52,580 nucleotides of DNA from Nitrospirota bacterium (GTDB lineage: Bacteria > Nitrospirota > Leptospirillia > Leptospirillales > Leptospirillaceae), in contig JAJYYA010000037.1 of assembly GCA_021801345.1 (NCBI GenBank), positions 1-52,580 on the forward strand, written 5' to 3'. This document shows, in pieces, positions 1 to 52,580 of this stretch; position 1 is the first letter of the stretch, and each line of letters opens with the position of its first letter. A program made the position numbers and the translations under genes. The notes beneath the pieces are model-generated. The model worked only from the letters and a program-made list of their open reading frames with translations. It was not told where the DNA came from and did no database searches.

Positions 1-1491
1 GTGAATGGCGGCGTTTGCAGCAAGGTGGGGGGGGTCGTCGGATACAACAACGGCGGCACGGTGACAACCTCCTACAACACGGGAAACGTCAGCGGCGTCG
101 GCTCCGTGGGGGGGGTCGTCGGATACAACAACGGTGGCACGGTGACAACCTCCTACAACACGGAAAACGTCAGCGGCGTCGGCTCCGTGGGGGGGGTCGT
201 CGGATACAACAACGGCGGCACGGTGACAACCTCCTACAACACGGGGAGCGTCCGCGGTAACTCCGCCGGCATCGCCAGCGTGGGGGGGGTCGTCGGGCTC
301 AACTGCGGCACGGTGACAACCTCCTACAACACGGGGCCCGTCTCCAGCATCGGAGGAGACGACGTGGGGGGGGTCGTCGGGTACAACGGCGGCACGGTGA
401 CAACCTCCTACAACACGGGGCCCGTCAGCGGCCACGACGACGTGGGGGGGGTCGTCGGATATAACTACCTCGGCACGGTGACGGATACTTATTACAACAC
501 GAGCTTCACAGCGTTGGGAATCGGAGGCGGCACTAGCGGGAGTGCCACGGGACTTTCCGAAGGCACAAGTTCGGGTGACCTTGGAAACTCGGAATCTTAC
601 ACCTCCTGGAGTTTTGCCTCCGGTTGGAATGGAACCGGATTCGGAACACCGGGAACCTGGATTATCGGCACCGTGTATCCCAATGGAGGCACATCGGGGA
701 TCCCGGCTCCCATCCTTGTGTCGGATCTTCCCACCGCCACCGTGACGGGAAACAGCGGCACCACCGTCTATAGCGGATCGACCGTTTCTCCTGGCTATAC
801 CACGACCTACACCATGGGAGCCAGTGCGATTCCCACCGGGATCACGGTGACGGCTCCGGCGCCTTTTGGACCGAACGCGGGCAGCGATACGGTCACGCCC
901 ACCGTTTCAGGAACATTCGCGCAACCCACGACCCAGACGAGCTTGAACATGGTTATCTCTTCCGGAAGATGGACGATCACGGCTCTCCCGGTCACGGCGA
1001 CGGCGAATACCGCCACCATGACCTACGGAGGCACGGTGCCGACACTTTCCGGCACCTTCTCCACGACCGCTCAGACCGGGGGCCTTGCCAACCTCTTCGC
1101 CTCGTGGACGACCCCGGCGACCTACGCCTCCAACGTGGGGAGCTACGCCGTGAATCCCGGCACCTACTCCTACAAAAACGGCGCGGTGTCCGGAGACTAC
1201 ACGATCACGGAGGCATCCGGCAACGCCACGGCGCTCACGGTCACGGCCTCCCCCCAGATCGTTCCGGAGTACCAAACCGTTCTGGGATTTGACAACGTGG
1301 TGACGCCCTCGGAAGCCCCTGCCTCGACAGCCTCTTCCGGCAGTTCTCCGTCTCCGGTCCCGTCCGGAAGCGCGACCCCCCTCTTATCGAGCGGGGCTTC
1401 CTCGCTGACCATTATTCTTCCGACGGAGGACGGAATGACGGGAGAAGGGATTATTTCCTACGAGACCGTCACGCCGTCGAAGCGACCATGA
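1..1491 (+). CDS. GLUG/MBG repeat adhesin, C-terminal part (5' end outside window)
   Basis: The reading frame is open at the window edge, so only the last ~496 residues are seen. Residues 1-165 are GLUG-type repeats with the pattern VGGVVGYNNGGTVTTSYNTG, about 27-28 residues each. Residues ~320-425 form an MBG-like domain (mucin-binding-like repeat, starting near ALPVTATANTATMTYGG). The tail is rich in Ser, Pro and Gly. Such proteins are usually long, secreted or surface-exposed adhesins; no anchor or autotransporter barrel is visible at this C-terminus. It ends in ATGA overlapping a possible upstream start of the next gene, so the two may be co-transcribed. The family call is firm, the cellular role inferred. 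Confidence 0.8.
   Translation: MNGGVCSKVGGVVGYNNGGTVTTSYNTGNVSGVGSVGGVVGYNNGGTVTTSYNTENVSGVGSVGGVVGYNNGGTVTTSYNTGSVRGNSAGIASVGGVVGLNCGTVTTSYNTGPVSSIGGDDVGGVVGYNGGTVTTSYNTGPVSGHDDVGGVVGYNYLGTVTDTYYNTSFTALGIGGGTSGSATGLSEGTSSGDLGNSESYTSWSFASGWNGTGFGTPGTWIIGTVYPNGGTSGIPAPILVSDLPTATVTGNSGTTVYSGSTVSPGYTTTYTMGASAIPTGITVTAPAPFGPNAGSDTVTPTVSGTFAQPTTQTSLNMVISSGRWTITALPVTATANTATMTYGGTVPTLSGTFSTTAQTGGLANLFASWTTPATYASNVGSYAVNPGTYSYKNGAVSGDYTITEASGNATALTVTASPQIVPEYQTVLGFDNVVTPSEAPASTASSGSSPSPVPSGSATPLLSSGASSLTIILPTEDGMTGEGIISYETVTPSKRP
27..500 (+). repeat. Tandem 81-84 bp coding repeats with six G8 tracts
   Basis: Near-identical DNA repeats encode the GLUG units of the adhesin. Each unit contains an uninterrupted run of eight G at 27-34, 108-115, 189-196, 282-289, 366-373 and 444-451, always read as Val-Gly-Gly-Val. 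The copies are close enough to recombine, and the G runs are long enough to slip. Confidence 0.9.
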
Positions 1492-1523
1492 GACGGGATT
1501 CTCTCCATCCAGGAACGGAAGCC

Positions 1524-2582
1524 ATGAGTGTCAAGACTTTGTTCGTTCTGGCGATTCTTGTCGCGGGGATCCTGTGTTCCGGGGGAGGCGAAGCGGCCCG
1601 GGCCGCCTCTTATCCGCTTCCTTTCGACCCCTTCCTGGCCCCGGAGTCTTTCGGGTGCAAGCATCTTCTGATCCCGGGAGCGGAGCTCCTGCCTCACGAT
1701 CCGGTCATCGATCCCAAGCTCCTTCCCGGATGGAGAGAGATCCCCATGAAAGACGGGAAGAACCGGACCCTCGAGAGCCTCGTCATCAAGGGGTCGACGG
1801 TCGTGCACAAAAAGGACAGGGACGGAAAACCTGTCGGCCCTCCGATGGTGCTGATTCCGGCGGGAGGGCTCGTCTACGACGCCACCCCGCGTGAGACCCA
1901 TCTTCCCGTGGGGGACCAGGGGGTGATCTTTGGCCACCGGGCCATTTTCGTCAAGAAGGAGCTGAAGGAAGAGACCTGCCGGAACTTCTCGGTGCTGGCG
2001 GGCCGGAGCTTTGTCGTGGGAGACAGCGTCATCACCTACCTGATGCCGGGACCGAAGGGAGGGCCGGCGGTGCTCTGGCGGACCCTCGACGGGGTGTCGA
2101 TCCGCCCCCATCCGCTCGACGAGTATCCGGCCGGGCAGGTTCCTGAAAAGACGTCGACCCGGATTTTCGGGGCGTATACCCATGCCGGGCAGATTGCCGA
2201 GTATGCGTCTTTTTCCGGTCCCCTCATCGTGGAGGAGACCTGGCGGATCGACGGGGAAGAAAAGACGGTCGCGACCAATTCGGAATGGTTCCCTCACTTC
2301 CGGATCGTGCCCATCTCCTGTCCGATCGGCCACCACATCGGGCTCATGGTGTACAACGACGTGCCGATTCTTCTCGACACCGCCCACGCAATGACGCTCT
2401 ACGGGGGCGCCCTGCACATTCGCCTCGTGACGGTCCACGAAAAGGCGGGCAAGGTCGTCTTCACCCTCAACGGGCGTCCCTACACGGGAACAGACGGGAT
2501 CGACAGCCTGATCGGGAAGGGGCGGGCGATCGCCGGGATCGAACACACCCTTGCCACGCTCCGGAAGCTCCGGGGCTCCTGA
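1524..2582 (+). CDS. Secreted protein of unknown function
   Basis: I do not recognise the family. From the ATG at 1524 (preceded by GGAACGGAAGCC) the protein starts with a good signal peptide, MSVKTLFVLAILVAGILCSG then a small-residue cleavage region, giving a mature protein of about 325 residues that is probably periplasmic or exported. An in-frame ATG at 1488 overlaps the adhesin stop but would bury the signal peptide. The mature part is rich in short beta-type segments, has three scattered cysteines, and contains a GHRAIF segment near the middle. No enzyme motif stands out. Position directly behind the adhesin suggests a role in processing or display of that protein, but this is only inference from neighbourhood. 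Confidence 0.7.
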   Translation: MSVKTLFVLAILVAGILCSGGGEAARAASYPLPFDPFLAPESFGCKHLLIPGAELLPHDPVIDPKLLPGWREIPMKDGKNRTLESLVIKGSTVVHKKDRDGKPVGPPMVLIPAGGLVYDATPRETHLPVGDQGVIFGHRAIFVKKELKEETCRNFSVLAGRSFVVGDSVITYLMPGPKGGPAVLWRTLDGVSIRPHPLDEYPAGQVPEKTSTRIFGAYTHAGQIAEYASFSGPLIVEETWRIDGEEKTVATNSEWFPHFRIVPISCPIGHHIGLMVYNDVPILLDTAHAMTLYGGALHIRLVTVHEKAGKVVFTLNGRPYTGTDGIDSLIGKGRAIAGIEHTLATLRKLRGS

Positions 2583-2875
2583 CCGGGGTGAGGGGGAGGA
2601 GTCCGGAGGGGGATCTTTCTGGGGGGGCCACAAAACAGGCATAAAGTGACCGGTCGACCAAGTTTTTCTTGCATTCACAGCGCTTGACGAGGAGGCCGAA
2701 AGGAAACCCTCCGCGAGGACCCGCGAAAATCCCCAAGGCCGACAATCCTCTCACTTCACCGGATTGATGACGAAAATAGACTCTTGACGAGATAGTGTGG
2801 GCAAAAAAAAGCATCTGGTGAGGTATAATTTTTCCGTGTGTTCATGGCCAAATGACAACACGGAGGACCCACCAG

Positions 2876-4006
2876 ATGCCTTATGAGCTTATCACGAGAC
2901 TTCTCGGCTTTCCAGACTTTCGCCTCGTCAACATCGAAACAGAGGAACGATCTGTCGTTCTGACGCTCGAAAGGGAAAAGATGACCTTTCGATGCGGCTC
3001 TTGTGGAAAAGAGGGCCTTCCCGGATATGACCACAAGATCCAAGAGGTCCGGCACCTTCTGTGGTGGCAGCATCCGACCGTGATTCGCTTCCCCCGGTAC
3101 CGTGTCTTCTGTCCGACGTGCGGGGTGGTTACGGAAGAGGTGGAATTCTTGCCGGTCCGGGGTCCTCGCGTGACCCGCCCGTTGGCCCATCTTGTCTATG
3201 AGCTGTGCAAGATCACGACGCACAAGGCGGTGGGGCTTCTTCTGGGTCTTCACCGGGGAACGGTGAAGGCGATCGACTGCGCGATGATGGAGAAGGTCCA
3301 GACGGAGCGTCCTCTCGACGGGATCGATGTTCTGGGATTCGACGAGATCGCGGCCGGCAAGGGGCAAAGCTACTGGACTTTGATCTGCGCTCCGGAAGGT
3401 CCGAGAGGGCCGGAACTTCTGCATATCGTGGAAGGACGCAAAGAGAAGGACCTGACGCCCTTCTGGAGCTGGTTTGGGAAAGAGCGAGCCCAGAAGGTCA
3501 CGCATGCCGTAATGGACATGTGGCCGGCCTTCAGAAAGAGCTTCCTGGCTCACTGTCCCAAGGGGAAAGTCATCTATGACAAATTCCACGTGATCCGCCA
3601 CCTTCTCGAGGCCGTCAATGAGGTGCGAAAACAGGAGCTCAAACGCCTGGGAGGAGCGTTCAAGGGCCTTCTCTCGGGAAAGAAGTTCGTGCTCCTGGCG
3701 CGGAGGTCGAACCTCAAGCCCGAGGCGAAAAAAGCCCTCTCGGAGCTTCTTCTCGTCAGCCCTCGTCTCCTTAAGGCCTATGTTCTCAAGGAGTCCTTCG
3801 ACCACCTCTGGGACTTTACGTCCCGGACATGGGCGATGAAGTTCTTCAGAAAATGGGTTGGAGCCTTGAAATGGAGCCGTCTGACGCCTCTCAAGAAGTT
3901 TGCCGCCATGGTGGAAGAGCACCTTGACGGGATTTTGTCCTACTGTGACAGGAAAGTTCCCTTAGGGTACGTTGAATCCACGAACCAAAAGGCAAAGAAC
4001 GTCATA
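2876..4006 (+). CDS. tnpA: ISL3-family transposase, 5' exon (codons 1-377)
   Basis: This is the DDE transposase of ISL3 elements. The N-terminal zinc-binding cysteines (CGSCG, CPTCG) lie in the first ~85 residues, then a helix-turn-helix region and the catalytic core: Asp in DVLGFDEIAAGKG, Asp in HAVMDMWPAF, and Glu in GYVESTNQKAKNVI at the very end of the exon. The start at 2876 is chosen for GGAGG nine bases upstream; an ATG at 2852 has no ribosome site. The frame stays open to 4090 only by reading 84 bases into the intron, so those last residues are spurious. The exon ends after codon 377 in phase 0, and the missing 34 residues are at 8502-8606. If the intron is not spliced, the transposase lacks its conserved C-terminus. 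Confidence 0.88.
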
Positions 4007-4645
4007 GTGCGACGAGAAAAGGCTCGTCAGGAATTGTTAAGCGTCATAGATTCTTATGGCGCAGTTAACCTTCCCTCCTCTGGGGAGTAACCTACCTGAG
4101 CGTGCGGCTCCGGTAACGGAACCGTGCGAAGCCTCAGGGACAATGTACCGGCTCTGCAAAGAGCGCTCTGAACTGTGAAGGGATGAACGGATCTGAAAAC
4201 CTCATTCGGATCCCGGGCTAGGTTGGGTGGTAGGGGCAACACATGTGAACTGTCGCAAGGATCGTGATCTTAAACAGGCGAAAGAGGTTGACGCCGCAAG
4301 GCGAGCGCCTGGCCCAAAATGGGAGGAAGTCGGTTGCAACCCTTTATGACTGGGTGCACAGAGGCACGGAACTTCCGGTCTAGAGACAGGCCCTACCCCA
4401 CCCGTGTTCCTGACGTAGCAACTCGGTAAGCCCCACCGGGCCCCGGAAGAACTATCCGGGAAAGCGCGCCCGTAAGGACCGCCCGCGCCCGAGGGGGTAA
4501 AGGATGGCGGAGAAAGCAAATGCCGGACTGTAATGGTCCGGATAGGGCGCGATCCGGTCAATGGGACGGGTCCATCGCCTAACGCGAAAGCGTGCAGACT
4601 TCCGCCGGGTCTTTCATCGCAAGAGAGTCTGGAGGCCTTTTGAAC

Positions 4646-5473
4646 ATGGGAACGCCAAGGAACGAGTCCGCACGATCGTGCGCCCCCGTGGACGTCAACG
4701 CGAAAACCTGGGACGAGATCGACTGGACCCGGTGCGCGAAGAACGTCAAAAAGCTGCAGATGCGCATTGCGAAGGCATTTAGGGAGGGAAAAGTTGCGAA
4801 AGCAAAGTATCTGCAACGGCTCCTGACCCGCTCGTATGCCGCGAAATGTCTGGCGGTCAAACGAGTCACCGAAAACAGGGGCAAGAACACTCCGGGGGTT
4901 GACAAAGACGTATGGAAGACCCCGGAGGCCAAGATGAACGCCGTGAGAACGTTGAAACGGAGAGGCTACACCGCTCTCCCCCTTCGTCGCGTGTACATTC
5001 CAAAGATGAACGGGAAGCTCCGGCCGCTAGGGATTCCGACGATGAAGGATCGGGCGATGCAAGGACTTCATGCCCTGGCCCTGCTACCCATCGCAGAAGA
5101 GACGGCGGACCCGAATTCCTATGGGTTTCGTCCCATTCGCTCCACCGCCGATGCGATCGAACAATGTTTCAGAGTCCTCAGTCGAAAAACATCGGCTCCG
5201 TGGGTGCTGGAAGGCGACATTACCGGCTGTTTCGACAATTTCTCGCACGACTGGATGCTTGAGCATGTTCCTATGGACAAGGCTCTGCTCCGGAAGTGGC
5301 TCACTACGGGTATATCGATCAACGGCAACTGCATCCGACACTCAAGGGGACCCCTCAGGGTGGCATTGTCTCCCCTGTCGCGGCCAACGTCGCTCTGGAC
5401 GGACTCGAAGATAATCTGAATCGGGAGTTCGCACAGAAGGACAAAGTTCACTTAGTGAGATATGCCGATGACT
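4646..5473 (+). pseudogene. ltrA: Outer intron reverse transcriptase/maturase, N-terminal part, frameshifted
   Basis: This is the intron-encoded protein of the outer group II intron, for reverse transcription and splicing. The start is the ATG at 4646, eleven bases after GGAGG. The N-terminal RT0-type region (KNVKKLQMRIAKA, then GKNTPGVD) and RT fingers/palm blocks (PLRRVYIPKMNGKLRPLGIP, SYGFRPIRSTADAIEQ, DITGCFDNFSHDWM) are clear. At about 5308-5311 a single base is missing: the frame moves from KWLTTG to GYIDQRQLHPTLKGTPQGG. The second frame runs on to RYADD at 5459-5473, where the nested intron begins. The C-terminal half continues at 7709. So the gene is broken once by insertion, which is removable by splicing, and once by deletion, which is not. 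Confidence 0.88.
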
Positions 5474-6109
5474 GTGCGACATGCTAAGCCATGTCGATGA
5501 TTGTTCAACGCAATAAGCAACTTATTGCGAAGTGAACCTGCCGTCTCCTCGGCAGTAATCTATCTGCGTCGGCGTGAATGGCAACGTTCGGGTCGAAAGC
5601 CGCAGAGACAATGTACGCACCCGCAAGGGCCATCCGAACCGCGAGGGAACGATGGGGGAGCCTGGCATCGGGAAAACCCGGCGGCTAGATTGGATGGACG
5701 GATCAGCATATGCGAATCACCGTACGGACCGCAGGCGTAAGCGAGCTTAAGATGCGATGGGGCTCGGGCCAACAAGGCGACGACACCGGCTACTCCCTGA
5801 GTCGTTGGGAGTACAGGAGCTCAAAAGGTGTCCGGTCTACAAGGTGGGATCCTCCCCGTCCGTGTCATCGATCTGGAACATGGTAAACCACACCGTGCCC
5901 CGGAGATTGTCTTTCCGGGACAGCGACCCGCAAGGGAAGCCCGTGCACGAGGTGGCAGAGGAGTTCGGAGAAAGCGAAGGCCTTCCCGTAATGGGGAGGA
6001 TAGCGGTTGAGGCGCAAGCCGACATCACCGCACGCGAAAGCGCGCAGACTTCCGGATGGTCTTTCGTCGCGAGAAGAACCAGAGAGCTTCGAACAAGGGA
6101 GAGCTAGTG

Positions 6110-7626
6110 ATGACCCAAAAGGTTGACGCCCCTTTGGACTCTGCATGCCGGAACCGGTTTGCTGAAAGGGTCAGAAGACTTCAGTTCCGCATCGCGAAGG
6201 CAACCCGAGAAGGCAAGTGGCGGTTGGTCAAAAACCTTCAGCGCTTGCTGACTCACTCGTACGCTGCGAAAGTTCTGGCAGTGGTCCGGGTGATGACGAA
6301 TCAGGGAAGAAACACACCGGGCGTCGACCGAATCGTTTGGAAGACACCGGAAGACAGACAGAAGGCGGTGGAATCGTTGACAGGGGGCGGCTACAAACCC
6401 CTTCCTTTGCGGCGAGTCTATATTCCGAAACGCAACGGCTCGCTTCGTCCGCTGGGGATTCCAACCATGAAGGATCGGGCCATGCAGGCCTTGCATCTGA
6501 TGGCTCTCATGCCCGTCGCCGAGGTTACCGCGGACAAGGACTCCTATGGTTTTCGACCCAAGAGATCCGCCGCCGATGCCATCGAACAATGCTTTTCTTC
6601 GTTGGCCAGGCGATGCTCTCCAAGATGGATTCTCGAATTCGATATCAAGGGGTGTTTCGATTCGATCAGTCACGACTGGCTGATGACCCACATCCCGATG
6701 GACAAGGGGATTCTCCAGAAGTGGCTCAAGGCCGGTTACATCGACCGTCGAAGACTCTTTCCGAGTCAGGCCGGAACCCCGCAAGGTGGGATTATTTCCG
6801 CGTGCCTCGCCAATATGGCCCTTGATGGATTGCAAGAAGAGCTCAAAAGGCACTTTCGAGTCAAGGACAAGGTCAACCTGATACGCTATGCCGACGATGG
6901 CGTCGTGACAGGAGTCTCGAAGGAGCTTCTGGAGCAAAGCGTCCTTCCCGTCGTCAAGGATTTCATGCGGGGAAGGGGTCTGGAGCTTTCCCAAGAAAAG
7001 ACCCGCGTCGTGCATATCACGGAAGGCTTCGATTTTCTCGGGCAGAATGTTCGGAAATACGGGAAGAACAGGCAGAAACTGTTTATAACTCCCGCACGGA
7101 AGAACGTTCAAAGTGTCTTGCGCAAGACCCGGGACTTCCTCAAAAAGGCGCAGGCGTTTCCCCAAGAGACCGTCATTTCCGTTCTCAACCCGATTCTCCG
7201 GGGATGGGGAACTATCATCGCCATGTCGTCTCAAAACATCGATTTGGAAGGGTCGACCACGCCGTCTGGACTATGCTGTGGCGATGGAGCAAACGCCGGC
7301 ATCCCAATAAGCGGGACACCTGGGTCAAGGACCGTTATTTCCAGAGGATCGGACCCCGCAAATGGGTCTTCGCCACCCCGCCAAAAGGAAAAGGAGCTCT
7401 GTCACATATCTTGTTCAGTGTGGCGGACATCCCGATACGGCGCCATATCAAGATCAGAAAGGATGCCAATCCTTTTGATCCACAATGGACCGAATACTTT
7501 GAGAAGCGCGAGCAACTCAAACGTTCCGGCAAAGGGAGAATCTCCTTTCTGGAACAGGTTCAGGAAGCCACGCATACCCTGTTCGACAAGGTAGCCGGGC
7601 TCTTTCGGAAGAAAGAGTCTTCTTGA
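6110..7626 (+). pseudogene. ltrA: Inner intron reverse transcriptase/maturase, single frameshift
   Basis: Group II intron reverse transcriptase in domain IV. The start is the ATG at 6110, with GGGAG upstream. Blocks seen in order: RT0 (GRNTPGVD), PLRRVYIPKRNGSLRPLGIP, SYGFRPKRSAADAIEQ, FDIKGCFDSISHDWL, GTPQGGIIS, the catalytic RYADD near residue 260, and the maturase thumb NPILRGWG. One base is missing near 7211: the frame switches to NYHRHVVSKHRFGRVDH and continues to LFRKKESS at 7626. If the missing base were restored the protein would be about 505 residues. No HNH endonuclease cysteines or histidines follow the maturase/DNA-binding part (RRRHPNK-type segment near the end). The defect could be real decay or a homopolymer sequencing error next to a G run. 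Confidence 0.88.
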
Positions 7627-7633
7627 AAGGCTT

Positions 7634-7708
7634 GAGCTGACTGCGGTGCAAGCCGCACGGTCAGTTCTTAGGGGGGGGTGGCGCAGTAATGCGTTGCCCC
7701 TACCCGAC
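7634..7708 (+). ncRNA. Inner intron ribozyme domains V and VI
   Basis: Domain V at 7634-7667 opens with GAGC, has a GCAA tetraloop flanked by GCGGT/GCCGC stems and closes with GTTC. Domain VI at about 7670-7703 pairs the G-rich strand with TTGCCCC and leaves A7702 as the likely bulged branch point. Confidence 0.85.
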
Positions 7709-8388
7709 TCATCGTCACGGGAGCGTCAAAAGAGCTCCTCGAGAAGAAAGTCCGACCCCTTGTCGAAGAGTTCCTGAAGGAACGTGGATTGGATCTCTCG
7801 GAGGAAAAGACCCGCATCGTGCACATCACGGACGGTTTCGTTTTTCTGGGACAGGAAGTCAGAAAATACGGGGAAAAGCTCCTTATCACCCCGTCAAAGA
7901 AGAACGTCAAGTACTTCCTATCGACAGTCCGGAACATCATCTGGAAATCGAAAGCCACACGCCAGGAGGATCTGATCGAAACGCTGAATCCGCTCATCCG
8001 GGGATGGGCCAATTTTCACCGGCACATCGTGGCCAAGAAGACCTTCGGGTGGATCGATCATCACATCTGGCAAATGCTGTGGAGATGGGCCAGACGCCGT
8101 CACCCGAACAAGGGAGCACGTTGGGTGAGGAAGAAATACTTCCCCAAAGTCGGTCCGCGCAAGTGGACCTTCACTCCCGAGAACGGGAAGGGACCGAGAC
8201 TTCTGCAAGCCTCGGCCACCCCGATCAGACGACACGTCAAGGTCATCAGTCAAGCCCATCCGTTCGACCCGAAATGGACGCCCTACTTCGAGGAAAGAAA
8301 GCGCACACCGACTTTCCGCGAGACCGTCAAGAAGAAGATCAAGGCGGCGAAGGCATCCTTCGGGGTTCCCGGCACCCCTGAGACGTGA
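7709..8388 (+). pseudogene. ltrA: Outer intron reverse transcriptase/maturase, C-terminal part
   Basis: Continuation of the outer intron protein after the nested intron. The first codon is completed by T5473 plus TC at 7709, giving Phe directly after YADD, then IVTGASKELLEKKVRPLVEE. The thumb/maturase region (LNPLIRGWANFHRHIV) and the conserved WRWARRRHPNK segment follow; the end FGVPGTPET has no HNH zinc-binding endonuclease. In the unspliced sequence the only start for this half would be a weak internal ATG at 7789, so it is not an independent gene. It closely resembles the inner intron protein throughout, including the missing endonuclease domain. Confidence 0.85.
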
Positions 8389-8426
8389 ATGCCGGGTTCG
8401 GGTAACACCGGGCTTAGGAAAGGCAC

Positions 8427-8501
8427 GAGCGGACTGCGGGGAAACTCGCACGGTCCGTTCTTGGAGGGCTTGGGGCTGGCAACAGCCCCCGGCCACTCGA
8501 C
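8427..8501 (+). ncRNA. Outer intron ribozyme domains V and VI
   Basis: Domain V at 8427-8460 starts GAGCGGACTGCGG, has a GAAA loop and ends CGGTCCGTTC. Domain VI follows, with stem GGGGCTG/CAGCCCC and A8495 as the likely branch point seven bases before the 3' splice site. Confidence 0.85.
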
Positions 8502-8606
8502 CGTCGAGCCTATGGCTACCGGGACAAAGACTTTAAAAAGCTCAAAATCATTCAGGCTTGCACCCCTTGGCTGAACGAATTCCAACCCTGGAGCCGCTAC
8601 CCATAG
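8502..8606 (+). CDS. tnpA: ISL3-family transposase, 3' exon (last 34 codons)
   Basis: Thirty-four codons plus the stop TAG encode RRAYGYRDKDFKKLKIIQAC and the tail TPWLNEFQPWSRYP, the usual C-terminus of ISL3 transposases. Together with 2876-4006 this gives an intact 411-residue protein with no frame error. It is expressed as transposase only if the intron is removed. Confidence 0.9.
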   Translation, partial: RRAYGYRDKDFKKLKIIQACTPWLNEFQPWSRYP

Positions 8607-8617
8607 TTTGTCGTCAT

Positions 8618-9148
8618 GTGCCTCTTTTCTTCGCCGGAGAGAAGGGAACTTCGCATGGGCTTCTCGTGATTGACGGGGTGTCTATGGAACTCTATGGACT
8701 TCCCCGGAGGACTCTCGATATCGATGCCGAGGTCTCCTGCTCCCCGGATTTTTATGAAGAACTCGTCCGGCATCTCCGCGAAAAGGGATTCCTGTTCAAT
8801 CTTGGAGATGATATCGACCATTGGGGGGTGATTCCTCTTCCGGAAGGATACGGTGAAAGGTCCCAAACGGTTTTGTCGATCGGACAGAGCGGCGTCAAGG
8901 TTCTCGATCCGCTCGACTTCATTGCCAGCAAACTCCGGAGGGGAATCGACCAGGATCTTTCGGATGCCCGTGCGGTCGCTCTCCGTTTCTCGCTCTCTGC
9001 CCTTGACATCGCCTCTCACATGACAAAAATCCGTTTTCCTCTCAGCGAAGAAACCTTCATGTTCAAAAAGAGACTGACGGTTTTCCTCAATGATCTGGAG
9101 ACGAATCCTGATATGACACCGCCGGAGGATTCCCGTGCCCCTCGCTGA
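8618..9148 (+). CDS. Nucleotidyltransferase-like protein (DUF6036-type), possibly 5'-truncated by the ISL3 element
   Basis: The motif GVSMELYGLPRRTLDIDAEV matches the glycine loop and DxD of the DNA polymerase beta-like nucleotidyltransferases of the DUF6036/AbiEii type, which often act as antitoxins or modifying enzymes. VLDPLDFIASKLRRG is also typical. The frame extends left into the ISL3 3' end, so the native start was probably lost or replaced. The first start codon beyond the IS end is GTG at 8618, leaving about 20 residues before the motif, close to the usual distance. The 3' end overlaps the phosphoesterase gene by 14 bases, implying co-translation. Family assignment is by motif only. 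Confidence 0.65.
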   Translation: MPLFFAGEKGTSHGLLVIDGVSMELYGLPRRTLDIDAEVSCSPDFYEELVRHLREKGFLFNLGDDIDHWGVIPLPEGYGERSQTVLSIGQSGVKVLDPLDFIASKLRRGIDQDLSDARAVALRFSLSALDIASHMTKIRFPLSEETFMFKKRLTVFLNDLETNPDMTPPEDSRAPR

Positions 9149-9824
9149 GAATCGGTCCCCCGACATTCCAAAACTGACGGAAATCCTGTCGGGGGATCCC
9201 TGGGTCATTTCGGATACCCACTTTTTCCACGATCGGGTCTTTTCGGACTTCGAGCCTGTCCGGAGAACCTTTGCATCCAGCCGGGAGGATTTCGATGACA
9301 AGATGATCGACCTGCTTCGTCGTTCCTCTCCCCTTCTTCATCTCGGCGATGTAACGATTAATAGCCGGAAGCCGAACGTGACGGAAGAACGGGTTCGATG
9401 GGTCGGGGAACGGTTGCGGGGAGTTCCCAGGATTCTTGTGACTGGGAACCATGACAGGGGAAGTGAAGCCTTCTATCGGAAGACCGGATGGAATGTCGTA
9501 TCCTGCGGAATCGACCTGACGGAATCCGCTCCGCGTCTTTATCCGGACGCGCCCCCTTTCCTGCTCCTGAATATCGGAGGGAGCCGGGTCTTTTTCAGCC
9601 ACGAGCCCGTTCTTGTCGAGCGGGAAAGGACATCGCACGATTCTGGGATCGTTGAGACTCTGGGACAATGGTTCGTGCGGTTAGATGCTCATCTGAATAT
9701 TCACGGACACACCCATTCTACAATCATCCCCAATCCTCTCTTACGGAACGTGTCAATCGAGGTTCAGGGATTCGCTCCCGTCCGGGTGTCACATCTTATC
9801 GGCCATGAAGGGGAGATCCCATGA
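9135..9824 (+). CDS. Calcineurin-like metallophosphoesterase
   Basis: The two-metal phosphoesterase signature is complete: SDTHFFHD near residue 27, LLHLGDV, TGNHDRG, a His in FFSHEPV, and IHGHTHS near the end. This YfcE/MPP-like fold hydrolyses phosphomonoesters or phosphodiesters, and the substrate cannot be told. Length is 229 residues. The start is GTG at 9135, six bases after GGAGG. It overlaps the preceding nucleotidyltransferase gene and its stop overlaps the ATG of the next frame (ATGA at 9821), so the three genes form one translationally coupled unit. The setting between a nucleotidyltransferase and a HEPN remnant suggests a toxin-antitoxin or nucleic-acid defence role, which is inference. 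Confidence 0.82.
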   Translation: MPLAENRSPDIPKLTEILSGDPWVISDTHFFHDRVFSDFEPVRRTFASSREDFDDKMIDLLRRSSPLLHLGDVTINSRKPNVTEERVRWVGERLRGVPRILVTGNHDRGSEAFYRKTGWNVVSCGIDLTESAPRLYPDAPPFLLLNIGGSRVFFSHEPVLVERERTSHDSGIVETLGQWFVRLDAHLNIHGHTHSTIIPNPLLRNVSIEVQGFAPVRVSHLIGHEGEIP

Positions 9825-9953
9825 ACGGAAATCTGGCCCTATTATTTTGCAGGCAAGCCATGTCCGATCTGGAAGTTGGAAGGATCGTTTTTGAAGCCGG
9901 GAAATGGTCCTATGCCTGTTTTCTCTCTCAACAGTCTTCAGAAAAGTCGCTCA
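9821..9953 (+). pseudogene. HEPN-domain protein remnant cut by IS21 element
   Basis: The first ~45 codons (AMSDLEVGRIVFEAGKWSYA then CFLSQQSSEKSLMLL) match the first helices of HEPN-domain proteins, commonly RNases or partners of nucleotidyltransferases. The frame then runs into the IS21 end at 9954 and stops at 10021 inside terminal repeats. The catalytic R-x4-6-H motif, which lies toward the C-terminus in this family, is absent. The missing remainder is not found on the other side of the IS. Confidence 0.72.
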
Positions 9954-9957
9954 TGTT

Positions 9958-10132
9958 ACTGACCGCCCATATGGATCCATTCCCGGATCGGTCTAATGGA
10001 GCCACTTCCGGATCGGCCTAATGGAGCCACCTCCGGATCGGCCTAATGGAGCCACTTCCGGATCGGCCTAATGGAGCCACCTCCGGATCGGCCTAATGGA
10101 GCCACTTCCGGATCGGCCTAATGGAGCCACCT
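9958..10132 (+). repeat. IS21 left-end tandem 25-bp repeats
   Basis: One diverged unit (9958-9982) and six near-perfect 25-bp units (9983-10007, 10008-10032, 10033-10057, 10058-10082, 10083-10107, 10108-10132). Units alternate CACTT and CACCT at their 3' edge, giving a 50-bp higher-order period. In IS21 elements such repeats are transposase-binding sites. Confidence 0.92.
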
Positions 10133-10202
10133 CCCAGGGTGTGATCGTCTCTTGGACCTTCTAAAGGCAAAGAGTACCTTTCTTGATTGGAAAGGAGGCT
10201 CT

Positions 10203-11774
10203 ATGGCCAACAGGAGGTTTCAAGTGTACGAAATCAGACAAGTCCTTGTTCAAATGCGTGGAGGGGCCTCGGACCGGGTTGTCGCCCAGTCCGGGCTCGT
10301 GGGAAGAAAGAAATCCGCCTGGATCCGACAGATTGCCGGTGAAAAGGGATGGCTGAACCCTGCCAACGTCCTTCCGGACGATCCTGTCCTGGCACTCGCG
10401 TTGGATCCTCCCCGGGAACGTCCGGAGGTCGCCTCGTCGGTTGCGACATGGGAGAAGGAGATCCTCTCATGGGCGCAGGAAGGCATCCGTTGGACAACGA
10501 TTCACAAGACCTTGTGCCGACGCTACGGGTACGAGGGAAGCTACTCGGCCGTCCGGCGCTTTCTTCAGACGCGAATCCAGAAGGATCCGGCCTCTTTGGC
10601 CACGGTCATGTTGGACTTTTCTCCGGGGGAAGCCGCCCAGGTCGACTTTGGAACGGGGCCCCCGCTTCTTGACCCGGTCAGCGGGAATCTCGCCAAAACA
10701 TGGATCTTCGTGATGACCTTGTGCCATTCCCGGCACCAGTATGCGGAGATCGTCTTCGACCAAAGCGTTCGAACCTGGTGCGGGCTTCATCGCCGGGCCT
10801 TTGAATGGTTCGGGGGCGTCCCTAAAAAAATGATTCTCGACAACCTGAAGGCCGGGATTGTCCGAGCCTGCTACTACGATCCTGAGGCCCAGCGTTCCTA
10901 TGCGGGACTGGCCGAAGGATACGGGTTCATGATTTCCCCTTGCCCTGTCGCGGATCCTGAAAAAAAAGGGCGCGTCGAGGCGGGGGTCAAGTACGTCAAA
11001 AATGCCTTCTTTCCTTTGCGGACCTTCGCCAACATCAACGTCGCCAACAAAGAGCTGGAATCCTGGGTGACGGGCGAGGCCGGCAACCGGATCCACGGCA
11101 CCACCCGCAAGAGGCCTCTCGATCTCTTTGGGAGCGTTGAAAAGAACTTTCTCGGTCCTCTTCCGGACCGCCCCGTCGAGATCGTTGTCTGGGAAAAGCA
11201 CAAGGTGCAAAACACCGGGCACATCACCTTTGAAAAAAACTCCTACTCGGTTCCCTACTTCCACATCAAAAAAGACGTCTGGGTCAAGGCGGGAGACACG
11301 CTTCTCTGGATCTACGACCAGAAGACGAGCCTGATCGCCACACATCCGCGGCTGAAAGGAGCGGGACGCAGGAACACGGTCGAAGCGCACATGCCGCCCA
11401 ATGCCCAGGCGTACTTCATGAAGGACCCCGTCTGGTGTCGTGAAAAGGCGGGACGAATCGGTCCCGCCTGTCGCGAAGTCGTCGAGCAGCTTTTTGCCGA
11501 CACCGTCATGGACAATCTTCGGAAAGTCCAGGGCATCCTGGGCCTGGCCGAGCGAAATACCCCCCCACGACTCGAGGAGGCCTGCAAGCGGGCCCTTGTG
11601 TTTGGAAACATCCACTACAGAACGATCAAGTCCATCCTCGACAAGGGGCTGGACATCGTCTCCGAAGAGACCGCCCGGGAGCAGCTTCCATCCATCTACA
11701 CGCAGGGGAAGAACCGCTTTGCTCCCCCCTCTTCGGCTCACCCCTCCCTTCCCAGACAGGAGCGTTCTCTATGA
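10203..11774 (+). CDS. istA: IS21 transposase IstA
   Basis: DDE transposase of IS21 elements. An N-terminal helix-turn-helix (VYEIRQVLVQMRGGASDRVV) is followed by the catalytic core with Asp in QVDFGTG (about residue 155), Asp in MILDNLKAG and Glu in GRVEAGVKYVKNAF. The C-terminal region (KNSYSVPYFHIKKDVWVK) is typical of IstA. Length is 523 residues, as expected. The start at 10203 is chosen because AAAGGAGG lies just upstream; an ATG at 10152 has none. The stop overlaps the istB start by four bases (ATGA), the usual istAB coupling. The gene appears intact. Confidence 0.94.
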   Translation: MANRRFQVYEIRQVLVQMRGGASDRVVAQSGLVGRKKSAWIRQIAGEKGWLNPANVLPDDPVLALALDPPRERPEVASSVATWEKEILSWAQEGIRWTTIHKTLCRRYGYEGSYSAVRRFLQTRIQKDPASLATVMLDFSPGEAAQVDFGTGPPLLDPVSGNLAKTWIFVMTLCHSRHQYAEIVFDQSVRTWCGLHRRAFEWFGGVPKKMILDNLKAGIVRACYYDPEAQRSYAGLAEGYGFMISPCPVADPEKKGRVEAGVKYVKNAFFPLRTFANINVANKELESWVTGEAGNRIHGTTRKRPLDLFGSVEKNFLGPLPDRPVEIVVWEKHKVQNTGHITFEKNSYSVPYFHIKKDVWVKAGDTLLWIYDQKTSLIATHPRLKGAGRRNTVEAHMPPNAQAYFMKDPVWCREKAGRIGPACREVVEQLFADTVMDNLRKVQGILGLAERNTPPRLEEACKRALVFGNIHYRTIKSILDKGLDIVSEETAREQLPSIYTQGKNRFAPPSSAHPSLPRQERSL

Positions 11775-12556
11775 ATCCCCTTCCCGAACTTGTTCCCATG
11801 TTGAAAAAACTCCATCTTCTGGGTCTCGTCGACTCTCTCGAGCGCCGCAACCGGGAGGCCCTCGAGCAGAAGCTGGCCTACACGGAGTTCCTCTCTCTTC
11901 TGATCTCCGACGAAGTGGCCCGACGGGAGAGGGGGCTCCTGACCCAGAGGCTCAAACGGGCCGGCTTCCGTCAGGAGAAGACGATCGAGACCTTTGATTT
12001 TAGCCGTCTTCCCCATGTGGACCGGAGGCTTTTTTCCGAGCTGGACACCGCGAACTTCGTCCGGGAGCCCGCCAACGTTCTTCTGGTCGGTCCCTGTGGC
12101 GTGGGAAAGAGTCATGTGGCTCAAGCCCTAGGACATGCGGCGGCCCGGGAGGGGCACGATGTGTTGATGGCGACTCCCGCCCAGCTGTTGGGGAGTCTGC
12201 AGGCGGCCCGGGCCACGCTCACGTACGACAGGCGCTTCCAGACGCTCTGCAAGGTCCCGCTCCTCATCGTCGACGACTTCCTCCTCAAACCCTTGCCTGC
12301 GTCTCAGGAAGAGGATCTGCACGACCTTGTGTCGGAGCGATATGAGAAAAAAGCGACGATCATCACCTCCAACCTCCATCCGGACGAATGGGGGCAGGCC
12401 TTTGCCAATCGCCTTCTCGGAGAGGCCACAGTCGACAGGCTTCGGCACAATGCCTATGTAGTGGTTCTCGAGGGGCCCAGCTACCGGATGCCCCGCTCCT
12501 CCGCATCCGTTGCCGACGAGGGAAAGAATGTCTCGAAAAAGGAGGTCAAAGTGTAA
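11771..12556 (+). CDS. istB: IS21 ATP-binding protein IstB
   Basis: AAA+ ATPase that partners IstA in target selection. Walker A is GPCGVGKSH at about residue 100 and Walker B is LLIVDDF; sensor-1 IITSNL and the arginine-bearing ANRLLGEATVDRLRH follow. Length is 261 residues, typical of the family. It is coupled to istA through an ATGA overlap. The final residues (VSKKEVKV) lie just before the putative operator of the KfrA-like gene. Intact. Confidence 0.94.
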   Translation: MNPLPELVPMLKKLHLLGLVDSLERRNREALEQKLAYTEFLSLLISDEVARRERGLLTQRLKRAGFRQEKTIETFDFSRLPHVDRRLFSELDTANFVREPANVLLVGPCGVGKSHVAQALGHAAAREGHDVLMATPAQLLGSLQAARATLTYDRRFQTLCKVPLLIVDDFLLKPLPASQEEDLHDLVSERYEKKATIITSNLHPDEWGQAFANRLLGEATVDRLRHNAYVVVLEGPSYRMPRSSASVADEGKNVSKKEVKV

Positions 12557-12572
12557 CGGATAACAAGCATAT

Positions 12573-12599
12573 CGTTACATATTACATATTACGTTACGT
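12573..12599 (+). promoter_or_regulatory. Candidate operator upstream of the KfrA-like gene
   Basis: Two head-to-tail ATATTAC units sit between GTTAC boxes (CGTTAC-ATATTAC-ATATTAC-GTTACG) in an AT-rich patch 45-70 bases before the gene. KfrA proteins bind repeats in their own promoters, so autoregulation is plausible. Confidence 0.45.
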
Positions 12600-12642
12600 G
12601 TATGACACCCATCCCATCATCTTGGATAACCTGGAGGACTGC

Positions 12643-13356
12643 ATGAAGAACGCTCTCACCTACGACGACGTGGCTCAGGCCGCCTCTCTTCTTCTCTCGA
12701 AAAACGAACGCCCCACCACCCGGAACATCCGTCTCATGATCGGTCGGGGCTCCTTCGGGACAATCTCCCGCTACCTGAACGAATGGCGTGAGAAAGCGTC
12801 TCCCGCAACCGTGCCGCCTTCTCCTGAGGAGAACCTCTCTGCGGAGTTCAGACAGGCTTTGGGCAAGGAGATTGCGCGCCATCTGCAAAAGTGCGCTCAG
12901 GAGAAAGACGACGAGATCTCCCGACTGCGGACCGATCTTCAGGAGGCGCTTTCCGAGAACGACCGACTCGAAGCGCTCTGTTCCGACCAGGAAGAACGAA
13001 TCAAGGGTCTTGCCCAGGAGGATATCCGAAAAACGGAACGCGCCACACTGCTTGCGTCACAGCTGGCAGACGAGAAGACCCGGAGCCAGGATTTTCTGGA
13101 TCGCCTGCACAAGGCGGAAAAGACGATTGTCCGGCTTGAGGTTCTTCTCGAAACGGCGAACCCGCTTCGGGAGGCTCATGAAAAGAAGCTCCCAACGATC
13201 TCTGCCCCATCCGCTCCTCCCGCGAATAGACAACGGCAAGGTCGGAAGCCCTTGACAAAACCCGGCAAGTTCATGACTCTTGACGAAGAGTCGAATCCGG
13301 AGAAGGGTCTCCCACGTTCCCCAAACGAAGGAAAAAAGGGGAAACTTCCCCGGTAA
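12643..13356 (+). CDS. KfrA-like DNA-binding coiled-coil protein (IS21 passenger)
   Basis: The N-terminal ~50 residues (LTYDDVAQAASLLLSKNERP, then RGSFGTISRYLNEWRE) match the KfrA_N DNA-binding domain of plasmid proteins. Residues ~75-185 are heptad-rich, with many Glu, Lys, Leu and Arg, and should form a long coiled coil, as in KfrA. The tail is basic and Pro/Lys-rich. KfrA proteins help plasmid maintenance and regulate themselves. The start at 12643 follows GGAGG by five bases; upstream in-frame codons run back into istB and are ignored. The gene sits inside the IS21 terminal repeats in the same direction as istAB. What it does for the IS is unknown; regulation of transposition or target choice are possibilities. 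Confidence 0.82.
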   Translation: MKNALTYDDVAQAASLLLSKNERPTTRNIRLMIGRGSFGTISRYLNEWREKASPATVPPSPEENLSAEFRQALGKEIARHLQKCAQEKDDEISRLRTDLQEALSENDRLEALCSDQEERIKGLAQEDIRKTERATLLASQLADEKTRSQDFLDRLHKAEKTIVRLEVLLETANPLREAHEKKLPTISAPSAPPANRQRQGRKPLTKPGKFMTLDEESNPEKGLPRSPNEGKKGKLPR

Positions 13357-13518
13357 AACGGGTGTTCGGAGGGGGGTAAAAAGAGGATTTTGCCCCTTTT
13401 CGAGACCCCCCAATGACCCCTTAAAACGAGGGGTAAAAAGAAGCCGAAAACGGAGGAAAAACACCTCCTAAAAACGGTCAAAAAACAAAGGAAAAAAACT
13501 CCGGTTCAAGAGCCAAAA

Positions 13519-14700
13519 TCACACCCTCCAAGTGGCGCCATTAAGGCGGTCAGGGGTGGCTCCATTAGGGCGGTCAGTGACAATTTCGGCCACAATCCTC
13601 TTTCCTCTCATCTTCCTCGCCTCGAAGTTTGTCTTGAGAAGCTCTCCAAAAAGAACATCCTGAAAGCAGACGCTCGGAAGAATGACTGTATCTTTCCATT
13701 GAATCGGCTTCCCTCCCGACTCTTTTTCCGTCTCGAAGTCGCCTTTTCCTATGAGATTGATCACAGGAATGACATATCGCTCCGGTTCGAACATGACGTT
13801 TTTTGAGAATCCCAATCCGATAATGAATGCTTCCTGATTTTTTGTGGTGACCAGCGTTCCCGTTCCGATGACGGCCTTTTTCTTGAGCAGAGCGTAGGCG
13901 TTCATCTTGTCCAATGCCATGATTTTCTGTGGCGTCAACACGCCGATTTCCCCCTCCGGCAACACGGTTATGTCGTGGTCATTGATGCCCGTATCGATGT
14001 CTTTAATCGTCTGCAAAAACGATGAGGCATTGTTGATTGGGTCGATAACCATCAATGTTTTCTTCCCGATTGCATCGATTTTTTCGTGCGATTTTTGCGC
14101 AAAAAACACATTGATCGACAGGGGAATGAGCAAAATTCCGGCAAGAATCGTGACGTTTTTTGTCCGATTTTTCGTCTGAGTCAGATCGCTTTTGACCAGA
14201 TGAGCCACGCCCGTGATCGCCAAAACTTCGAGGATAATTCCGGCATATCCCGTCCCCGGAAACAGAAGTCCTGCGCTCACAAAAGGACTTGCGTACCCGT
14301 TTAACTCGAAGCCAGGCACGAGAGGAAGCGCACACTGGACGACGAGCAAGCTGAGTCCTCCCGTGAGATACCGATACTCTTCCCCGAATGTTTTTGGGTT
14401 TGGAAAGACCCACGTCAACGACAGCAGTAGAACGGCAATGCCCGTTCCAAAAACGCCGAGAGAGCCGTTAATGTTTCCATGGTGAGGCGTAAAATGTTCC
14501 AGAAATTTTTTTATCAGCCACGGATCCTCCAATGACACGCCGATGTAATATCCGATGGCCAGCGTCCAGTACTCTTTTTTGTTCTCCAGTATCATCCATG
14601 TTACAGGAAAAAGCAGGGTGACTATCAGTGCCCAGCCGCCTATTAGTAAGGCAAAGGCCCCGATTCCCGCCCCTACCGACACGATCTTTATGTATCTCAA
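13519..14700 (-). CDS. traB: TraB-like conjugal transfer protein, 3' end replaced by IS21 end
   Basis: The N-terminal ~190 residues contain about six to eight hydrophobic helices. They are followed by a nitrilase-superfamily domain with Glu in LPEGEIG, Lys in LLKKKAVIGTG and Cys in LPSVCFQDVLFGELL. This combination is that of TraB of Ti and related plasmids, a conjugation-associated membrane protein whose exact role is not settled. The genuine sequence ends at 13583; the last ~20 codons, with TDRPNGAT and DRLNGAT, are translated IS21 terminal repeats. Divergent from traF across an AT-rich gap. Base composition is lower in GC than the core genes, consistent with acquired DNA. Confidence 0.75.
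   Translation of the reverse strand: MRYIKIVSVGAGIGAFALLIGGWALIVTLLFPVTWMILENKKEYWTLAIGYYIGVSLEDPWLIKKFLEHFTPHHGNINGSLGVFGTGIAVLLLSLTWVFPNPKTFGEEYRYLTGGLSLLVVQCALPLVPGFELNGYASPFVSAGLLFPGTGYAGIILEVLAITGVAHLVKSDLTQTKNRTKNVTILAGILLIPLSINVFFAQKSHEKIDAIGKKTLMVIDPINNASSFLQTIKDIDTGINDHDITVLPEGEIGVLTPQKIMALDKMNAYALLKKKAVIGTGTLVTTKNQEAFIIGLGFSKNVMFEPERYVIPVINLIGKGDFETEKESGGKPIQWKDTVILPSVCFQDVLFGELLKTNFEARKMRGKRIVAEIVTDRPNGATPDRLNGATWRV
13534..13582 (-). repeat. IS21 right-end repeats (two units)
   Basis: Read on the minus strand, this is TGTCACTGACCGCCC followed by TAATGGAGCCACC and a second copy, CTGACCGCCTTAATGG. Only two units are present, compared with about seven at the left end. Confidence 0.85.
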
Positions 14701-15373
14701 ATCCCCCTCCTTTGGTGTGTTATCCCTAAAAAATTACTCACCCCCTTACGCTAGCAGATCCCCACTTCTTTGATGGTTCTTTGTCCGAAAATTTTGTGAC
14801 CCCCTCCCAATGAATAAGAGTACAAGAAGTAAATTTCCCGACCCTCTTTTTTTTCTTTTGTGGTGATGTTTTGCGTGACTCGGTAAATCGTGTTAGTAAG
14901 AGTTAAAACTATCGACCTTTTCATTTTTTCAAAAAAGTTCATTGTTTTGTCGTAATTTTTCCTTTGCAGAAATAGTTTTAATCCACTTCTCTTAGATCGT
15001 ATTTCGGCCATTTTTTGTATATAAATTTTCTTTATTTGTACGATTTCGGCAAAAGTGACAAAATGCGTCTTTTCAAAAAAGGACAAAATATTCGTTTTTT
15101 GTTTTTTAATAATTTGATAGTTGTTTTTGAGTTTCGTATTTCATCATTCTTTTGACGAAATTCATAAGCCAATTAAAATATGCAACTTTTCATAATTTTC
15201 CCGCACCATTGATTGTTCAAATTTCAAGAGTGTTTGTTGGCTTTTGTTTTTCGTACTTTTATACTTTCCACCGGGTATTTTCTAATTTCTTTCATGTTTT
15301 TTTCTCATCGGACATTTCCCTGTTTCTCCCCAAAAAGTCGTTAAGATTTTTCTCATTGATTGGGGGGTGGTCC
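14701..15373. other. AT-rich intergenic region between divergent traB and traF
   Basis: About 670 bases with strong T/A bias (many T4-T6 runs) and no convincing gene. A minus-strand frame at 14751-15086 is Lys/Ile/Phe-rich with no family resemblance or ribosome site. The position between divergent transfer genes suggests the promoters of both and possibly oriT. I could not identify a known nick-site consensus. Confidence 0.5.
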
Positions 15374-15919
15374 ATGAAATTTTCAAGGAAGCTTTTGTTG
15401 TGGCCTTCGTTGATTCTGATGTTTGCTTTTTTGACCATGCGTTTTCTCTTCGGACTATCGGTCATGGTCAACATCTCCGACTCAGAGCCTTTTGGTTTGT
15501 ATCTTCTCGATCTCTCCTCTTCCCAGCAAATTCGTCGAGGTGATCTTGTTGCCGCCTGCATCCCCCTGGACTTCGCCAGGCTTGCCTTCCGGCGAACCTA
15601 CCTCAAAGCCTCGTCGACCTGCCCGGGTCATGTCATCCCTGTTCTCAAACGTGTTTACGGTGTTCCTGGAGATCGGGTGGTGCTCGGAAAGAATGGGACC
15701 GTGATCAACGGCCAGACGATTCCCAATACAAGGAGGCTGGCTGTCGACACGCGCGGCAACCCGGTTCCTCATGCTACCTTTTCAGGAAAACTTTCTGGCT
15801 ACCTTCTCCTGGCTCCGACCTACCACCTCTCGTTCGACGGTCGCTATTTTGGTCCCGTTGCGCCTTCCGACATCATCGGGATCGTTCATCCTCTTTTAAC
15901 CTTCAGGAGGGTTCCATGA
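15374..15919 (+). CDS. traF: TraF-like conjugative signal peptidase (S26)
   Basis: Membrane-bound serine peptidase that, in related plasmids, processes and cyclises the conjugative pilin. An N-terminal membrane helix (LLLWPSLILMFAFLTMRF) is followed by the catalytic Ser in SDSEPFGLYLL, the general base Lys in VIPVLKRVYGVPGDRV, and the C-terminal S26 box PSDIIGIVHPL. Length is 181 residues, right for TraF. The start at 15374 (with a weak GGGGGTGG just upstream) is preferred because the frame further upstream, to 15152, is AT-rich noise. The stop overlaps the relaxase ATG (ATGA). Confidence 0.85.
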   Translation: MKFSRKLLLWPSLILMFAFLTMRFLFGLSVMVNISDSEPFGLYLLDLSSSQQIRRGDLVAACIPLDFARLAFRRTYLKASSTCPGHVIPVLKRVYGVPGDRVVLGKNGTVINGQTIPNTRRLAVDTRGNPVPHATFSGKLSGYLLLAPTYHLSFDGRYFGPVAPSDIIGIVHPLLTFRRVP

Positions 15920-17505
15920 TTCTGGAAAAACATCTGCGCGCCTTTGTCTCGAATGCCATGATCAACTATCACCCCGCCAACAGACAGCGTGTGACGACAC
16001 GCGTCACGAAGTTGTCTTTTCGGACCGCCGATTTCTTTCAGGCGGTGAACTATATGTATCGCAAGGGAGGGGCATATGGCATCAGTTATCCGACCTTCTA
16101 TGACTTCAATAAGCAACCCGTCCCGGATCCCCTTGGCTATGCCGAGCAACTGAACAAAGAGATCCTCCGTCTCCGCCGGGATGTTCCCTTTTGGAAAGTG
16201 GCCGTGTCTCCGGAGTTTGGATTTCTGGTCAACGATCTCACTCCCAAGGTGATCGAGGCCTTTCGCGCCTACATGCAACGACGCGGACATGACGCCATCC
16301 TGCTTGGCGCAGAACACAACGACACGGCCTTGCGTCATGTCCACCTCGTGATCCCTGAGGTGTATAAGGGTTGGGACAGAAATCGTAACCGAGCCTACAT
16401 TTCCTATCACATTCCCCAGTATCGCCTGACCCGCACCCTTCCCTTCCGTCTCGGGGTCAACCTCATCCGTGATCTTGGGCGGCGGCCTGACATTCCCACT
16501 CTTAACCATGTGGCCCACGAAATGCGCTGGACGCCGATCGACGACCGGATCCGCTACCGCATGTCAAAGGACAGGATCCTCGACCTCAACCCCGCCCACC
16601 GCACTTTCAAAACGGTCTATGACCAGATCGAGCACCTCGAAGAAGTGAAGAGAATGAAGTTTCTCATGAAGTCGACCGTCCGTATGGCTGAACTGATCGA
16701 TGGTCACAAAAATGTTTACAAGATTCTTCCTGCCCATGATGAACTCTTGTATTCCCTCAAGCGATCATCGCCGCGCCTCTATGTCTTCCATCATGCCAGG
16801 AAGTATGTCTTGTCCCTGGACGAGTTGAGGTCTCGCGGCTTCCGTCTCGACACGCGGCTCGTTCCTCCCGGCCTTGAAGAAAGCCGTTACGATTTTGACA
16901 TGAGACACTCGACGGCTTTTTATCGAGGGGTCTCCTTCGCCCAACTCGAGCTGAACCGCGACATATCCTCTCAAAAGGTGGTCGCCCTTTCTTACATTCC
17001 TGTCGATCCTTTGGCTCCCTACGTCCGGGCCAACCAGGTGATCCTTGTCGATCGGCGCACGGGTCTTATCCGGGTCGCCCGTTTTGGCGACATCGATCCC
17101 GACAAGGGCCATCTCCTGACGCCCACCTATGATGCTTACCGGAGCGAACGAAACATCAACGGGTCGTATCGCGAGGTCAATATCACTGAATTCCAGAGAC
17201 TTCAGGGCGTCGATGACGACTTCAAGGCCAAACTCGAAATCGAAGCCGACTTCTGGCGCCGCTGGCGTTTTTATCTCGATCACCAGGAGGACAAGATCGA
17301 AAAGTATCTTGTGAAACGCCAACAAAAGGTCGAACACAAACAGGAAAGAGAACTCGAGAGAACCAAGGAGAGAAACCTGACCCCCGAACAGGCCGTCCAT
17401 CGGGAGGTCACCCTCGATTTCGCCCAGTCGGCCAGCCAGAAAGAGTCACAGAATCGAGACCTCGAACTGGAGGGCGGGCTCCAACTCGGATCGGACGATT
17501 TTTGA
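15916..17505 (+). CDS. Conjugative relaxase, divergent MOBP-like
   Basis: The segment FWKVAVSPEFGFLVNDLTPK followed 30 residues later by EHNDTALRHVHLVIPEV carries the HxDTxxxHVH three-histidine metal motif of MOBP/VirD2-type relaxases, which nick oriT and stay bound to the DNA. A candidate motif-I tyrosine lies in AVNYMYRKG near residue 50. The middle (~200-400) is less familiar; the C-terminus (~430-500) is a charged coiled-coil. Length is 529 residues. Translationally coupled to traF (4-base overlap). Overall similarity to well-known relaxases is low outside the motifs, so the subfamily is uncertain. Confidence 0.72.
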   Translation: MILEKHLRAFVSNAMINYHPANRQRVTTRVTKLSFRTADFFQAVNYMYRKGGAYGISYPTFYDFNKQPVPDPLGYAEQLNKEILRLRRDVPFWKVAVSPEFGFLVNDLTPKVIEAFRAYMQRRGHDAILLGAEHNDTALRHVHLVIPEVYKGWDRNRNRAYISYHIPQYRLTRTLPFRLGVNLIRDLGRRPDIPTLNHVAHEMRWTPIDDRIRYRMSKDRILDLNPAHRTFKTVYDQIEHLEEVKRMKFLMKSTVRMAELIDGHKNVYKILPAHDELLYSLKRSSPRLYVFHHARKYVLSLDELRSRGFRLDTRLVPPGLEESRYDFDMRHSTAFYRGVSFAQLELNRDISSQKVVALSYIPVDPLAPYVRANQVILVDRRTGLIRVARFGDIDPDKGHLLTPTYDAYRSERNINGSYREVNITEFQRLQGVDDDFKAKLEIEADFWRRWRFYLDHQEDKIEKYLVKRQQKVEHKQERELERTKERNLTPEQAVHREVTLDFAQSASQKESQNRDLELEGGLQLGSDDF

Positions 17506-17603
17506 GGCTGTCGGACAAAAGCCACTTTTCCGATCCGGAATCGGACAAAATGCTTTTCGGGCCTTTTTTCGTGAAAGAATGTTCCTAATCGGGAGGTCTC
17601 CTT

Positions 17604-18095
17604 TTGAAAACGCTCAAGCTTTCTTTTGAGGATGCCGCCCTGGAGGCGTTTGAAGCCTACGCCGCCTCGGTCAAAATGTCACCGGCCGAGATTCTGGGCC
17701 ATTTGGTTCAGGATCTGGTGAACGCCTCATCCTCGGATCCGTTGGCCATTCTCGGAAAAACATCCCGGAATGTGGCGGATGCGTACCCTATCGAATCGAT
17801 CCGGCTTCTTTGTTTCGTCAAGACGGCCCTGTTGCGCACGCTTTTGTCCCAGGAGGGTTCCACGAAGAATGGGAAAGACGACGCGGCGATCTCACGCCTG
17901 ACGGCGGACATTCAGAAACAATCCGACGAGGAGGCGAAGCGTCTGTTGACGGGCATTCGTAAGGGGGAGGCGGCTGCCTTCGCGCCGCTGCCTCCCGACG
18001 AGGACGTTCTTCAGGAGATGGCAGAGGAAGAAAAACTGTCCCAGCAGACCGGCGGCTCGTCGGGGGACGACTCTGAAGGAGCGGAGGATGTCTGA
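17604..18095 (+). CDS. Small conserved transfer-region protein, possible ribbon-helix-helix
   Basis: The first 40 residues (MKTLKLSFEDAALEAFEAYA) could form a ribbon-helix-helix DNA-binding domain like those of relaxosome accessory proteins. The C-terminal third is acidic and probably disordered (EEEKLSQQTGGSSGDDSEGA). Length is 163 residues; the start at 17604 follows GGGAGG. It overlaps the trbB fragment by eight bases. The 100 bases before it contain two TCGGACAAAA copies around an inverted CCGAT/ATCGG pair (17518-17555). The function is inferred from position between relaxase and a secretion ATPase. Confidence 0.55.
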   Translation: MKTLKLSFEDAALEAFEAYAASVKMSPAEILGHLVQDLVNASSSDPLAILGKTSRNVADAYPIESIRLLCFVKTALLRTLLSQEGSTKNGKDDAAISRLTADIQKQSDEEAKRLLTGIRKGEAAAFAPLPPDEDVLQEMAEEEKLSQQTGGSSGDDSEGAEDV

Positions 18096-18498
18096 GGTCG
18101 TCGATCTTAAGACCCGCACCGAAGCCGGACTTCGCCTCCAAAGTGCGGCCATTCAACCCTTCATGGACGATCCGGACTGCATCGAGATCATGCTGAACGC
18201 GGACGGGTCTGTCTGGATCGATGTCCTCGGATCCGGGATGCGCAAGACGGACGTGACCATCAAAGCTCTGGAGGCCAAGTCCATTCTGAACCGCGTGGCG
18301 TCAAGCCTGGGTCTCACCCTTACGGTCGAGACGCCGATCGTCGAAGGGGAGCTTGTCACCGATGGAAGCCGGATCGAGGGACTGATACCGCCCGTTGTCG
18401 ATGCCCCGGTCTTCGCCATCCGGAAAAGAGCCTCGAAGGTCTTTACCCTGGACGATTATCTGGTGGCCGTCAACACAATAATCCTTCTTTGTCAATAA
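18088..18498 (+). CDS. trbB: VirB11/TrbB secretion ATPase, N-terminal fragment
   Basis: Residues 1-~125 match the N-terminal domain of TrbB/VirB11 traffic ATPases (IQPFMDDPDCIEIMLNADGS, then SRIEGLIPPVVDAPVFAIRK and VFTLDDYL). The nucleotide-binding domain with Walker A is missing: after about 18465 the sequence changes to an unrelated VAVNTIILLCQ and stops. The excisionase gene begins two bases later, so the truncation point is probably the inner boundary of the integrase module. A full gene would be ~320 residues, so this copy cannot power secretion. Confidence 0.8.
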   Translation: MSEVVDLKTRTEAGLRLQSAAIQPFMDDPDCIEIMLNADGSVWIDVLGSGMRKTDVTIKALEAKSILNRVASSLGLTLTVETPIVEGELVTDGSRIEGLIPPVVDAPVFAIRKRASKVFTLDDYLVAVNTIILLCQ

Positions 18499-18499
18499 C

Positions 18500-18814
18500 A
18501 TGAAAACACTGACTTTAACCCAAGCTGCCGAGCTTCTTTTCCTATCCCCAAACTCCCTCCGCCAAATGGCCGCCGCAGGAAAAATCCCGGCAGCCCGGTT
18601 GGGGAAACGATGGATTTTTCTGGAATCAGACCTTGAGGAGTTCATAAGATCGCGGTATCGTAAGAACCGGCAGGCCCCCGTCATGGAGGCATTATGCTCT
18701 ACAAAAGAGGCAAAACGTGGTGGATCGATTTCACCACCCCGAACGGAGAGCGCGTTAGACGCTCGGCTCAAACAACTGACCGGAGAGCGGCACAAGAGTA
18801 TCACGACCGGGTGA
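18500..18814 (+). CDS. Excisionase-like helix-turn-helix protein
   Basis: The first 55 residues (LTLTQAAELLFLSPNSLRQM, then GKIPAARLGKRWIFLESDLE) form the MerR-like winged helix of the excisionase/helix_turn_helix_17 family. The remaining ~50 residues are polar and probably extended. The last 120 bases overlap the integrase gene in another frame, an arrangement I have seen for xis-int pairs, and the tail pattern CSTKEAKRGGS looks authentic rather than chance. It likely directs excision with the integrase. Confidence 0.7.
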   Translation: MKTLTLTQAAELLFLSPNSLRQMAAAGKIPAARLGKRWIFLESDLEEFIRSRYRKNRQAPVMEALCSTKEAKRGGSISPPRTESALDARLKQLTGERHKSITTG

Positions 18815-19704
18815 AGGCTGAGCTTTGGCGCCAGGATCAGCTCAAAGAAAAACCCAAGCGGATTTGGGATGAGGCGGCGCTTCGGTGGCTCGATGGGCTA
18901 CAGAATCCCCGGACACAGAAAAATGCAGCTATAAGGCTGTCATGGCTCCAAACATTCCTCCGTGGAAAACTTCTGGAGGACATTGACCGGTCCCTGATCG
19001 CTGAGATCACCGCCGAAAGGGGAATAGACGTCACTCCCACAACGGTGAACCGGTATTTGGAAACACTCCAGGCGGTCCTTCACAAATCATTCGAATGGGG
19101 ATGGGTCGATCATGTTCCGGCCATTCCAAAAGTCAAAACCGCTTCCAAAAGGATCCGATGGCTCACTCATGAGGAGGCCAGAATCCTTCTCACCCATCTT
19201 CCTGAGCATCAAGCCGATCTGGCACGATTTGCTCTGGCGACCGGACTTCGCCAGCGGAACATCCTGGAACTCGAATGGAGCCAGGTCGACCTGAAACGGG
19301 CTCTCTGCTGGATCCACCCAGATCAAGCCAAGGGAGGACGAGCAATCGGGGTGCCCCTGAATCAGGATGCCATTAAAGTCCTCTTGAAACAAAAGGGAAA
19401 GCATGATCGGAGGGTTTTTACATTCCAGGGAAAGCCGGTGGGTCAGGTGAACACAAAGGCCTGGAGAAGTGCCTTGAAACGGGCCGGAATTACAGACTTC
19501 CGCTGGCATGACCTGAGACACACTTGGGCCTCATGGCATGTGCAATCGGGAACGCCGCTCCATGTTCTTCAGGAATTGGGAGGATGGTCGGATTACAAGA
19601 TGGTGCAAAGGTATGCTCACCTGACCCATGAGCATCTTGCAAGGTTTGTGGAAAACTCAACTCATGGTACAAATATGGCACAATCCCAACTTAGAATCGT
19701 CTAA
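18694..19704 (+). CDS. int: Tyrosine site-specific integrase
   Basis: Phage-type integrase of 336 residues. The N-terminal arm-binding region (LYKRGKTWWIDFTTPNGERV) and SAM-like core-binding domain precede the catalytic domain, which carries all active residues: Arg in ATGLRQRNILEL, Lys in the beta-hairpin, HDLRHTWASW, Trp in LGGWSDYKMVQ and the nucleophile Tyr in QRYAHLTHEH. The gene reads toward tRNA-Ala and ends two bases before it, so the tRNA 3' end is the likely attachment site. Full length and apparently intact. Confidence 0.9.
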   Translation: MLYKRGKTWWIDFTTPNGERVRRSAQTTDRRAAQEYHDRVKAELWRQDQLKEKPKRIWDEAALRWLDGLQNPRTQKNAAIRLSWLQTFLRGKLLEDIDRSLIAEITAERGIDVTPTTVNRYLETLQAVLHKSFEWGWVDHVPAIPKVKTASKRIRWLTHEEARILLTHLPEHQADLARFALATGLRQRNILELEWSQVDLKRALCWIHPDQAKGGRAIGVPLNQDAIKVLLKQKGKHDRRVFTFQGKPVGQVNTKAWRSALKRAGITDFRWHDLRHTWASWHVQSGTPLHVLQELGGWSDYKMVQRYAHLTHEHLARFVENSTHGTNMAQSQLRIV

Positions 19705-19706
19705 GT

Positions 19707-19782
19707 TGGTGGAGGGTAGGGGATTTGAACCCCTGACCTTCAGGGTGCGATCCTGACGCTCTCCCAACTGAGCTAACCCCCC
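19707..19782 (-). tRNA. tRNA-Ala (CGC), integration target
   Basis: Cloverleaf read on the minus strand: acceptor GGGGGGT/ACCCTCC with encoded CCA, D arm GCTCAGTTGGGAGAGC, anticodon stem TCAGG/CCTGA with loop ATCGCAC (anticodon CGC), and T arm AGGGGTTCAAATCCCCT. The G3-U70 wobble pair, the alanine identity element, is present. The 3' end faces the integrase, as expected for a tRNA used as attB. Confidence 0.95.
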
Positions 19783-19855
19783 AAACGAGGCAAAAAAAGA
19801 AGAACAGTGAGGCAGAAAAGACGAGAAAAAGACTACCACAAGGAGCGGACCCACA

Positions 19856-20482
19856 TCAATCCTGCTGCCAGAGAACCCTTCGTCCCTCGATCCTGAGACG
19901 GCCCCGGGAAAGCGCGTCGAGGGATTCGATATACGCCTCGTGCTCGATAGGGAGGAGCCTCTGCGAGAGCGTCTCCTCCGTGTCTTCCGGAAAAACGGGG
20001 ACGCTTTTCTGAAGGATGACCGGACCATGATCCATGAGCAAATCCACAAAATGAACGGTCACTCCGGTGACCCTGACTCCGTAGTCGATGGCCTGCCTCT
20101 GGGCATGAAGCCCCGGGAAGGAGGGCAGAAGGGAGGGGTGAATGTTCATAATCCGGTCTGAGAAGGCTTCGATCAAAACAGGACCGACAAGCCTCATATA
20201 CCCGGCCAGAGCCACCGCATCGATAGAGCGCTCTTTCAAAATCTCGAGAATGGCCCCTTCATAGGCTTCCTTTGAAGAAAAGTTTCGGGGAACAATCTCC
20301 CTGGCCTCGACCCCTTCTGCCCGGGCCCGGCCGACGACGGGAGCCTCGCTCTTGTCGCAGACAACAAGAACCGGCTCCACCCGGGAAAGCCGCCCTGAAC
20401 GGGCAGCACGAATAATCGCCATGGCATTTGACCCGCGACCGGAAGCGAAAATGGCAAGCCGGAGAGGAGAGTCAGTGGACAT
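19856..20482 (-). CDS. purN: Phosphoribosylglycinamide formyltransferase
   Basis: Transfers formyl from 10-formyl-THF to GAR in step 3 of purine synthesis. Seen: IFASGRGSNAMAII at the start, the catalytic Asn/His segment IMNIHPSLLPSFPGLHAQRQ, and GVTVHFVDLLMDHGPVILQ with the catalytic Asp. The start is the ATG at 20482, giving 208 residues, normal length; it overlaps the purM stop by 11 bases, so the two are coupled. Formyl-THF may come from the FTHFS encoded at 39.5 kb. Confidence 0.94.
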   Translation of the reverse strand: MSTDSPLRLAIFASGRGSNAMAIIRAARSGRLSRVEPVLVVCDKSEAPVVGRARAEGVEAREIVPRNFSSKEAYEGAILEILKERSIDAVALAGYMRLVGPVLIEAFSDRIMNIHPSLLPSFPGLHAQRQAIDYGVRVTGVTVHFVDLLMDHGPVILQKSVPVFPEDTEETLSQRLLPIEHEAYIESLDALSRGRLRIEGRRVLWQQD

Positions 20483-21518
20483 AGACCACCTCCCCTTCCC
20501 CTTCGACAACCTCCCCGAGCCGCCAGGACCTCTCTCCTCTTGCCGCCAGGAGAGAGACAAGAGATCCCTCGTCCCGGGGCGAGACGATGACGACAAGTCC
20601 GATCCCCATATTGAAGACCCGGAGCATTTCCGAAAGGTCGATCTGTCCCTTCTCCTTCATATAAGAAAAAACGGAGGGAACCGGCCACGATCCGACCCGC
20701 ATGCGAACCGAGGTTCCTTCCGGGAGAATCCGGGGGATGTTCTCGGTCAGACCGCCCCCGGTGATATGGACAAAGGCGCCGACGGACAAAACCTCTCGGA
20801 TTGCTGCCATGAGGGAGACATAGATCCTAGTCGGCGTGGTGAGAAGTTCGCCCCATGTCGTCTCGGGCTCAAAAGGAGGAGCGGCTCCTGGGTCGACACT
20901 CTCCCCTTCGAGGAGAACTCGTCGGGCCAGAGAAAATCCGTTGGCGTGAATTCCCGACGAGGCGATCCCGTAGACCGGATCACCGGGGCGGACTCCTTTT
21001 CCGTCGATGATCTTCTCCCGGTCTGCGATCCCTACGCAGAATCCGGCCAGGTCGAAGTCCCCCGGAGCATAAAGCCCAGGCATCTCCGCCGTCTCGCCTC
21101 CGAGGAGGGCCATGCCGGCCTCCTGACAGCCCCGAACCACTCCCTCCATCACCGGAAGAGACTCGTCGATGTCGAGCCGTCCCGTCGCAAAGTAGTCGAG
21201 GAAAAAAAGAGGGTCGGCTCCCATGACGGCGATATCGTTGGCGCACATCGCGACGAGGTCGACTCCGAGGCCGCCGAACCTCTTCGCCCACCGGGCGACG
21301 AGAAGCTTCGTCCCCACCCCGTCCGTTCCCGAGACGAGGACCGGATCCTTGTATCGGGCAAAGTCAGGCCGGAAGACCCCGCCAAATCCGCCGATTCCCG
21401 AAACCACACCCGTTCGGGCGGTACGGCGGGCCAGCGGCTTGATCGCCTCCACCCATCGGTTTCCCCGGTCGATGGAGACGCCTGCCCGGGCATAGGCTCC
21501 GTTTTCCCCCTCCTCCAC
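20472..21518 (-). CDS. purM: Phosphoribosylformylglycinamidine cyclo-ligase (AIR synthetase)
   Basis: Closes the imidazole ring of AIR in purine synthesis. Seen: AYARAGVSIDRGNRWVEAIK at the N-terminus, GTDGVGTKLLVA, the ATP-loop region MALLGGETAEMPGLYAPGDF, and HITGGGLTENIPRILP. Length is 348 residues, normal for the family. The start is GTG at 21518 with GGGGAG upstream. First gene of the purM-purN pair, divergent from the lipoprotein gene. Confidence 0.95.
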   Translation of the reverse strand: MEEGENGAYARAGVSIDRGNRWVEAIKPLARRTARTGVVSGIGGFGGVFRPDFARYKDPVLVSGTDGVGTKLLVARWAKRFGGLGVDLVAMCANDIAVMGADPLFFLDYFATGRLDIDESLPVMEGVVRGCQEAGMALLGGETAEMPGLYAPGDFDLAGFCVGIADREKIIDGKGVRPGDPVYGIASSGIHANGFSLARRVLLEGESVDPGAAPPFEPETTWGELLTTPTRIYVSLMAAIREVLSVGAFVHITGGGLTENIPRILPEGTSVRMRVGSWPVPSVFSYMKEKGQIDLSEMLRVFNMGIGLVVIVSPRDEGSLVSLLAARGERSWRLGEVVEGEGEVVYVH

Positions 21519-21534
21519 GACTTCTCCCCCTAAC

Positions 21535-21562
21535 TTGAATTTAAAGAATTACCTGATAAAAT
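21535..21562 (+). promoter_or_regulatory. Candidate sigma-70 promoter for the lipoprotein operon
   Basis: TTGAAT at 21535-21540 and TAAAAT at 21557-21562 are separated by 16 bases in an AT-rich patch between the divergent purM and lipoprotein genes. It would give a leader of about 230 bases. No riboswitch was recognised in 21570-21798. Confidence 0.45.
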
Positions 21563-21798
21563 TAACAGAATTTAACAGAGTGACCCCTAAAAAAGACTCT
21601 CGCTTCTCCGGCGACTCTCTCGTCAATGGGCGGTCCTTGACCCGAGTTCCTGGGGAAAACCGCTCCATGAGAATCGAGAACCAAATCCTTGTGATGATAG
21701 CCCATCCGGGGCTGGATCAACAAGGGCAGCCGGCTAGCCCAGGCAGCATAGGGTCGACCGGAAACCAAAACCTTACCACAAAAAAAAGGACCGACACC

Positions 21799-22845
21799 AT
21801 GCGCGCCTTTTCCACGCCTCTGAGATCCGCCCTGACCACTCTTCTTCTGGCATCGGGACTTTCCCTCGCCGCCTGCGGAGGGAGCGGGAACACCTTCGGC
21901 AATGGGTCCGGCTCGGTCACTTCGGCCACCGCCGCCAACCAGGTAGCGGGAATCGACATCGCCAACGGGAACTACTCCGCCGCCATCTCGGTTCTCTCCC
22001 CCTTCTGTCCCAGCAACAACTGCCAGACTGCCGACATCGCCAACACCCTCGCCAATGCCTACATGGCTATGGGCAATACGAGCACCGGCGCCTCGGTGAC
22101 AGGGGTCGCCCCGGTGACGGGAGCCAGTGGAGGAGGCGCCACCGTCACCCAGATCCTCGAAAACGCCCTCGCCCTCGTCAACAACGGGAGCAATACCTCC
22201 ACCAACGCTATTATTCAGACCATCTTTCAGGCGGTTCCCTGCGTCAGCAGCAACACGTGTACAGCCACTTACCTCGACAACCTCGCTACGGCCATCCAAG
22301 TCCTGGATAACCCCGCCTTCTGTTCCGCTTACAGTGCTGCGGTCGCCTCTACCGGCTGTCCGAACTCCTCCACGATGATCATTGCCGACATGGTGTACAT
22401 TCTGGCAGCAACCCAGTACGATACCGGCATTACGTATACAGGAGGCAAGTTCCAGGTATGCGATAAAAATGGTGGCGGACTTACTGGATGCAGTCCAACC
22501 CTTTCATTATCATCCACCTCGTTTGCATCCACCCAGCTCGACAATATCGGCGCCATTCTCGACAATATTAATCTCGGGACGAATCCCAACATAACCATCA
22601 ATAACGCCACCATGGTTAACGTAGTCCAGTTCTTTGCCGCATCATTATCGTCGAATAGCTCAAATCTCACACCTCCTATCTACCAATTTCTGAACAGCAT
22701 TCAGTGCTATGGAACCAACCTAACCAATGGAACCAGCACCACGAATTGTCCGCCCTCAGTTTCATCCCAAAGTCCGCCGACAAGTTTATCACTGACCAGC
22801 ACACAGCTCGGCAACGGCCTCGCGGGCATCCTAAACCAGCTCTAA
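21799..22845 (+). CDS. Lipoprotein of unknown function, Asn/Ser/Thr-rich
   Basis: The signal peptide MRAFSTPLRSALTTLLLASG ends in a lipobox LAAC, so the mature N-terminal Cys should be acylated. The rest (~320 residues) is rich in Ser, Thr, Asn and Ala. Short helical segments suggest a degenerate tetratricopeptide-like fold (GNYSAAISVLSPFC, then IANTLANAYMAMGNTS). Several cysteine pairs (CPSNNC, CVSSNTC, CYGTN) may form disulfides in the periplasm or on the surface. The start at 21799 follows AAAAGGA; the frame also extends upstream to 21535 but without signal or ribosome site. It lies 37 bases before an outer-membrane barrel gene, so the two are probably co-expressed partners. Confidence 0.75.
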   Translation: MRAFSTPLRSALTTLLLASGLSLAACGGSGNTFGNGSGSVTSATAANQVAGIDIANGNYSAAISVLSPFCPSNNCQTADIANTLANAYMAMGNTSTGASVTGVAPVTGASGGGATVTQILENALALVNNGSNTSTNAIIQTIFQAVPCVSSNTCTATYLDNLATAIQVLDNPAFCSAYSAAVASTGCPNSSTMIIADMVYILAATQYDTGITYTGGKFQVCDKNGGGLTGCSPTLSLSSTSFASTQLDNIGAILDNINLGTNPNITINNATMVNVVQFFAASLSSNSSNLTPPIYQFLNSIQCYGTNLTNGTSTTNCPPSVSSQSPPTSLSLTSTQLGNGLAGILNQL

Positions 22846-22882
22846 CATGACCGACGACCCCCAAACGATCAAAGGACAGGTG

Positions 22883-24031
22883 ATGACAAAAAAACTTACA
22901 AAGATTCTCGCGACTCCCGGGACGGTCAGCGGACTGTTTATGGGAGCCCTGCTTCTCGCCCTCTTTGCCGCTCCGGCACAGGCCGGACCTTCGGGAGTGG
23001 CTGGGACAGCCCTCTTCCAGCAGTTCCCCCTGCTCTATCAGGGCGTCTCGGTCGAAGGGATGGGGGGGGCCTTCACCGCCGTGGCGAACGACGAGAACGC
23101 CCCTTTTTACAATCCGGCCGGACTCGACAACATCCAGGACTCGACCTTTGCGATCCTGAACCTCTCCGCCGAGGTCTCCTATCCCACCCTTTACCCTAAC
23201 CTTGTAAACAGCATTCAGGGGCTGGGATCGAGCAACACCTCGGGATACATCAACGCCTTCAACAGCGTCGCCGGACAGACGATGTACGCCCGTGTCGGCG
23301 ACTGGTCGAACTACACAACCCACGACTTCTCCATCGGGCTCTTGACCAACAACCAGCTGGCCGCGGTCGCCAACGCCACGCCCACGACAAACAACCTCGC
23401 CTCAGCCGCCGCACTCTCCGACACCGGCATCGTCATCAGCGGAGCCTACGGCTTCTTCAATCACCACCTTCAGGTCGGCGGAACCCTGATGGGGCTCGAA
23501 CAGTACTTTTTCAACCTTCCGGCACTTTCTGTCAACCAGGTCTCGAACTTCTCCAATACCATGACGAGCAACCTCGCCAACAGCTTCGGAGTCGTCGGCA
23601 ACCTCGGGGCCATCTATCACTTCGACGCACCGCTCAATCCCACCCTAGGCGCTTCGATTCTGAACGTCGGGACCGCAAGCTTCGGAGCGGCAGGATCGCT
23701 TCCCCAGATCATCAACGGCGGTATCGGCATCGATCCCGATATCGGCTTTGGACAGCTGATCGCCGACATCGACTACGTCGACATTACCAACTACCTGTAC
23801 TATACCGGGGACTCCCTCTGGCTCCATACCCGCTTCGGCGTCCAGTACAAGTTCCCCTACATCCTGACCGTCTCGGCCGGTCTTTATGAGGGCTATCCCA
23901 CCTTCGGCGCCGGCATCGACCTCTGGGCAGCCAAGCTCAACGCCTCCTACTATACGGAAGAGGCCAGCCCCATCCCGGGTCTTGAGCCGAACCATATTCT
24001 GGCTCTCCAGATCGCCTTCGGCTGGATGTAA
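22883..24031 (+). CDS. Outer-membrane beta-barrel protein (UPF0164/PorV-like)
   Basis: After a signal peptide (cleavage near PAQAG) comes YQGVSVEGMGGAFTAVANDE followed by NAPFYNPAGLDNI, the hallmark of UPF0164/PorV and FadL-like barrels. The rest alternates hydrophobic strands with Asn/Gly turns and ends in aromatic-containing LALQIAFGWM, a beta-barrel C-terminal signal. Length is about 382 residues. The start at 22883 is preferred to 22847 because AAAGGACAGG lies upstream and the signal peptide then begins properly. It follows the lipoprotein gene and ends at a strong terminator. Transport or assembly function cannot be decided from sequence. Confidence 0.78.
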   Translation: MTKKLTKILATPGTVSGLFMGALLLALFAAPAQAGPSGVAGTALFQQFPLLYQGVSVEGMGGAFTAVANDENAPFYNPAGLDNIQDSTFAILNLSAEVSYPTLYPNLVNSIQGLGSSNTSGYINAFNSVAGQTMYARVGDWSNYTTHDFSIGLLTNNQLAAVANATPTTNNLASAAALSDTGIVISGAYGFFNHHLQVGGTLMGLEQYFFNLPALSVNQVSNFSNTMTSNLANSFGVVGNLGAIYHFDAPLNPTLGASILNVGTASFGAAGSLPQIINGGIGIDPDIGFGQLIADIDYVDITNYLYYTGDSLWLHTRFGVQYKFPYILTVSAGLYEGYPTFGAGIDLWAAKLNASYYTEEASPIPGLEPNHILALQIAFGWM

Positions 24032-24058
24032 CGCCGGAGAGAAGACTCGCTTCACCAC

Positions 24059-24090
24059 AAAAAAAAGGCGCCGTCGGCGCCTTTTTTTTT
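24059..24090. terminator. Bidirectional rho-independent terminator
   Basis: A8, perfect stem GGCGCC-GTC-GGCGCC at 24067-24081, then T9. It separates the convergent barrel gene (plus) and rnc (minus) and works in both directions. Confidence 0.93.
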
Positions 24091-24173
24091 AGTCTTCCCC
24101 TCACCCAATTACCTCGTCTTACGACGGGGCAAAGAACTTTCTCCCGGAAAAGCTCCCGACGTGCGCCCCGTCC

Positions 24174-24938
24174 TTACCCGCCGGATCGCTTCGAGCGACC
24201 GGACGGAGGAGGGAGGTCTGTGGTCGTCTGGGCAATCCGCTCCAACGCCGACTTGGCCGCCTTCTGTTCGGCCTCCTTCTTCGAGTGCCCCTGCCCCTCC
24301 CCCCACACCCGTTCCCGGATCCGGACCGCCACATCGAACACCTTCTGGTGATCGGGGCCAGACTGTCCGACGATCGCATACTGGGGCAGGGTATCGAGCT
24401 CGCGCTGGCAGTACTCCTGGAGAAGCGTCTTGTAGTCGGCGGCCGTCTCTCCCCGGGAGGCGCTTTCAAAGATCTCCCGAAATTCCCGGAGGATAAAGCT
24501 GCGGGCCGCCTCGAGCCCCCCATCCTGGTAGATGGCGGCGATGACCGCTTCGAGGGCATCGGAAAGAATCGAGTTCTTCTCCCGACCCTGGGTCATTTCC
24601 TCCCCTCGGCCGATCAGAAGGTAGGAGCCAAGGCCCAGATTCCTCGCCACTAATGCAAGAGACGGTTCGGAGACGATCCGTCCCTTCAGCTTCGAAAGGA
24701 CCCCTTCGGGGGAGTCGGGCCAAAGACGCATGAGGTTTTCGGCAACGACGAGACCCAAAATCGTGTCGCCGAGAAACTCCAGCCGCTCGTTATCCCGACG
24801 TCCTCCTCCTTTTTTCGTCTCGTTCGTGAAGGACTTGTGAATGGTCGCCTCTTCGAGCCGCTCGAGAGAGGCAAATCGGTAGCCCAGGCGCTCTTCGAGA
24901 ACGGGTAGATTCTGGATCCACTGGGAGCGGGGAAGCAT
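24174..24938 (-). CDS. rnc: Ribonuclease III
   Basis: Cleaves double-stranded RNA in rRNA and mRNA processing. The signature NERLEFLGDTILGLVVAENL is at about residues 50-70, the second metal site is SDALEAVIAAIYQDGG, and the C-terminal dsRNA-binding domain has DYKTLLQEYCQ and GHSKKEAEQKAAKSALE. Length is 254 residues, longer than E. coli RNase III because of a Pro/Ser/Arg-rich tail. It is the last gene of the fab cluster, 36 bases after fabF, as in many bacteria. Confidence 0.95.
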   Translation of the reverse strand: MLPRSQWIQNLPVLEERLGYRFASLERLEEATIHKSFTNETKKGGGRRDNERLEFLGDTILGLVVAENLMRLWPDSPEGVLSKLKGRIVSEPSLALVARNLGLGSYLLIGRGEEMTQGREKNSILSDALEAVIAAIYQDGGLEAARSFILREFREIFESASRGETAADYKTLLQEYCQRELDTLPQYAIVGQSGPDHQKVFDVAVRIRERVWGEGQGHSKKEAEQKAAKSALERIAQTTTDLPPPSGRSKRSGG

Positions 24939-24974
24939 CGAAATCCTTGGGTAGGAGTGGGGCCGAAGGGCCTT

Positions 24975-26228
24975 TCAGTCAACCTTTGCGATCACGAGGG
25001 AGGCGTTCGTACCTCCAAAACCAAAAGAATTCTTGAGGATGGTCCGGACCGGACGATGCCTCGCCCCCTCGGAGACGTAGTCGAGGTCGCATTCCGGATC
25101 CGGGGAGTCGAGGTTGATGGTGGGAAGAATCACCCCGTTGCGAAGAGACATGAAGGCCATGGCCGTCTCGACGCCTCCCGCCGCCCCCAGAAGATGTCCC
25201 ATCATCGACTTGAGGGCCGTGACGGGAACCTTGTCCGCATGGGTTCCAAGGACGGACCGAAGAGCCTTTGTTTCAAGCTTGTCGGCAAAGGTCGAGGTGG
25301 CATGGGCGCTCACATGGTCGACATCCTCGGGAGCGAGTCCCGCGTTGTAAAGAGCCATGCGCATGCAGCGGATTGCCCCGGAGGCATCGTCGGGAGGGGC
25401 GGTAATGTGATAGGCATCCCCCGTGAGCCCGTATCCCAGGATCTCTCCGTAGATCGTGGCCCCCCTGGCCTTGGCGCCCTCGAGTGTTTCGAGAACAAGA
25501 ACGCCCGCCCCCTCGCCGAGGACAAACCCGTCCCGATCCCGATCAAAGGGACGAGACGCCTTTTGAGGCTCCTCATTTCGGGAGGAGAGGGCGCGAGCTG
25601 CGGCAAATCCGGAGACGGTGAGGGGGGTAAAGGCCGACTCGGCCCCACCGGCCAGCATCACGTCGGCATCGCCCCGGCGGACCATGTGATAGGCGTCGCC
25701 GATGCAGTGCACCCCCGTCGCACAGGCGGTCACGGCACAGGAGTTCGGGCCTTCAATCCCCATCCGGATCGCAATCTGGCCGGAGGCGAGGTTGATCAGC
25801 ACCATGGGAATGAAAAAAGGAGAAACCTTCCGGGGACCTCCCTCCACGAGCTGTCCGTGGTAGTACTCGATACCGCCGATGCCGCCGATACCGGACCCCA
25901 CATAGACCCCGATTCGCTCGCGATTGGACTCCCCGATCTCGAGCCTTGCGTCGTCGGCCGCCATCTGCGCCGCCGCGATGGCGTAATGGATAAAGGTATC
26001 CATTTTCTTGATTTCTTTCTTGTCGATCCACTGTCCCGGATCGAACCCCTTCACCTCGCCCCCGATTCGGACGGGAAGGGCAGACGCGTCAAAGCGCGTG
26101 ATAGAGGAGACCCCGGAGCGTCCGGCGACGGCCGCCTCCCACGTCTCTTTCGCCGTGTTCCCCAGGGGGGAGACGACCCCCACCCCGGTCACGACTACGC
26201 GGCGATCCAGGAGGGGGCGAATCGCCAT
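24975..26228 (-). CDS. fabF: 3-oxoacyl-ACP synthase II
   Basis: Elongating condensing enzyme of type II fatty-acid synthesis. The catalytic Cys is in CAVTACATGVHCIGDA, the two His in SAHATSTFADKLETKA and KSMMGHLLGAAGGVE, and the C-terminal NSFGFGGTNASLV is complete. Length is 417 residues, normal. Its ATG overlaps the acpP stop (TGATG), so it is coupled to its carrier protein. Confidence 0.96.
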   Translation of the reverse strand: MAIRPLLDRRVVVTGVGVVSPLGNTAKETWEAAVAGRSGVSSITRFDASALPVRIGGEVKGFDPGQWIDKKEIKKMDTFIHYAIAAAQMAADDARLEIGESNRERIGVYVGSGIGGIGGIEYYHGQLVEGGPRKVSPFFIPMVLINLASGQIAIRMGIEGPNSCAVTACATGVHCIGDAYHMVRRGDADVMLAGGAESAFTPLTVSGFAAARALSSRNEEPQKASRPFDRDRDGFVLGEGAGVLVLETLEGAKARGATIYGEILGYGLTGDAYHITAPPDDASGAIRCMRMALYNAGLAPEDVDHVSAHATSTFADKLETKALRSVLGTHADKVPVTALKSMMGHLLGAAGGVETAMAFMSLRNGVILPTINLDSPDPECDLDYVSEGARHRPVRTILKNSFGFGGTNASLVIAKVD

Positions 26229-26458
26229 CAGACGCGCTCGCTGATATAGTCGACCGCATTCTGGACGGTGGAGATCTTCTCGGCGTCCTCATCCGGAATC
26301 TCGATTCCGAACTCCTCCTCGAGGGCCATGACGAGCTCGACGGTGTCGAGGGAGTCCGCGCCGAGATCCTCGACAAAATGGGATTCGGGATGGACCTCTT
26401 CCTCGTCCACACCCAGCTGCTCTGCAATGATCTTTTTAACCCGGTCGTTGATGGCCAT
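26228..26458 (-). CDS. acpP: Acyl carrier protein
   Basis: Seventy-six residues, highly acidic, carrying the phosphopantetheine attachment Ser in the classic [18 protein letters not shown]. It starts [16 protein letters not shown] at 26458; AAGGAGG lies seven bases upstream, which rules out the longer frame to 26539. It sits between fabG and fabF, the standard order, and carries acyl chains for the neighbouring enzymes and for PlsX. Confidence 0.97.
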
Positions 26459-26516
26459 GAAGAAGAACCTCCTTAAAAAATGTCTCCACCCGGGAATCGT
26501 CCCGGGTGTCGCCGCA

Positions 26517-27278
26517 TCACGGCATGGCGAGTCCGCCATTCACTGGAATGACCGCACCCGTAACATAGCCCGCCGCCGGGTCGGCAAGAAAGCAGACCGC
26601 ATGGGCGATCTCCTCCCCCGTCCCGAACCGTCGCACGGGTATCCGTTCAAGGACCCCGGAGGTCACGCTCTCCGGAAGGCCCGACGTCATGTCTGTCTCG
26701 ATAAATCCGGGAGCCACCACATTGACGGTGATTCCCCGGGAACCGACCTCGAGCGCCACCGATTTGGAAAAGGCCTCGAGCCCCCCCTTCGAGGCGGCAT
26801 AGTTGGCCTGCCCCGCATTTCCGGTCGTCCCCACCACCGAAGAGATCGAGACAATCCGGCCGTACCTCTGTTTCATCATGGGGCGAAGCACCGCACGGAC
26901 CATCCGGAACGGACCGACGAGGTTGACGTCGATCACCTCCCGAAACTCCCCCTCCTCCATCCGGACGAGAAGTTTATCCCGGACGATCCCGGCGTTGTTC
27001 ACAAGAATATCAACCCTTCCGGAGCGATGCAAGATTGATTCGACGGCGGCCTCGATGGAGGCCGCATCGTTCATGTCGAGGCGGACGATCTCCCCCCGCT
27101 CCCCCCCGGGGAGGTCCCTTACACGGGCTAAGAGCTCCTCCTCCTTCGAGCGGCACCCGAAGTAGACCCGGTAGCCGGCCTCGAGAAGACCCCTTCCCAC
27201 CGCCCATCCGATTCCGCGGTTGGCACCGGTCACCAGAGCCGTCTGAACCTGTGGAAGCTGCGTCTCACGCTCGCGCAT
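26517..27278 (-). CDS. fabG: 3-oxoacyl-ACP reductase
   Basis: NADPH-dependent short-chain dehydrogenase that reduces 3-oxoacyl-ACP. Seen: [15 protein letters not shown] cofactor loop, [11 protein letters not shown], catalytic Ser in [15 protein letters not shown] and YxxxK in ANYAASKGG, with [14 protein letters not shown] after it. Length is 253 residues. The residues before the Rossmann strand ([10 protein letters not shown]) are a short extension, so a slightly later start is possible. It starts three bases after the fabD stop. Confidence 0.95.
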
Positions 27279-27281
27279 CGC

Positions 27282-28217
27282 CTACTCCTTCGACTCTTTC
27301 GTGTCGGTATTCGCCCAGGTGATCTTGCCGGAGATCTCCGGCAAGGAGCGCTCGACGCGCTTTCCGAGCCCCACAAGAACCCCCCCCGGACCGACCTCGA
27401 GAAGATGGGTCACCCCGGCCGAAAGGACGGCGGCCATCGACTTCGTCCATTCGACGGGAGACTCCATCTGCCGGACGAGAAGATCCCGGATTTCGGCGGA
27501 AGCCTCTCCCGGCCCTACAAACATCCCCGTGACGTTGGCCACGATCGGAACGGAAAGGGGGGCAAAATTGGTCTTGTCGAGAAGATCCTTCATGGAGAGA
27601 GCGGCCGCATGCATGAGCGCCGTATGAGAGGGCACAGAGACGGCCAAAGGGACGATTTTCCTCACCCCCGCCGCACGAAGGGCCTCGATGCCCGCTTCGA
27701 CAGCGCCCTTCTCTCCCGCGATCACGCACTGCCCGGGACAGTTGTCGTTCGCCACCGAGACGATGCCCCCGGTCGACTTCCGCACCCCCTCGAGAACCCG
27801 GTCGACCTCCGGTCGTTCCGGACCGAGGACTGCGGCCATGAGCCCTGTCCCCGCCGGGACGGCCTCCTGCATGAAGCTTCCCCGGCGGTGGACCAGAAGG
27901 AGAGCGTCGGCAAGAGACAGAGCCCCTGCCGCGACAAGTGCGGAGTACTCGCCCAGACTATGGCCCAACACCACATCCGGCGGACGCTCCCCCTGAAGTC
28001 TTCCAAGGGCCAGAACGCTTGTCAGAAGAATGGCGGGCTGGGTCCAGCGCGTCTGGTCGAGGATACCCGCCGGAGAGTTCCGGGAGAGCGTCAGGATATC
28101 GGCGGAGAGTACCTCCGAGGCCATCCCGATCATCGCCCGTTCTTCGGGACGGTCGAAACGGTCGAGCATCCCCGGGATCTGGGATCCCTGTCCGGGAAAG
28201 AGATACGCTGTTTTCAC
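27282..28217 (-). CDS. fabD: Malonyl-CoA:ACP transacylase
   Basis: Loads malonate onto ACP. Seen: FPGQGSQIPGML at the N-terminus, the nucleophile Ser in VLGHSLGEYSALVAAGAL, and the His in PSHTALMH. The start is GTG at 28217 (VKTAYLFPGQ), with AAAAGGAG upstream, giving 311 residues. It overlaps the fabH stop by four bases. A longer frame to 28643 is only the fabH shadow and is not used. Confidence 0.95.
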   Translation of the reverse strand: MKTAYLFPGQGSQIPGMLDRFDRPEERAMIGMASEVLSADILTLSRNSPAGILDQTRWTQPAILLTSVLALGRLQGERPPDVVLGHSLGEYSALVAAGALSLADALLLVHRRGSFMQEAVPAGTGLMAAVLGPERPEVDRVLEGVRKSTGGIVSVANDNCPGQCVIAGEKGAVEAGIEALRAAGVRKIVPLAVSVPSHTALMHAAALSMKDLLDKTNFAPLSVPIVANVTGMFVGPGEASAEIRDLLVRQMESPVEWTKSMAAVLSAGVTHLLEVGPGGVLVGLGKRVERSLPEISGKITWANTDTKESKE

Positions 28218-29212
28218 GCACGGCTCCTTTTCTGCAGATCCGCCTCCCAGGTCAAAAGCCCAGAGCCCCAGGTCACCCCCGCCCCGAAGGCGGTGAGGAG
28301 GACCCGCTCCCCCTCCCGGACGCGGCCCGCCCGGACTGCCTCGTCCAGGGCCACCGGGATAGAGGCGGCGGAGGTATTTCCGTAACGGTCGATATTGACC
28401 ATGACCTTCTCCGCCGGAAGGCCCAGCCGGGCCGACAGAGCCTCGATGATCCGGATGTTCGCCTGGTGAGGCACCAGGAGAGAGATCTCCGAAGCCGAGA
28501 CCCCCGATGCGGCCAGCACCTCCTCCACCGACTCCTGGAGCTGGCGGACCGCCATCTTGAAGGTCTCCCCCCCCTTCATCCGGATCGTGGGGGGCTCTCC
28601 GGTCTTTCGCGCCCCGCCTCCCGGCACATGGATCATCTCCCAATACCTTCCGTCCGCCCTCACGCGGAAGGTCTCAAGCCCCCGTCGGGCGACGGAGGAG
28701 GCCTCGACCACCACGGCCCCGGCGCCGTCTCCGAAGAGGATCGCCGTCCCCCGGTCCGACCAGTCGAGGGATCGGCTCATGACCTCGGAACCAACCACGA
28801 GAAGTTTCGATGCCGCCCCCGACTCAACCATGCTTTTGGCCACCGTCAATCCATAGACAAAACCCGAACAGACGGCATTTAAGTCGAAGGCAAAGGCCCT
28901 TGAGGCTCCCAGCCTGGCCTGGACAAGACAGGCCGTTGAGGGAAAGAGAATGTCCGGAGTGGCCGTGGCCAGAAGGATTCCGTCGAGATCTGAGGGGGAA
29001 AGGCCTGCCGCGGCGAGGGCCTTCGTAGAAGCCATAACCGCAAGGTCGGAGGTCGACTCCTCCTCCGCCGCAATCCGCCTCTCCCTGATCCCCGTCCTTT
29101 CCCGGATCCAGGAGTCGTTCGTCTCAAGATAGGCGGCAAAGTCGTCATTGGTCATGACCCGGGAGGGGGCATAGGAGCCGGTCCCGGTGATAACGGCCCG
29201 GACCCCGCTCAT
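28214..29212 (-). CDS. fabH: 3-oxoacyl-ACP synthase III
   Basis: Initiates fatty-acid synthesis by condensing acyl-CoA with malonyl-ACP. The catalytic triad is visible: Cys115 in DLNAVCSGFVYGL, His in LVPHQANIRI and Asn in RYGNTSAASIP. Length is 332 residues. It overlaps plsX upstream and fabD downstream by four bases each, so plsX-fabH-fabD are tightly coupled. Confidence 0.96.
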   Translation of the reverse strand: MSGVRAVITGTGSYAPSRVMTNDDFAAYLETNDSWIRERTGIRERRIAAEEESTSDLAVMASTKALAAAGLSPSDLDGILLATATPDILFPSTACLVQARLGASRAFAFDLNAVCSGFVYGLTVAKSMVESGAASKLLVVGSEVMSRSLDWSDRGTAILFGDGAGAVVVEASSVARRGLETFRVRADGRYWEMIHVPGGGARKTGEPPTIRMKGGETFKMAVRQLQESVEEVLAASGVSASEISLLVPHQANIRIIEALSARLGLPAEKVMVNIDRYGNTSAASIPVALDEAVRAGRVREGERVLLTAFGAGVTWGSGLLTWEADLQKRSRA

Positions 29213-30231
29213 CCTACGGCCTCCCGGTGTCCGGGAGAGGACATTTCCCTTCTGAGAGCCCCAGTAAGATCTGATTTGGCGAGGCGATCAGCCATCCCGA
29301 TGGCATTTTTGATCGCCAGGGCATTCGAGCGGCCATGGCAAATGACGAATAGCCCCCCCACTCCCAGGAGAGGGGCACCGCCGTATTCGGCATAGTCGAG
29401 CCTCTTCTTCATTCGAGAGAGCGCCGGTTTCAGGAGGAGCCCTCCGATTTTGGAGCGAAGGTCGGAGGTCGCAGCCTCGCGCATCATTCCCATAATCGTC
29501 TGGGCCAGTCCTTCGGCCTCCTTGAGAACTACGTTTCCCACAAAGCCGTCACAGACGACGACGTCGGTCTCTCCGGAAAAGATGTCGCGCGACTCGATGG
29601 GACCGGAGAACCACGAAAAGCCGGAGTCCGATTCCCCCTCTCCCCGGAGAAGGCCTATCGTCTTCTGAACAAGCTCATTTCCCTTGGTCTCCTCCTCTCC
29701 GTTCGAGAGGACCGAGACCCGGGGGTCGGGCAGGGAAAAAAGGTGGCGCGCCAAGAGGCGTCCCATGCGGGCGAAGGAGACGAGATGGGAGGGTTTACAG
29801 TCGACATTGGCCCCCCCGTCGACGAGGATGAAGTGACCGGTTCGGGAGGGAAGGACCGTTCCGATCGTCGGGCGTTCGACGCCGTCGAGGCGTCCGAGCA
29901 CCCACATGGCGGCCGCCAGAGAGGCGCCAGAATGTCCGGCCGAGACCGCCCCGTCCACCAGCCCCTTTTTGACAAGTTCCGAGGCCACCCAGACGGTCGA
30001 CTCGCGCCGTCTTCGGACATCGGAAGCCTTTTCCGTCATGGCAATGACGTCTTTGGCTTCGACGATCTCGAAGTCGGAGGCAATCGAAAGCGCCTCGAGC
30101 CGCTCCCGGATGAGCGCGGGATCTCCCACCAGAACAACCTCGGCGCCAAAGTCCCGCCGGGCCATGTCGGCCCCTGCGACCAGGGGGTCGGGACCGAAGT
30201 CCCCACCCATCGCATCGAGAGCGATCTTCAT
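29209..30231 (-). CDS. plsX: Phosphate acyltransferase PlsX
   Basis: Makes acyl-phosphate from acyl-ACP for phosphatidic acid synthesis. N-terminal MKIALDAMGGDFGPDPLVAG and the conserved GNVVLKEAEGLA and GGAPLLGVGG segments are typical. Length is 340 residues. It lies 18 bases after rpmF in the widespread yceD-rpmF-plsX-fab order, tying phospholipid supply to fatty-acid initiation. Confidence 0.95.
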   Translation of the reverse strand: MKIALDAMGGDFGPDPLVAGADMARRDFGAEVVLVGDPALIRERLEALSIASDFEIVEAKDVIAMTEKASDVRRRRESTVWVASELVKKGLVDGAVSAGHSGASLAAAMWVLGRLDGVERPTIGTVLPSRTGHFILVDGGANVDCKPSHLVSFARMGRLLARHLFSLPDPRVSVLSNGEEETKGNELVQKTIGLLRGEGESDSGFSWFSGPIESRDIFSGETDVVVCDGFVGNVVLKEAEGLAQTIMGMMREAATSDLRSKIGGLLLKPALSRMKKRLDYAEYGGAPLLGVGGLFVICHGRSNALAIKNAIGMADRLAKSDLTGALRREMSSPGHREAVG

Positions 30232-30249
30232 TACGGCGCGATCGGATCC

Positions 30250-30432
30250 TCAGCCGTTCTTGACGCGGAGAACGGGCCGCTTGTTGTAGACGCCACAGGA
30301 GAGGCAGGCATAGTGGGGCTGCTTCGGCTCGCCGCAGGCGGGACAGGTGACCACAGGCGACAGGGTCAGCTTCTTGTGGGTCCGCCGCTTGTCACGCCGG
30401 GACCGCGAGATCTTGGTTTTTGGATGGGCCAT
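30250..30432 (-). CDS. rpmF: 50S ribosomal protein L32
   Basis: Sixty residues, very basic: [20 protein letters not shown] is the standard L32 N-terminus, followed by [20 protein letters not shown]. It keeps two CxxC pairs, the zinc-binding (C+) form. A good AAGGAG site precedes the ATG. It belongs to the conserved yceD-rpmF-plsX group. The 146 bases upstream of it (30433-30578) hold a possible hairpin ATGCC/GGCAT near 30463-30480 but no gene. Confidence 0.96.
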
Positions 30433-30578
30433 GAGTCAACTCCTTATAGTGATTGAAGGGGAATGCCCAATAGCGGCATCGGAAGAGATCCCCGGTGAAT
30501 GAGCATTCGGCATCTGGCCGGGAAGCCGACCGTACTCGACGCAAAAGAGCTCCTGATTTCGATCCGGTCAGCCTGCGA

Positions 30579-31064
30579 TCAGGACTCCAGGAAGTGTGCG
30601 CAACTGCCGTCATTTCTGTTCTGCCCGCACTCCGGACAGAGGCCCCGACACTCTTCGTCGCAGAGGGGATAAAAAGGAAGGTCGGTCAGGAGCAGCTCCC
30701 GAAGCCACGGTCCGAGGTCGACCCAGCCATCGCTCCCGTACCGTTCGAGCATGTCGGGCTCGGGATCCTTCTGGTGGAAGAACATCGTCCGCTCTCCCGT
30801 CTCCCCCCGTCTGACAAACTCCGCAAGGCAGCGACCGCAGACAAGGGGCGTCTCGTAGCTGACGGTGAGATCGACCATGACATCGGTCCCTTCCCGTCCA
30901 AGCGTCGCCTCGATCCTTCCGTCCATCCGGGCGAAGTCCCCTTCCGTCTCCTTCGAGAGGAAGACGGAAGGAGCGGCCGCAATCTCTTCGGAAAGAGAAC
31001 GCTCCAACAGGTGAGGCTCCGCAAGGCGAAGATCGGGAATACTGTCGATATGGAATCTAAGCAT
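30579..31064 (-). CDS. yceD: YceD/DUF177 family protein (23S rRNA accumulation)
   Basis: The DUF177 core is recognisable: VSYETPLVCGRCLAEF, followed by FYPLCDEECRGLCPECGQNR. Six cysteines, including CGRC and CPEC, could bind zinc. In other bacteria this protein supports 23S rRNA accumulation and ribosome assembly and is encoded just before rpmF, as here. Length is 161 residues. It lies 15 bases after the proS stop. Confidence 0.88.
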   Translation of the reverse strand: MLRFHIDSIPDLRLAEPHLLERSLSEEIAAAPSVFLSKETEGDFARMDGRIEATLGREGTDVMVDLTVSYETPLVCGRCLAEFVRRGETGERTMFFHQKDPEPDMLERYGSDGWVDLGPWLRELLLTDLPFYPLCDEECRGLCPECGQNRNDGSCAHFLES

Positions 31065-31079
31065 TACAAAACGTTCATT

Positions 31080-32369
31080 CTAGGCATCGGCGAGACCGGT
31101 GTCAACCGGTCCCTTCGAACCAAGGAAGTCCCCGATCCACTCGGCAAGCCCAGAAATGGCGACATTGTGCCGCTCTCCGCTCGCCCTCACCTTGATTTCG
31201 GCCCGCTCCTCCCGAAGTCCCTTCTCCCCGAGAATGACCTGAAGAGGAAAGCCCAAAAGATCCGCGTCGGCAAACTTCACCCCGGCGCGGAGATCCCGGT
31301 CGTCGACTAAAACCTCTTCGGGAAACTTTTTCTCCAGAAGATCCGCGATTCGGAGAGCTTTTCCGGCAAGATCCGCATCCTTCCCTCCGAGGGGAAGGAC
31401 CGCTACCGCAAAGGGCGCCATGGCCACCGGCCAGACGATCCCCGCCTCGTCATGCGACTGCTCGATCCCCGCGGCAAGAAGCCGGCTCACGCCGATTCCG
31501 TAACACCCCATGTGAAAGAGCGTCTCCCGGCCATCCGGATCGAGGAATCCCGCCGCCATCGGGGCGCTGTAGCGGTCTCCCAGATCGAAGACATGACCCA
31601 CCTCGATCGCGGTTGTCCGGTCGAGCGCCTCCTGGCAGAGGGGGCAATGGACCGCCTCTCCGGCAAGCTCCACATTCGAGGCATAGGTGCAGGAGGGGCA
31701 GAAGACGACCGTGTCCTCTCCCGAGGGTGCCAGGACCATGAACTCGTGGGAAGAGGAGCCCCCGATATTCCCGGTGTCCGCCTCCACCATCCGAACCGAC
31801 AGGCCCAGACGGGAAAAGATCCGGAAGTAGGCCTCCTGCATCGAACGGTAGCACTCGGCCCCCTCCTCCTTCGACCGGGCGAAGGAGTAGGCGTCCTTCA
31901 TGACAAACTCCCGTCCCCGCATGAGACCAAACCGCGGGCGCATCTCGTCTCGGAACTTGGTCTGGATCTGGTAGAGCGTCACCGGAAGCTGACGATAGCT
32001 TCTGAGAAGGCCCGAGGCGAGGTCGGTCACGACCTCCTCGTGGGTCGGACCCAGCGCGAAGGAACGGTCGTGACGGTCGGCAAGCCGAAAGAGCTCTCGG
32101 CCATACTTTTCCCATCGCCCCGTCCGCTCCCAAAGCTCCGCGGGCTGGAGAGCCGGCATCAGGATCTCGAAGGCCCCTGCCCGGTCCATCTCCTCCCGGA
32201 CGATGCGCTCCACCCGCCGAAGGACCCGGGCTCCAAGCGGAAGAAAGTCGTAGAGTCCCCCCGCCACCTTCCGCACATATCCTCCCCGAAGCATGAGGCG
32301 GTGGCTGACAGTTTCGGCCTCGGCCGGGTCTTCGTGAAATGTCACATAAGGAAGACGGGTCGTTCTCAT
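31080..32369 (-). CDS. proS: Prolyl-tRNA synthetase, short form without editing insertion
   Basis: Class II synthetase. Motif 1 region RRVERIVREEMDRAGAFEIL, TGRWEKYGREL, motif 2 FRDEMRPRFGLMRGREFVMK, and motif 3 TLFHMGCYGIGVSRLLAA are present, with the anticodon-binding domain after residue ~330. Length is 429 residues, against about 570 in bacteria with the ~180-residue INS editing domain. Between motifs 2 and 3 there is only a ~35-residue linker with C224-P-S-C227 and C242-P-L-C245, which could hold zinc. Misacylated Ala-tRNA would need a free-standing editor. The start overlaps the ispG stop by four bases. Confidence 0.94.
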   Translation of the reverse strand: MRTTRLPYVTFHEDPAEAETVSHRLMLRGGYVRKVAGGLYDFLPLGARVLRRVERIVREEMDRAGAFEILMPALQPAELWERTGRWEKYGRELFRLADRHDRSFALGPTHEEVVTDLASGLLRSYRQLPVTLYQIQTKFRDEMRPRFGLMRGREFVMKDAYSFARSKEEGAECYRSMQEAYFRIFSRLGLSVRMVEADTGNIGGSSSHEFMVLAPSGEDTVVFCPSCTYASNVELAGEAVHCPLCQEALDRTTAIEVGHVFDLGDRYSAPMAAGFLDPDGRETLFHMGCYGIGVSRLLAAGIEQSHDEAGIVWPVAMAPFAVAVLPLGGKDADLAGKALRIADLLEKKFPEEVLVDDRDLRAGVKFADADLLGFPLQVILGEKGLREERAEIKVRASGERHNVAISGLAEWIGDFLGSKGPVDTGLADA

Positions 32370-33526
32370 GCATTATCCGCGACGACAGCCGCTTCCGGCG
32401 CCATCGGAAGAGAGATCCTGTGACCGTTCTCGTCCCGAAGACCCGAGAGTCCTGCGCGCCGCATCGCTTCGACCTTTTTCTCCACCTGGGCAATCAGGAT
32501 CTCCTCAAGCTCTCCGGAGGGGATCTTTTTCACAACCTCCCCGTTTTCAAAGAAGATGCCCACTCCCTGTCCGCCGGCAATCCCCAGATCCGACTCCTTT
32601 CCTTCGCCGATCCCGTTGACCACGCACCCCAGAATGGAGATATCCATCGTCTCCTGCACATGGGCAAGGCGTTCCTCCACGCGGGCGGCCAGTCCGACCA
32701 CATCGATCTCGAGACGGCCGCAGGTCGGACAGGCGATGACATTGACCCCGCGCTTTCGAAGACCAAGCGACTTGAGGATCCCCCAGGCCACCTTGACCTC
32801 CTCGACAGGATCGGCCGCAAGCGAGACGCGGATGGTGTCCCCGATCCCCGAAGCCAGAAGGTAGCCCAGCCCCACCGAGGACTTCACCGTACCGGAGAGC
32901 AGGGGGCCCGCCTCGCTCACCCCGATGTGGAGAGGATAGTCGCAGCGCTCCGAGGCCAGTCTGTAGGCGTCAATGGTGTCGAGGACATTGGAGGCTTTGA
33001 GCGAGATCTTGATATCGTAAAAGTTTTCCTTCTCGAGAAGGGCCACGTGGCGCATGGCCGACTCCACCATCGCCTCCGGCGTGGGGTGACCATACTCCTC
33101 GAGGAGATCTCTCTCGAGGGAGCCGGCGTTGACGCCGATCCGGACGGGAAGCCCCCGGTCCTTCATCCGGTCGACGATCGCCCGGATCTTGGTCTGACTT
33201 CCGATGTTGCCCGGATTGATCCGGACGGCATCGACCCCGCCCTCGATGACCGTCAGCGCGAGATGGTAGTCAAAATGGATGTCGGCAATCACCGGGATGG
33301 GGGAGCGCTTGTGGATTTTCCCCACCGCTTCGGCGGCCTCCGAGTCCACGACAGCCAGGCGGATGATCTCGCACCCGACCTCGGCAAGCTTTCCGATCTG
33401 GGCGAGGGTCGCCTCCACGTCGCGGGTGTCCGTTGTGGTCATCGACTGTACCGAAACCGGGGCTCCGTCCCCGATCGGGACCGAACCCACCATAATCCTC
33501 CGCGTCTTTTTGCGCGCGATCTTCAT
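32366..33526 (-). CDS. ispG: 4-hydroxy-3-methylbut-2-enyl diphosphate synthase (IspG)
   Basis: [4Fe-4S] enzyme of the MEP isoprenoid pathway. PVSVQSMTTTDTRDVEATLA near the start, DIHFDYHLAL and RINPGNIG in the TIM barrel, and the cluster cysteines in VIACPTCGRLE and LGCVVNGIGEG are all present. Length is 386 residues. It lies between proS (overlap) and rseP (12 bases away), so the pathway genes dxr and ispG flank rseP in one run. Confidence 0.96.
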   Translation of the reverse strand: MKIARKKTRRIMVGSVPIGDGAPVSVQSMTTTDTRDVEATLAQIGKLAEVGCEIIRLAVVDSEAAEAVGKIHKRSPIPVIADIHFDYHLALTVIEGGVDAVRINPGNIGSQTKIRAIVDRMKDRGLPVRIGVNAGSLERDLLEEYGHPTPEAMVESAMRHVALLEKENFYDIKISLKASNVLDTIDAYRLASERCDYPLHIGVSEAGPLLSGTVKSSVGLGYLLASGIGDTIRVSLAADPVEEVKVAWGILKSLGLRKRGVNVIACPTCGRLEIDVVGLAARVEERLAHVQETMDISILGCVVNGIGEGKESDLGIAGGQGVGIFFENGEVVKKIPSGELEEILIAQVEKKVEAMRRAGLSGLRDENGHRISLPMAPEAAVVADNA

Positions 33527-33538
33527 CAGAGACTCTCC

Positions 33539-34606
33539 TTACCGGGCCGACCCAAAGACCCGCATGATATCGTTGTAGAAAGCAAAGACCATCACCGTGA
33601 GAAGAAGAACAAATCCGAGTTGCATCGAAAGTTCCCGCACCCGGATCGAGGGCGGGCGTCTGAGAACCCCCTCCACCGCAAGAAAGAGGAGGTGGCCTCC
33701 GTCGAGGACGGGGATGGGAAGAAGATTCATGACTCCCAGCGTCACGCTCACGAACCCCATGAAGACAAGAAGGTTCGACAGACCCGACTTGGCCGCCTTG
33801 GCCGACATCTGGGCGATCAGGATCGGTCCTCCGAGATTTTTTGGAGAGACCTCTCCGGCCACCATCTTCCAAAGAGAGACGAGATTGATCGCGGCGATAT
33901 TATACGTCTTGATCATCGCCATCCCCAGCCCCTCCGAAAAACCGTAGCGCACCGTGGCGAAGCTTCCGGAGGGGCCGACGCCGATCTTTCCCTCGTTGAC
34001 CGGCTCCCCGAAGAGGTTCTTTCCCGCCTCCACTCGGGGGACAAGATGAAAGGAAAGCGGCTTTCCTCCCCGCAGAACATCGAGAGAGACAGGGACTCCT
34101 CCCTTGCGCTCGATCACGTGACGAAGATCGTCCCACCGGGAGATCGGCGCCCCATCGACGGCGGTAATCCGATCCCCCTTCAAAAGCCCTGCCGTCTGGG
34201 CAGGAGATCCCGCGAGAACCTGCCCCACCACCGCCTCCATGACCGGGAAGCCCCACCAGAAGACTGAAGAAAAAAGAAGAATCGCCAGGACAAAGTTCGC
34301 GATCGGCCCCGCCGCGGCAATAAGCATCCGCCGGGGCACGGAGAGAGCCCCGAAGGAGCGAGGCCGGTCTTCCGGCGCCACCTTTTCGGGATCGGTCTCC
34401 CCCAGCATCTTCACATAGCCGCCCAGGGGGATCCAGGCGAGCCGATACTCCGTCTCTCCCACTGTCTTCGAGTAGATCGGGGGACCGAACCCGATCGAAA
34501 ACTTTTCGATCTTGACCCCGAAGCGCTTGGCGACAAGGAAGTGTCCGAGCTCGTGGATCAGGATCAGGATGCCGATAACGACAATAAAGGAAATGATGGC
34601 ACTCAC
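33539..34606 (-). CDS. rseP: Site-2 zinc metalloprotease RseP
   Basis: Intramembrane protease acting on anti-sigma factors and signal-peptide remnants. The zinc motif HELGH is at residues 18-22 in the first membrane helix, a PDZ domain lies at about 115-200 (GSPAQTAGLLKGDRITAVDG), and the third ligand is in NLLPIPVLDGGHLLFL. Length is 355 residues with one clear PDZ domain, shorter than E. coli RseP. GTG start at 34606. Confidence 0.94.
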   Translation of the reverse strand: MSAIISFIVVIGILILIHELGHFLVAKRFGVKIEKFSIGFGPPIYSKTVGETEYRLAWIPLGGYVKMLGETDPEKVAPEDRPRSFGALSVPRRMLIAAAGPIANFVLAILLFSSVFWWGFPVMEAVVGQVLAGSPAQTAGLLKGDRITAVDGAPISRWDDLRHVIERKGGVPVSLDVLRGGKPLSFHLVPRVEAGKNLFGEPVNEGKIGVGPSGSFATVRYGFSEGLGMAMIKTYNIAAINLVSLWKMVAGEVSPKNLGGPILIAQMSAKAAKSGLSNLLVFMGFVSVTLGVMNLLPIPVLDGGHLLFLAVEGVLRRPPSIRVRELSMQLGFVLLLTVMVFAFYNDIMRVFGSAR

Positions 34607-34680
34607 GGAAAAAGCCTTTCTATCTGTCCCCCACGGCCCAAAGTCAATGCCGGACCGTCAGGGGCAAAAAGCATCACATG

Positions 34681-35886
34681 TCAGTTTCTGAAGGCAGATG
34701 CCGGGCGGGGGGTCTGCTCCTCGATGCGAAGGACTGCCTCCCGGGCGACGTCGGTCGCTTTGACCACCGCCTGCCTAATCTCTGCGAGAGAGCCCGGGAT
34801 CTCCCCCGGAGCCCGTATGAGCCCCTGCTCCCAGACATCGAAGATTTCTGTGAAGGAGATCTTCCCTGCGAGGAAGGCGGCCACCGCCACCTCGTTGGCC
34901 ATATTCAGGTAGAGCGCTCCCTGCCCGGGGCGGGAGATGGAGCGGGCCGCCTGCCGGATGGCGGGGAAGGTCTCGTGGTCCGGAGCAAAGAAGGTGAGCT
35001 GTCCCGTCTTGACAAGATCGAGAAAGGGGACCCCGATGGGAAGACGTTCCTCTCCGGAGAGGGCATAGGCGATGGGCCCCTTCATGTCGGGCACTCCCAT
35101 CTGGGCAAGAACCGAGGCATCCCTGAGCTCGACCATCGAGTGAATGATGCTCTGGCGGTGGACCACGACCTCGATGCGGTCGGCTGGAATGTCGAAAAGC
35201 CATCGCGCCTCGATCATTTCCAGTCCCTTATTGAGAAGTGTCGCCGAGTCGATGGTGATCTTGGGGCCCATCTTCCAGGTCGGATGGTTCAATGCCTCTT
35301 CCCGGGTCACCCGTTCGAGATCCTTGCGCTTCTTGCCAAAGAAGGGCCCGCCGCTGGCCGTAAGGAGGATGCGGCGGACATCGCTCCAGCGATGTCCAGC
35401 CATCGCCTGGTAGATCGCGCTGTGCTCAGAGTCGACCGGAACAAGACGGGCTCCGCGCTCGTTCACCCGGTCGATGACGGTCTGGCCCCCGACCACGAGG
35501 GTCTCCTTGTTGGCAAGCGCAACCGTGCGGCCAGGAAAGATTCCCTCCCAGGTGGGAGAGAGCCCCGCCTCGCCCACGATGGCCGAAAGAAGAACCTCGG
35601 CACTCTGAAGGGCCGCGACTTCACAGGCACCCTCTGTCCCTGCGACGACGCGGATCCCAGAACCGGCAAGCGAATCCGAGGCCCGGGCAAAAAGACTCTC
35701 GTCCACAGAAAGGATCTCCGGACGAAACTCCCTCGCCTGAAGAAGGGCCATGTCGATATTTTTTCCGCAGGCCAGACCCCGGACCCGAAAACGTCCCGGA
35801 TGGGAGCGGACGATATCGAGGGCCGAGCGCCCGATCGACCCGGTCGAGCCCAAAATAGAAAGGCCCGTGGTCTTTTCGTTTGACAT
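34681..35886 (-). CDS. dxr: 1-deoxy-D-xylulose 5-phosphate reductoisomerase
   Basis: Second step of the MEP pathway, NADPH-dependent. Seen: ILGSTGSIGRSALDIV nucleotide loop, ALANKETLVVGG, VDSEHSAIYQ metal-binding site, ASGGPFF and the catalytic segment MGPKITIDSATLLNKGLEMI. The start at 35886 (MSNEKTTG) is preferred because GGGAGGAG lies upstream; an in-frame start at 35919 would overlap cdsA. Length is 401 residues. The cdsA-dxr-rseP order is common in bacteria. Confidence 0.95.
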   Translation of the reverse strand: MSNEKTTGLSILGSTGSIGRSALDIVRSHPGRFRVRGLACGKNIDMALLQAREFRPEILSVDESLFARASDSLAGSGIRVVAGTEGACEVAALQSAEVLLSAIVGEAGLSPTWEGIFPGRTVALANKETLVVGGQTVIDRVNERGARLVPVDSEHSAIYQAMAGHRWSDVRRILLTASGGPFFGKKRKDLERVTREEALNHPTWKMGPKITIDSATLLNKGLEMIEARWLFDIPADRIEVVVHRQSIIHSMVELRDASVLAQMGVPDMKGPIAYALSGEERLPIGVPFLDLVKTGQLTFFAPDHETFPAIRQAARSISRPGQGALYLNMANEVAVAAFLAGKISFTEIFDVWEQGLIRAPGEIPGSLAEIRQAVVKATDVAREAVLRIEEQTPRPASAFRN

Positions 35887-35911
35887 CCGGTGTCTCCTCC
35901 CGACCAGAAGG

Positions 35912-36745
35912 TCAGACAATCACGGGGGAGCTGAGCCCCACATAAAAAATCAGAAAGGCATAAAGAACAGGGGCGTTAAAGAGCAGACTGTCCACCTTGT
36001 CGAGCATCCCTCCGTGACCGGGAAGAAAGTGGCCCGAATCCTTCACCTGGGCCTGGCGTTTGAAGGCCGATTCGACAAGGTCTCCCAGCTGGCCCGTCAC
36101 AGAAAGGACCAGTCCCAGACAGAGCATCTCGACCCGGGTGGTGTGGCCGGGGAGCCACGGAGCGGCCCAGACACTTGCCATAATGCCGACAAGAGCCCCT
36201 CCGACCGCCCCTTCCCACGTCTTCTTGGGAGAGATACGGGGCGCCATGCTGTGCCGGCCAAAGGCCTTTCCCACAAAGTATCCGCCGGCATCCACGATCC
36301 AGGTCATCGCCAGGAGGTAGAGGATCCATCTCGCCCCTCCCGGGATCCCCCGGATCAAAAGGAGGGTTCCCAGCAGGAAGGGCACGTAGACAATCCCCAG
36401 CCAGACCACCGGGATATGGACCATGCGGGAGATCCCCCCCGAAAGGAGCGTCCCCCCCAGAACGGTCAGAAAAAGGAGTGCGACGACCGCCTCAAGGGTT
36501 TCCGGGGGAACCGCCCCGGTACTCTTGAGATAGATCACGTAGAGAAAGCCGGCTCCGGCGGTGAGGCCGAGCCAGGTCCCGCTGTCGAAGGGGATCCCCG
36601 GAAAAAGCCGGTAGAACTCGTACTGGGCAAGAAGGACAAGGATCGAGAGCACCAGAAAGAAATGCAGGGGCTGGGCCCACAGGACAAGTGCCGCGATAAG
36701 GGGGATCGCGATCGCCGCAACGACGAGACGGCGGAGGAGCTCCAT
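35912..36745 (-). CDS. cdsA: Phosphatidate cytidylyltransferase
   Basis: Makes CDP-diacylglycerol in the inner membrane. About seven or eight hydrophobic helices are followed by the family signature SAFKRQAQVKDSGHFLPGHG and the Asp pair in GMLDKVDSLLFNAP. Length is 277 residues. The start overlaps the uppS stop by one base (TGATG). It works downstream of PlsX-derived phosphatidic acid. Confidence 0.94.
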   Translation of the reverse strand: MELLRRLVVAAIAIPLIAALVLWAQPLHFFLVLSILVLLAQYEFYRLFPGIPFDSGTWLGLTAGAGFLYVIYLKSTGAVPPETLEAVVALLFLTVLGGTLLSGGISRMVHIPVVWLGIVYVPFLLGTLLLIRGIPGGARWILYLLAMTWIVDAGGYFVGKAFGRHSMAPRISPKKTWEGAVGGALVGIMASVWAAPWLPGHTTRVEMLCLGLVLSVTGQLGDLVESAFKRQAQVKDSGHFLPGHGGMLDKVDSLLFNAPVLYAFLIFYVGLSSPVIV

Positions 36746-37542
36746 CAGGTCTTCCCCGTCTCTTGTCCCGTTTCCCGGGAGAGAGTCTCTCCCGTTCCTT
36801 CCGCCCCGAAGCGTCGCTGGCGGTCCTGATAGTCCATGAGGGCCCTCTTGAGATTCTCTTCCCCGAAGTCGGGCCAGAGGACCGGATCAAAGTATAGCTC
36901 TGTATAGGCGAGCTGCCAGAGAAGAAAGTTGCTGATGCGGTGCTCGCCGCTCGTCCGAACAAGAAGGTCGGGAGGGGGGGTCCCGGCGGTATCGAGATAG
37001 CCGTCGAATAGCTCCTCCGTCAACTCCTCCGGAGCTTTGCGCCCGGCCGCAACGTCCGATGCGAACCTTTTTGCGGCCCCGAGGATCTCCTCCCGGCCGG
37101 AGTAGGAAAGAGCCAGAACGAGATCCATGGCCCCTCCCTCCCGAGTGCTTTGCTCGACCGCCTCAATTTTCCGAAGAACTGACTGCGGCAAGCGAGAGCG
37201 GTTCCCGATCGTGCGAAATCGGATCGCTTTCTCCCGCATCAGGGCCTCCTCCCCATCGAGGTAGTCCTCGAGAAGGGCCATGAGGGCATCCACTTCCAAA
37301 CGGGATCTTTTCCAATTTTCCCACGAGAACGCATAGAGGGTCAAATAACGCAGTCCCCAGGCCCGGCAGGCCGAGACCGTGCGGCGCACCGCCTGCGCTC
37401 CCTGCCTGTGGCCGGCAACCCGGGGAAGAAGGCGCTTTTTTGCCCAACGGCCATTCCCGTCCATGATGACCGCCAGATGGGCCGGGGGCTTCACGAGCCA
37501 GGACGGTCTCTCCTCGGAAAAACGCTCGCCCGATTGGCTCAT
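36745..37542 (-). CDS. uppS: Undecaprenyl diphosphate synthase
   Basis: cis-Prenyltransferase that makes the lipid carrier for peptidoglycan and O-antigen. The catalytic Asp28 is in VIMDGNGRWAKKRLLPRVAG, with GHRQGAQAVRR, YAFSWENWKR and RTSGEHRISNFLLWQLAYTE after it. Length is 265 residues, slightly extended at both ends. It is coupled to cdsA downstream and overlaps the propeller-like gene upstream by four bases. Confidence 0.95.
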   Translation of the reverse strand: MSQSGERFSEERPSWLVKPPAHLAVIMDGNGRWAKKRLLPRVAGHRQGAQAVRRTVSACRAWGLRYLTLYAFSWENWKRSRLEVDALMALLEDYLDGEEALMREKAIRFRTIGNRSRLPQSVLRKIEAVEQSTREGGAMDLVLALSYSGREEILGAAKRFASDVAAGRKAPEELTEELFDGYLDTAGTPPPDLLVRTSGEHRISNFLLWQLAYTELYFDPVLWPDFGEENLKRALMDYQDRQRRFGAEGTGETLSRETGQETGKT

Positions 37543-39506
37543 CGTCCTCCCCGGACCCCTTCGGGACGATTGAGAAGAGACGGGGAACCCGACCCGCTGC
37601 CCAGGGCTCTGGTCACCTCCTTGGGAAGGGCAAAGAAGAGCACCGAGCCCTCCTTCACGATCAGGTTCTGGATGTTCATGAAGTTGAAGACCGGCTCCGT
37701 CCCCACCTCCAGAAGCGTCTGGCCGGTCTTCCGGTCAGAGACGAGAGCGATATCCCGAATGAAGTTCTTGACCCGGGTCAGCTCTCCCAGAAGGACCCAA
37801 TTGACCCCCGTCCAGCGATAGAAGTAGACCTGGCCGTACTGGAACCCCTGGAAGTTTCCGAACCCCGAAGACATGGGGATGTTCTTGTAGACCACTGCCA
37901 CAGGCCGGCCAGGATCTTTGGCCGAAGTCAAAAGAAGGATGCGCCCCTTGACCCTGACGCTCCGCGACTGCACGGGAAGAAGGGCGTGGGGGCGGCCGAA
38001 GACGAAGTGGTTGGAGTATCCTCCGAGGAAGATCGGACTTTTGAACCGCAGGTCCCCCCGACTGTCGTAGTACTCGAGATGGTTGTCGGAGGCCACCTTC
38101 AGGAAGGCCTCCTGTGTTCCCGTCTTGACGGGAAGCGTGCCGAGGAGGGTGATCACCCCGGGCCAGGGCACGGCCGCCCCCTTCTCAAAATGGTCAAGCT
38201 TCCACCGGAGAAAATGAATGTGTCCGAGGAAGGCCTTGTTCACCCCCATCCTCTGGGCGATCAGCCGGGACTTTCCATCGGGGAACCGAACGATCCGGAT
38301 GTACCAGGGAAGGTGCTTGGCGATCCGGCGAAAGGTCTTGCCGTCGTAGTCGAGGACATAGGAGTCGGGCGATCCCCCCACGATATTGGTCACCGCGATC
38401 TGCTCCTCCCCCGGATGGTCCGGAGAGGGGGGAATGACCGGACCGACCGAAAGAAAGACGTGCCGGTTCATCGGAACCCGGGCATCGGACTCCCGATAGT
38501 GGGTCCGGATCCGATTTTGTCCGATGGAGCCGACAATAATTCGCCGGCCGTCGGAGAGGACGGTGACTGGATCCGCCCCTGGAATCAGGCGGCCCTCCCC
38601 CAGAAAGAAGGGAATCAGAGGGATCCGGACAACCCGGGTCGGAACGGAGAGGGGCGGAAGCTTGGCAGCATGCATGTTGGCCGAAGCCTCTCCAAGAAGG
38701 GATCCCGACCCGAGAGTCCCCGAAAGGGGGTGAACGCCGGCAAGAACCGTATGAAGAGCAAAGGCCTTCTGTCCAGTGATTGCCCCATCGACCTCAAGGT
38801 CGAGAATGACCTTGTCTCCCAGAAGGGTCGTGTCCACGAGGATCAGGCCCTGGGCCGAAAGGTTTTTGGCCAGGGCCACCCGGTAGGCCGGATCCGAAAG
38901 GGAGCCTTTTCCCATCTTGCGCATGGCAAGGTCGACGCGAAAGGGGTCAACGACGGTAAATCGCCTGGACTTTTCGAGCGCCCGGGTCAGGTGGCTCATG
39001 ACGGCAAGATCGGAATACCGGGAGGAGGGTACGAGGGCCACCCGGACGAGGGAGGCCGGGAGACGATATCCGTCCCCCTCTTTCACCCTTCCCCCTCCCC
39101 GGAAGATTCCCGTCGCGCTCCGGGAGGCCACAGAGCGTATCTCGACCCACCCCACCCGCACCTCCCTGTGTCCGATGACAAGGCCGGTGTAGAAGTCATG
39201 AAAGGGGGGCCCCGGCCGATAGATCATGACCATGGCGCCCGGGTAGAACCCGGCGTCCTCCCCGTGGTCGAGGGTCAGCCGCCCTCCTGCGCCGACCGAG
39301 ACCACATGGCCTCCCACCGGAGGATAGAAGGTCTCGAGAATGTTGACCACGTCCCGGGCTTCGGCAACGGTCCCGGAACTTTTTTGGGGGGGCGAGGGAG
39401 GCGAGGCCGGCAGGGCCCGGCCATTGGCTGGAAAAAGAAGAAGAAGCAAAAAGGCGCAAAGGAGCCTCCAGGGAGATCTCCCCTTCTCCCCCGATTGTCC
39501 TGGCAC
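37539..39506 (-). CDS. Secreted FG-GAP/beta-propeller-like protein with FlgT/TolB-like N-terminus
   Basis: I recognise parts only. After a signal sequence (WRLLCAFLLLLLFPANGRAL) there is a segment TLDHGEDAGFYPGAMVMIYR resembling the C-terminal SH3-like domain of FlgT. Next is an ABC/TolB-like region (MSHLTRALEKSRRFTVVDPF). The last ~350 residues contain repeats of the EQIAVTNIVGGSPDSYVLDY type, reminiscent of FG-GAP/VCBS propellers. The start at GTG 39506 (GGGAGC upstream) gives about 655 residues; TTG at 39530 overlaps the fhs stop and is an alternative. It sits between fhs and uppS with overlapping stop and start, so it is co-expressed with cell-envelope lipid genes. Likely periplasmic or outer-membrane associated. 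Confidence 0.68.
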   Translation of the reverse strand: MPGQSGEKGRSPWRLLCAFLLLLLFPANGRALPASPPSPPQKSSGTVAEARDVVNILETFYPPVGGHVVSVGAGGRLTLDHGEDAGFYPGAMVMIYRPGPPFHDFYTGLVIGHREVRVGWVEIRSVASRSATGIFRGGGRVKEGDGYRLPASLVRVALVPSSRYSDLAVMSHLTRALEKSRRFTVVDPFRVDLAMRKMGKGSLSDPAYRVALAKNLSAQGLILVDTTLLGDKVILDLEVDGAITGQKAFALHTVLAGVHPLSGTLGSGSLLGEASANMHAAKLPPLSVPTRVVRIPLIPFFLGEGRLIPGADPVTVLSDGRRIIVGSIGQNRIRTHYRESDARVPMNRHVFLSVGPVIPPSPDHPGEEQIAVTNIVGGSPDSYVLDYDGKTFRRIAKHLPWYIRIVRFPDGKSRLIAQRMGVNKAFLGHIHFLRWKLDHFEKGAAVPWPGVITLLGTLPVKTGTQEAFLKVASDNHLEYYDSRGDLRFKSPIFLGGYSNHFVFGRPHALLPVQSRSVRVKGRILLLTSAKDPGRPVAVVYKNIPMSSGFGNFQGFQYGQVYFYRWTGVNWVLLGELTRVKNFIRDIALVSDRKTGQTLLEVGTEPVFNFMNIQNLIVKEGSVLFFALPKEVTRALGSGSGSPSLLNRPEGVRGGR

Positions 39507-39526
39507 GAATGCTCCCAAAATCTGCT

Positions 39527-41206
39527 TCAAAGGATCCCCGCGATCTCGCCCTCGGCCGTAAGGCCGATACGGGCAAAGGCCGGGTCGGATGGTAGACCCG
39601 GCATGGTTTGCGTCTCTCCGGCAATCGCCAGAACAAAACCTGCCCCCGAGAGCACCCTCAGTTCGCGCACGGGAAAGGCAAAGCCTTCGGGGGCATTTTT
39701 CAGGGAAGGGTCGTGGGAGAGGGAGGCCCAAGTCTTGGCGATGCAGACAGGGAACTTCGCCGCATCGGTCGTCCCGATCCTGGCAAGCTCCGCCTTCGCG
39801 CCATCGGACCAGACCACCGACCCCGCCCCATAAATCCGGGTCGCGATCGTCTCGACCTTCTCCAGAATCGGCATTTCCAGAGGATAGAGCGGACGGTAGT
39901 CGGCCTTCTCCCCCGTTGCGGCGTCGTGGACGGCACTGGCCAAAGCCCGGGCTCCCTCCCCGCCATCGCGAAAGTGGGTCGAAACCACAGCATCCCTGGC
40001 CCCGGCCCTTACTGCGGCCTCCCGGATCGCCCGGACCTCTGCATCGCTGTCCCCCTCACCGCTGTTGATGGCGACCACGACCGGTACCCCGAACTGCCGA
40101 AGGATGCCCACGTGGCGGATCATGTTGGGCAGTCCGGCCTCGAGCGCCGGAAGGTTGGGACGGCCGAGCTCCGCGGGCAGGGCTCGTCCCTGGCGCACAT
40201 CCCCCACGCCTCCGTGCATGCGAAGGCCCCGAGCCGTGACGACCAGAACGGCCACGTCCGGCCCGCGACCCAGGACCCGGCACTTGATGTCAAAAAACTT
40301 TTCCCCGCCGAGATCGGAGCCAAATCCGGCCTCGGTCACCACGTAATCGGCGGTGGCAAGGGCGACCCGGTCTCCCAAAACCGAGCTGTTGCCGTGGGCG
40401 ATATTGGCGAAGGGGGAGCCGTGGACGATCGCCGGGGTGCCCTCGCAGGTCTGCATGAGGTTCGGCCAGAGCGCCTCGCGAAGGAGAGCCGTCATGGCTC
40501 CGTCGACCCGAAGGTCTGCGGCGGTGAGGGGCTTGCCCTCGCGGGTCCTGCCGAAGGTCACGGAGGAGATCCTTCGGGCGAGGTCTTCCCATGAGACGGA
40601 GAGAGCCAGAATCGCCATGATCTCGCTTGCGACGGCGATCTCGAACCGGCTCTCGCGGGGGATGCCGAAGCCGGGTCCCCCGAGCCCCACCACGACCCGG
40701 CGAAGCGACCGGTCGTTTAAGTCGACCACCCGGCCCCACGAAACGGCGAGCGGATCGATTCCCAGGGGATTGCCGTGGTGGAGGGAGTTGTCGATCGCCG
40801 CGGCAAGAAGATTATGGGCCGCCGCCACGGCATGAATGTCTCCCGTCAGATGAAGGTTCAGGACGGACGAAGGCTCGACCGTCGAGCGCCCCCCTCCCGC
40901 GCCGCCCCCCTTGATTCCGAAGACAGGTCCCATCGACGGCTGACGGAGGGTCACAACCGAGCGAAGCCCCAGGCGGGCGAACCCCATGGCAAGGCCGATC
41001 GAGGTCGTCGTCTTTCCTTCCCCGGCCGGGGTCGGAGTCATTCCGGAGACGAGGATATACCGGGCCTTTCTTTTGTCCTCCTCCCCGACAAATCGGGGAT
41101 CGATCTTTCCCCGACCCGGACCGTAGGGATGAAAGGCCCCTTCTGGAACGCCCATCTCCCGGGCGATCCCGGAAAGATCTCTCAATTTCTGACCGTTGTC
41201 GGACAC
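39527..41206 (-). CDS. fhs: Formate-tetrahydrofolate ligase
   Basis: ATP-dependent formation of 10-formyl-THF. The P-loop TPTPAGEGKTTTSIGLAMG lies near residue 65, followed by QPSMGPVFGIKGGGAGGG, LTGDIHAVAAAHNLLAAAID, EGTPAIVHGSPFANIAHGNS and TEAGFGSDLGGEKFFDIKC. The start at GTG 41206 (GGGGGAG upstream) gives 559 residues, the family length; the frame is open further to 41398 but that part is not family-like. It can supply formyl groups to PurN. A 20-base gap or less separates it from the propeller-like gene. Confidence 0.94.
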   Translation of the reverse strand: MSDNGQKLRDLSGIAREMGVPEGAFHPYGPGRGKIDPRFVGEEDKRKARYILVSGMTPTPAGEGKTTTSIGLAMGFARLGLRSVVTLRQPSMGPVFGIKGGGAGGGRSTVEPSSVLNLHLTGDIHAVAAAHNLLAAAIDNSLHHGNPLGIDPLAVSWGRVVDLNDRSLRRVVVGLGGPGFGIPRESRFEIAVASEIMAILALSVSWEDLARRISSVTFGRTREGKPLTAADLRVDGAMTALLREALWPNLMQTCEGTPAIVHGSPFANIAHGNSSVLGDRVALATADYVVTEAGFGSDLGGEKFFDIKCRVLGRGPDVAVLVVTARGLRMHGGVGDVRQGRALPAELGRPNLPALEAGLPNMIRHVGILRQFGVPVVVAINSGEGDSDAEVRAIREAAVRAGARDAVVSTHFRDGGEGARALASAVHDAATGEKADYRPLYPLEMPILEKVETIATRIYGAGSVVWSDGAKAELARIGTTDAAKFPVCIAKTWASLSHDPSLKNAPEGFAFPVRELRVLSGAGFVLAIAGETQTMPGLPSDPAFARIGLTAEGEIAGIL

Positions 41207-41568
41207 CGAAGACCGCTCCCCCGAATCGGCATCCCCCGAATTGACGGACTGCCGAAACCTCTGAAAATTAAAAAACCGCTCGCAGACATCAGGGTAGGAT
41301 ATCGCAACCCCGCCGGACCGTTCAAGCGACTTCGGCCCCCGCCAAAGACAGACGCTCACTCTCCGGGGGAGTTTTCCGACCCCTTGAATTTCATCCATGG
41401 AAACACTTTATGCCAGTGATGCCGACACCTTATAGACAATGGGCCAAGAGAGGTCACTGAGCCGTTCGGAAGGGAATCGAAGCAAGATCCGATCCATCAT
41501 GATCCGGGGACCCTCAGAAAGAGGGGGCACGGATGGACCCTCGGAAGGAAACAGCCTAACCATTTCTC

Positions 41569-41596
41569 ATCATAGCATATTTTAACAAAATAACAA
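41569..41596 (-). promoter_or_regulatory. Candidate promoter upstream of fhs
   Basis: On the minus strand TTGTTA (41591-41596) and TATGAT (41569-41574) are 16 bases apart in a short AT-rich patch. Transcription would begin near 41562, giving a leader of about 355 bases before fhs. The 430-base gap 41207-41636 otherwise holds no gene; I looked for ZTP and THF riboswitch cores and saw none. Confidence 0.5.
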
Positions 41597-41636
41597 AATA
41601 GTGTCTGCGTTTTGCCCGCGATCTCAAGGCGAGGAA

Positions 41637-41957
41637 TCAGTGTTTCGGAGCCTCCTCTTTTTTCGACATCGAGTCGATCTTGCCTCCAACCCAGTTCCCC
41701 GCATTCTTGATTGCCCGGGCTGTCCCGTCGACCGCCCGCTTGACCTTCTGATGGAAATCGTCACTTTTGAGATAGTTCCCCGTTTTTTTCGCCGCATGGT
41801 CCAGAGAATGCTCGACGGACTTTCCGACATCTTCGACTTTTTGGGACAGATCGTCCGCCCCGAAGGCCTCCCGGGAGACTCCCTGAAAGAGGATCCCCGC
41901 CAAAAGCAGCGCAAAAAGAGTCCCGGCAAATATCCGATTTCTTCTAGACGTCTCCAT
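41637..41957 (-). CDS. Small secreted helical protein of unknown function
   Basis: Not recognised. From the ATG at 41957 (GGGAGG upstream) it has a signal peptide (RIFAGTLFALLLAGILFQG, cleavage near REAFG-A), then ~75 residues of charged amphipathic helix (LSQKVEDVGKSVEHSLDHAA). The pattern of Asp/Lys-rich helices resembles small periplasmic stress proteins, but no family can be named. It lies between tatC and fhs on the same strand. Confidence 0.65.
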   Translation of the reverse strand: METSRRNRIFAGTLFALLLAGILFQGVSREAFGADDLSQKVEDVGKSVEHSLDHAAKKTGNYLKSDDFHQKVKRAVDGTARAIKNAGNWVGGKIDSMSKKEEAPKH

Positions 41958-42028
41958 TTTGCAATCCTCCCGACCTCTTTTGTGATTTTCCCACCGGTCG
42001 CCCATTCGCGTGTCGTTCAGCCCCGGCC

Positions 42029-42808
42029 TTATCCCTCCGGAAACGGCTCCGAGGAGCCTCCTCCGGACTCCTCCTCCCGAGCCTCTCGCGCGAGATGTTT
42101 TTTTCTGCGCCTCTCCCCCCAGGCCGCCATCAGGATCCCCCCCTCATAGAGCAGCAAGAGGGGCACGAACATGATCATCATGTTCAGAAAGTCCTGGGTC
42201 GGAGAAAGGATCGAGGCCAGGACGGCGTTGGCCACGACCGCCCCGCGCCGGTGCGCCCGGAAGAAGGCGGAGGAGACGATTCCTCTTTCCGCAAGGAATC
42301 CCATGACGACAGGAAGCTCGAAAATGAGACCGAAGACGAAGAGAAAGCGTGTTTCAAAAGAGATCGTCCGGTCCACCGACATGAAGGCCCTGAGGCCCTC
42401 CCCAAGACCGAAGTGTACGAGAAAGGAGAGTGCCGTCGGCAGTGCGACGAAAAAGGAGAAGGAAACCCCTGCGATAAAAAAGAGCGTGCCGCCTCCGACC
42501 CAAAGAAGGAGAGAGCGACGCTCGGACTTGTAGAGGCCGGGGGCGATGAAGGACCAGATCTCGTAGAGAAAGCCCGGGAATGCCAGGACAAGTCCGCCGG
42601 TAAAGGCGGTCTTGAGCGTGACCCAGAAGGCCTCTGTGGGAGTGGTAAAGACCAGGGGCGTTCCGGTCACCTTCCCGAGAAAGGCGACCGCCTTCTCGGA
42701 GAAGGGGAAGCTCAGACAGAAGCCTGCCGCAAGCCAGACAAGCATGCGGAGGATCCGCCGCCGGAGCTCGACGAGGTGGATCATGAATGGAAGGGGCTGT
42801 TCGACCAA
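42029..42808 (-). CDS. tatC: Sec-independent translocase subunit TatC
   Basis: Receptor subunit of the twin-arginine pathway. The N-terminal PFMIHLVELRRRILRMLVW is a variant of the TatC signature (usually HLxELRxR). Six membrane helices follow, with FLYEIWSFIAPGLYKSERR and SPTQDFLNMMIMFVPLLLLY as further family landmarks. The start is uncertain: TTG at 42808 places about eight residues before the signature and has GGAGAG upstream, whereas a longer frame to 42937 only reads through tatB. Length is about 259 residues. It directly follows tatB. Confidence 0.92.
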   Translation of the reverse strand: MVEQPLPFMIHLVELRRRILRMLVWLAAGFCLSFPFSEKAVAFLGKVTGTPLVFTTPTEAFWVTLKTAFTGGLVLAFPGFLYEIWSFIAPGLYKSERRSLLLWVGGGTLFFIAGVSFSFFVALPTALSFLVHFGLGEGLRAFMSVDRTISFETRFLFVFGLIFELPVVMGFLAERGIVSSAFFRAHRRGAVVANAVLASILSPTQDFLNMMIMFVPLLLLYEGGILMAAWGERRRKKHLAREAREEESGGGSSEPFPEG

Positions 42809-42824
42809 GCGAGTCGACTCTCTC

Positions 42825-43115
42825 CTACGGGAAGGGAGGAGAGGCGGCGCCCGACTCTCCTCCCTTCTGGTGGTTCTGGGGCAGGGGAGCCCAGTCCGGA
42901 GGGGGCGCTGAACGCTCCGCCTGGGAGAGCGCCGCATCGGTCATCAGGCTGTCCCTCACCCCCCTAAGTTCCTCCAAAACGGGGAGAAACATCCGCCTGA
43001 GAGCCACCGCCGCCCTCGCGACGCGCTTTGCCACCACAGGCCAGTCGGCCGGCTTTATCAGAAGGAGGAAAAGAAGGACAATGAAAAAAAGGTCCGGCAG
43101 ACCGATTCCGAACAT
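42825..43115 (-). CDS. tatB: TatA/TatB-type twin-arginine translocase protein
   Basis: MFGIGLPDLFFIVLLFLLLI is the short Tat membrane anchor with a glycine hinge region, followed by an amphipathic helix (PVVAKRVARAAVALRRMFLP) and a Pro/Ala-rich tail. Length is 96 residues. The MFGIG start and helix-rich tail favour TatB over TatA, though the distinction is weak. It lies 16 bases before tatC; no second Tat anchor gene is seen in this window. Confidence 0.85.
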   Translation of the reverse strand: MFGIGLPDLFFIVLLFLLLIKPADWPVVAKRVARAAVALRRMFLPVLEELRGVRDSLMTDAALSQAERSAPPPDWAPLPQNHQKGGESGAASPPFP

Positions 43116-43118
43116 CGC

Positions 43119-43331
43119 CTAGGAGGATCCGGAAGACGGTCCGAGCTGAGACTCGCCCTGTACGATCTTTTCCTTGAGATCGCGCTTCTCCCATTTGAGG
43201 CGGGCCAGTTCGCGGTCATCCTCTTCACTGAGGAGGGCCCGGCGGGCGAGTTCCGAGATCTTCGCATCGAGGGCATCGTGCCGGTGCTTCAGAGTTTCGA
43301 GTTCATGGCGTTTTTTCTTGGTTTCATCCAT
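43119..43331 (-). CDS. YdcH/DUF465-like small coiled-coil protein
   Basis: Seventy residues, almost all helical and charged: LETLKHRHDALDAKISELAR and LARLKWEKRDLKEKI match the DUF465/YdcH pattern of a short two-helix coiled coil. Function in other bacteria is unclear. It overlaps rimI by eight bases and ends three bases before tatB. Confidence 0.72.
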   Translation of the reverse strand: MDETKKKRHELETLKHRHDALDAKISELARRALLSEEDDRELARLKWEKRDLKEKIVQGESQLGPSSGSS

Positions 43332-43872
43332 CGGACCGGGCTCCTTCGTCTAGGGTGACCGCATCTGCCGACGATCCGGAGGAGGACCTCCGGACCATCA
43401 CCACTCCGTCTTCTTTCGGATTCTGATAGTACCCCTTCCGGACCCCTTCGAGGGTAAACCCGAGAGAGTAGTAAAGAAACCGGGCCGGTCGGTTGGACTC
43501 CCGGACCTCGAGATAGGAGGCTGTCACCCCTCCCCGGTCGAGGTCTGACAGGTAGGAGGAGAGGAGTCTCCTCCCAAAGCCCCGTCTTCTGTCCTCCTTC
43601 CGAATATAGAGAAGATGGATCTCCGCCTCGGCGTCGAGGACCCACCCCCCCACAATCCCCACGAGCGCCGCCTTCCCGGGATCAAGAATCCCCGAGAAGC
43701 GCCCGAGGCGTCCGGAGGCGAACTCCGCCACCAGGGCCGGACCGGCTCCAAAGGCCTGTCGATCCTCCAAGGGCATCTCGAGAAGGAACCTCTCGACCAC
43801 CTGGGGCCAGACACCCGTCGTCAGATCGACGATCCGGGGAGAAGAGAGGAAGGCAGGAGACTCTTCTGACAT
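43324..43872 (-). CDS. rimI: RimI-like N-acetyltransferase
   Basis: GNAT family. The acetyl-CoA loop RRRGFGRRLLSSYLSDL and the following ASYLEVRESNRPARFLYYSLGF are typical of RimI, which acetylates the N-terminus of ribosomal protein S18. Length is 182 residues, with ~20 extra at the C-terminus. The tsaB-rimI neighbourhood is also typical. 136 bases separate it from tsaB, with no gene between. Confidence 0.85.
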   Translation of the reverse strand: MSEESPAFLSSPRIVDLTTGVWPQVVERFLLEMPLEDRQAFGAGPALVAEFASGRLGRFSGILDPGKAALVGIVGGWVLDAEAEIHLLYIRKEDRRRGFGRRLLSSYLSDLDRGGVTASYLEVRESNRPARFLYYSLGFTLEGVRKGYYQNPKEDGVVMVRRSSSGSSADAVTLDEGARSDG

Positions 43873-44008
43873 TAGGGACGACTCCGGAGTTGGGTGAGGT
43901 TCTGGACCATGCCGGACAGGGGCTATCTTAGACCCTCAGGTCCAAACCCTGCAAGGCCGGTCCGGGATAAAGGAGCGAGAGTCAGGTTTCGAAAGCCCGG
44001 GCTCAGCT

Positions 44009-44713
44009 CTAGAAACAGACGGACTCTCTCCCGTAGAGGAGCGCGGAGGCGCCCTCCCCCAAGCCTTCCTTTCGACTCTCAAAGGCCAATCGCCCCATCA
44101 TGGGGGCCGAAGGAAAGATCAGGTGAGAAGACAATCCTGCCGGCGCTCCGGATTGCCCTTTCGGCGAAAGAGCGACAACGCCGGGCCCGGCAATGGCGAT
44201 ATCCCCGGACTGAGCGGAGGAGAGGAGTTCAAGAATCCTCTCGGGAGAGACGGCCCGGCCGGAAAAAACTTCTCCGGCCTCTTCCGCCGGGATCCGGAGG
44301 GGACCGGCGTTTCCAGAGAGCGAAAACAGCGCGGCATTCACCTCTCCCCGCTTCGCGTCAAGAACGATGGCGAGACGGCCGACCGCCTTTGGCAAAAACT
44401 CGGCCGCCTGCCACGCCAGCATTGTAAACGGAGAGACCGTCAGGTGAGGGATCCCCAGAGCCAAAGAGAGGCCCCGGGAGAAGAGGTGTCCCACCCGGAT
44501 CGAGGTGTAGGTCCCGGGCCCCTGGGAGGAGGAGAGAAAGGCGAGATCCTCTGGTTTTTGATTTGTGCAAACGAAGAGGGATTCAAGAGCCGACGAGAGG
44601 ATCTCCGAAGCCCCCCCCGGACGAAAGACCGAGAACCGCGAAAGGACAGAGGATTCTCTCATCAGGGCCAGGTCGACCCATTCCGTCGAGGTCTCGATCG
44701 CGAGATGGATCAT
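44009..44713 (-). CDS. tsaB: tRNA threonylcarbamoyladenosine biosynthesis protein TsaB
   Basis: Non-catalytic ASKHA partner of TsaD for t6A37 in tRNA. N-terminal IHLAIETSTEWVDLALM, then SSQGPGTYTSIRVGHLFSRG and VLDAKRGEVNAALF are diagnostic. The start at 44713 overlaps the radA stop (ATGA); upstream frame extension is rejected. Length is 234 residues. tsaD and tsaE are not in this window. Confidence 0.92.
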   Translation of the reverse strand: MIHLAIETSTEWVDLALMRESSVLSRFSVFRPGGASEILSSALESLFVCTNQKPEDLAFLSSSQGPGTYTSIRVGHLFSRGLSLALGIPHLTVSPFTMLAWQAAEFLPKAVGRLAIVLDAKRGEVNAALFSLSGNAGPLRIPAEEAGEVFSGRAVSPERILELLSSAQSGDIAIAGPGVVALSPKGQSGAPAGLSSHLIFPSAPMMGRLAFESRKEGLGEGASALLYGRESVCF

Positions 44714-46128
44714 CGCCCTTTCCCCTTGGCCGGACCGGAGGACTTTTCGAGAAAGGCGAGAGCCTCCCGAAGATCCTTTACGGGATGATAGGTCAGACCC
44801 CGGGGGGGAGTGCGCGACTTTCCGGAGGGAAGGACAGGGCCCACCATATCCGAAAATCCCAGTCTGGAAGCTTCCGACATCCTCTCGTAAATCCCCGGGA
44901 TCCGACGCACCTCTCCCGCCAGCCCCACCTCCCCCACCGCCACCCATCCCGAGGGAAGAACCATCTCCCGAACGCTTGAAACCACACCGAGAGCAATCCC
45001 TAGGTCCAGGGCAGTCTCCTCGATCTCCACGCCTCCCACGACATTAAGATAGAGGTCCATCCCCGAAAGATCGAGGCCGATACGGCGGACAAGAACCGCG
45101 GTGAGAAGCGACAGCCGGTTGGCGCTGACCCCTTGAGTCACCCGGCGCGGCATGGGGAGGGAGGTGGGTGCGGCCAAAGCCTGAAGCTCCACAAGGATGG
45201 GACGGGAGCCTTCCATTCCGCAGACGACGACCGAGCCGGGGCGACCGGGATCTCGCCCCTCGAGAAAGAAGGCCGACGGGTTGGTGACCTCGACGAGCCC
45301 TCCCTCCTCCATCTCGAAGAGTCCGACCTCCTGGGTCGGGCCAAACCTGTTCTTGGCGGTCCGGAGGATCCGGAGCGGCTGCCCCCTCTCCCCCTCGAGA
45401 TAAAGGACGGTATCGACAAGGTGCTCGAGCACGCGGGGGCCGGCGATGGTCCCGTCCTTCGTCACGTGGCCGATTACAAGAGTCGTCACCCGGGAGCGCT
45501 TCGCAAACTCAAGAAGGGTCGCCGCCGTTTCCCGGAGCTGGATCACCGAGCCGGCGGACTGGGTCCACTCCGGAAGAAAGACCGTCTGGATCGAGTCGAC
45601 GATAAGAATGTCGGGAGAGAGCCGGGCCGCCTCGGCCAGGACGAGCGAGAGATCGGTCTCGGGAAGGAGATAGAGACGCGCCGGATTCTTCTTTCGTGCC
45701 TCGAGGCGGTCGAAGCGCATGCGAATCTGTTCCGGAGACTCCTCCCCGCAAACGACGAGGACGGTCTTTTCCCGGGCGAGGTTGGAGACGGTCTGAAGGA
45801 CGAGGGTGGACTTGCCGATCCCCGGATCCCCCCCGAGAAGAATAAAGGAGCCCGGAACAATCCCTCCTCCCAGGACCCGGTCGAACTCCGCGAGCCCCGT
45901 GGAGGTCCGGGGAACATCGCCCACCACAACCCCCTCGATCGGAAGGGAGCGGGGCGCCGTCTCCGCCCCCTGGGCCTCCCGGACGTAGCGCTCGACCCGA
46001 CCCACCGGGCTCTCCTCCGGAACCAGTCCCTCCGGCGCCTCGTGACAGGAGGGGCAGAACCCCATCCACTTGGGCGACCGATATCCGCAGGAGGGACACC
46101 GGTAGGACTCCTGATCCTTCTTCGCCAC
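44710..46128 (-). CDS. radA: DNA repair protein RadA
   Basis: RecA-like ATPase promoting branch migration. Zinc finger CPSCGYRSPKWMGFCPSC at residues 11-28, Walker A GGDPGIGKSTLVLQ, Walker B PDILIVDSIQTV, the RadA-specific KNRFG motif in RTAKNRFGPTQEVGLFEM, and a C-terminal Lon-like domain (LNVVGGVEIEETALDLGIAL). Length is 472 residues. First gene of the radA-tsaB pair, divergent from panC. Confidence 0.96.
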   Translation of the reverse strand: MAKKDQESYRCPSCGYRSPKWMGFCPSCHEAPEGLVPEESPVGRVERYVREAQGAETAPRSLPIEGVVVGDVPRTSTGLAEFDRVLGGGIVPGSFILLGGDPGIGKSTLVLQTVSNLAREKTVLVVCGEESPEQIRMRFDRLEARKKNPARLYLLPETDLSLVLAEAARLSPDILIVDSIQTVFLPEWTQSAGSVIQLRETAATLLEFAKRSRVTTLVIGHVTKDGTIAGPRVLEHLVDTVLYLEGERGQPLRILRTAKNRFGPTQEVGLFEMEEGGLVEVTNPSAFFLEGRDPGRPGSVVVCGMEGSRPILVELQALAAPTSLPMPRRVTQGVSANRLSLLTAVLVRRIGLDLSGMDLYLNVVGGVEIEETALDLGIALGVVSSVREMVLPSGWVAVGEVGLAGEVRRIPGIYERMSEASRLGFSDMVGPVLPSGKSRTPPRGLTYHPVKDLREALAFLEKSSGPAKGKGR

Positions 46129-46178
46129 CCAACCTCCCTTTAAGTCAGACTGCCTTGGAGTGTGCTACACTCGGGAGC

Positions 46179-47045
46179 ATGCGCATCGCACGCTCCCTCA
46201 CAGAACTCCGGACTCTTCTTCCCGCCTTTCGCACGCGGCCTCTCTGCCTCGTTCCCACCATGGGCGCCCTTCACGAGGGTCATGGATCCTTAGTCGACAG
46301 AGGGCGGGCGGAAGGCGGATTCGTCGCCGTCTCGATCTTCGTCAATCCGCTCCAGTTCGGGCCGTCTGAAGATCTGGCCCGATACCCCCGAACCCCCGAG
46401 CAGGATCTCGCGTTTCTCGCCAAAAGAGGGACGGACCTTGTCTTTCTTCCCCGGGCCGAAGAGATTGTTCCGCCGACCGCCACCACCACCGTCACTCCGG
46501 GACCGGCCGGCAACCTCTATTGCGGAGCCTCCCGTCCGGGCCACTTTGCGGGGGTCCTCACCATCGTCTCCAAGCTCTTCCATCTCTTCTCCCCCGAGAT
46601 CGCCCTCTTTGGGGAGAAGGACCGTCAGCAGCTCTTCCTGATCCGGGCGATGGTCCGGGATCTGGCGCTTCCGATACGCGTTCTGGGACACCCCACAGTT
46701 CGCGAGCCGGACGGTCTTGCCATGAGTTCGCGCAACCGGTATCTCGACGCAGAAGAGCGCAAGAGGGCCGCAAAGTTTCCCAAACTTCTCGAAGAGACCG
46801 CCCGGAAATGGGAGACCTCCCCCCCGAAAACAGACAAAGAAGTGGGAGCGATTCGCGCCTCCCTCGAAGAGGCCCTTGCGCGCGAGGGGTTCCGAGTCGA
46901 CTATGTCGCCTTTGCCGACACCGAGACCCTTCTGGAGATCACCGTCCCTTCGCCCTGCCCCATCTTTCTTCTGGCCGCCATCTTCCTCGGAAAGACCCGC
47001 CTCATCGACAACCTGACGATCGGCCCGGAGAGTCTCCGTGTATAG
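46179..47045 (+). CDS. panC: Pantothenate synthetase
   Basis: Joins pantoate and beta-alanine using ATP. PTMGALHEGHGSLVDRGR carries the HIGH-like motif; FVNPLQFGPSEDLARYPRT, LFHLFSPEIALFGEKDRQQL and the KMSKS-like VREPDGLAMSSRNRYLDAEE follow. The start at 46179 gives 288 residues; a GGGAG run lies too close to serve well, and a TACACT -10-like box ends only nine bases before, so the mRNA may be leaderless. The stop overlaps the rsmI GTG by eight bases. Confidence 0.95.
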   Translation: MRIARSLTELRTLLPAFRTRPLCLVPTMGALHEGHGSLVDRGRAEGGFVAVSIFVNPLQFGPSEDLARYPRTPEQDLAFLAKRGTDLVFLPRAEEIVPPTATTTVTPGPAGNLYCGASRPGHFAGVLTIVSKLFHLFSPEIALFGEKDRQQLFLIRAMVRDLALPIRVLGHPTVREPDGLAMSSRNRYLDAEERKRAAKFPKLLEETARKWETSPPKTDKEVGAIRASLEEALAREGFRVDYVAFADTETLLEITVPSPCPIFLLAAIFLGKTRLIDNLTIGPESLRV

Positions 47046-47889
47046 TCACGACACGGGCGCCCTTTACGTGGTGGCAACCCCTATCGGGAACCTGAAGGAT
47101 ATCACACTCCGGGCCCTGGAGGTCCTGAAGGGGGTCCGCTTCGTCGCCGCCGAGGATACACGGGTCACCCGCGCCCTTCTCGACCACTACGGCATCGAGA
47201 CCCCCTGCGTCTCCTATAACGAGCATAACCGGAGCGAGAAGACTCCCGTGTTTCTCCACCGGCTTGAAAAGGGAGAGTCCATCGCCCTGGTCTCGGACGC
47301 CGGAACTCCCCTGGTGTCGGACCCTGGATCCTTCCTCGTCGAAGAGGCCCTCGACAGAGGGCTTCCCGTCCACCCTGTTCCCGGTGCATCTTCTCTTCTC
47401 GCAGCGCTCTCCGTCTCGGGCCTTTTTCGTGACAGTTTTTTTTTCGGGGGATTTCTTCCGAGAAAACGGGGCGAACTGACAACGATGGCGGAGGAGCTCC
47501 TCCGCCGTCCCGAGACGCATATTTTCTTCGAGTCCCCGAACCGGATCGAGAAAAGCCTTGCCGCCATGCGAGAGATTCTGGGAGAGAAGCGCCGCGTGGC
47601 GATCCTTCGGGAATTGACCAAGCGCCACGAAACACTCTGCCGCGGAACGATCAAAGAGGCTATGGACTGTCTGGCACGCTCCCCCTTAAAAGGAGAGATC
47701 GTCCTCGTCGTCGAAGGAGCCGACGAGAGCACCCCGCTCCCTCGAGACCTTCCCCCCCGTGTCTGGCACGCATTGGGAGAGCTGGATCTTCCCCCCTCGG
47801 ATAAGGCCCGCTTCCTGACACGGGCCTTCGGCCTCGACCGGAAGGCCGCTTACCGACTTCTGGAAGGCAGACCGGCAGAAGAGAACTGA
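47038..47889 (+). CDS. rsmI: 16S rRNA 2'-O-methyltransferase RsmI
   Basis: Methylates the ribose of C1402 in 16S rRNA with SAM. LYVVATPIGNLKDITLRALE, AAEDTRVTRALLDHYGI, SDAGTPLVSDPG, VHPVPGASSLLAALSVSGL and FFESPNRIEKSLA are all present. Length is 283 residues; GTG start within the end of panC. Convergent with the tusA-like gene, whose stop abuts this one. Confidence 0.95.
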   Translation: MYSHDTGALYVVATPIGNLKDITLRALEVLKGVRFVAAEDTRVTRALLDHYGIETPCVSYNEHNRSEKTPVFLHRLEKGESIALVSDAGTPLVSDPGSFLVEEALDRGLPVHPVPGASSLLAALSVSGLFRDSFFFGGFLPRKRGELTTMAEELLRRPETHIFFESPNRIEKSLAAMREILGEKRRVAILRELTKRHETLCRGTIKEAMDCLARSPLKGEIVLVVEGADESTPLPRDLPPRVWHALGELDLPPSDKARFLTRAFGLDRKAAYRLLEGRPAEEN

Positions 47890-48150
47890 TCAGGCTTTTC
47901 TGACAAGGATCTCGTAGAGGCCGTCGGGGCGGGGGGATGTTTTAAGGAGGGCATGCCCCTCCTCCTGGACCGACCGGGGAACGTTCGCAATGGGCTCACC
48001 CGGATCGAGAACCACCGAGAGGGTCTGCCCGGACTCCATCGTCTCGAGCTTGAGCTTTGTCTTGACGAAGTTGAAAGGACACTTGACTCCCCGAAGGTCG
48101 ATCGTTGCGTCGGGAACCCGCTCCTTTTCGTTACCGCTTTCCATATTCAC
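47890..48150 (-). CDS. tusA: TusA-like sulfur carrier protein
   Basis: IDLRGVKCPFNFVKTKLKLE holds the sulfur-carrying Cys24 in the CPxxxxK-type motif (CPFNFVK), and the rest fits the small alpha/beta TusA fold. TusA proteins pass persulfide sulfur to tRNA thiolation or sulfur metabolism. Length is 86 residues, with a polar N-terminal extension. Start GTG at 48150 with AGGAGAG upstream; ATG at 48144 is an alternative. No dsr or hdr genes are adjacent, so its pathway is open. Confidence 0.85.
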   Translation of the reverse strand: MNMESGNEKERVPDATIDLRGVKCPFNFVKTKLKLETMESGQTLSVVLDPGEPIANVPRSVQEEGHALLKTSPRPDGLYEILVRKA

Positions 48151-48190
48151 ATTCTCTCTCCTGAAAAAATTTCAATCCCGACATTCGAAA

Positions 48191-49462
48191 CTATTGTACC
48201 GAAAGAAAGCGCCCTACCGTAATAGGGGTCTCAACGTGGGCCCGAACCCTGTTGCGGAAGTGTTGGGCCACCACATTCCTGGCGTGCCACTCGCTACAGT
48301 CCCGAAGGAGCAGGGCCCCCATATTCTTGGCAGGGTCGTAAAAAAAGGGATCCGATACACGGCACGCCGCCTTCACCTCAGAGAGGGAGTTTGGTCCCGT
48401 CTCCCAGAAAGGAAGAAGGATCAGGTTCCGCCAGTTGCCCGGGTCGACGATCTTTGCGATATCCTCTAGTCCCGAGAGGGAAAAGCCGCTCTCCGTCCAG
48501 TACCGGCAGAACCTGAAGTGCGACGAGGTGAGGGACTGCGAATGGGAGACTAGAGCCGTCGAGACCTCGCGAATGAAGCGGTTCATCCTCACGAGTCCCC
48601 CACCGGCAAGGACGCCGACCGGAACCGGAATCTCCCCTAGAGGGTACACCCCCCCCACGAAGACGGAAAACCGGATATGGACCTCCCCCCCCACACGGAT
48701 CCCCCGCTCCCGGACGATCGGAGTTCCAGTCGTCGTGGAGCCGGCCTTCCCGCCCGGACGCTTCCATGACAGCCCAGTGGCGGTCACACCCTCGACAATC
48801 TCCCCCTCGACGACGTCCCGTTGCCATTTCCGGTTACGAAAGGCGTAGTAGAGATCGTAGACCTGCATCTTGTTTTCCGGCAGGGGAACGCCCATTTTTC
48901 GGGAAAATCCCGACGCCCCCCGAAACTCCTCGGGAAACTGCTCAAGGAGCAAGGTGACGACAAATTCAGACTCGAGATCCTCGACCCACCGATTAAGGGC
49001 GCTCCGAAGGGCCTTCTGAGGGGAGCTGGTGATCCGGGAGGCCATCTCCCGAACCCGGGCGGGATCCTCTCCGGGAATAATGACGAGGAATCTCCCCCAG
49101 GAGAATCCCAGAAAGACGATGCCTAAAAGAGAAGTATCAAAAAGAATTCCCGACCGCAAAAGAAACAGGTCGCTCGTAACCTCCCGCTCCTCCCCCAGGA
49201 GCTTCCAGAACTCCTTGAGATGCATCTTCTCCGCAGGAGCCGCCGCCTCTTCCATAAAGCTCCGGAATCTGTCAATATTTGAACCGAGAATCCCGTCCGG
49301 CCAGATCATACGCAGGGGCGGCGCCGACAAAATAACCTCGTAGCTCTGGTAGAAGAGGGCCATGTTCGATCCGAGAACCTTGGCAAGATCCTCGAGCTCT
49401 TCGCCCGGAGGAAAGGCCGACCCGAAAAGGGCCCCTTTCAGGGGTCTGTGGCTCAGAATCAA
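48191..49462 (-). CDS. Unknown 423-residue protein
   Basis: I do not recognise any family. The protein starts with a TTG at 49462 (GAGGAT upstream). It has a hydrophobic stretch around residues 100-130 (LLGIVFLGFSWGRFLVIIPG) that could be membrane-associated, and a beta-rich middle (ETGEV-type VVEGEIVEGVTATGLSW and VGGEVHIRFSVFVGGVYPLG). The C-terminus is helical with two Cys. The reading frame is long, GC-typical of neighbours and free of signal peptide or transposon features, so it is likely real. Its start overlaps, in divergence, the region before the DUF374 gene. Confidence 0.65.
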   Translation of the reverse strand: MILSHRPLKGALFGSAFPPGEELEDLAKVLGSNMALFYQSYEVILSAPPLRMIWPDGILGSNIDRFRSFMEEAAAPAEKMHLKEFWKLLGEEREVTSDLFLLRSGILFDTSLLGIVFLGFSWGRFLVIIPGEDPARVREMASRITSSPQKALRSALNRWVEDLESEFVVTLLLEQFPEEFRGASGFSRKMGVPLPENKMQVYDLYYAFRNRKWQRDVVEGEIVEGVTATGLSWKRPGGKAGSTTTGTPIVRERGIRVGGEVHIRFSVFVGGVYPLGEIPVPVGVLAGGGLVRMNRFIREVSTALVSHSQSLTSSHFRFCRYWTESGFSLSGLEDIAKIVDPGNWRNLILLPFWETGPNSLSEVKAACRVSDPFFYDPAKNMGALLLRDCSEWHARNVVAQHFRNRVRAHVETPITVGRFLSVQ

Positions 49463-49477
49463 AGAGATATCCTCAGA

Positions 49478-50185
49478 ATGAAAGAAAATGTTTCGCGAAA
49501 ACTTGCCTTAACGGAACGCCTGTTTCTGTCCGTACTCTCATTTTTTTCCTACGCTTTCGTCAGGCTCTACCTGGCGACTCTCCGCAAGACCTATGCAAAC
49601 ACCGATGACTACCGCAGTCGGTATGCTCGGGAGGAGGGGATGATCCTTGCCTTCTGGCACAACCAGATCCTGTCCATGCCCTTTCTGTACTTCGGAAAGC
49701 GCTTCCAAATCTCGACCCTCGTCTCCCTCTCCCAAGACGGAGAACTGACGGCGCGCATCGTCAGGCTCTGGGGGATCAGGTCGGTGCGAGGCTCCTCTCA
49801 CCGCGGGGGGATCTCGGCGCTCAAGACGCTTTTGCGGCTTGCACAAGATCCCCGCCACCACATCGCCCTGACCCCTGACGGTCCCAAGGGGCCTCCCTTT
49901 GTCGTCAAGGATGGCCCCCTCATTCTCGCCATGCGGTCGGGACGACCGGTCATCCCGCTTGCCGTGTCCTACCAGCGATACATTCAGCTTAAAAGCTGGG
50001 ACGGATTCCTGCTCCCTTTTCCATTCACAAAAGCTTACTTTGTTTGCGGGGACCCTGTCCACATAATGGATGCGCCGGACTCCGAAGGTCTGGAAAAAGC
50101 GCGAAAAAAACTCGCGCAGGGCCTCGAGCTGACAAACGCCCGGGCCATGGCGATGCGTATTCCCAAGGGGGCCCCCTCCCCTTGA
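49478..50185 (+). CDS. DUF374 lysophospholipid acyltransferase-like protein
   Basis: Glycerolipid acyltransferase family, probably inner membrane. AFWHNQILSMPFLYFG holds the catalytic His block typical of DUF374 (HxxxxxP), followed by SLSQDGELTARIVRLWGIRS, GSSHRGGISALKTLLRL and LTPDGPKGPPFVVKDGPLIL. In Gram-negative bacteria such proteins are linked to lipid A or related acylation. Start ATG 49478 is conventional; GTG at 49448 with AGGGG upstream is possible. Length is about 236 residues. Confidence 0.88.
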   Translation: MKENVSRKLALTERLFLSVLSFFSYAFVRLYLATLRKTYANTDDYRSRYAREEGMILAFWHNQILSMPFLYFGKRFQISTLVSLSQDGELTARIVRLWGIRSVRGSSHRGGISALKTLLRLAQDPRHHIALTPDGPKGPPFVVKDGPLILAMRSGRPVIPLAVSYQRYIQLKSWDGFLLPFPFTKAYFVCGDPVHIMDAPDSEGLEKARKKLAQGLELTNARAMAMRIPKGAPSP

Positions 50186-50297
50186 AGAGAAAGCGCATCT
50201 GCCGGACAATATCATCAGGGAGAGAACACACCCAAGAATGTTATCGGACGGAAGACCCAAAAACGATACATTGGATCACCATCACCAAGGAGATATC

Positions 50298-50891
50298 GTG
50301 ACGACTTTTCTGCACAAGCGTACCGGGAAAATCCTGTCAGGAGCGGCCTTTGCCCTTTCCCTTTCCGCCTGCGCCTACCAGCTTCCCCCTCAGCCGACAG
50401 CCTTCATCACCCGCCAGGAACCGGACAGACTCTCAGAGATACTCGCCCACAATCCTCTTCCCGACGGAAGGGTGGCCGTTCTCGGAGGCCAGATTCTCCG
50501 GCGCTACGACGGACCGGCCGGGAGATACTTCCTCATCCGGGATCTTCCGCTCGACGAGGACTCCTATCCTCACCCCCCGTCGGGCAAGATTCTTCTCGAC
50601 CCTAAAAAGGAGTTTATCCTCTTCACCCCCGCCATGCACATCATCGGGGAGCACAGGACAAAAAAGAAAGAGCGCACGAAGAGCGCCTTCGTGGTCTTCG
50701 GCCGGGAGGAAAACAGGACGATCACGATGGGGCCTGGTCACATCGTCACCGCCGTCGGGGAAATTCACGGGATGGCTCCCTTTCCCGCCGGCAAAAAACA
50801 CAGGCATTATCTTCTTCTCGTCAGCCAGTATGTCATGGTCTGGTCGAGGGCCCGCCCGGAAGACTATCCTCTCGTTATAAAGTCTCCTTAA
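50298..50891 (+). CDS. Slp-like outer-membrane lipoprotein
   Basis: From GTG at 50298 (GGAG six bases upstream) the signal peptide TGKILSGAAFALSLSAC ends in the lipobox LSAC. The mature part, with VAVLGGQILRRYDGPAG followed by LDPKKEFI, GHIVTAVGEIHG and YLLLVSQYVMVWSR, follows the general plan of Slp-family outer-membrane lipoproteins. The match is partial. Length is about 197 residues. An in-frame ATG at 50238 would precede the signal peptide by 20 residues and is not favoured. Ends before a terminator. Confidence 0.72.
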   Translation: MTTFLHKRTGKILSGAAFALSLSACAYQLPPQPTAFITRQEPDRLSEILAHNPLPDGRVAVLGGQILRRYDGPAGRYFLIRDLPLDEDSYPHPPSGKILLDPKKEFILFTPAMHIIGEHRTKKKERTKSAFVVFGREENRTITMGPGHIVTAVGEIHGMAPFPAGKKHRHYLLLVSQYVMVWSRARPEDYPLVIKSP

Positions 50892-50901
50892 ACGACGCAA
50901 C

Positions 50902-50934
50902 GGCCATGAGCCCATCCCGCCATGGCCTTTTTTC
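50902..50934 (+). terminator. Rho-independent terminator
   Basis: Stem GGCCATG/CATGGCC (50902-50908, 50921-50927) followed by TTTTTTCTT, just after the Slp-like gene. Confidence 0.88.
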
Positions 50935-51005
50935 TTGCCACGATTCCGACTTGTCCGTATAATCGAATCGTTGGAGATCCTCTTTCAAAACACGACCCCT
51001 TCCAT

Positions 51006-51092
51006 GCTCGGGTGGCGGAACAGGCAGACGCAGCGGACTCAAAATCCGCCGGTGGTGACACCATAGGAGTTCGATTCTCCTCCCGAGCACCA
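51006..51092 (+). tRNA. tRNA-Leu (CAA)
   Basis: Acceptor GCTCGGG/CCCGAGC with ACCA encoded; anticodon stem GCGGA/TCCGC with loop CTCAAAA giving anticodon CAA; a long variable arm and T arm AGGAGTTCGATTCTCCT. The 87-nt length and variable arm fit a class II leucine tRNA. The integrase downstream suggests that its 3' end is an attachment site. Confidence 0.93.
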
Positions 51093-51138
51093 ATGCCAGA
51101 GCCAACCATAAAAACTCTCTTTCTCCCGCCATTGAATT

Positions 51139-51159
51139 TTTGCTCCAAATTTGCTCCAA
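51139..51159 (+). repeat. Direct repeat TTTGCTCCAA x2
   Basis: Two copies, 51139-51148 and 51150-51159, lie between tRNA-Leu and the integrase gene. Possible integrase arm-binding sites or part of the attachment region. Confidence 0.5.
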
Positions 51160-51216
51160 TCGGACGAGGGAAAAAACTTTGAGATTTCTCCGATTCTCTG
51201 ACAATGGAGGGAGCCC

Positions 51217-52197
51217 ATGGCGAGCATCCGCAAGCGAGGCGATTATCAGTGGGAGGTTCGGATCCGGAGGCGAGGGCATCCGGTCCAGTCCAAAACTTTC
51301 AACACGAAGATAGACGCGGAAGCTTGGAGTCGTCAAGTCGAGGGGGAGATGGACCGGGGGGTTTTCATCTCAAGAAAAGAGGCTGAAAATACAACGCTTT
51401 CCGAAGCTCTGGACCGGTATGAGCGCGAAGTCTCGTCCACCAAAAAAGGATACCTGCAAGAAAAAAAACGCATTCGAGCCTGGAAGTCTCATCCCTTGGC
51501 GAAACGCTTTCTCGCCTCAATCCAGGGGAAGGATTTCGCTCTTTACCGGGATGAGCGCATCAAATCCGGATCCTCAGCCAATACCGTTAGGCTCGATCTT
51601 GCCGTCATTTCCCATCTCTTCGAGATCGCCCGGAAGGAATGGGGCATGGAAGGACTTCACAATCCGGTCAAATCCATCCGGATGCCTTCCCCTCCGCCTG
51701 GCCGCGATCGTCGCCTTCAACCGGGAGAACAGGAAAAGCTCCTCGAATCCTCCTCAGCAGAAATGAACCATGTGATCCGATTCGCTCTTGAAACCGCCAT
51801 GCGTCGGGGAGAGCTAGCAGGGATGACCTGGGAGATGGTGGACCTCAGGAAACGGACCGTGACAATTCCAGAAACGAAAAACGGCCAGAAGAGAATTGTC
51901 CCCCTGTCTTCTGTAGCCGTGGCAATCCTCAGCGAACGACTGAACACCCGGCGAATCGACGGGAAGGTCTGGAATATCGGACTGGACGCGATCTCTCAGG
52001 ACTTCGCCAAGGCTTGTCAGAAAGCGGGGATCTCGGGGCTTCATTTCCACGATCTCAGGCACGAGGCTACGTCACGCCTTTTTGAGAAGGGTTTTGATAC
52101 GATGGAGGTCAAAACGATCACTGGACACAAGACGCTTCAGATGTTGGCGAGATACACGCATTTGCGGGCAGAGGATTTGGCGGAAAGGTTGAAATGA
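51217..52197 (+). CDS. int: Tyrosine site-specific integrase (tRNA-Leu island)
   Basis: Phage-type integrase, 326 residues. N-terminal ASIRKRGDYQWEVRIRRRGH arm-binding domain, SAM-like domain, then Arg in ALETAMRRGELAGMTWEMVD, HDLRHEATSRLFEKG, His in TGHKTLQML and the nucleophile Tyr in ARYTHLRAEDL. GGAGG precedes the ATG. It reads away from the tRNA into the new island, and its stop overlaps the next ATG by four bases. Not closely similar to the other integrase in this window, so the two islands are separate. Confidence 0.92.
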   Translation: MASIRKRGDYQWEVRIRRRGHPVQSKTFNTKIDAEAWSRQVEGEMDRGVFISRKEAENTTLSEALDRYEREVSSTKKGYLQEKKRIRAWKSHPLAKRFLASIQGKDFALYRDERIKSGSSANTVRLDLAVISHLFEIARKEWGMEGLHNPVKSIRMPSPPPGRDRRLQPGEQEKLLESSSAEMNHVIRFALETAMRRGELAGMTWEMVDLRKRTVTIPETKNGQKRIVPLSSVAVAILSERLNTRRIDGKVWNIGLDAISQDFAKACQKAGISGLHFHDLRHEATSRLFEKGFDTMEVKTITGHKTLQMLARYTHLRAEDLAERLK

Positions 52198-52463
52198 CAG
52201 ACCTTATTTTTGAATCCGTCAATCGCCTCATCCATAAAGAAGAAGATACGGAAGTTATTTATTGTGATCGAGTCATCGATGGTGACAGGGTGTATGCTGA
52301 AATCCAAATCAAAACGTATGACGGTGGAGGGAATCTGACGGTTCTTCGGCCCCGTCGCTATGTTCGGCTGCAAGAAAGCTGGTTGCTCCCAAGAGGAAGC
52401 AAGGTATTCGAGATCGATCTATCGATCATAAAGAAACTCAACGCCATGGAACCGGCGGTCTGA
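52194..52463 (+). CDS. Small protein of unknown function in integrated island
   Basis: Eighty-nine residues with no family I can name. It is coupled to the integrase by an ATGA overlap and lies 18 bases before a methyltransferase gene. Composition is mixed alpha/beta with a basic centre (NLTVLRPRRYVRLQ). The tight packing suggests a real gene co-expressed with its neighbours. Confidence 0.55.
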   Translation: MTDLIFESVNRLIHKEEDTEVIYCDRVIDGDRVYAEIQIKTYDGGGNLTVLRPRRYVRLQESWLLPRGSKVFEIDLSIIKKLNAMEPAV

Positions 52464-52481
52464 ACATAAAAGAGGTGCGCA

Positions 52482-52580
52482 ATGCCACTCCATCCAAACT
52501 CTCTGCACTACGGCGATAACCTCTACGTTCTCCGGAAGCTGGAAGATTTTCCCGATGAATCCATCGATCTGATCTATCTC
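52482..52580 (+). CDS. DNA methyltransferase, N-terminal 33 codons (cut by window)
   Basis: The visible residues HPNSLHYGDNLYVLRKLED and ESIDLIYL match the AdoMet-binding start of beta-class adenine/cytosine-N4 DNA methylases (usual pattern YYGDNLxxLxxLPDxSVDLIYLDPPF). The DPPY/F motif would lie just beyond the window. AGAGG lies nine bases before the ATG at 52482. As cargo beside an integrase it is probably part of a restriction-modification or other defence unit. Confidence 0.75.
   Translation, partial: MPLHPNSLHYGDNLYVLRKLEDFPDESIDLIYL

Follow-up and report, generated by a model that had tools for sequence, protein, structure and literature searches.

The window, i.e. the entire 52,580-nucleotide stretch of Nitrospirota DNA analysed here, contains a group II intron inside the transposase gene of an ISL3 element and a second group II intron inside the RT gene of the first. 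Very likely, this stack arose by two successive arrivals of group II introns that encode an RT and are probably of the chloroplast-like (CL) class: the outer one came to lie in the ISL3 transposase gene and the inner one, by EBS pairing, at the YADD codons of the outer RT gene, and the inner lineage appears to be specialised on the RT genes of other group II introns. Of this history, the nesting, its junctions, the empty sites, the recurrence in three hosts and the conserved guide-target registers can be read from the sequences themselves. The nest consists of the following features.

2779..2801, + strand: left terminal inverted repeat of ISL3 (GACTCTTGACGAGATAGTGTGGG), approximate; imperfect inverted match to 8600-8622.
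2852..4006, + strand: 5' exon of the ISL3 transposase, 385 codons, alternative ATG at 2876; Pfam DDE_Tnp_ISL3 (3.5e-54) and Zn_ribbon_ISL3; empty copy.
4007..8501, + strand: outer group II intron, 2260 nt once the inner intron is subtracted; RF02012 and RF00029; empty ISL3 copy.
4345..4350, + strand: outer EBS1 TATGAC in a 9-nt terminal loop; pairs with GTCATA at 4001-4006.
4646..5473, + strand: 5' part of the outer RT gene, start codon not fixed (GTG 4592 or ATG 4646); -1 frameshift near 5311.
5461..5473, + strand: target of the inner intron, IBS2 TATGCC (5461-5466) and IBS1 GATGACT (5467-5473); codons Tyr-Ala-Asp-Asp-T.
5474..7708, + strand: inner group II intron, 2235 nt; RF02012 and RF00029; empty site in L147, relatives in L014 and L015.
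5734..5739, + strand: inner EBS2 GGCGTA; register kept in L014 with one compensatory change.
5800..5806, + strand: inner EBS1 AGTCGTT, pairing reaching 5808, in a 9-nt terminal loop.
6110..7626, + strand: inner RT gene; -1 frameshift near 7207, own YADD-Gly motif at 6887-6901.
7632..7708, + strand: inner domains V-VI, branch A at 7702; RF00029, covariation.
7709..8388, + strand: 3' part of the outer RT gene.
8425..8501, + strand: outer domains V-VI, branch A at 8495; RF00029, covariation.
8502..8606, + strand: 3' exon of the ISL3 transposase, 34 codons and stop; open frame after excision, empty copy.
8600..8622, - strand: right terminal inverted repeat of ISL3, approximate; imperfect pair with 2779-2801.

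An earlier note, made from the letters of this DNA alone, had proposed the three stacked mobile layers, and the Rfam covariance models and natural empty sites bear it out. The covariance-model search, which the note had suggested as a check, placed group II D1-D4 and domains V-VI for both introns. With scores above the gathering thresholds, RF02012 (D1-D4) matches the + strand at 4069-4217 and 5537-5688 and RF00029 (domains V-VI) at 7632-7708 and 8425-8501 (51.5 bits each), the matches following one another in the order outer-inner-inner-outer. The inner intron thus lies entirely within the outer one, each with junctions of its own, which makes the pair a twintron. Both introns possess the D1-D4 core, the domains V-VI with a bulged A, and GTGYG...AY ends at exact exon junctions that characterise group II. 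The ends are GTGCGAC...CGAC in both; GTGCG and CGAC, domain V and the A located 7 nt before the end had been correctly noted before. Pairing with the exons involves EBS1 and EBS2 in the inner intron and EBS1 in the outer one. In the 15 introns of our set the helices of domains V-VI covary, with two-sided changes in 21 of 28 pairs and the branch A bulged 7 nt from the end.

The outermost layer carries the ISL3 transposase domains PF01610 and PF14690 of Pfam, and its imperfect terminal inverted repeats also flank an uninterrupted copy in the sister genome G009. No 8-bp target duplication was obvious by eye at the inferred, approximate ends of the element. The G009 copy (contig C30) has an open frame of 419 aa with 95% aa identity and reads AACGTCATA|CGGAGAGCC, with CGG after the junction, while the window after removal of 4007-8501 reads AACGTCATA|CGTCGAGCC. 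The junction 4006|8502 is confirmed, since the empty copy joins the same bases. Excision of the outer intron gives an open frame of 419 aa; counted from the internal ATG (2876) it has 411 aa, and this is the 411-codon transposase expected earlier. A similar comparison is possible for the inner intron. L147 from the sister genome G010 is related to the outer intron (identity after the insertion site 86% nt and 83% aa), lacks the inner one and reads YADDF without interruption (GCCGATGACTTCGTC), which confirms the junction 5473|7709; joining 5473 to 7709 in the window restores the local RT frame, reading YADDFIVTGASKELLE. Hence, both junctions named in the earlier note, 4006/8502 and 5473/7709, are exact to the base, and the empty homologue with different junctions that by its own account would have spoken against it was not seen among the relatives, in which the ISL3 and the RT junctions both agreed.

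The genome is a draft of 73 contigs, in which intron ends are found at contig ends (C7, C17), and the assembly might in principle have fused unrelated repeats. However, both junctions are exact, preserve the reading frame and agree with the empty sites, and the same kind of nesting is present in two other assemblies, so that the probability of such an artefact is negligible.

The earlier note called the arrangement inside a transposon gene unusual and treated it as a curiosity; it stopped short of seeing that the inner intron turns up again, in different host introns, at the same RT active-site codon. In the window, the inner intron splits the catalytic motif of the RT as Tyr-Ala-Asp-Asp-T|intron. 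It has relatives in two further genomes of the genus, L014 in G010 (88% identity across the full 2235 nt) and L015 in G009 (83%, 5' part lost). Both interrupt RT genes that belong to group II introns, and the interrupted nucleotide is exactly that of the window. The 5' exon at the insertion is TATGCCGATGACT| in the window and TTCGCCGACGACT| in L014, and the 3' exon of L015, (T)GG GTG CTG ACC or WVLTG, is in frame to follow YADD. The insertion site is readable in these three copies only, L015 being without its 5' half and the inner-lineage copy of G012 being a fragment. Nevertheless, the same RT-gene site has been entered at one and the same nucleotide in three different host introns.

A more careful comparison of hosts and inner copies bears on how this came about. 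After the insertion site, the three host introns are 55-60% identical to one another in nucleotides and 49-58% in amino acids, and the corresponding values for the inner copies are 80-85% (3' parts) and 86-93% (RTs). The identical interrupted nucleotide in 3/3 hosts would be expected if one ancient insertion lay behind all three nests, with host and inner intron diverging together ever since. Such an insertion would have let hosts and inner copies diverge alike, but divergence is far greater among the hosts, even though host and inner RTs are homologous, and L147, the relative of the window's outer intron, has no inner intron at all. We therefore regard a single ancient insertion as very improbable, and the three copies most plausibly go back to independent insertions into a single conserved target.

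The junction pattern TWYGCNGAYGAYNGTGYGAC occurs among 396 Nitrospirota genomes in the window and in G010 only (the G009 copy, L015, lacks the 5' part). A single match in 50 genomes of distant relatives had no RT context and was taken as chance, and of four matches in viral contigs, obtained with T fixed at -1, none (0/4) was in an RT.

Several other loci were seen along the way. At a contig end of the window's own genome, L012 (C17, 1-126) contains a 3' intron end nearly identical to that of the host intron of L014, and this genome probably carries an L014-type host intron too, the remainder of which is missing from the assembly. On the minus strand of contig C40 of G010, L146 is a 3' piece with 78% nt identity to the inner intron, and the coding sequence after it (...RRSGSFNIQTGSGVVQGISHKLCRLLQRADGYGYSW) is presumably of the IscB type. 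L011 (own genome C18, ~36.0-36.8 kb, minus strand) is a short group II intron that lacks an RT gene; it sits directly after an IstB-like gene and directly before a CRISPR-like array (repeat GTGAACCACCGCATAGGTGGCTTAGAA). In the window itself, tandem ~25 bp copies (TTCCGGATCGGCCTAATGGAGCCAC) at 9990-10135 immediately precede an IS21-like gene pair (10152-12556), and a glycine-rich repeat protein (VGGVVGYNNGGTVTTSYNTG repeats) at 1-1491 is cut by the window edge.

The guides of the inner intron were sought by scoring 640 registers of pairing between the intron and its 5' exon for preservation in both the window and L014. The two best preserved registers correspond to EBS1, with 9 pairs in the window and 7 contiguous ones in L014 (one mismatch, at -2), and to EBS2, with 6 pairs in each. 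The EBS2 partner is TATGCC in the window and TTTCGC in L014, the register being the same with one compensatory change. In the fold of the window sequence, the inner EBS1 is located in a 9-nt terminal loop, and the outer EBS1 (UAUGAC) occupies the corresponding loop, where it pairs with GTCATA of the transposase gene; an outer EBS2 of 6 pairs or more was not found. A G of the inner EBS1 faces the third base of the first Asp codon, and both GAT and GAC pair with it. The inner guides EBS2 and EBS1 are thus predicted to read the codons Tyr/Phe-Ala-Asp-Asp.

The RT of the inner lineage has a YADD motif of its own, followed by Gly in 4/4 copies that include the motif. Across the sampled RT motifs, the residue after YADD is Phe in 67 of 80 and Leu in 5, or 72/80 together. 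With Gly in this place, position -1 no longer pairs and the +1 base is different, IBS2 remaining intact in the window. These observations are only suggestive of self-avoidance, by which the inner intron would spare its own RT gene.

A second bacterial lineage of introns within RT genes is represented in Chlorobiaceae by L030 (1336-3491) and L064 (inner end at 1699), at the motif HITEGFDF|LGWNVRKY. Their inner introns are ~92% identical, and their EBS1 GAAATC pairs perfectly with GATTTC (6 pairs), which suggests that RT motifs have been hit more than once in bacteria. The RT gene of L030 itself keeps the IBS1 GATTTC and differs only around IBS2. Self-avoidance therefore does not appear to generalise in a simple way and, if real, would rely on other means in this lineage.

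In group II introns, the intron RNA together with the RT reverse-splices into a DNA target that is selected by EBS pairing. The closest solved structure to the inner RT (L014 copy) is the maturase RT 6ME0 (E 2.7e-168), which we take to be that of the T. elongatus intron TeI4h, a CL/IIB intron. The inner lineage is best interpreted as group II introns, probably of the CL class, that use an RNA guide to home into the RT genes of other introns, at their most conserved codons. The order of arrival would be the ISL3 element, the outer intron and the inner intron: the outer intron would have retrohomed into the transposase gene via EBS1 and GTCATA, and the inner one into the outer RT gene via EBS2 and EBS1 and the catalytic YADD codons, its lineage having probably specialised on such genes. 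For expression, the inner intron would splice out first, giving the outer RT, and the outer one would follow, giving the transposase. The intact inner RT of L014 has the domains RVT_N, RVT_1 and GIIM, and no endonuclease domain was found in it by Pfam search. Without such a domain, priming would use the ends at replication forks (PMC4424553).

The transposase needs the departure of both introns, and the nest could for this reason be viewed as a domesticated two-step switch, retained for limiting ISL3 transposition. However, the ISL3 copy of G009 is uninterrupted, the RTs are frameshifted in the window genome, and there is no sign of selection on the arrangement at the window locus, all of which makes this explanation highly unlikely. 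A more far-reaching version of the preferred history, two mobile introns arriving in turn, is put forward tentatively, and we lean somewhat against it. It holds that the inner lineage is a dedicated parasite of introns: its guide would be antisense to the YADD codons common to nearly all group II RTs, either Asp codon being tolerated, its own gene would be avoided via YADD-Gly, competitors would be silenced until it splices itself out, and a parallel lineage in Chlorobiaceae would act on DF|LGW.

The group II twintron in an ISL3 transposase gene described in the earlier note stands, but frameshifts in both RT genes had escaped it. The outer RT stays out of frame even after removal of the inner intron, as one base is missing near 5311 (WLTTG / YIDQRQ), and the inner RT lacks one base near 7207, where the window has 4 G and L014 and L015 have 5 G. 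Owing to these deletions, neither intron encodes an intact RT in the window genome, which is not required for group II status, and a search of its assembly for another RT found none. The nested pair at L014 has open frames for both of its RTs, and the RT dN/dS of the inner lineage is 0.10-0.13. A general sequencing-error rate is disfavoured as the source of the frameshifts: in 12.6 kb of the window aligned with G012 (89% identity), gaps are concentrated in the intergenic parts and none of a single base interrupts a long gene, compared to two in ~2.9 kb of RT gene. A local sequencing error is a possible source of both, as each lies in a short G run.

With one base lost from each RT and no further RT seen in the assembly, the window copy is probably decaying and no longer mobile, and its splicing may be poor. 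The chances appear even that decay has gone further, the loss of maturase activity having left both introns poorly spliced and the ISL3 copy dead. The missing base in each RT, the clean coding alignment with G012 and the lack of a second RT source point in this direction, but the G runs leave room for local errors, the ribozyme ends and domains V-VI are intact, and the transposase frame is open across the junction. An inert nest concerns the present state only and is compatible with an origin by sequential homing.

Methanosarcina is a documented case of group II introns inserting into the RT genes of related introns (PMC1712230; PMC4424553, citing Dai & Zimmerly 2003). As these papers describe them, the nests of Methanosarcina acetivorans resemble ours in that site-specific insertion in the RT genes of related introns means that the introns provide their own homing sites, and differ in being archaeal, up to five deep and flanked by noncoding exons (PMC4424553, PMC1712230). 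The window nest is bacterial, uses YADD codons and resides in an ISL3 transposase gene, a comparison that covers nest depth, host domain and flanking exons as given in those papers. In Thermosynechococcus elongatus, TeI3 in TeI4 involves the same broad RT class and one family repeatedly found at a conserved RT-gene site of other introns, and another intron family inserts in an IS; however, the inner introns have no ORF and lie between two RT start codons, leaving the RT usable (PMC2882425), whereas the inner intron of the window carries an RT gene itself and cuts through the catalytic motif of its host. The Trichodesmium twintron Tr.e.I7-Tr.e.I8 is likewise bacterial, in a coding gene and with an RT gene in each intron, and its sequential splicing was shown in vivo, but its host is a conserved cellular gene and it does not recur in other introns (PMC4649490). 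The mat1f twintrons of the Porphyridium plastid share one inner intron at the same site in two different outer introns, whose RTs are, in contrast, truncated remnants (PMC4476101).

A literature search for group II introns in Leptospirillum found no paper. As far as the literature consulted shows, with Methanosarcina known from the descriptions cited, recurrent use of the YADD codons as insertion site by an RT-encoding intron appears to be new, as does a stack of three mobile elements with a coding transposase as the outermost exon. The possible self-avoidance and the bacterial ISL3-transposase setting may also be counted as new. In summary, a bacterial mobile intron appears to be repeatedly directed to the codons that are best conserved in the replication enzyme of its relatives, and the inner EBS would represent a natural guide against a conserved RT motif. 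With its empty sites, intact sister pair and readable guides, the nest is a small system in which parasitism of introns on introns and self-avoidance can be tested.
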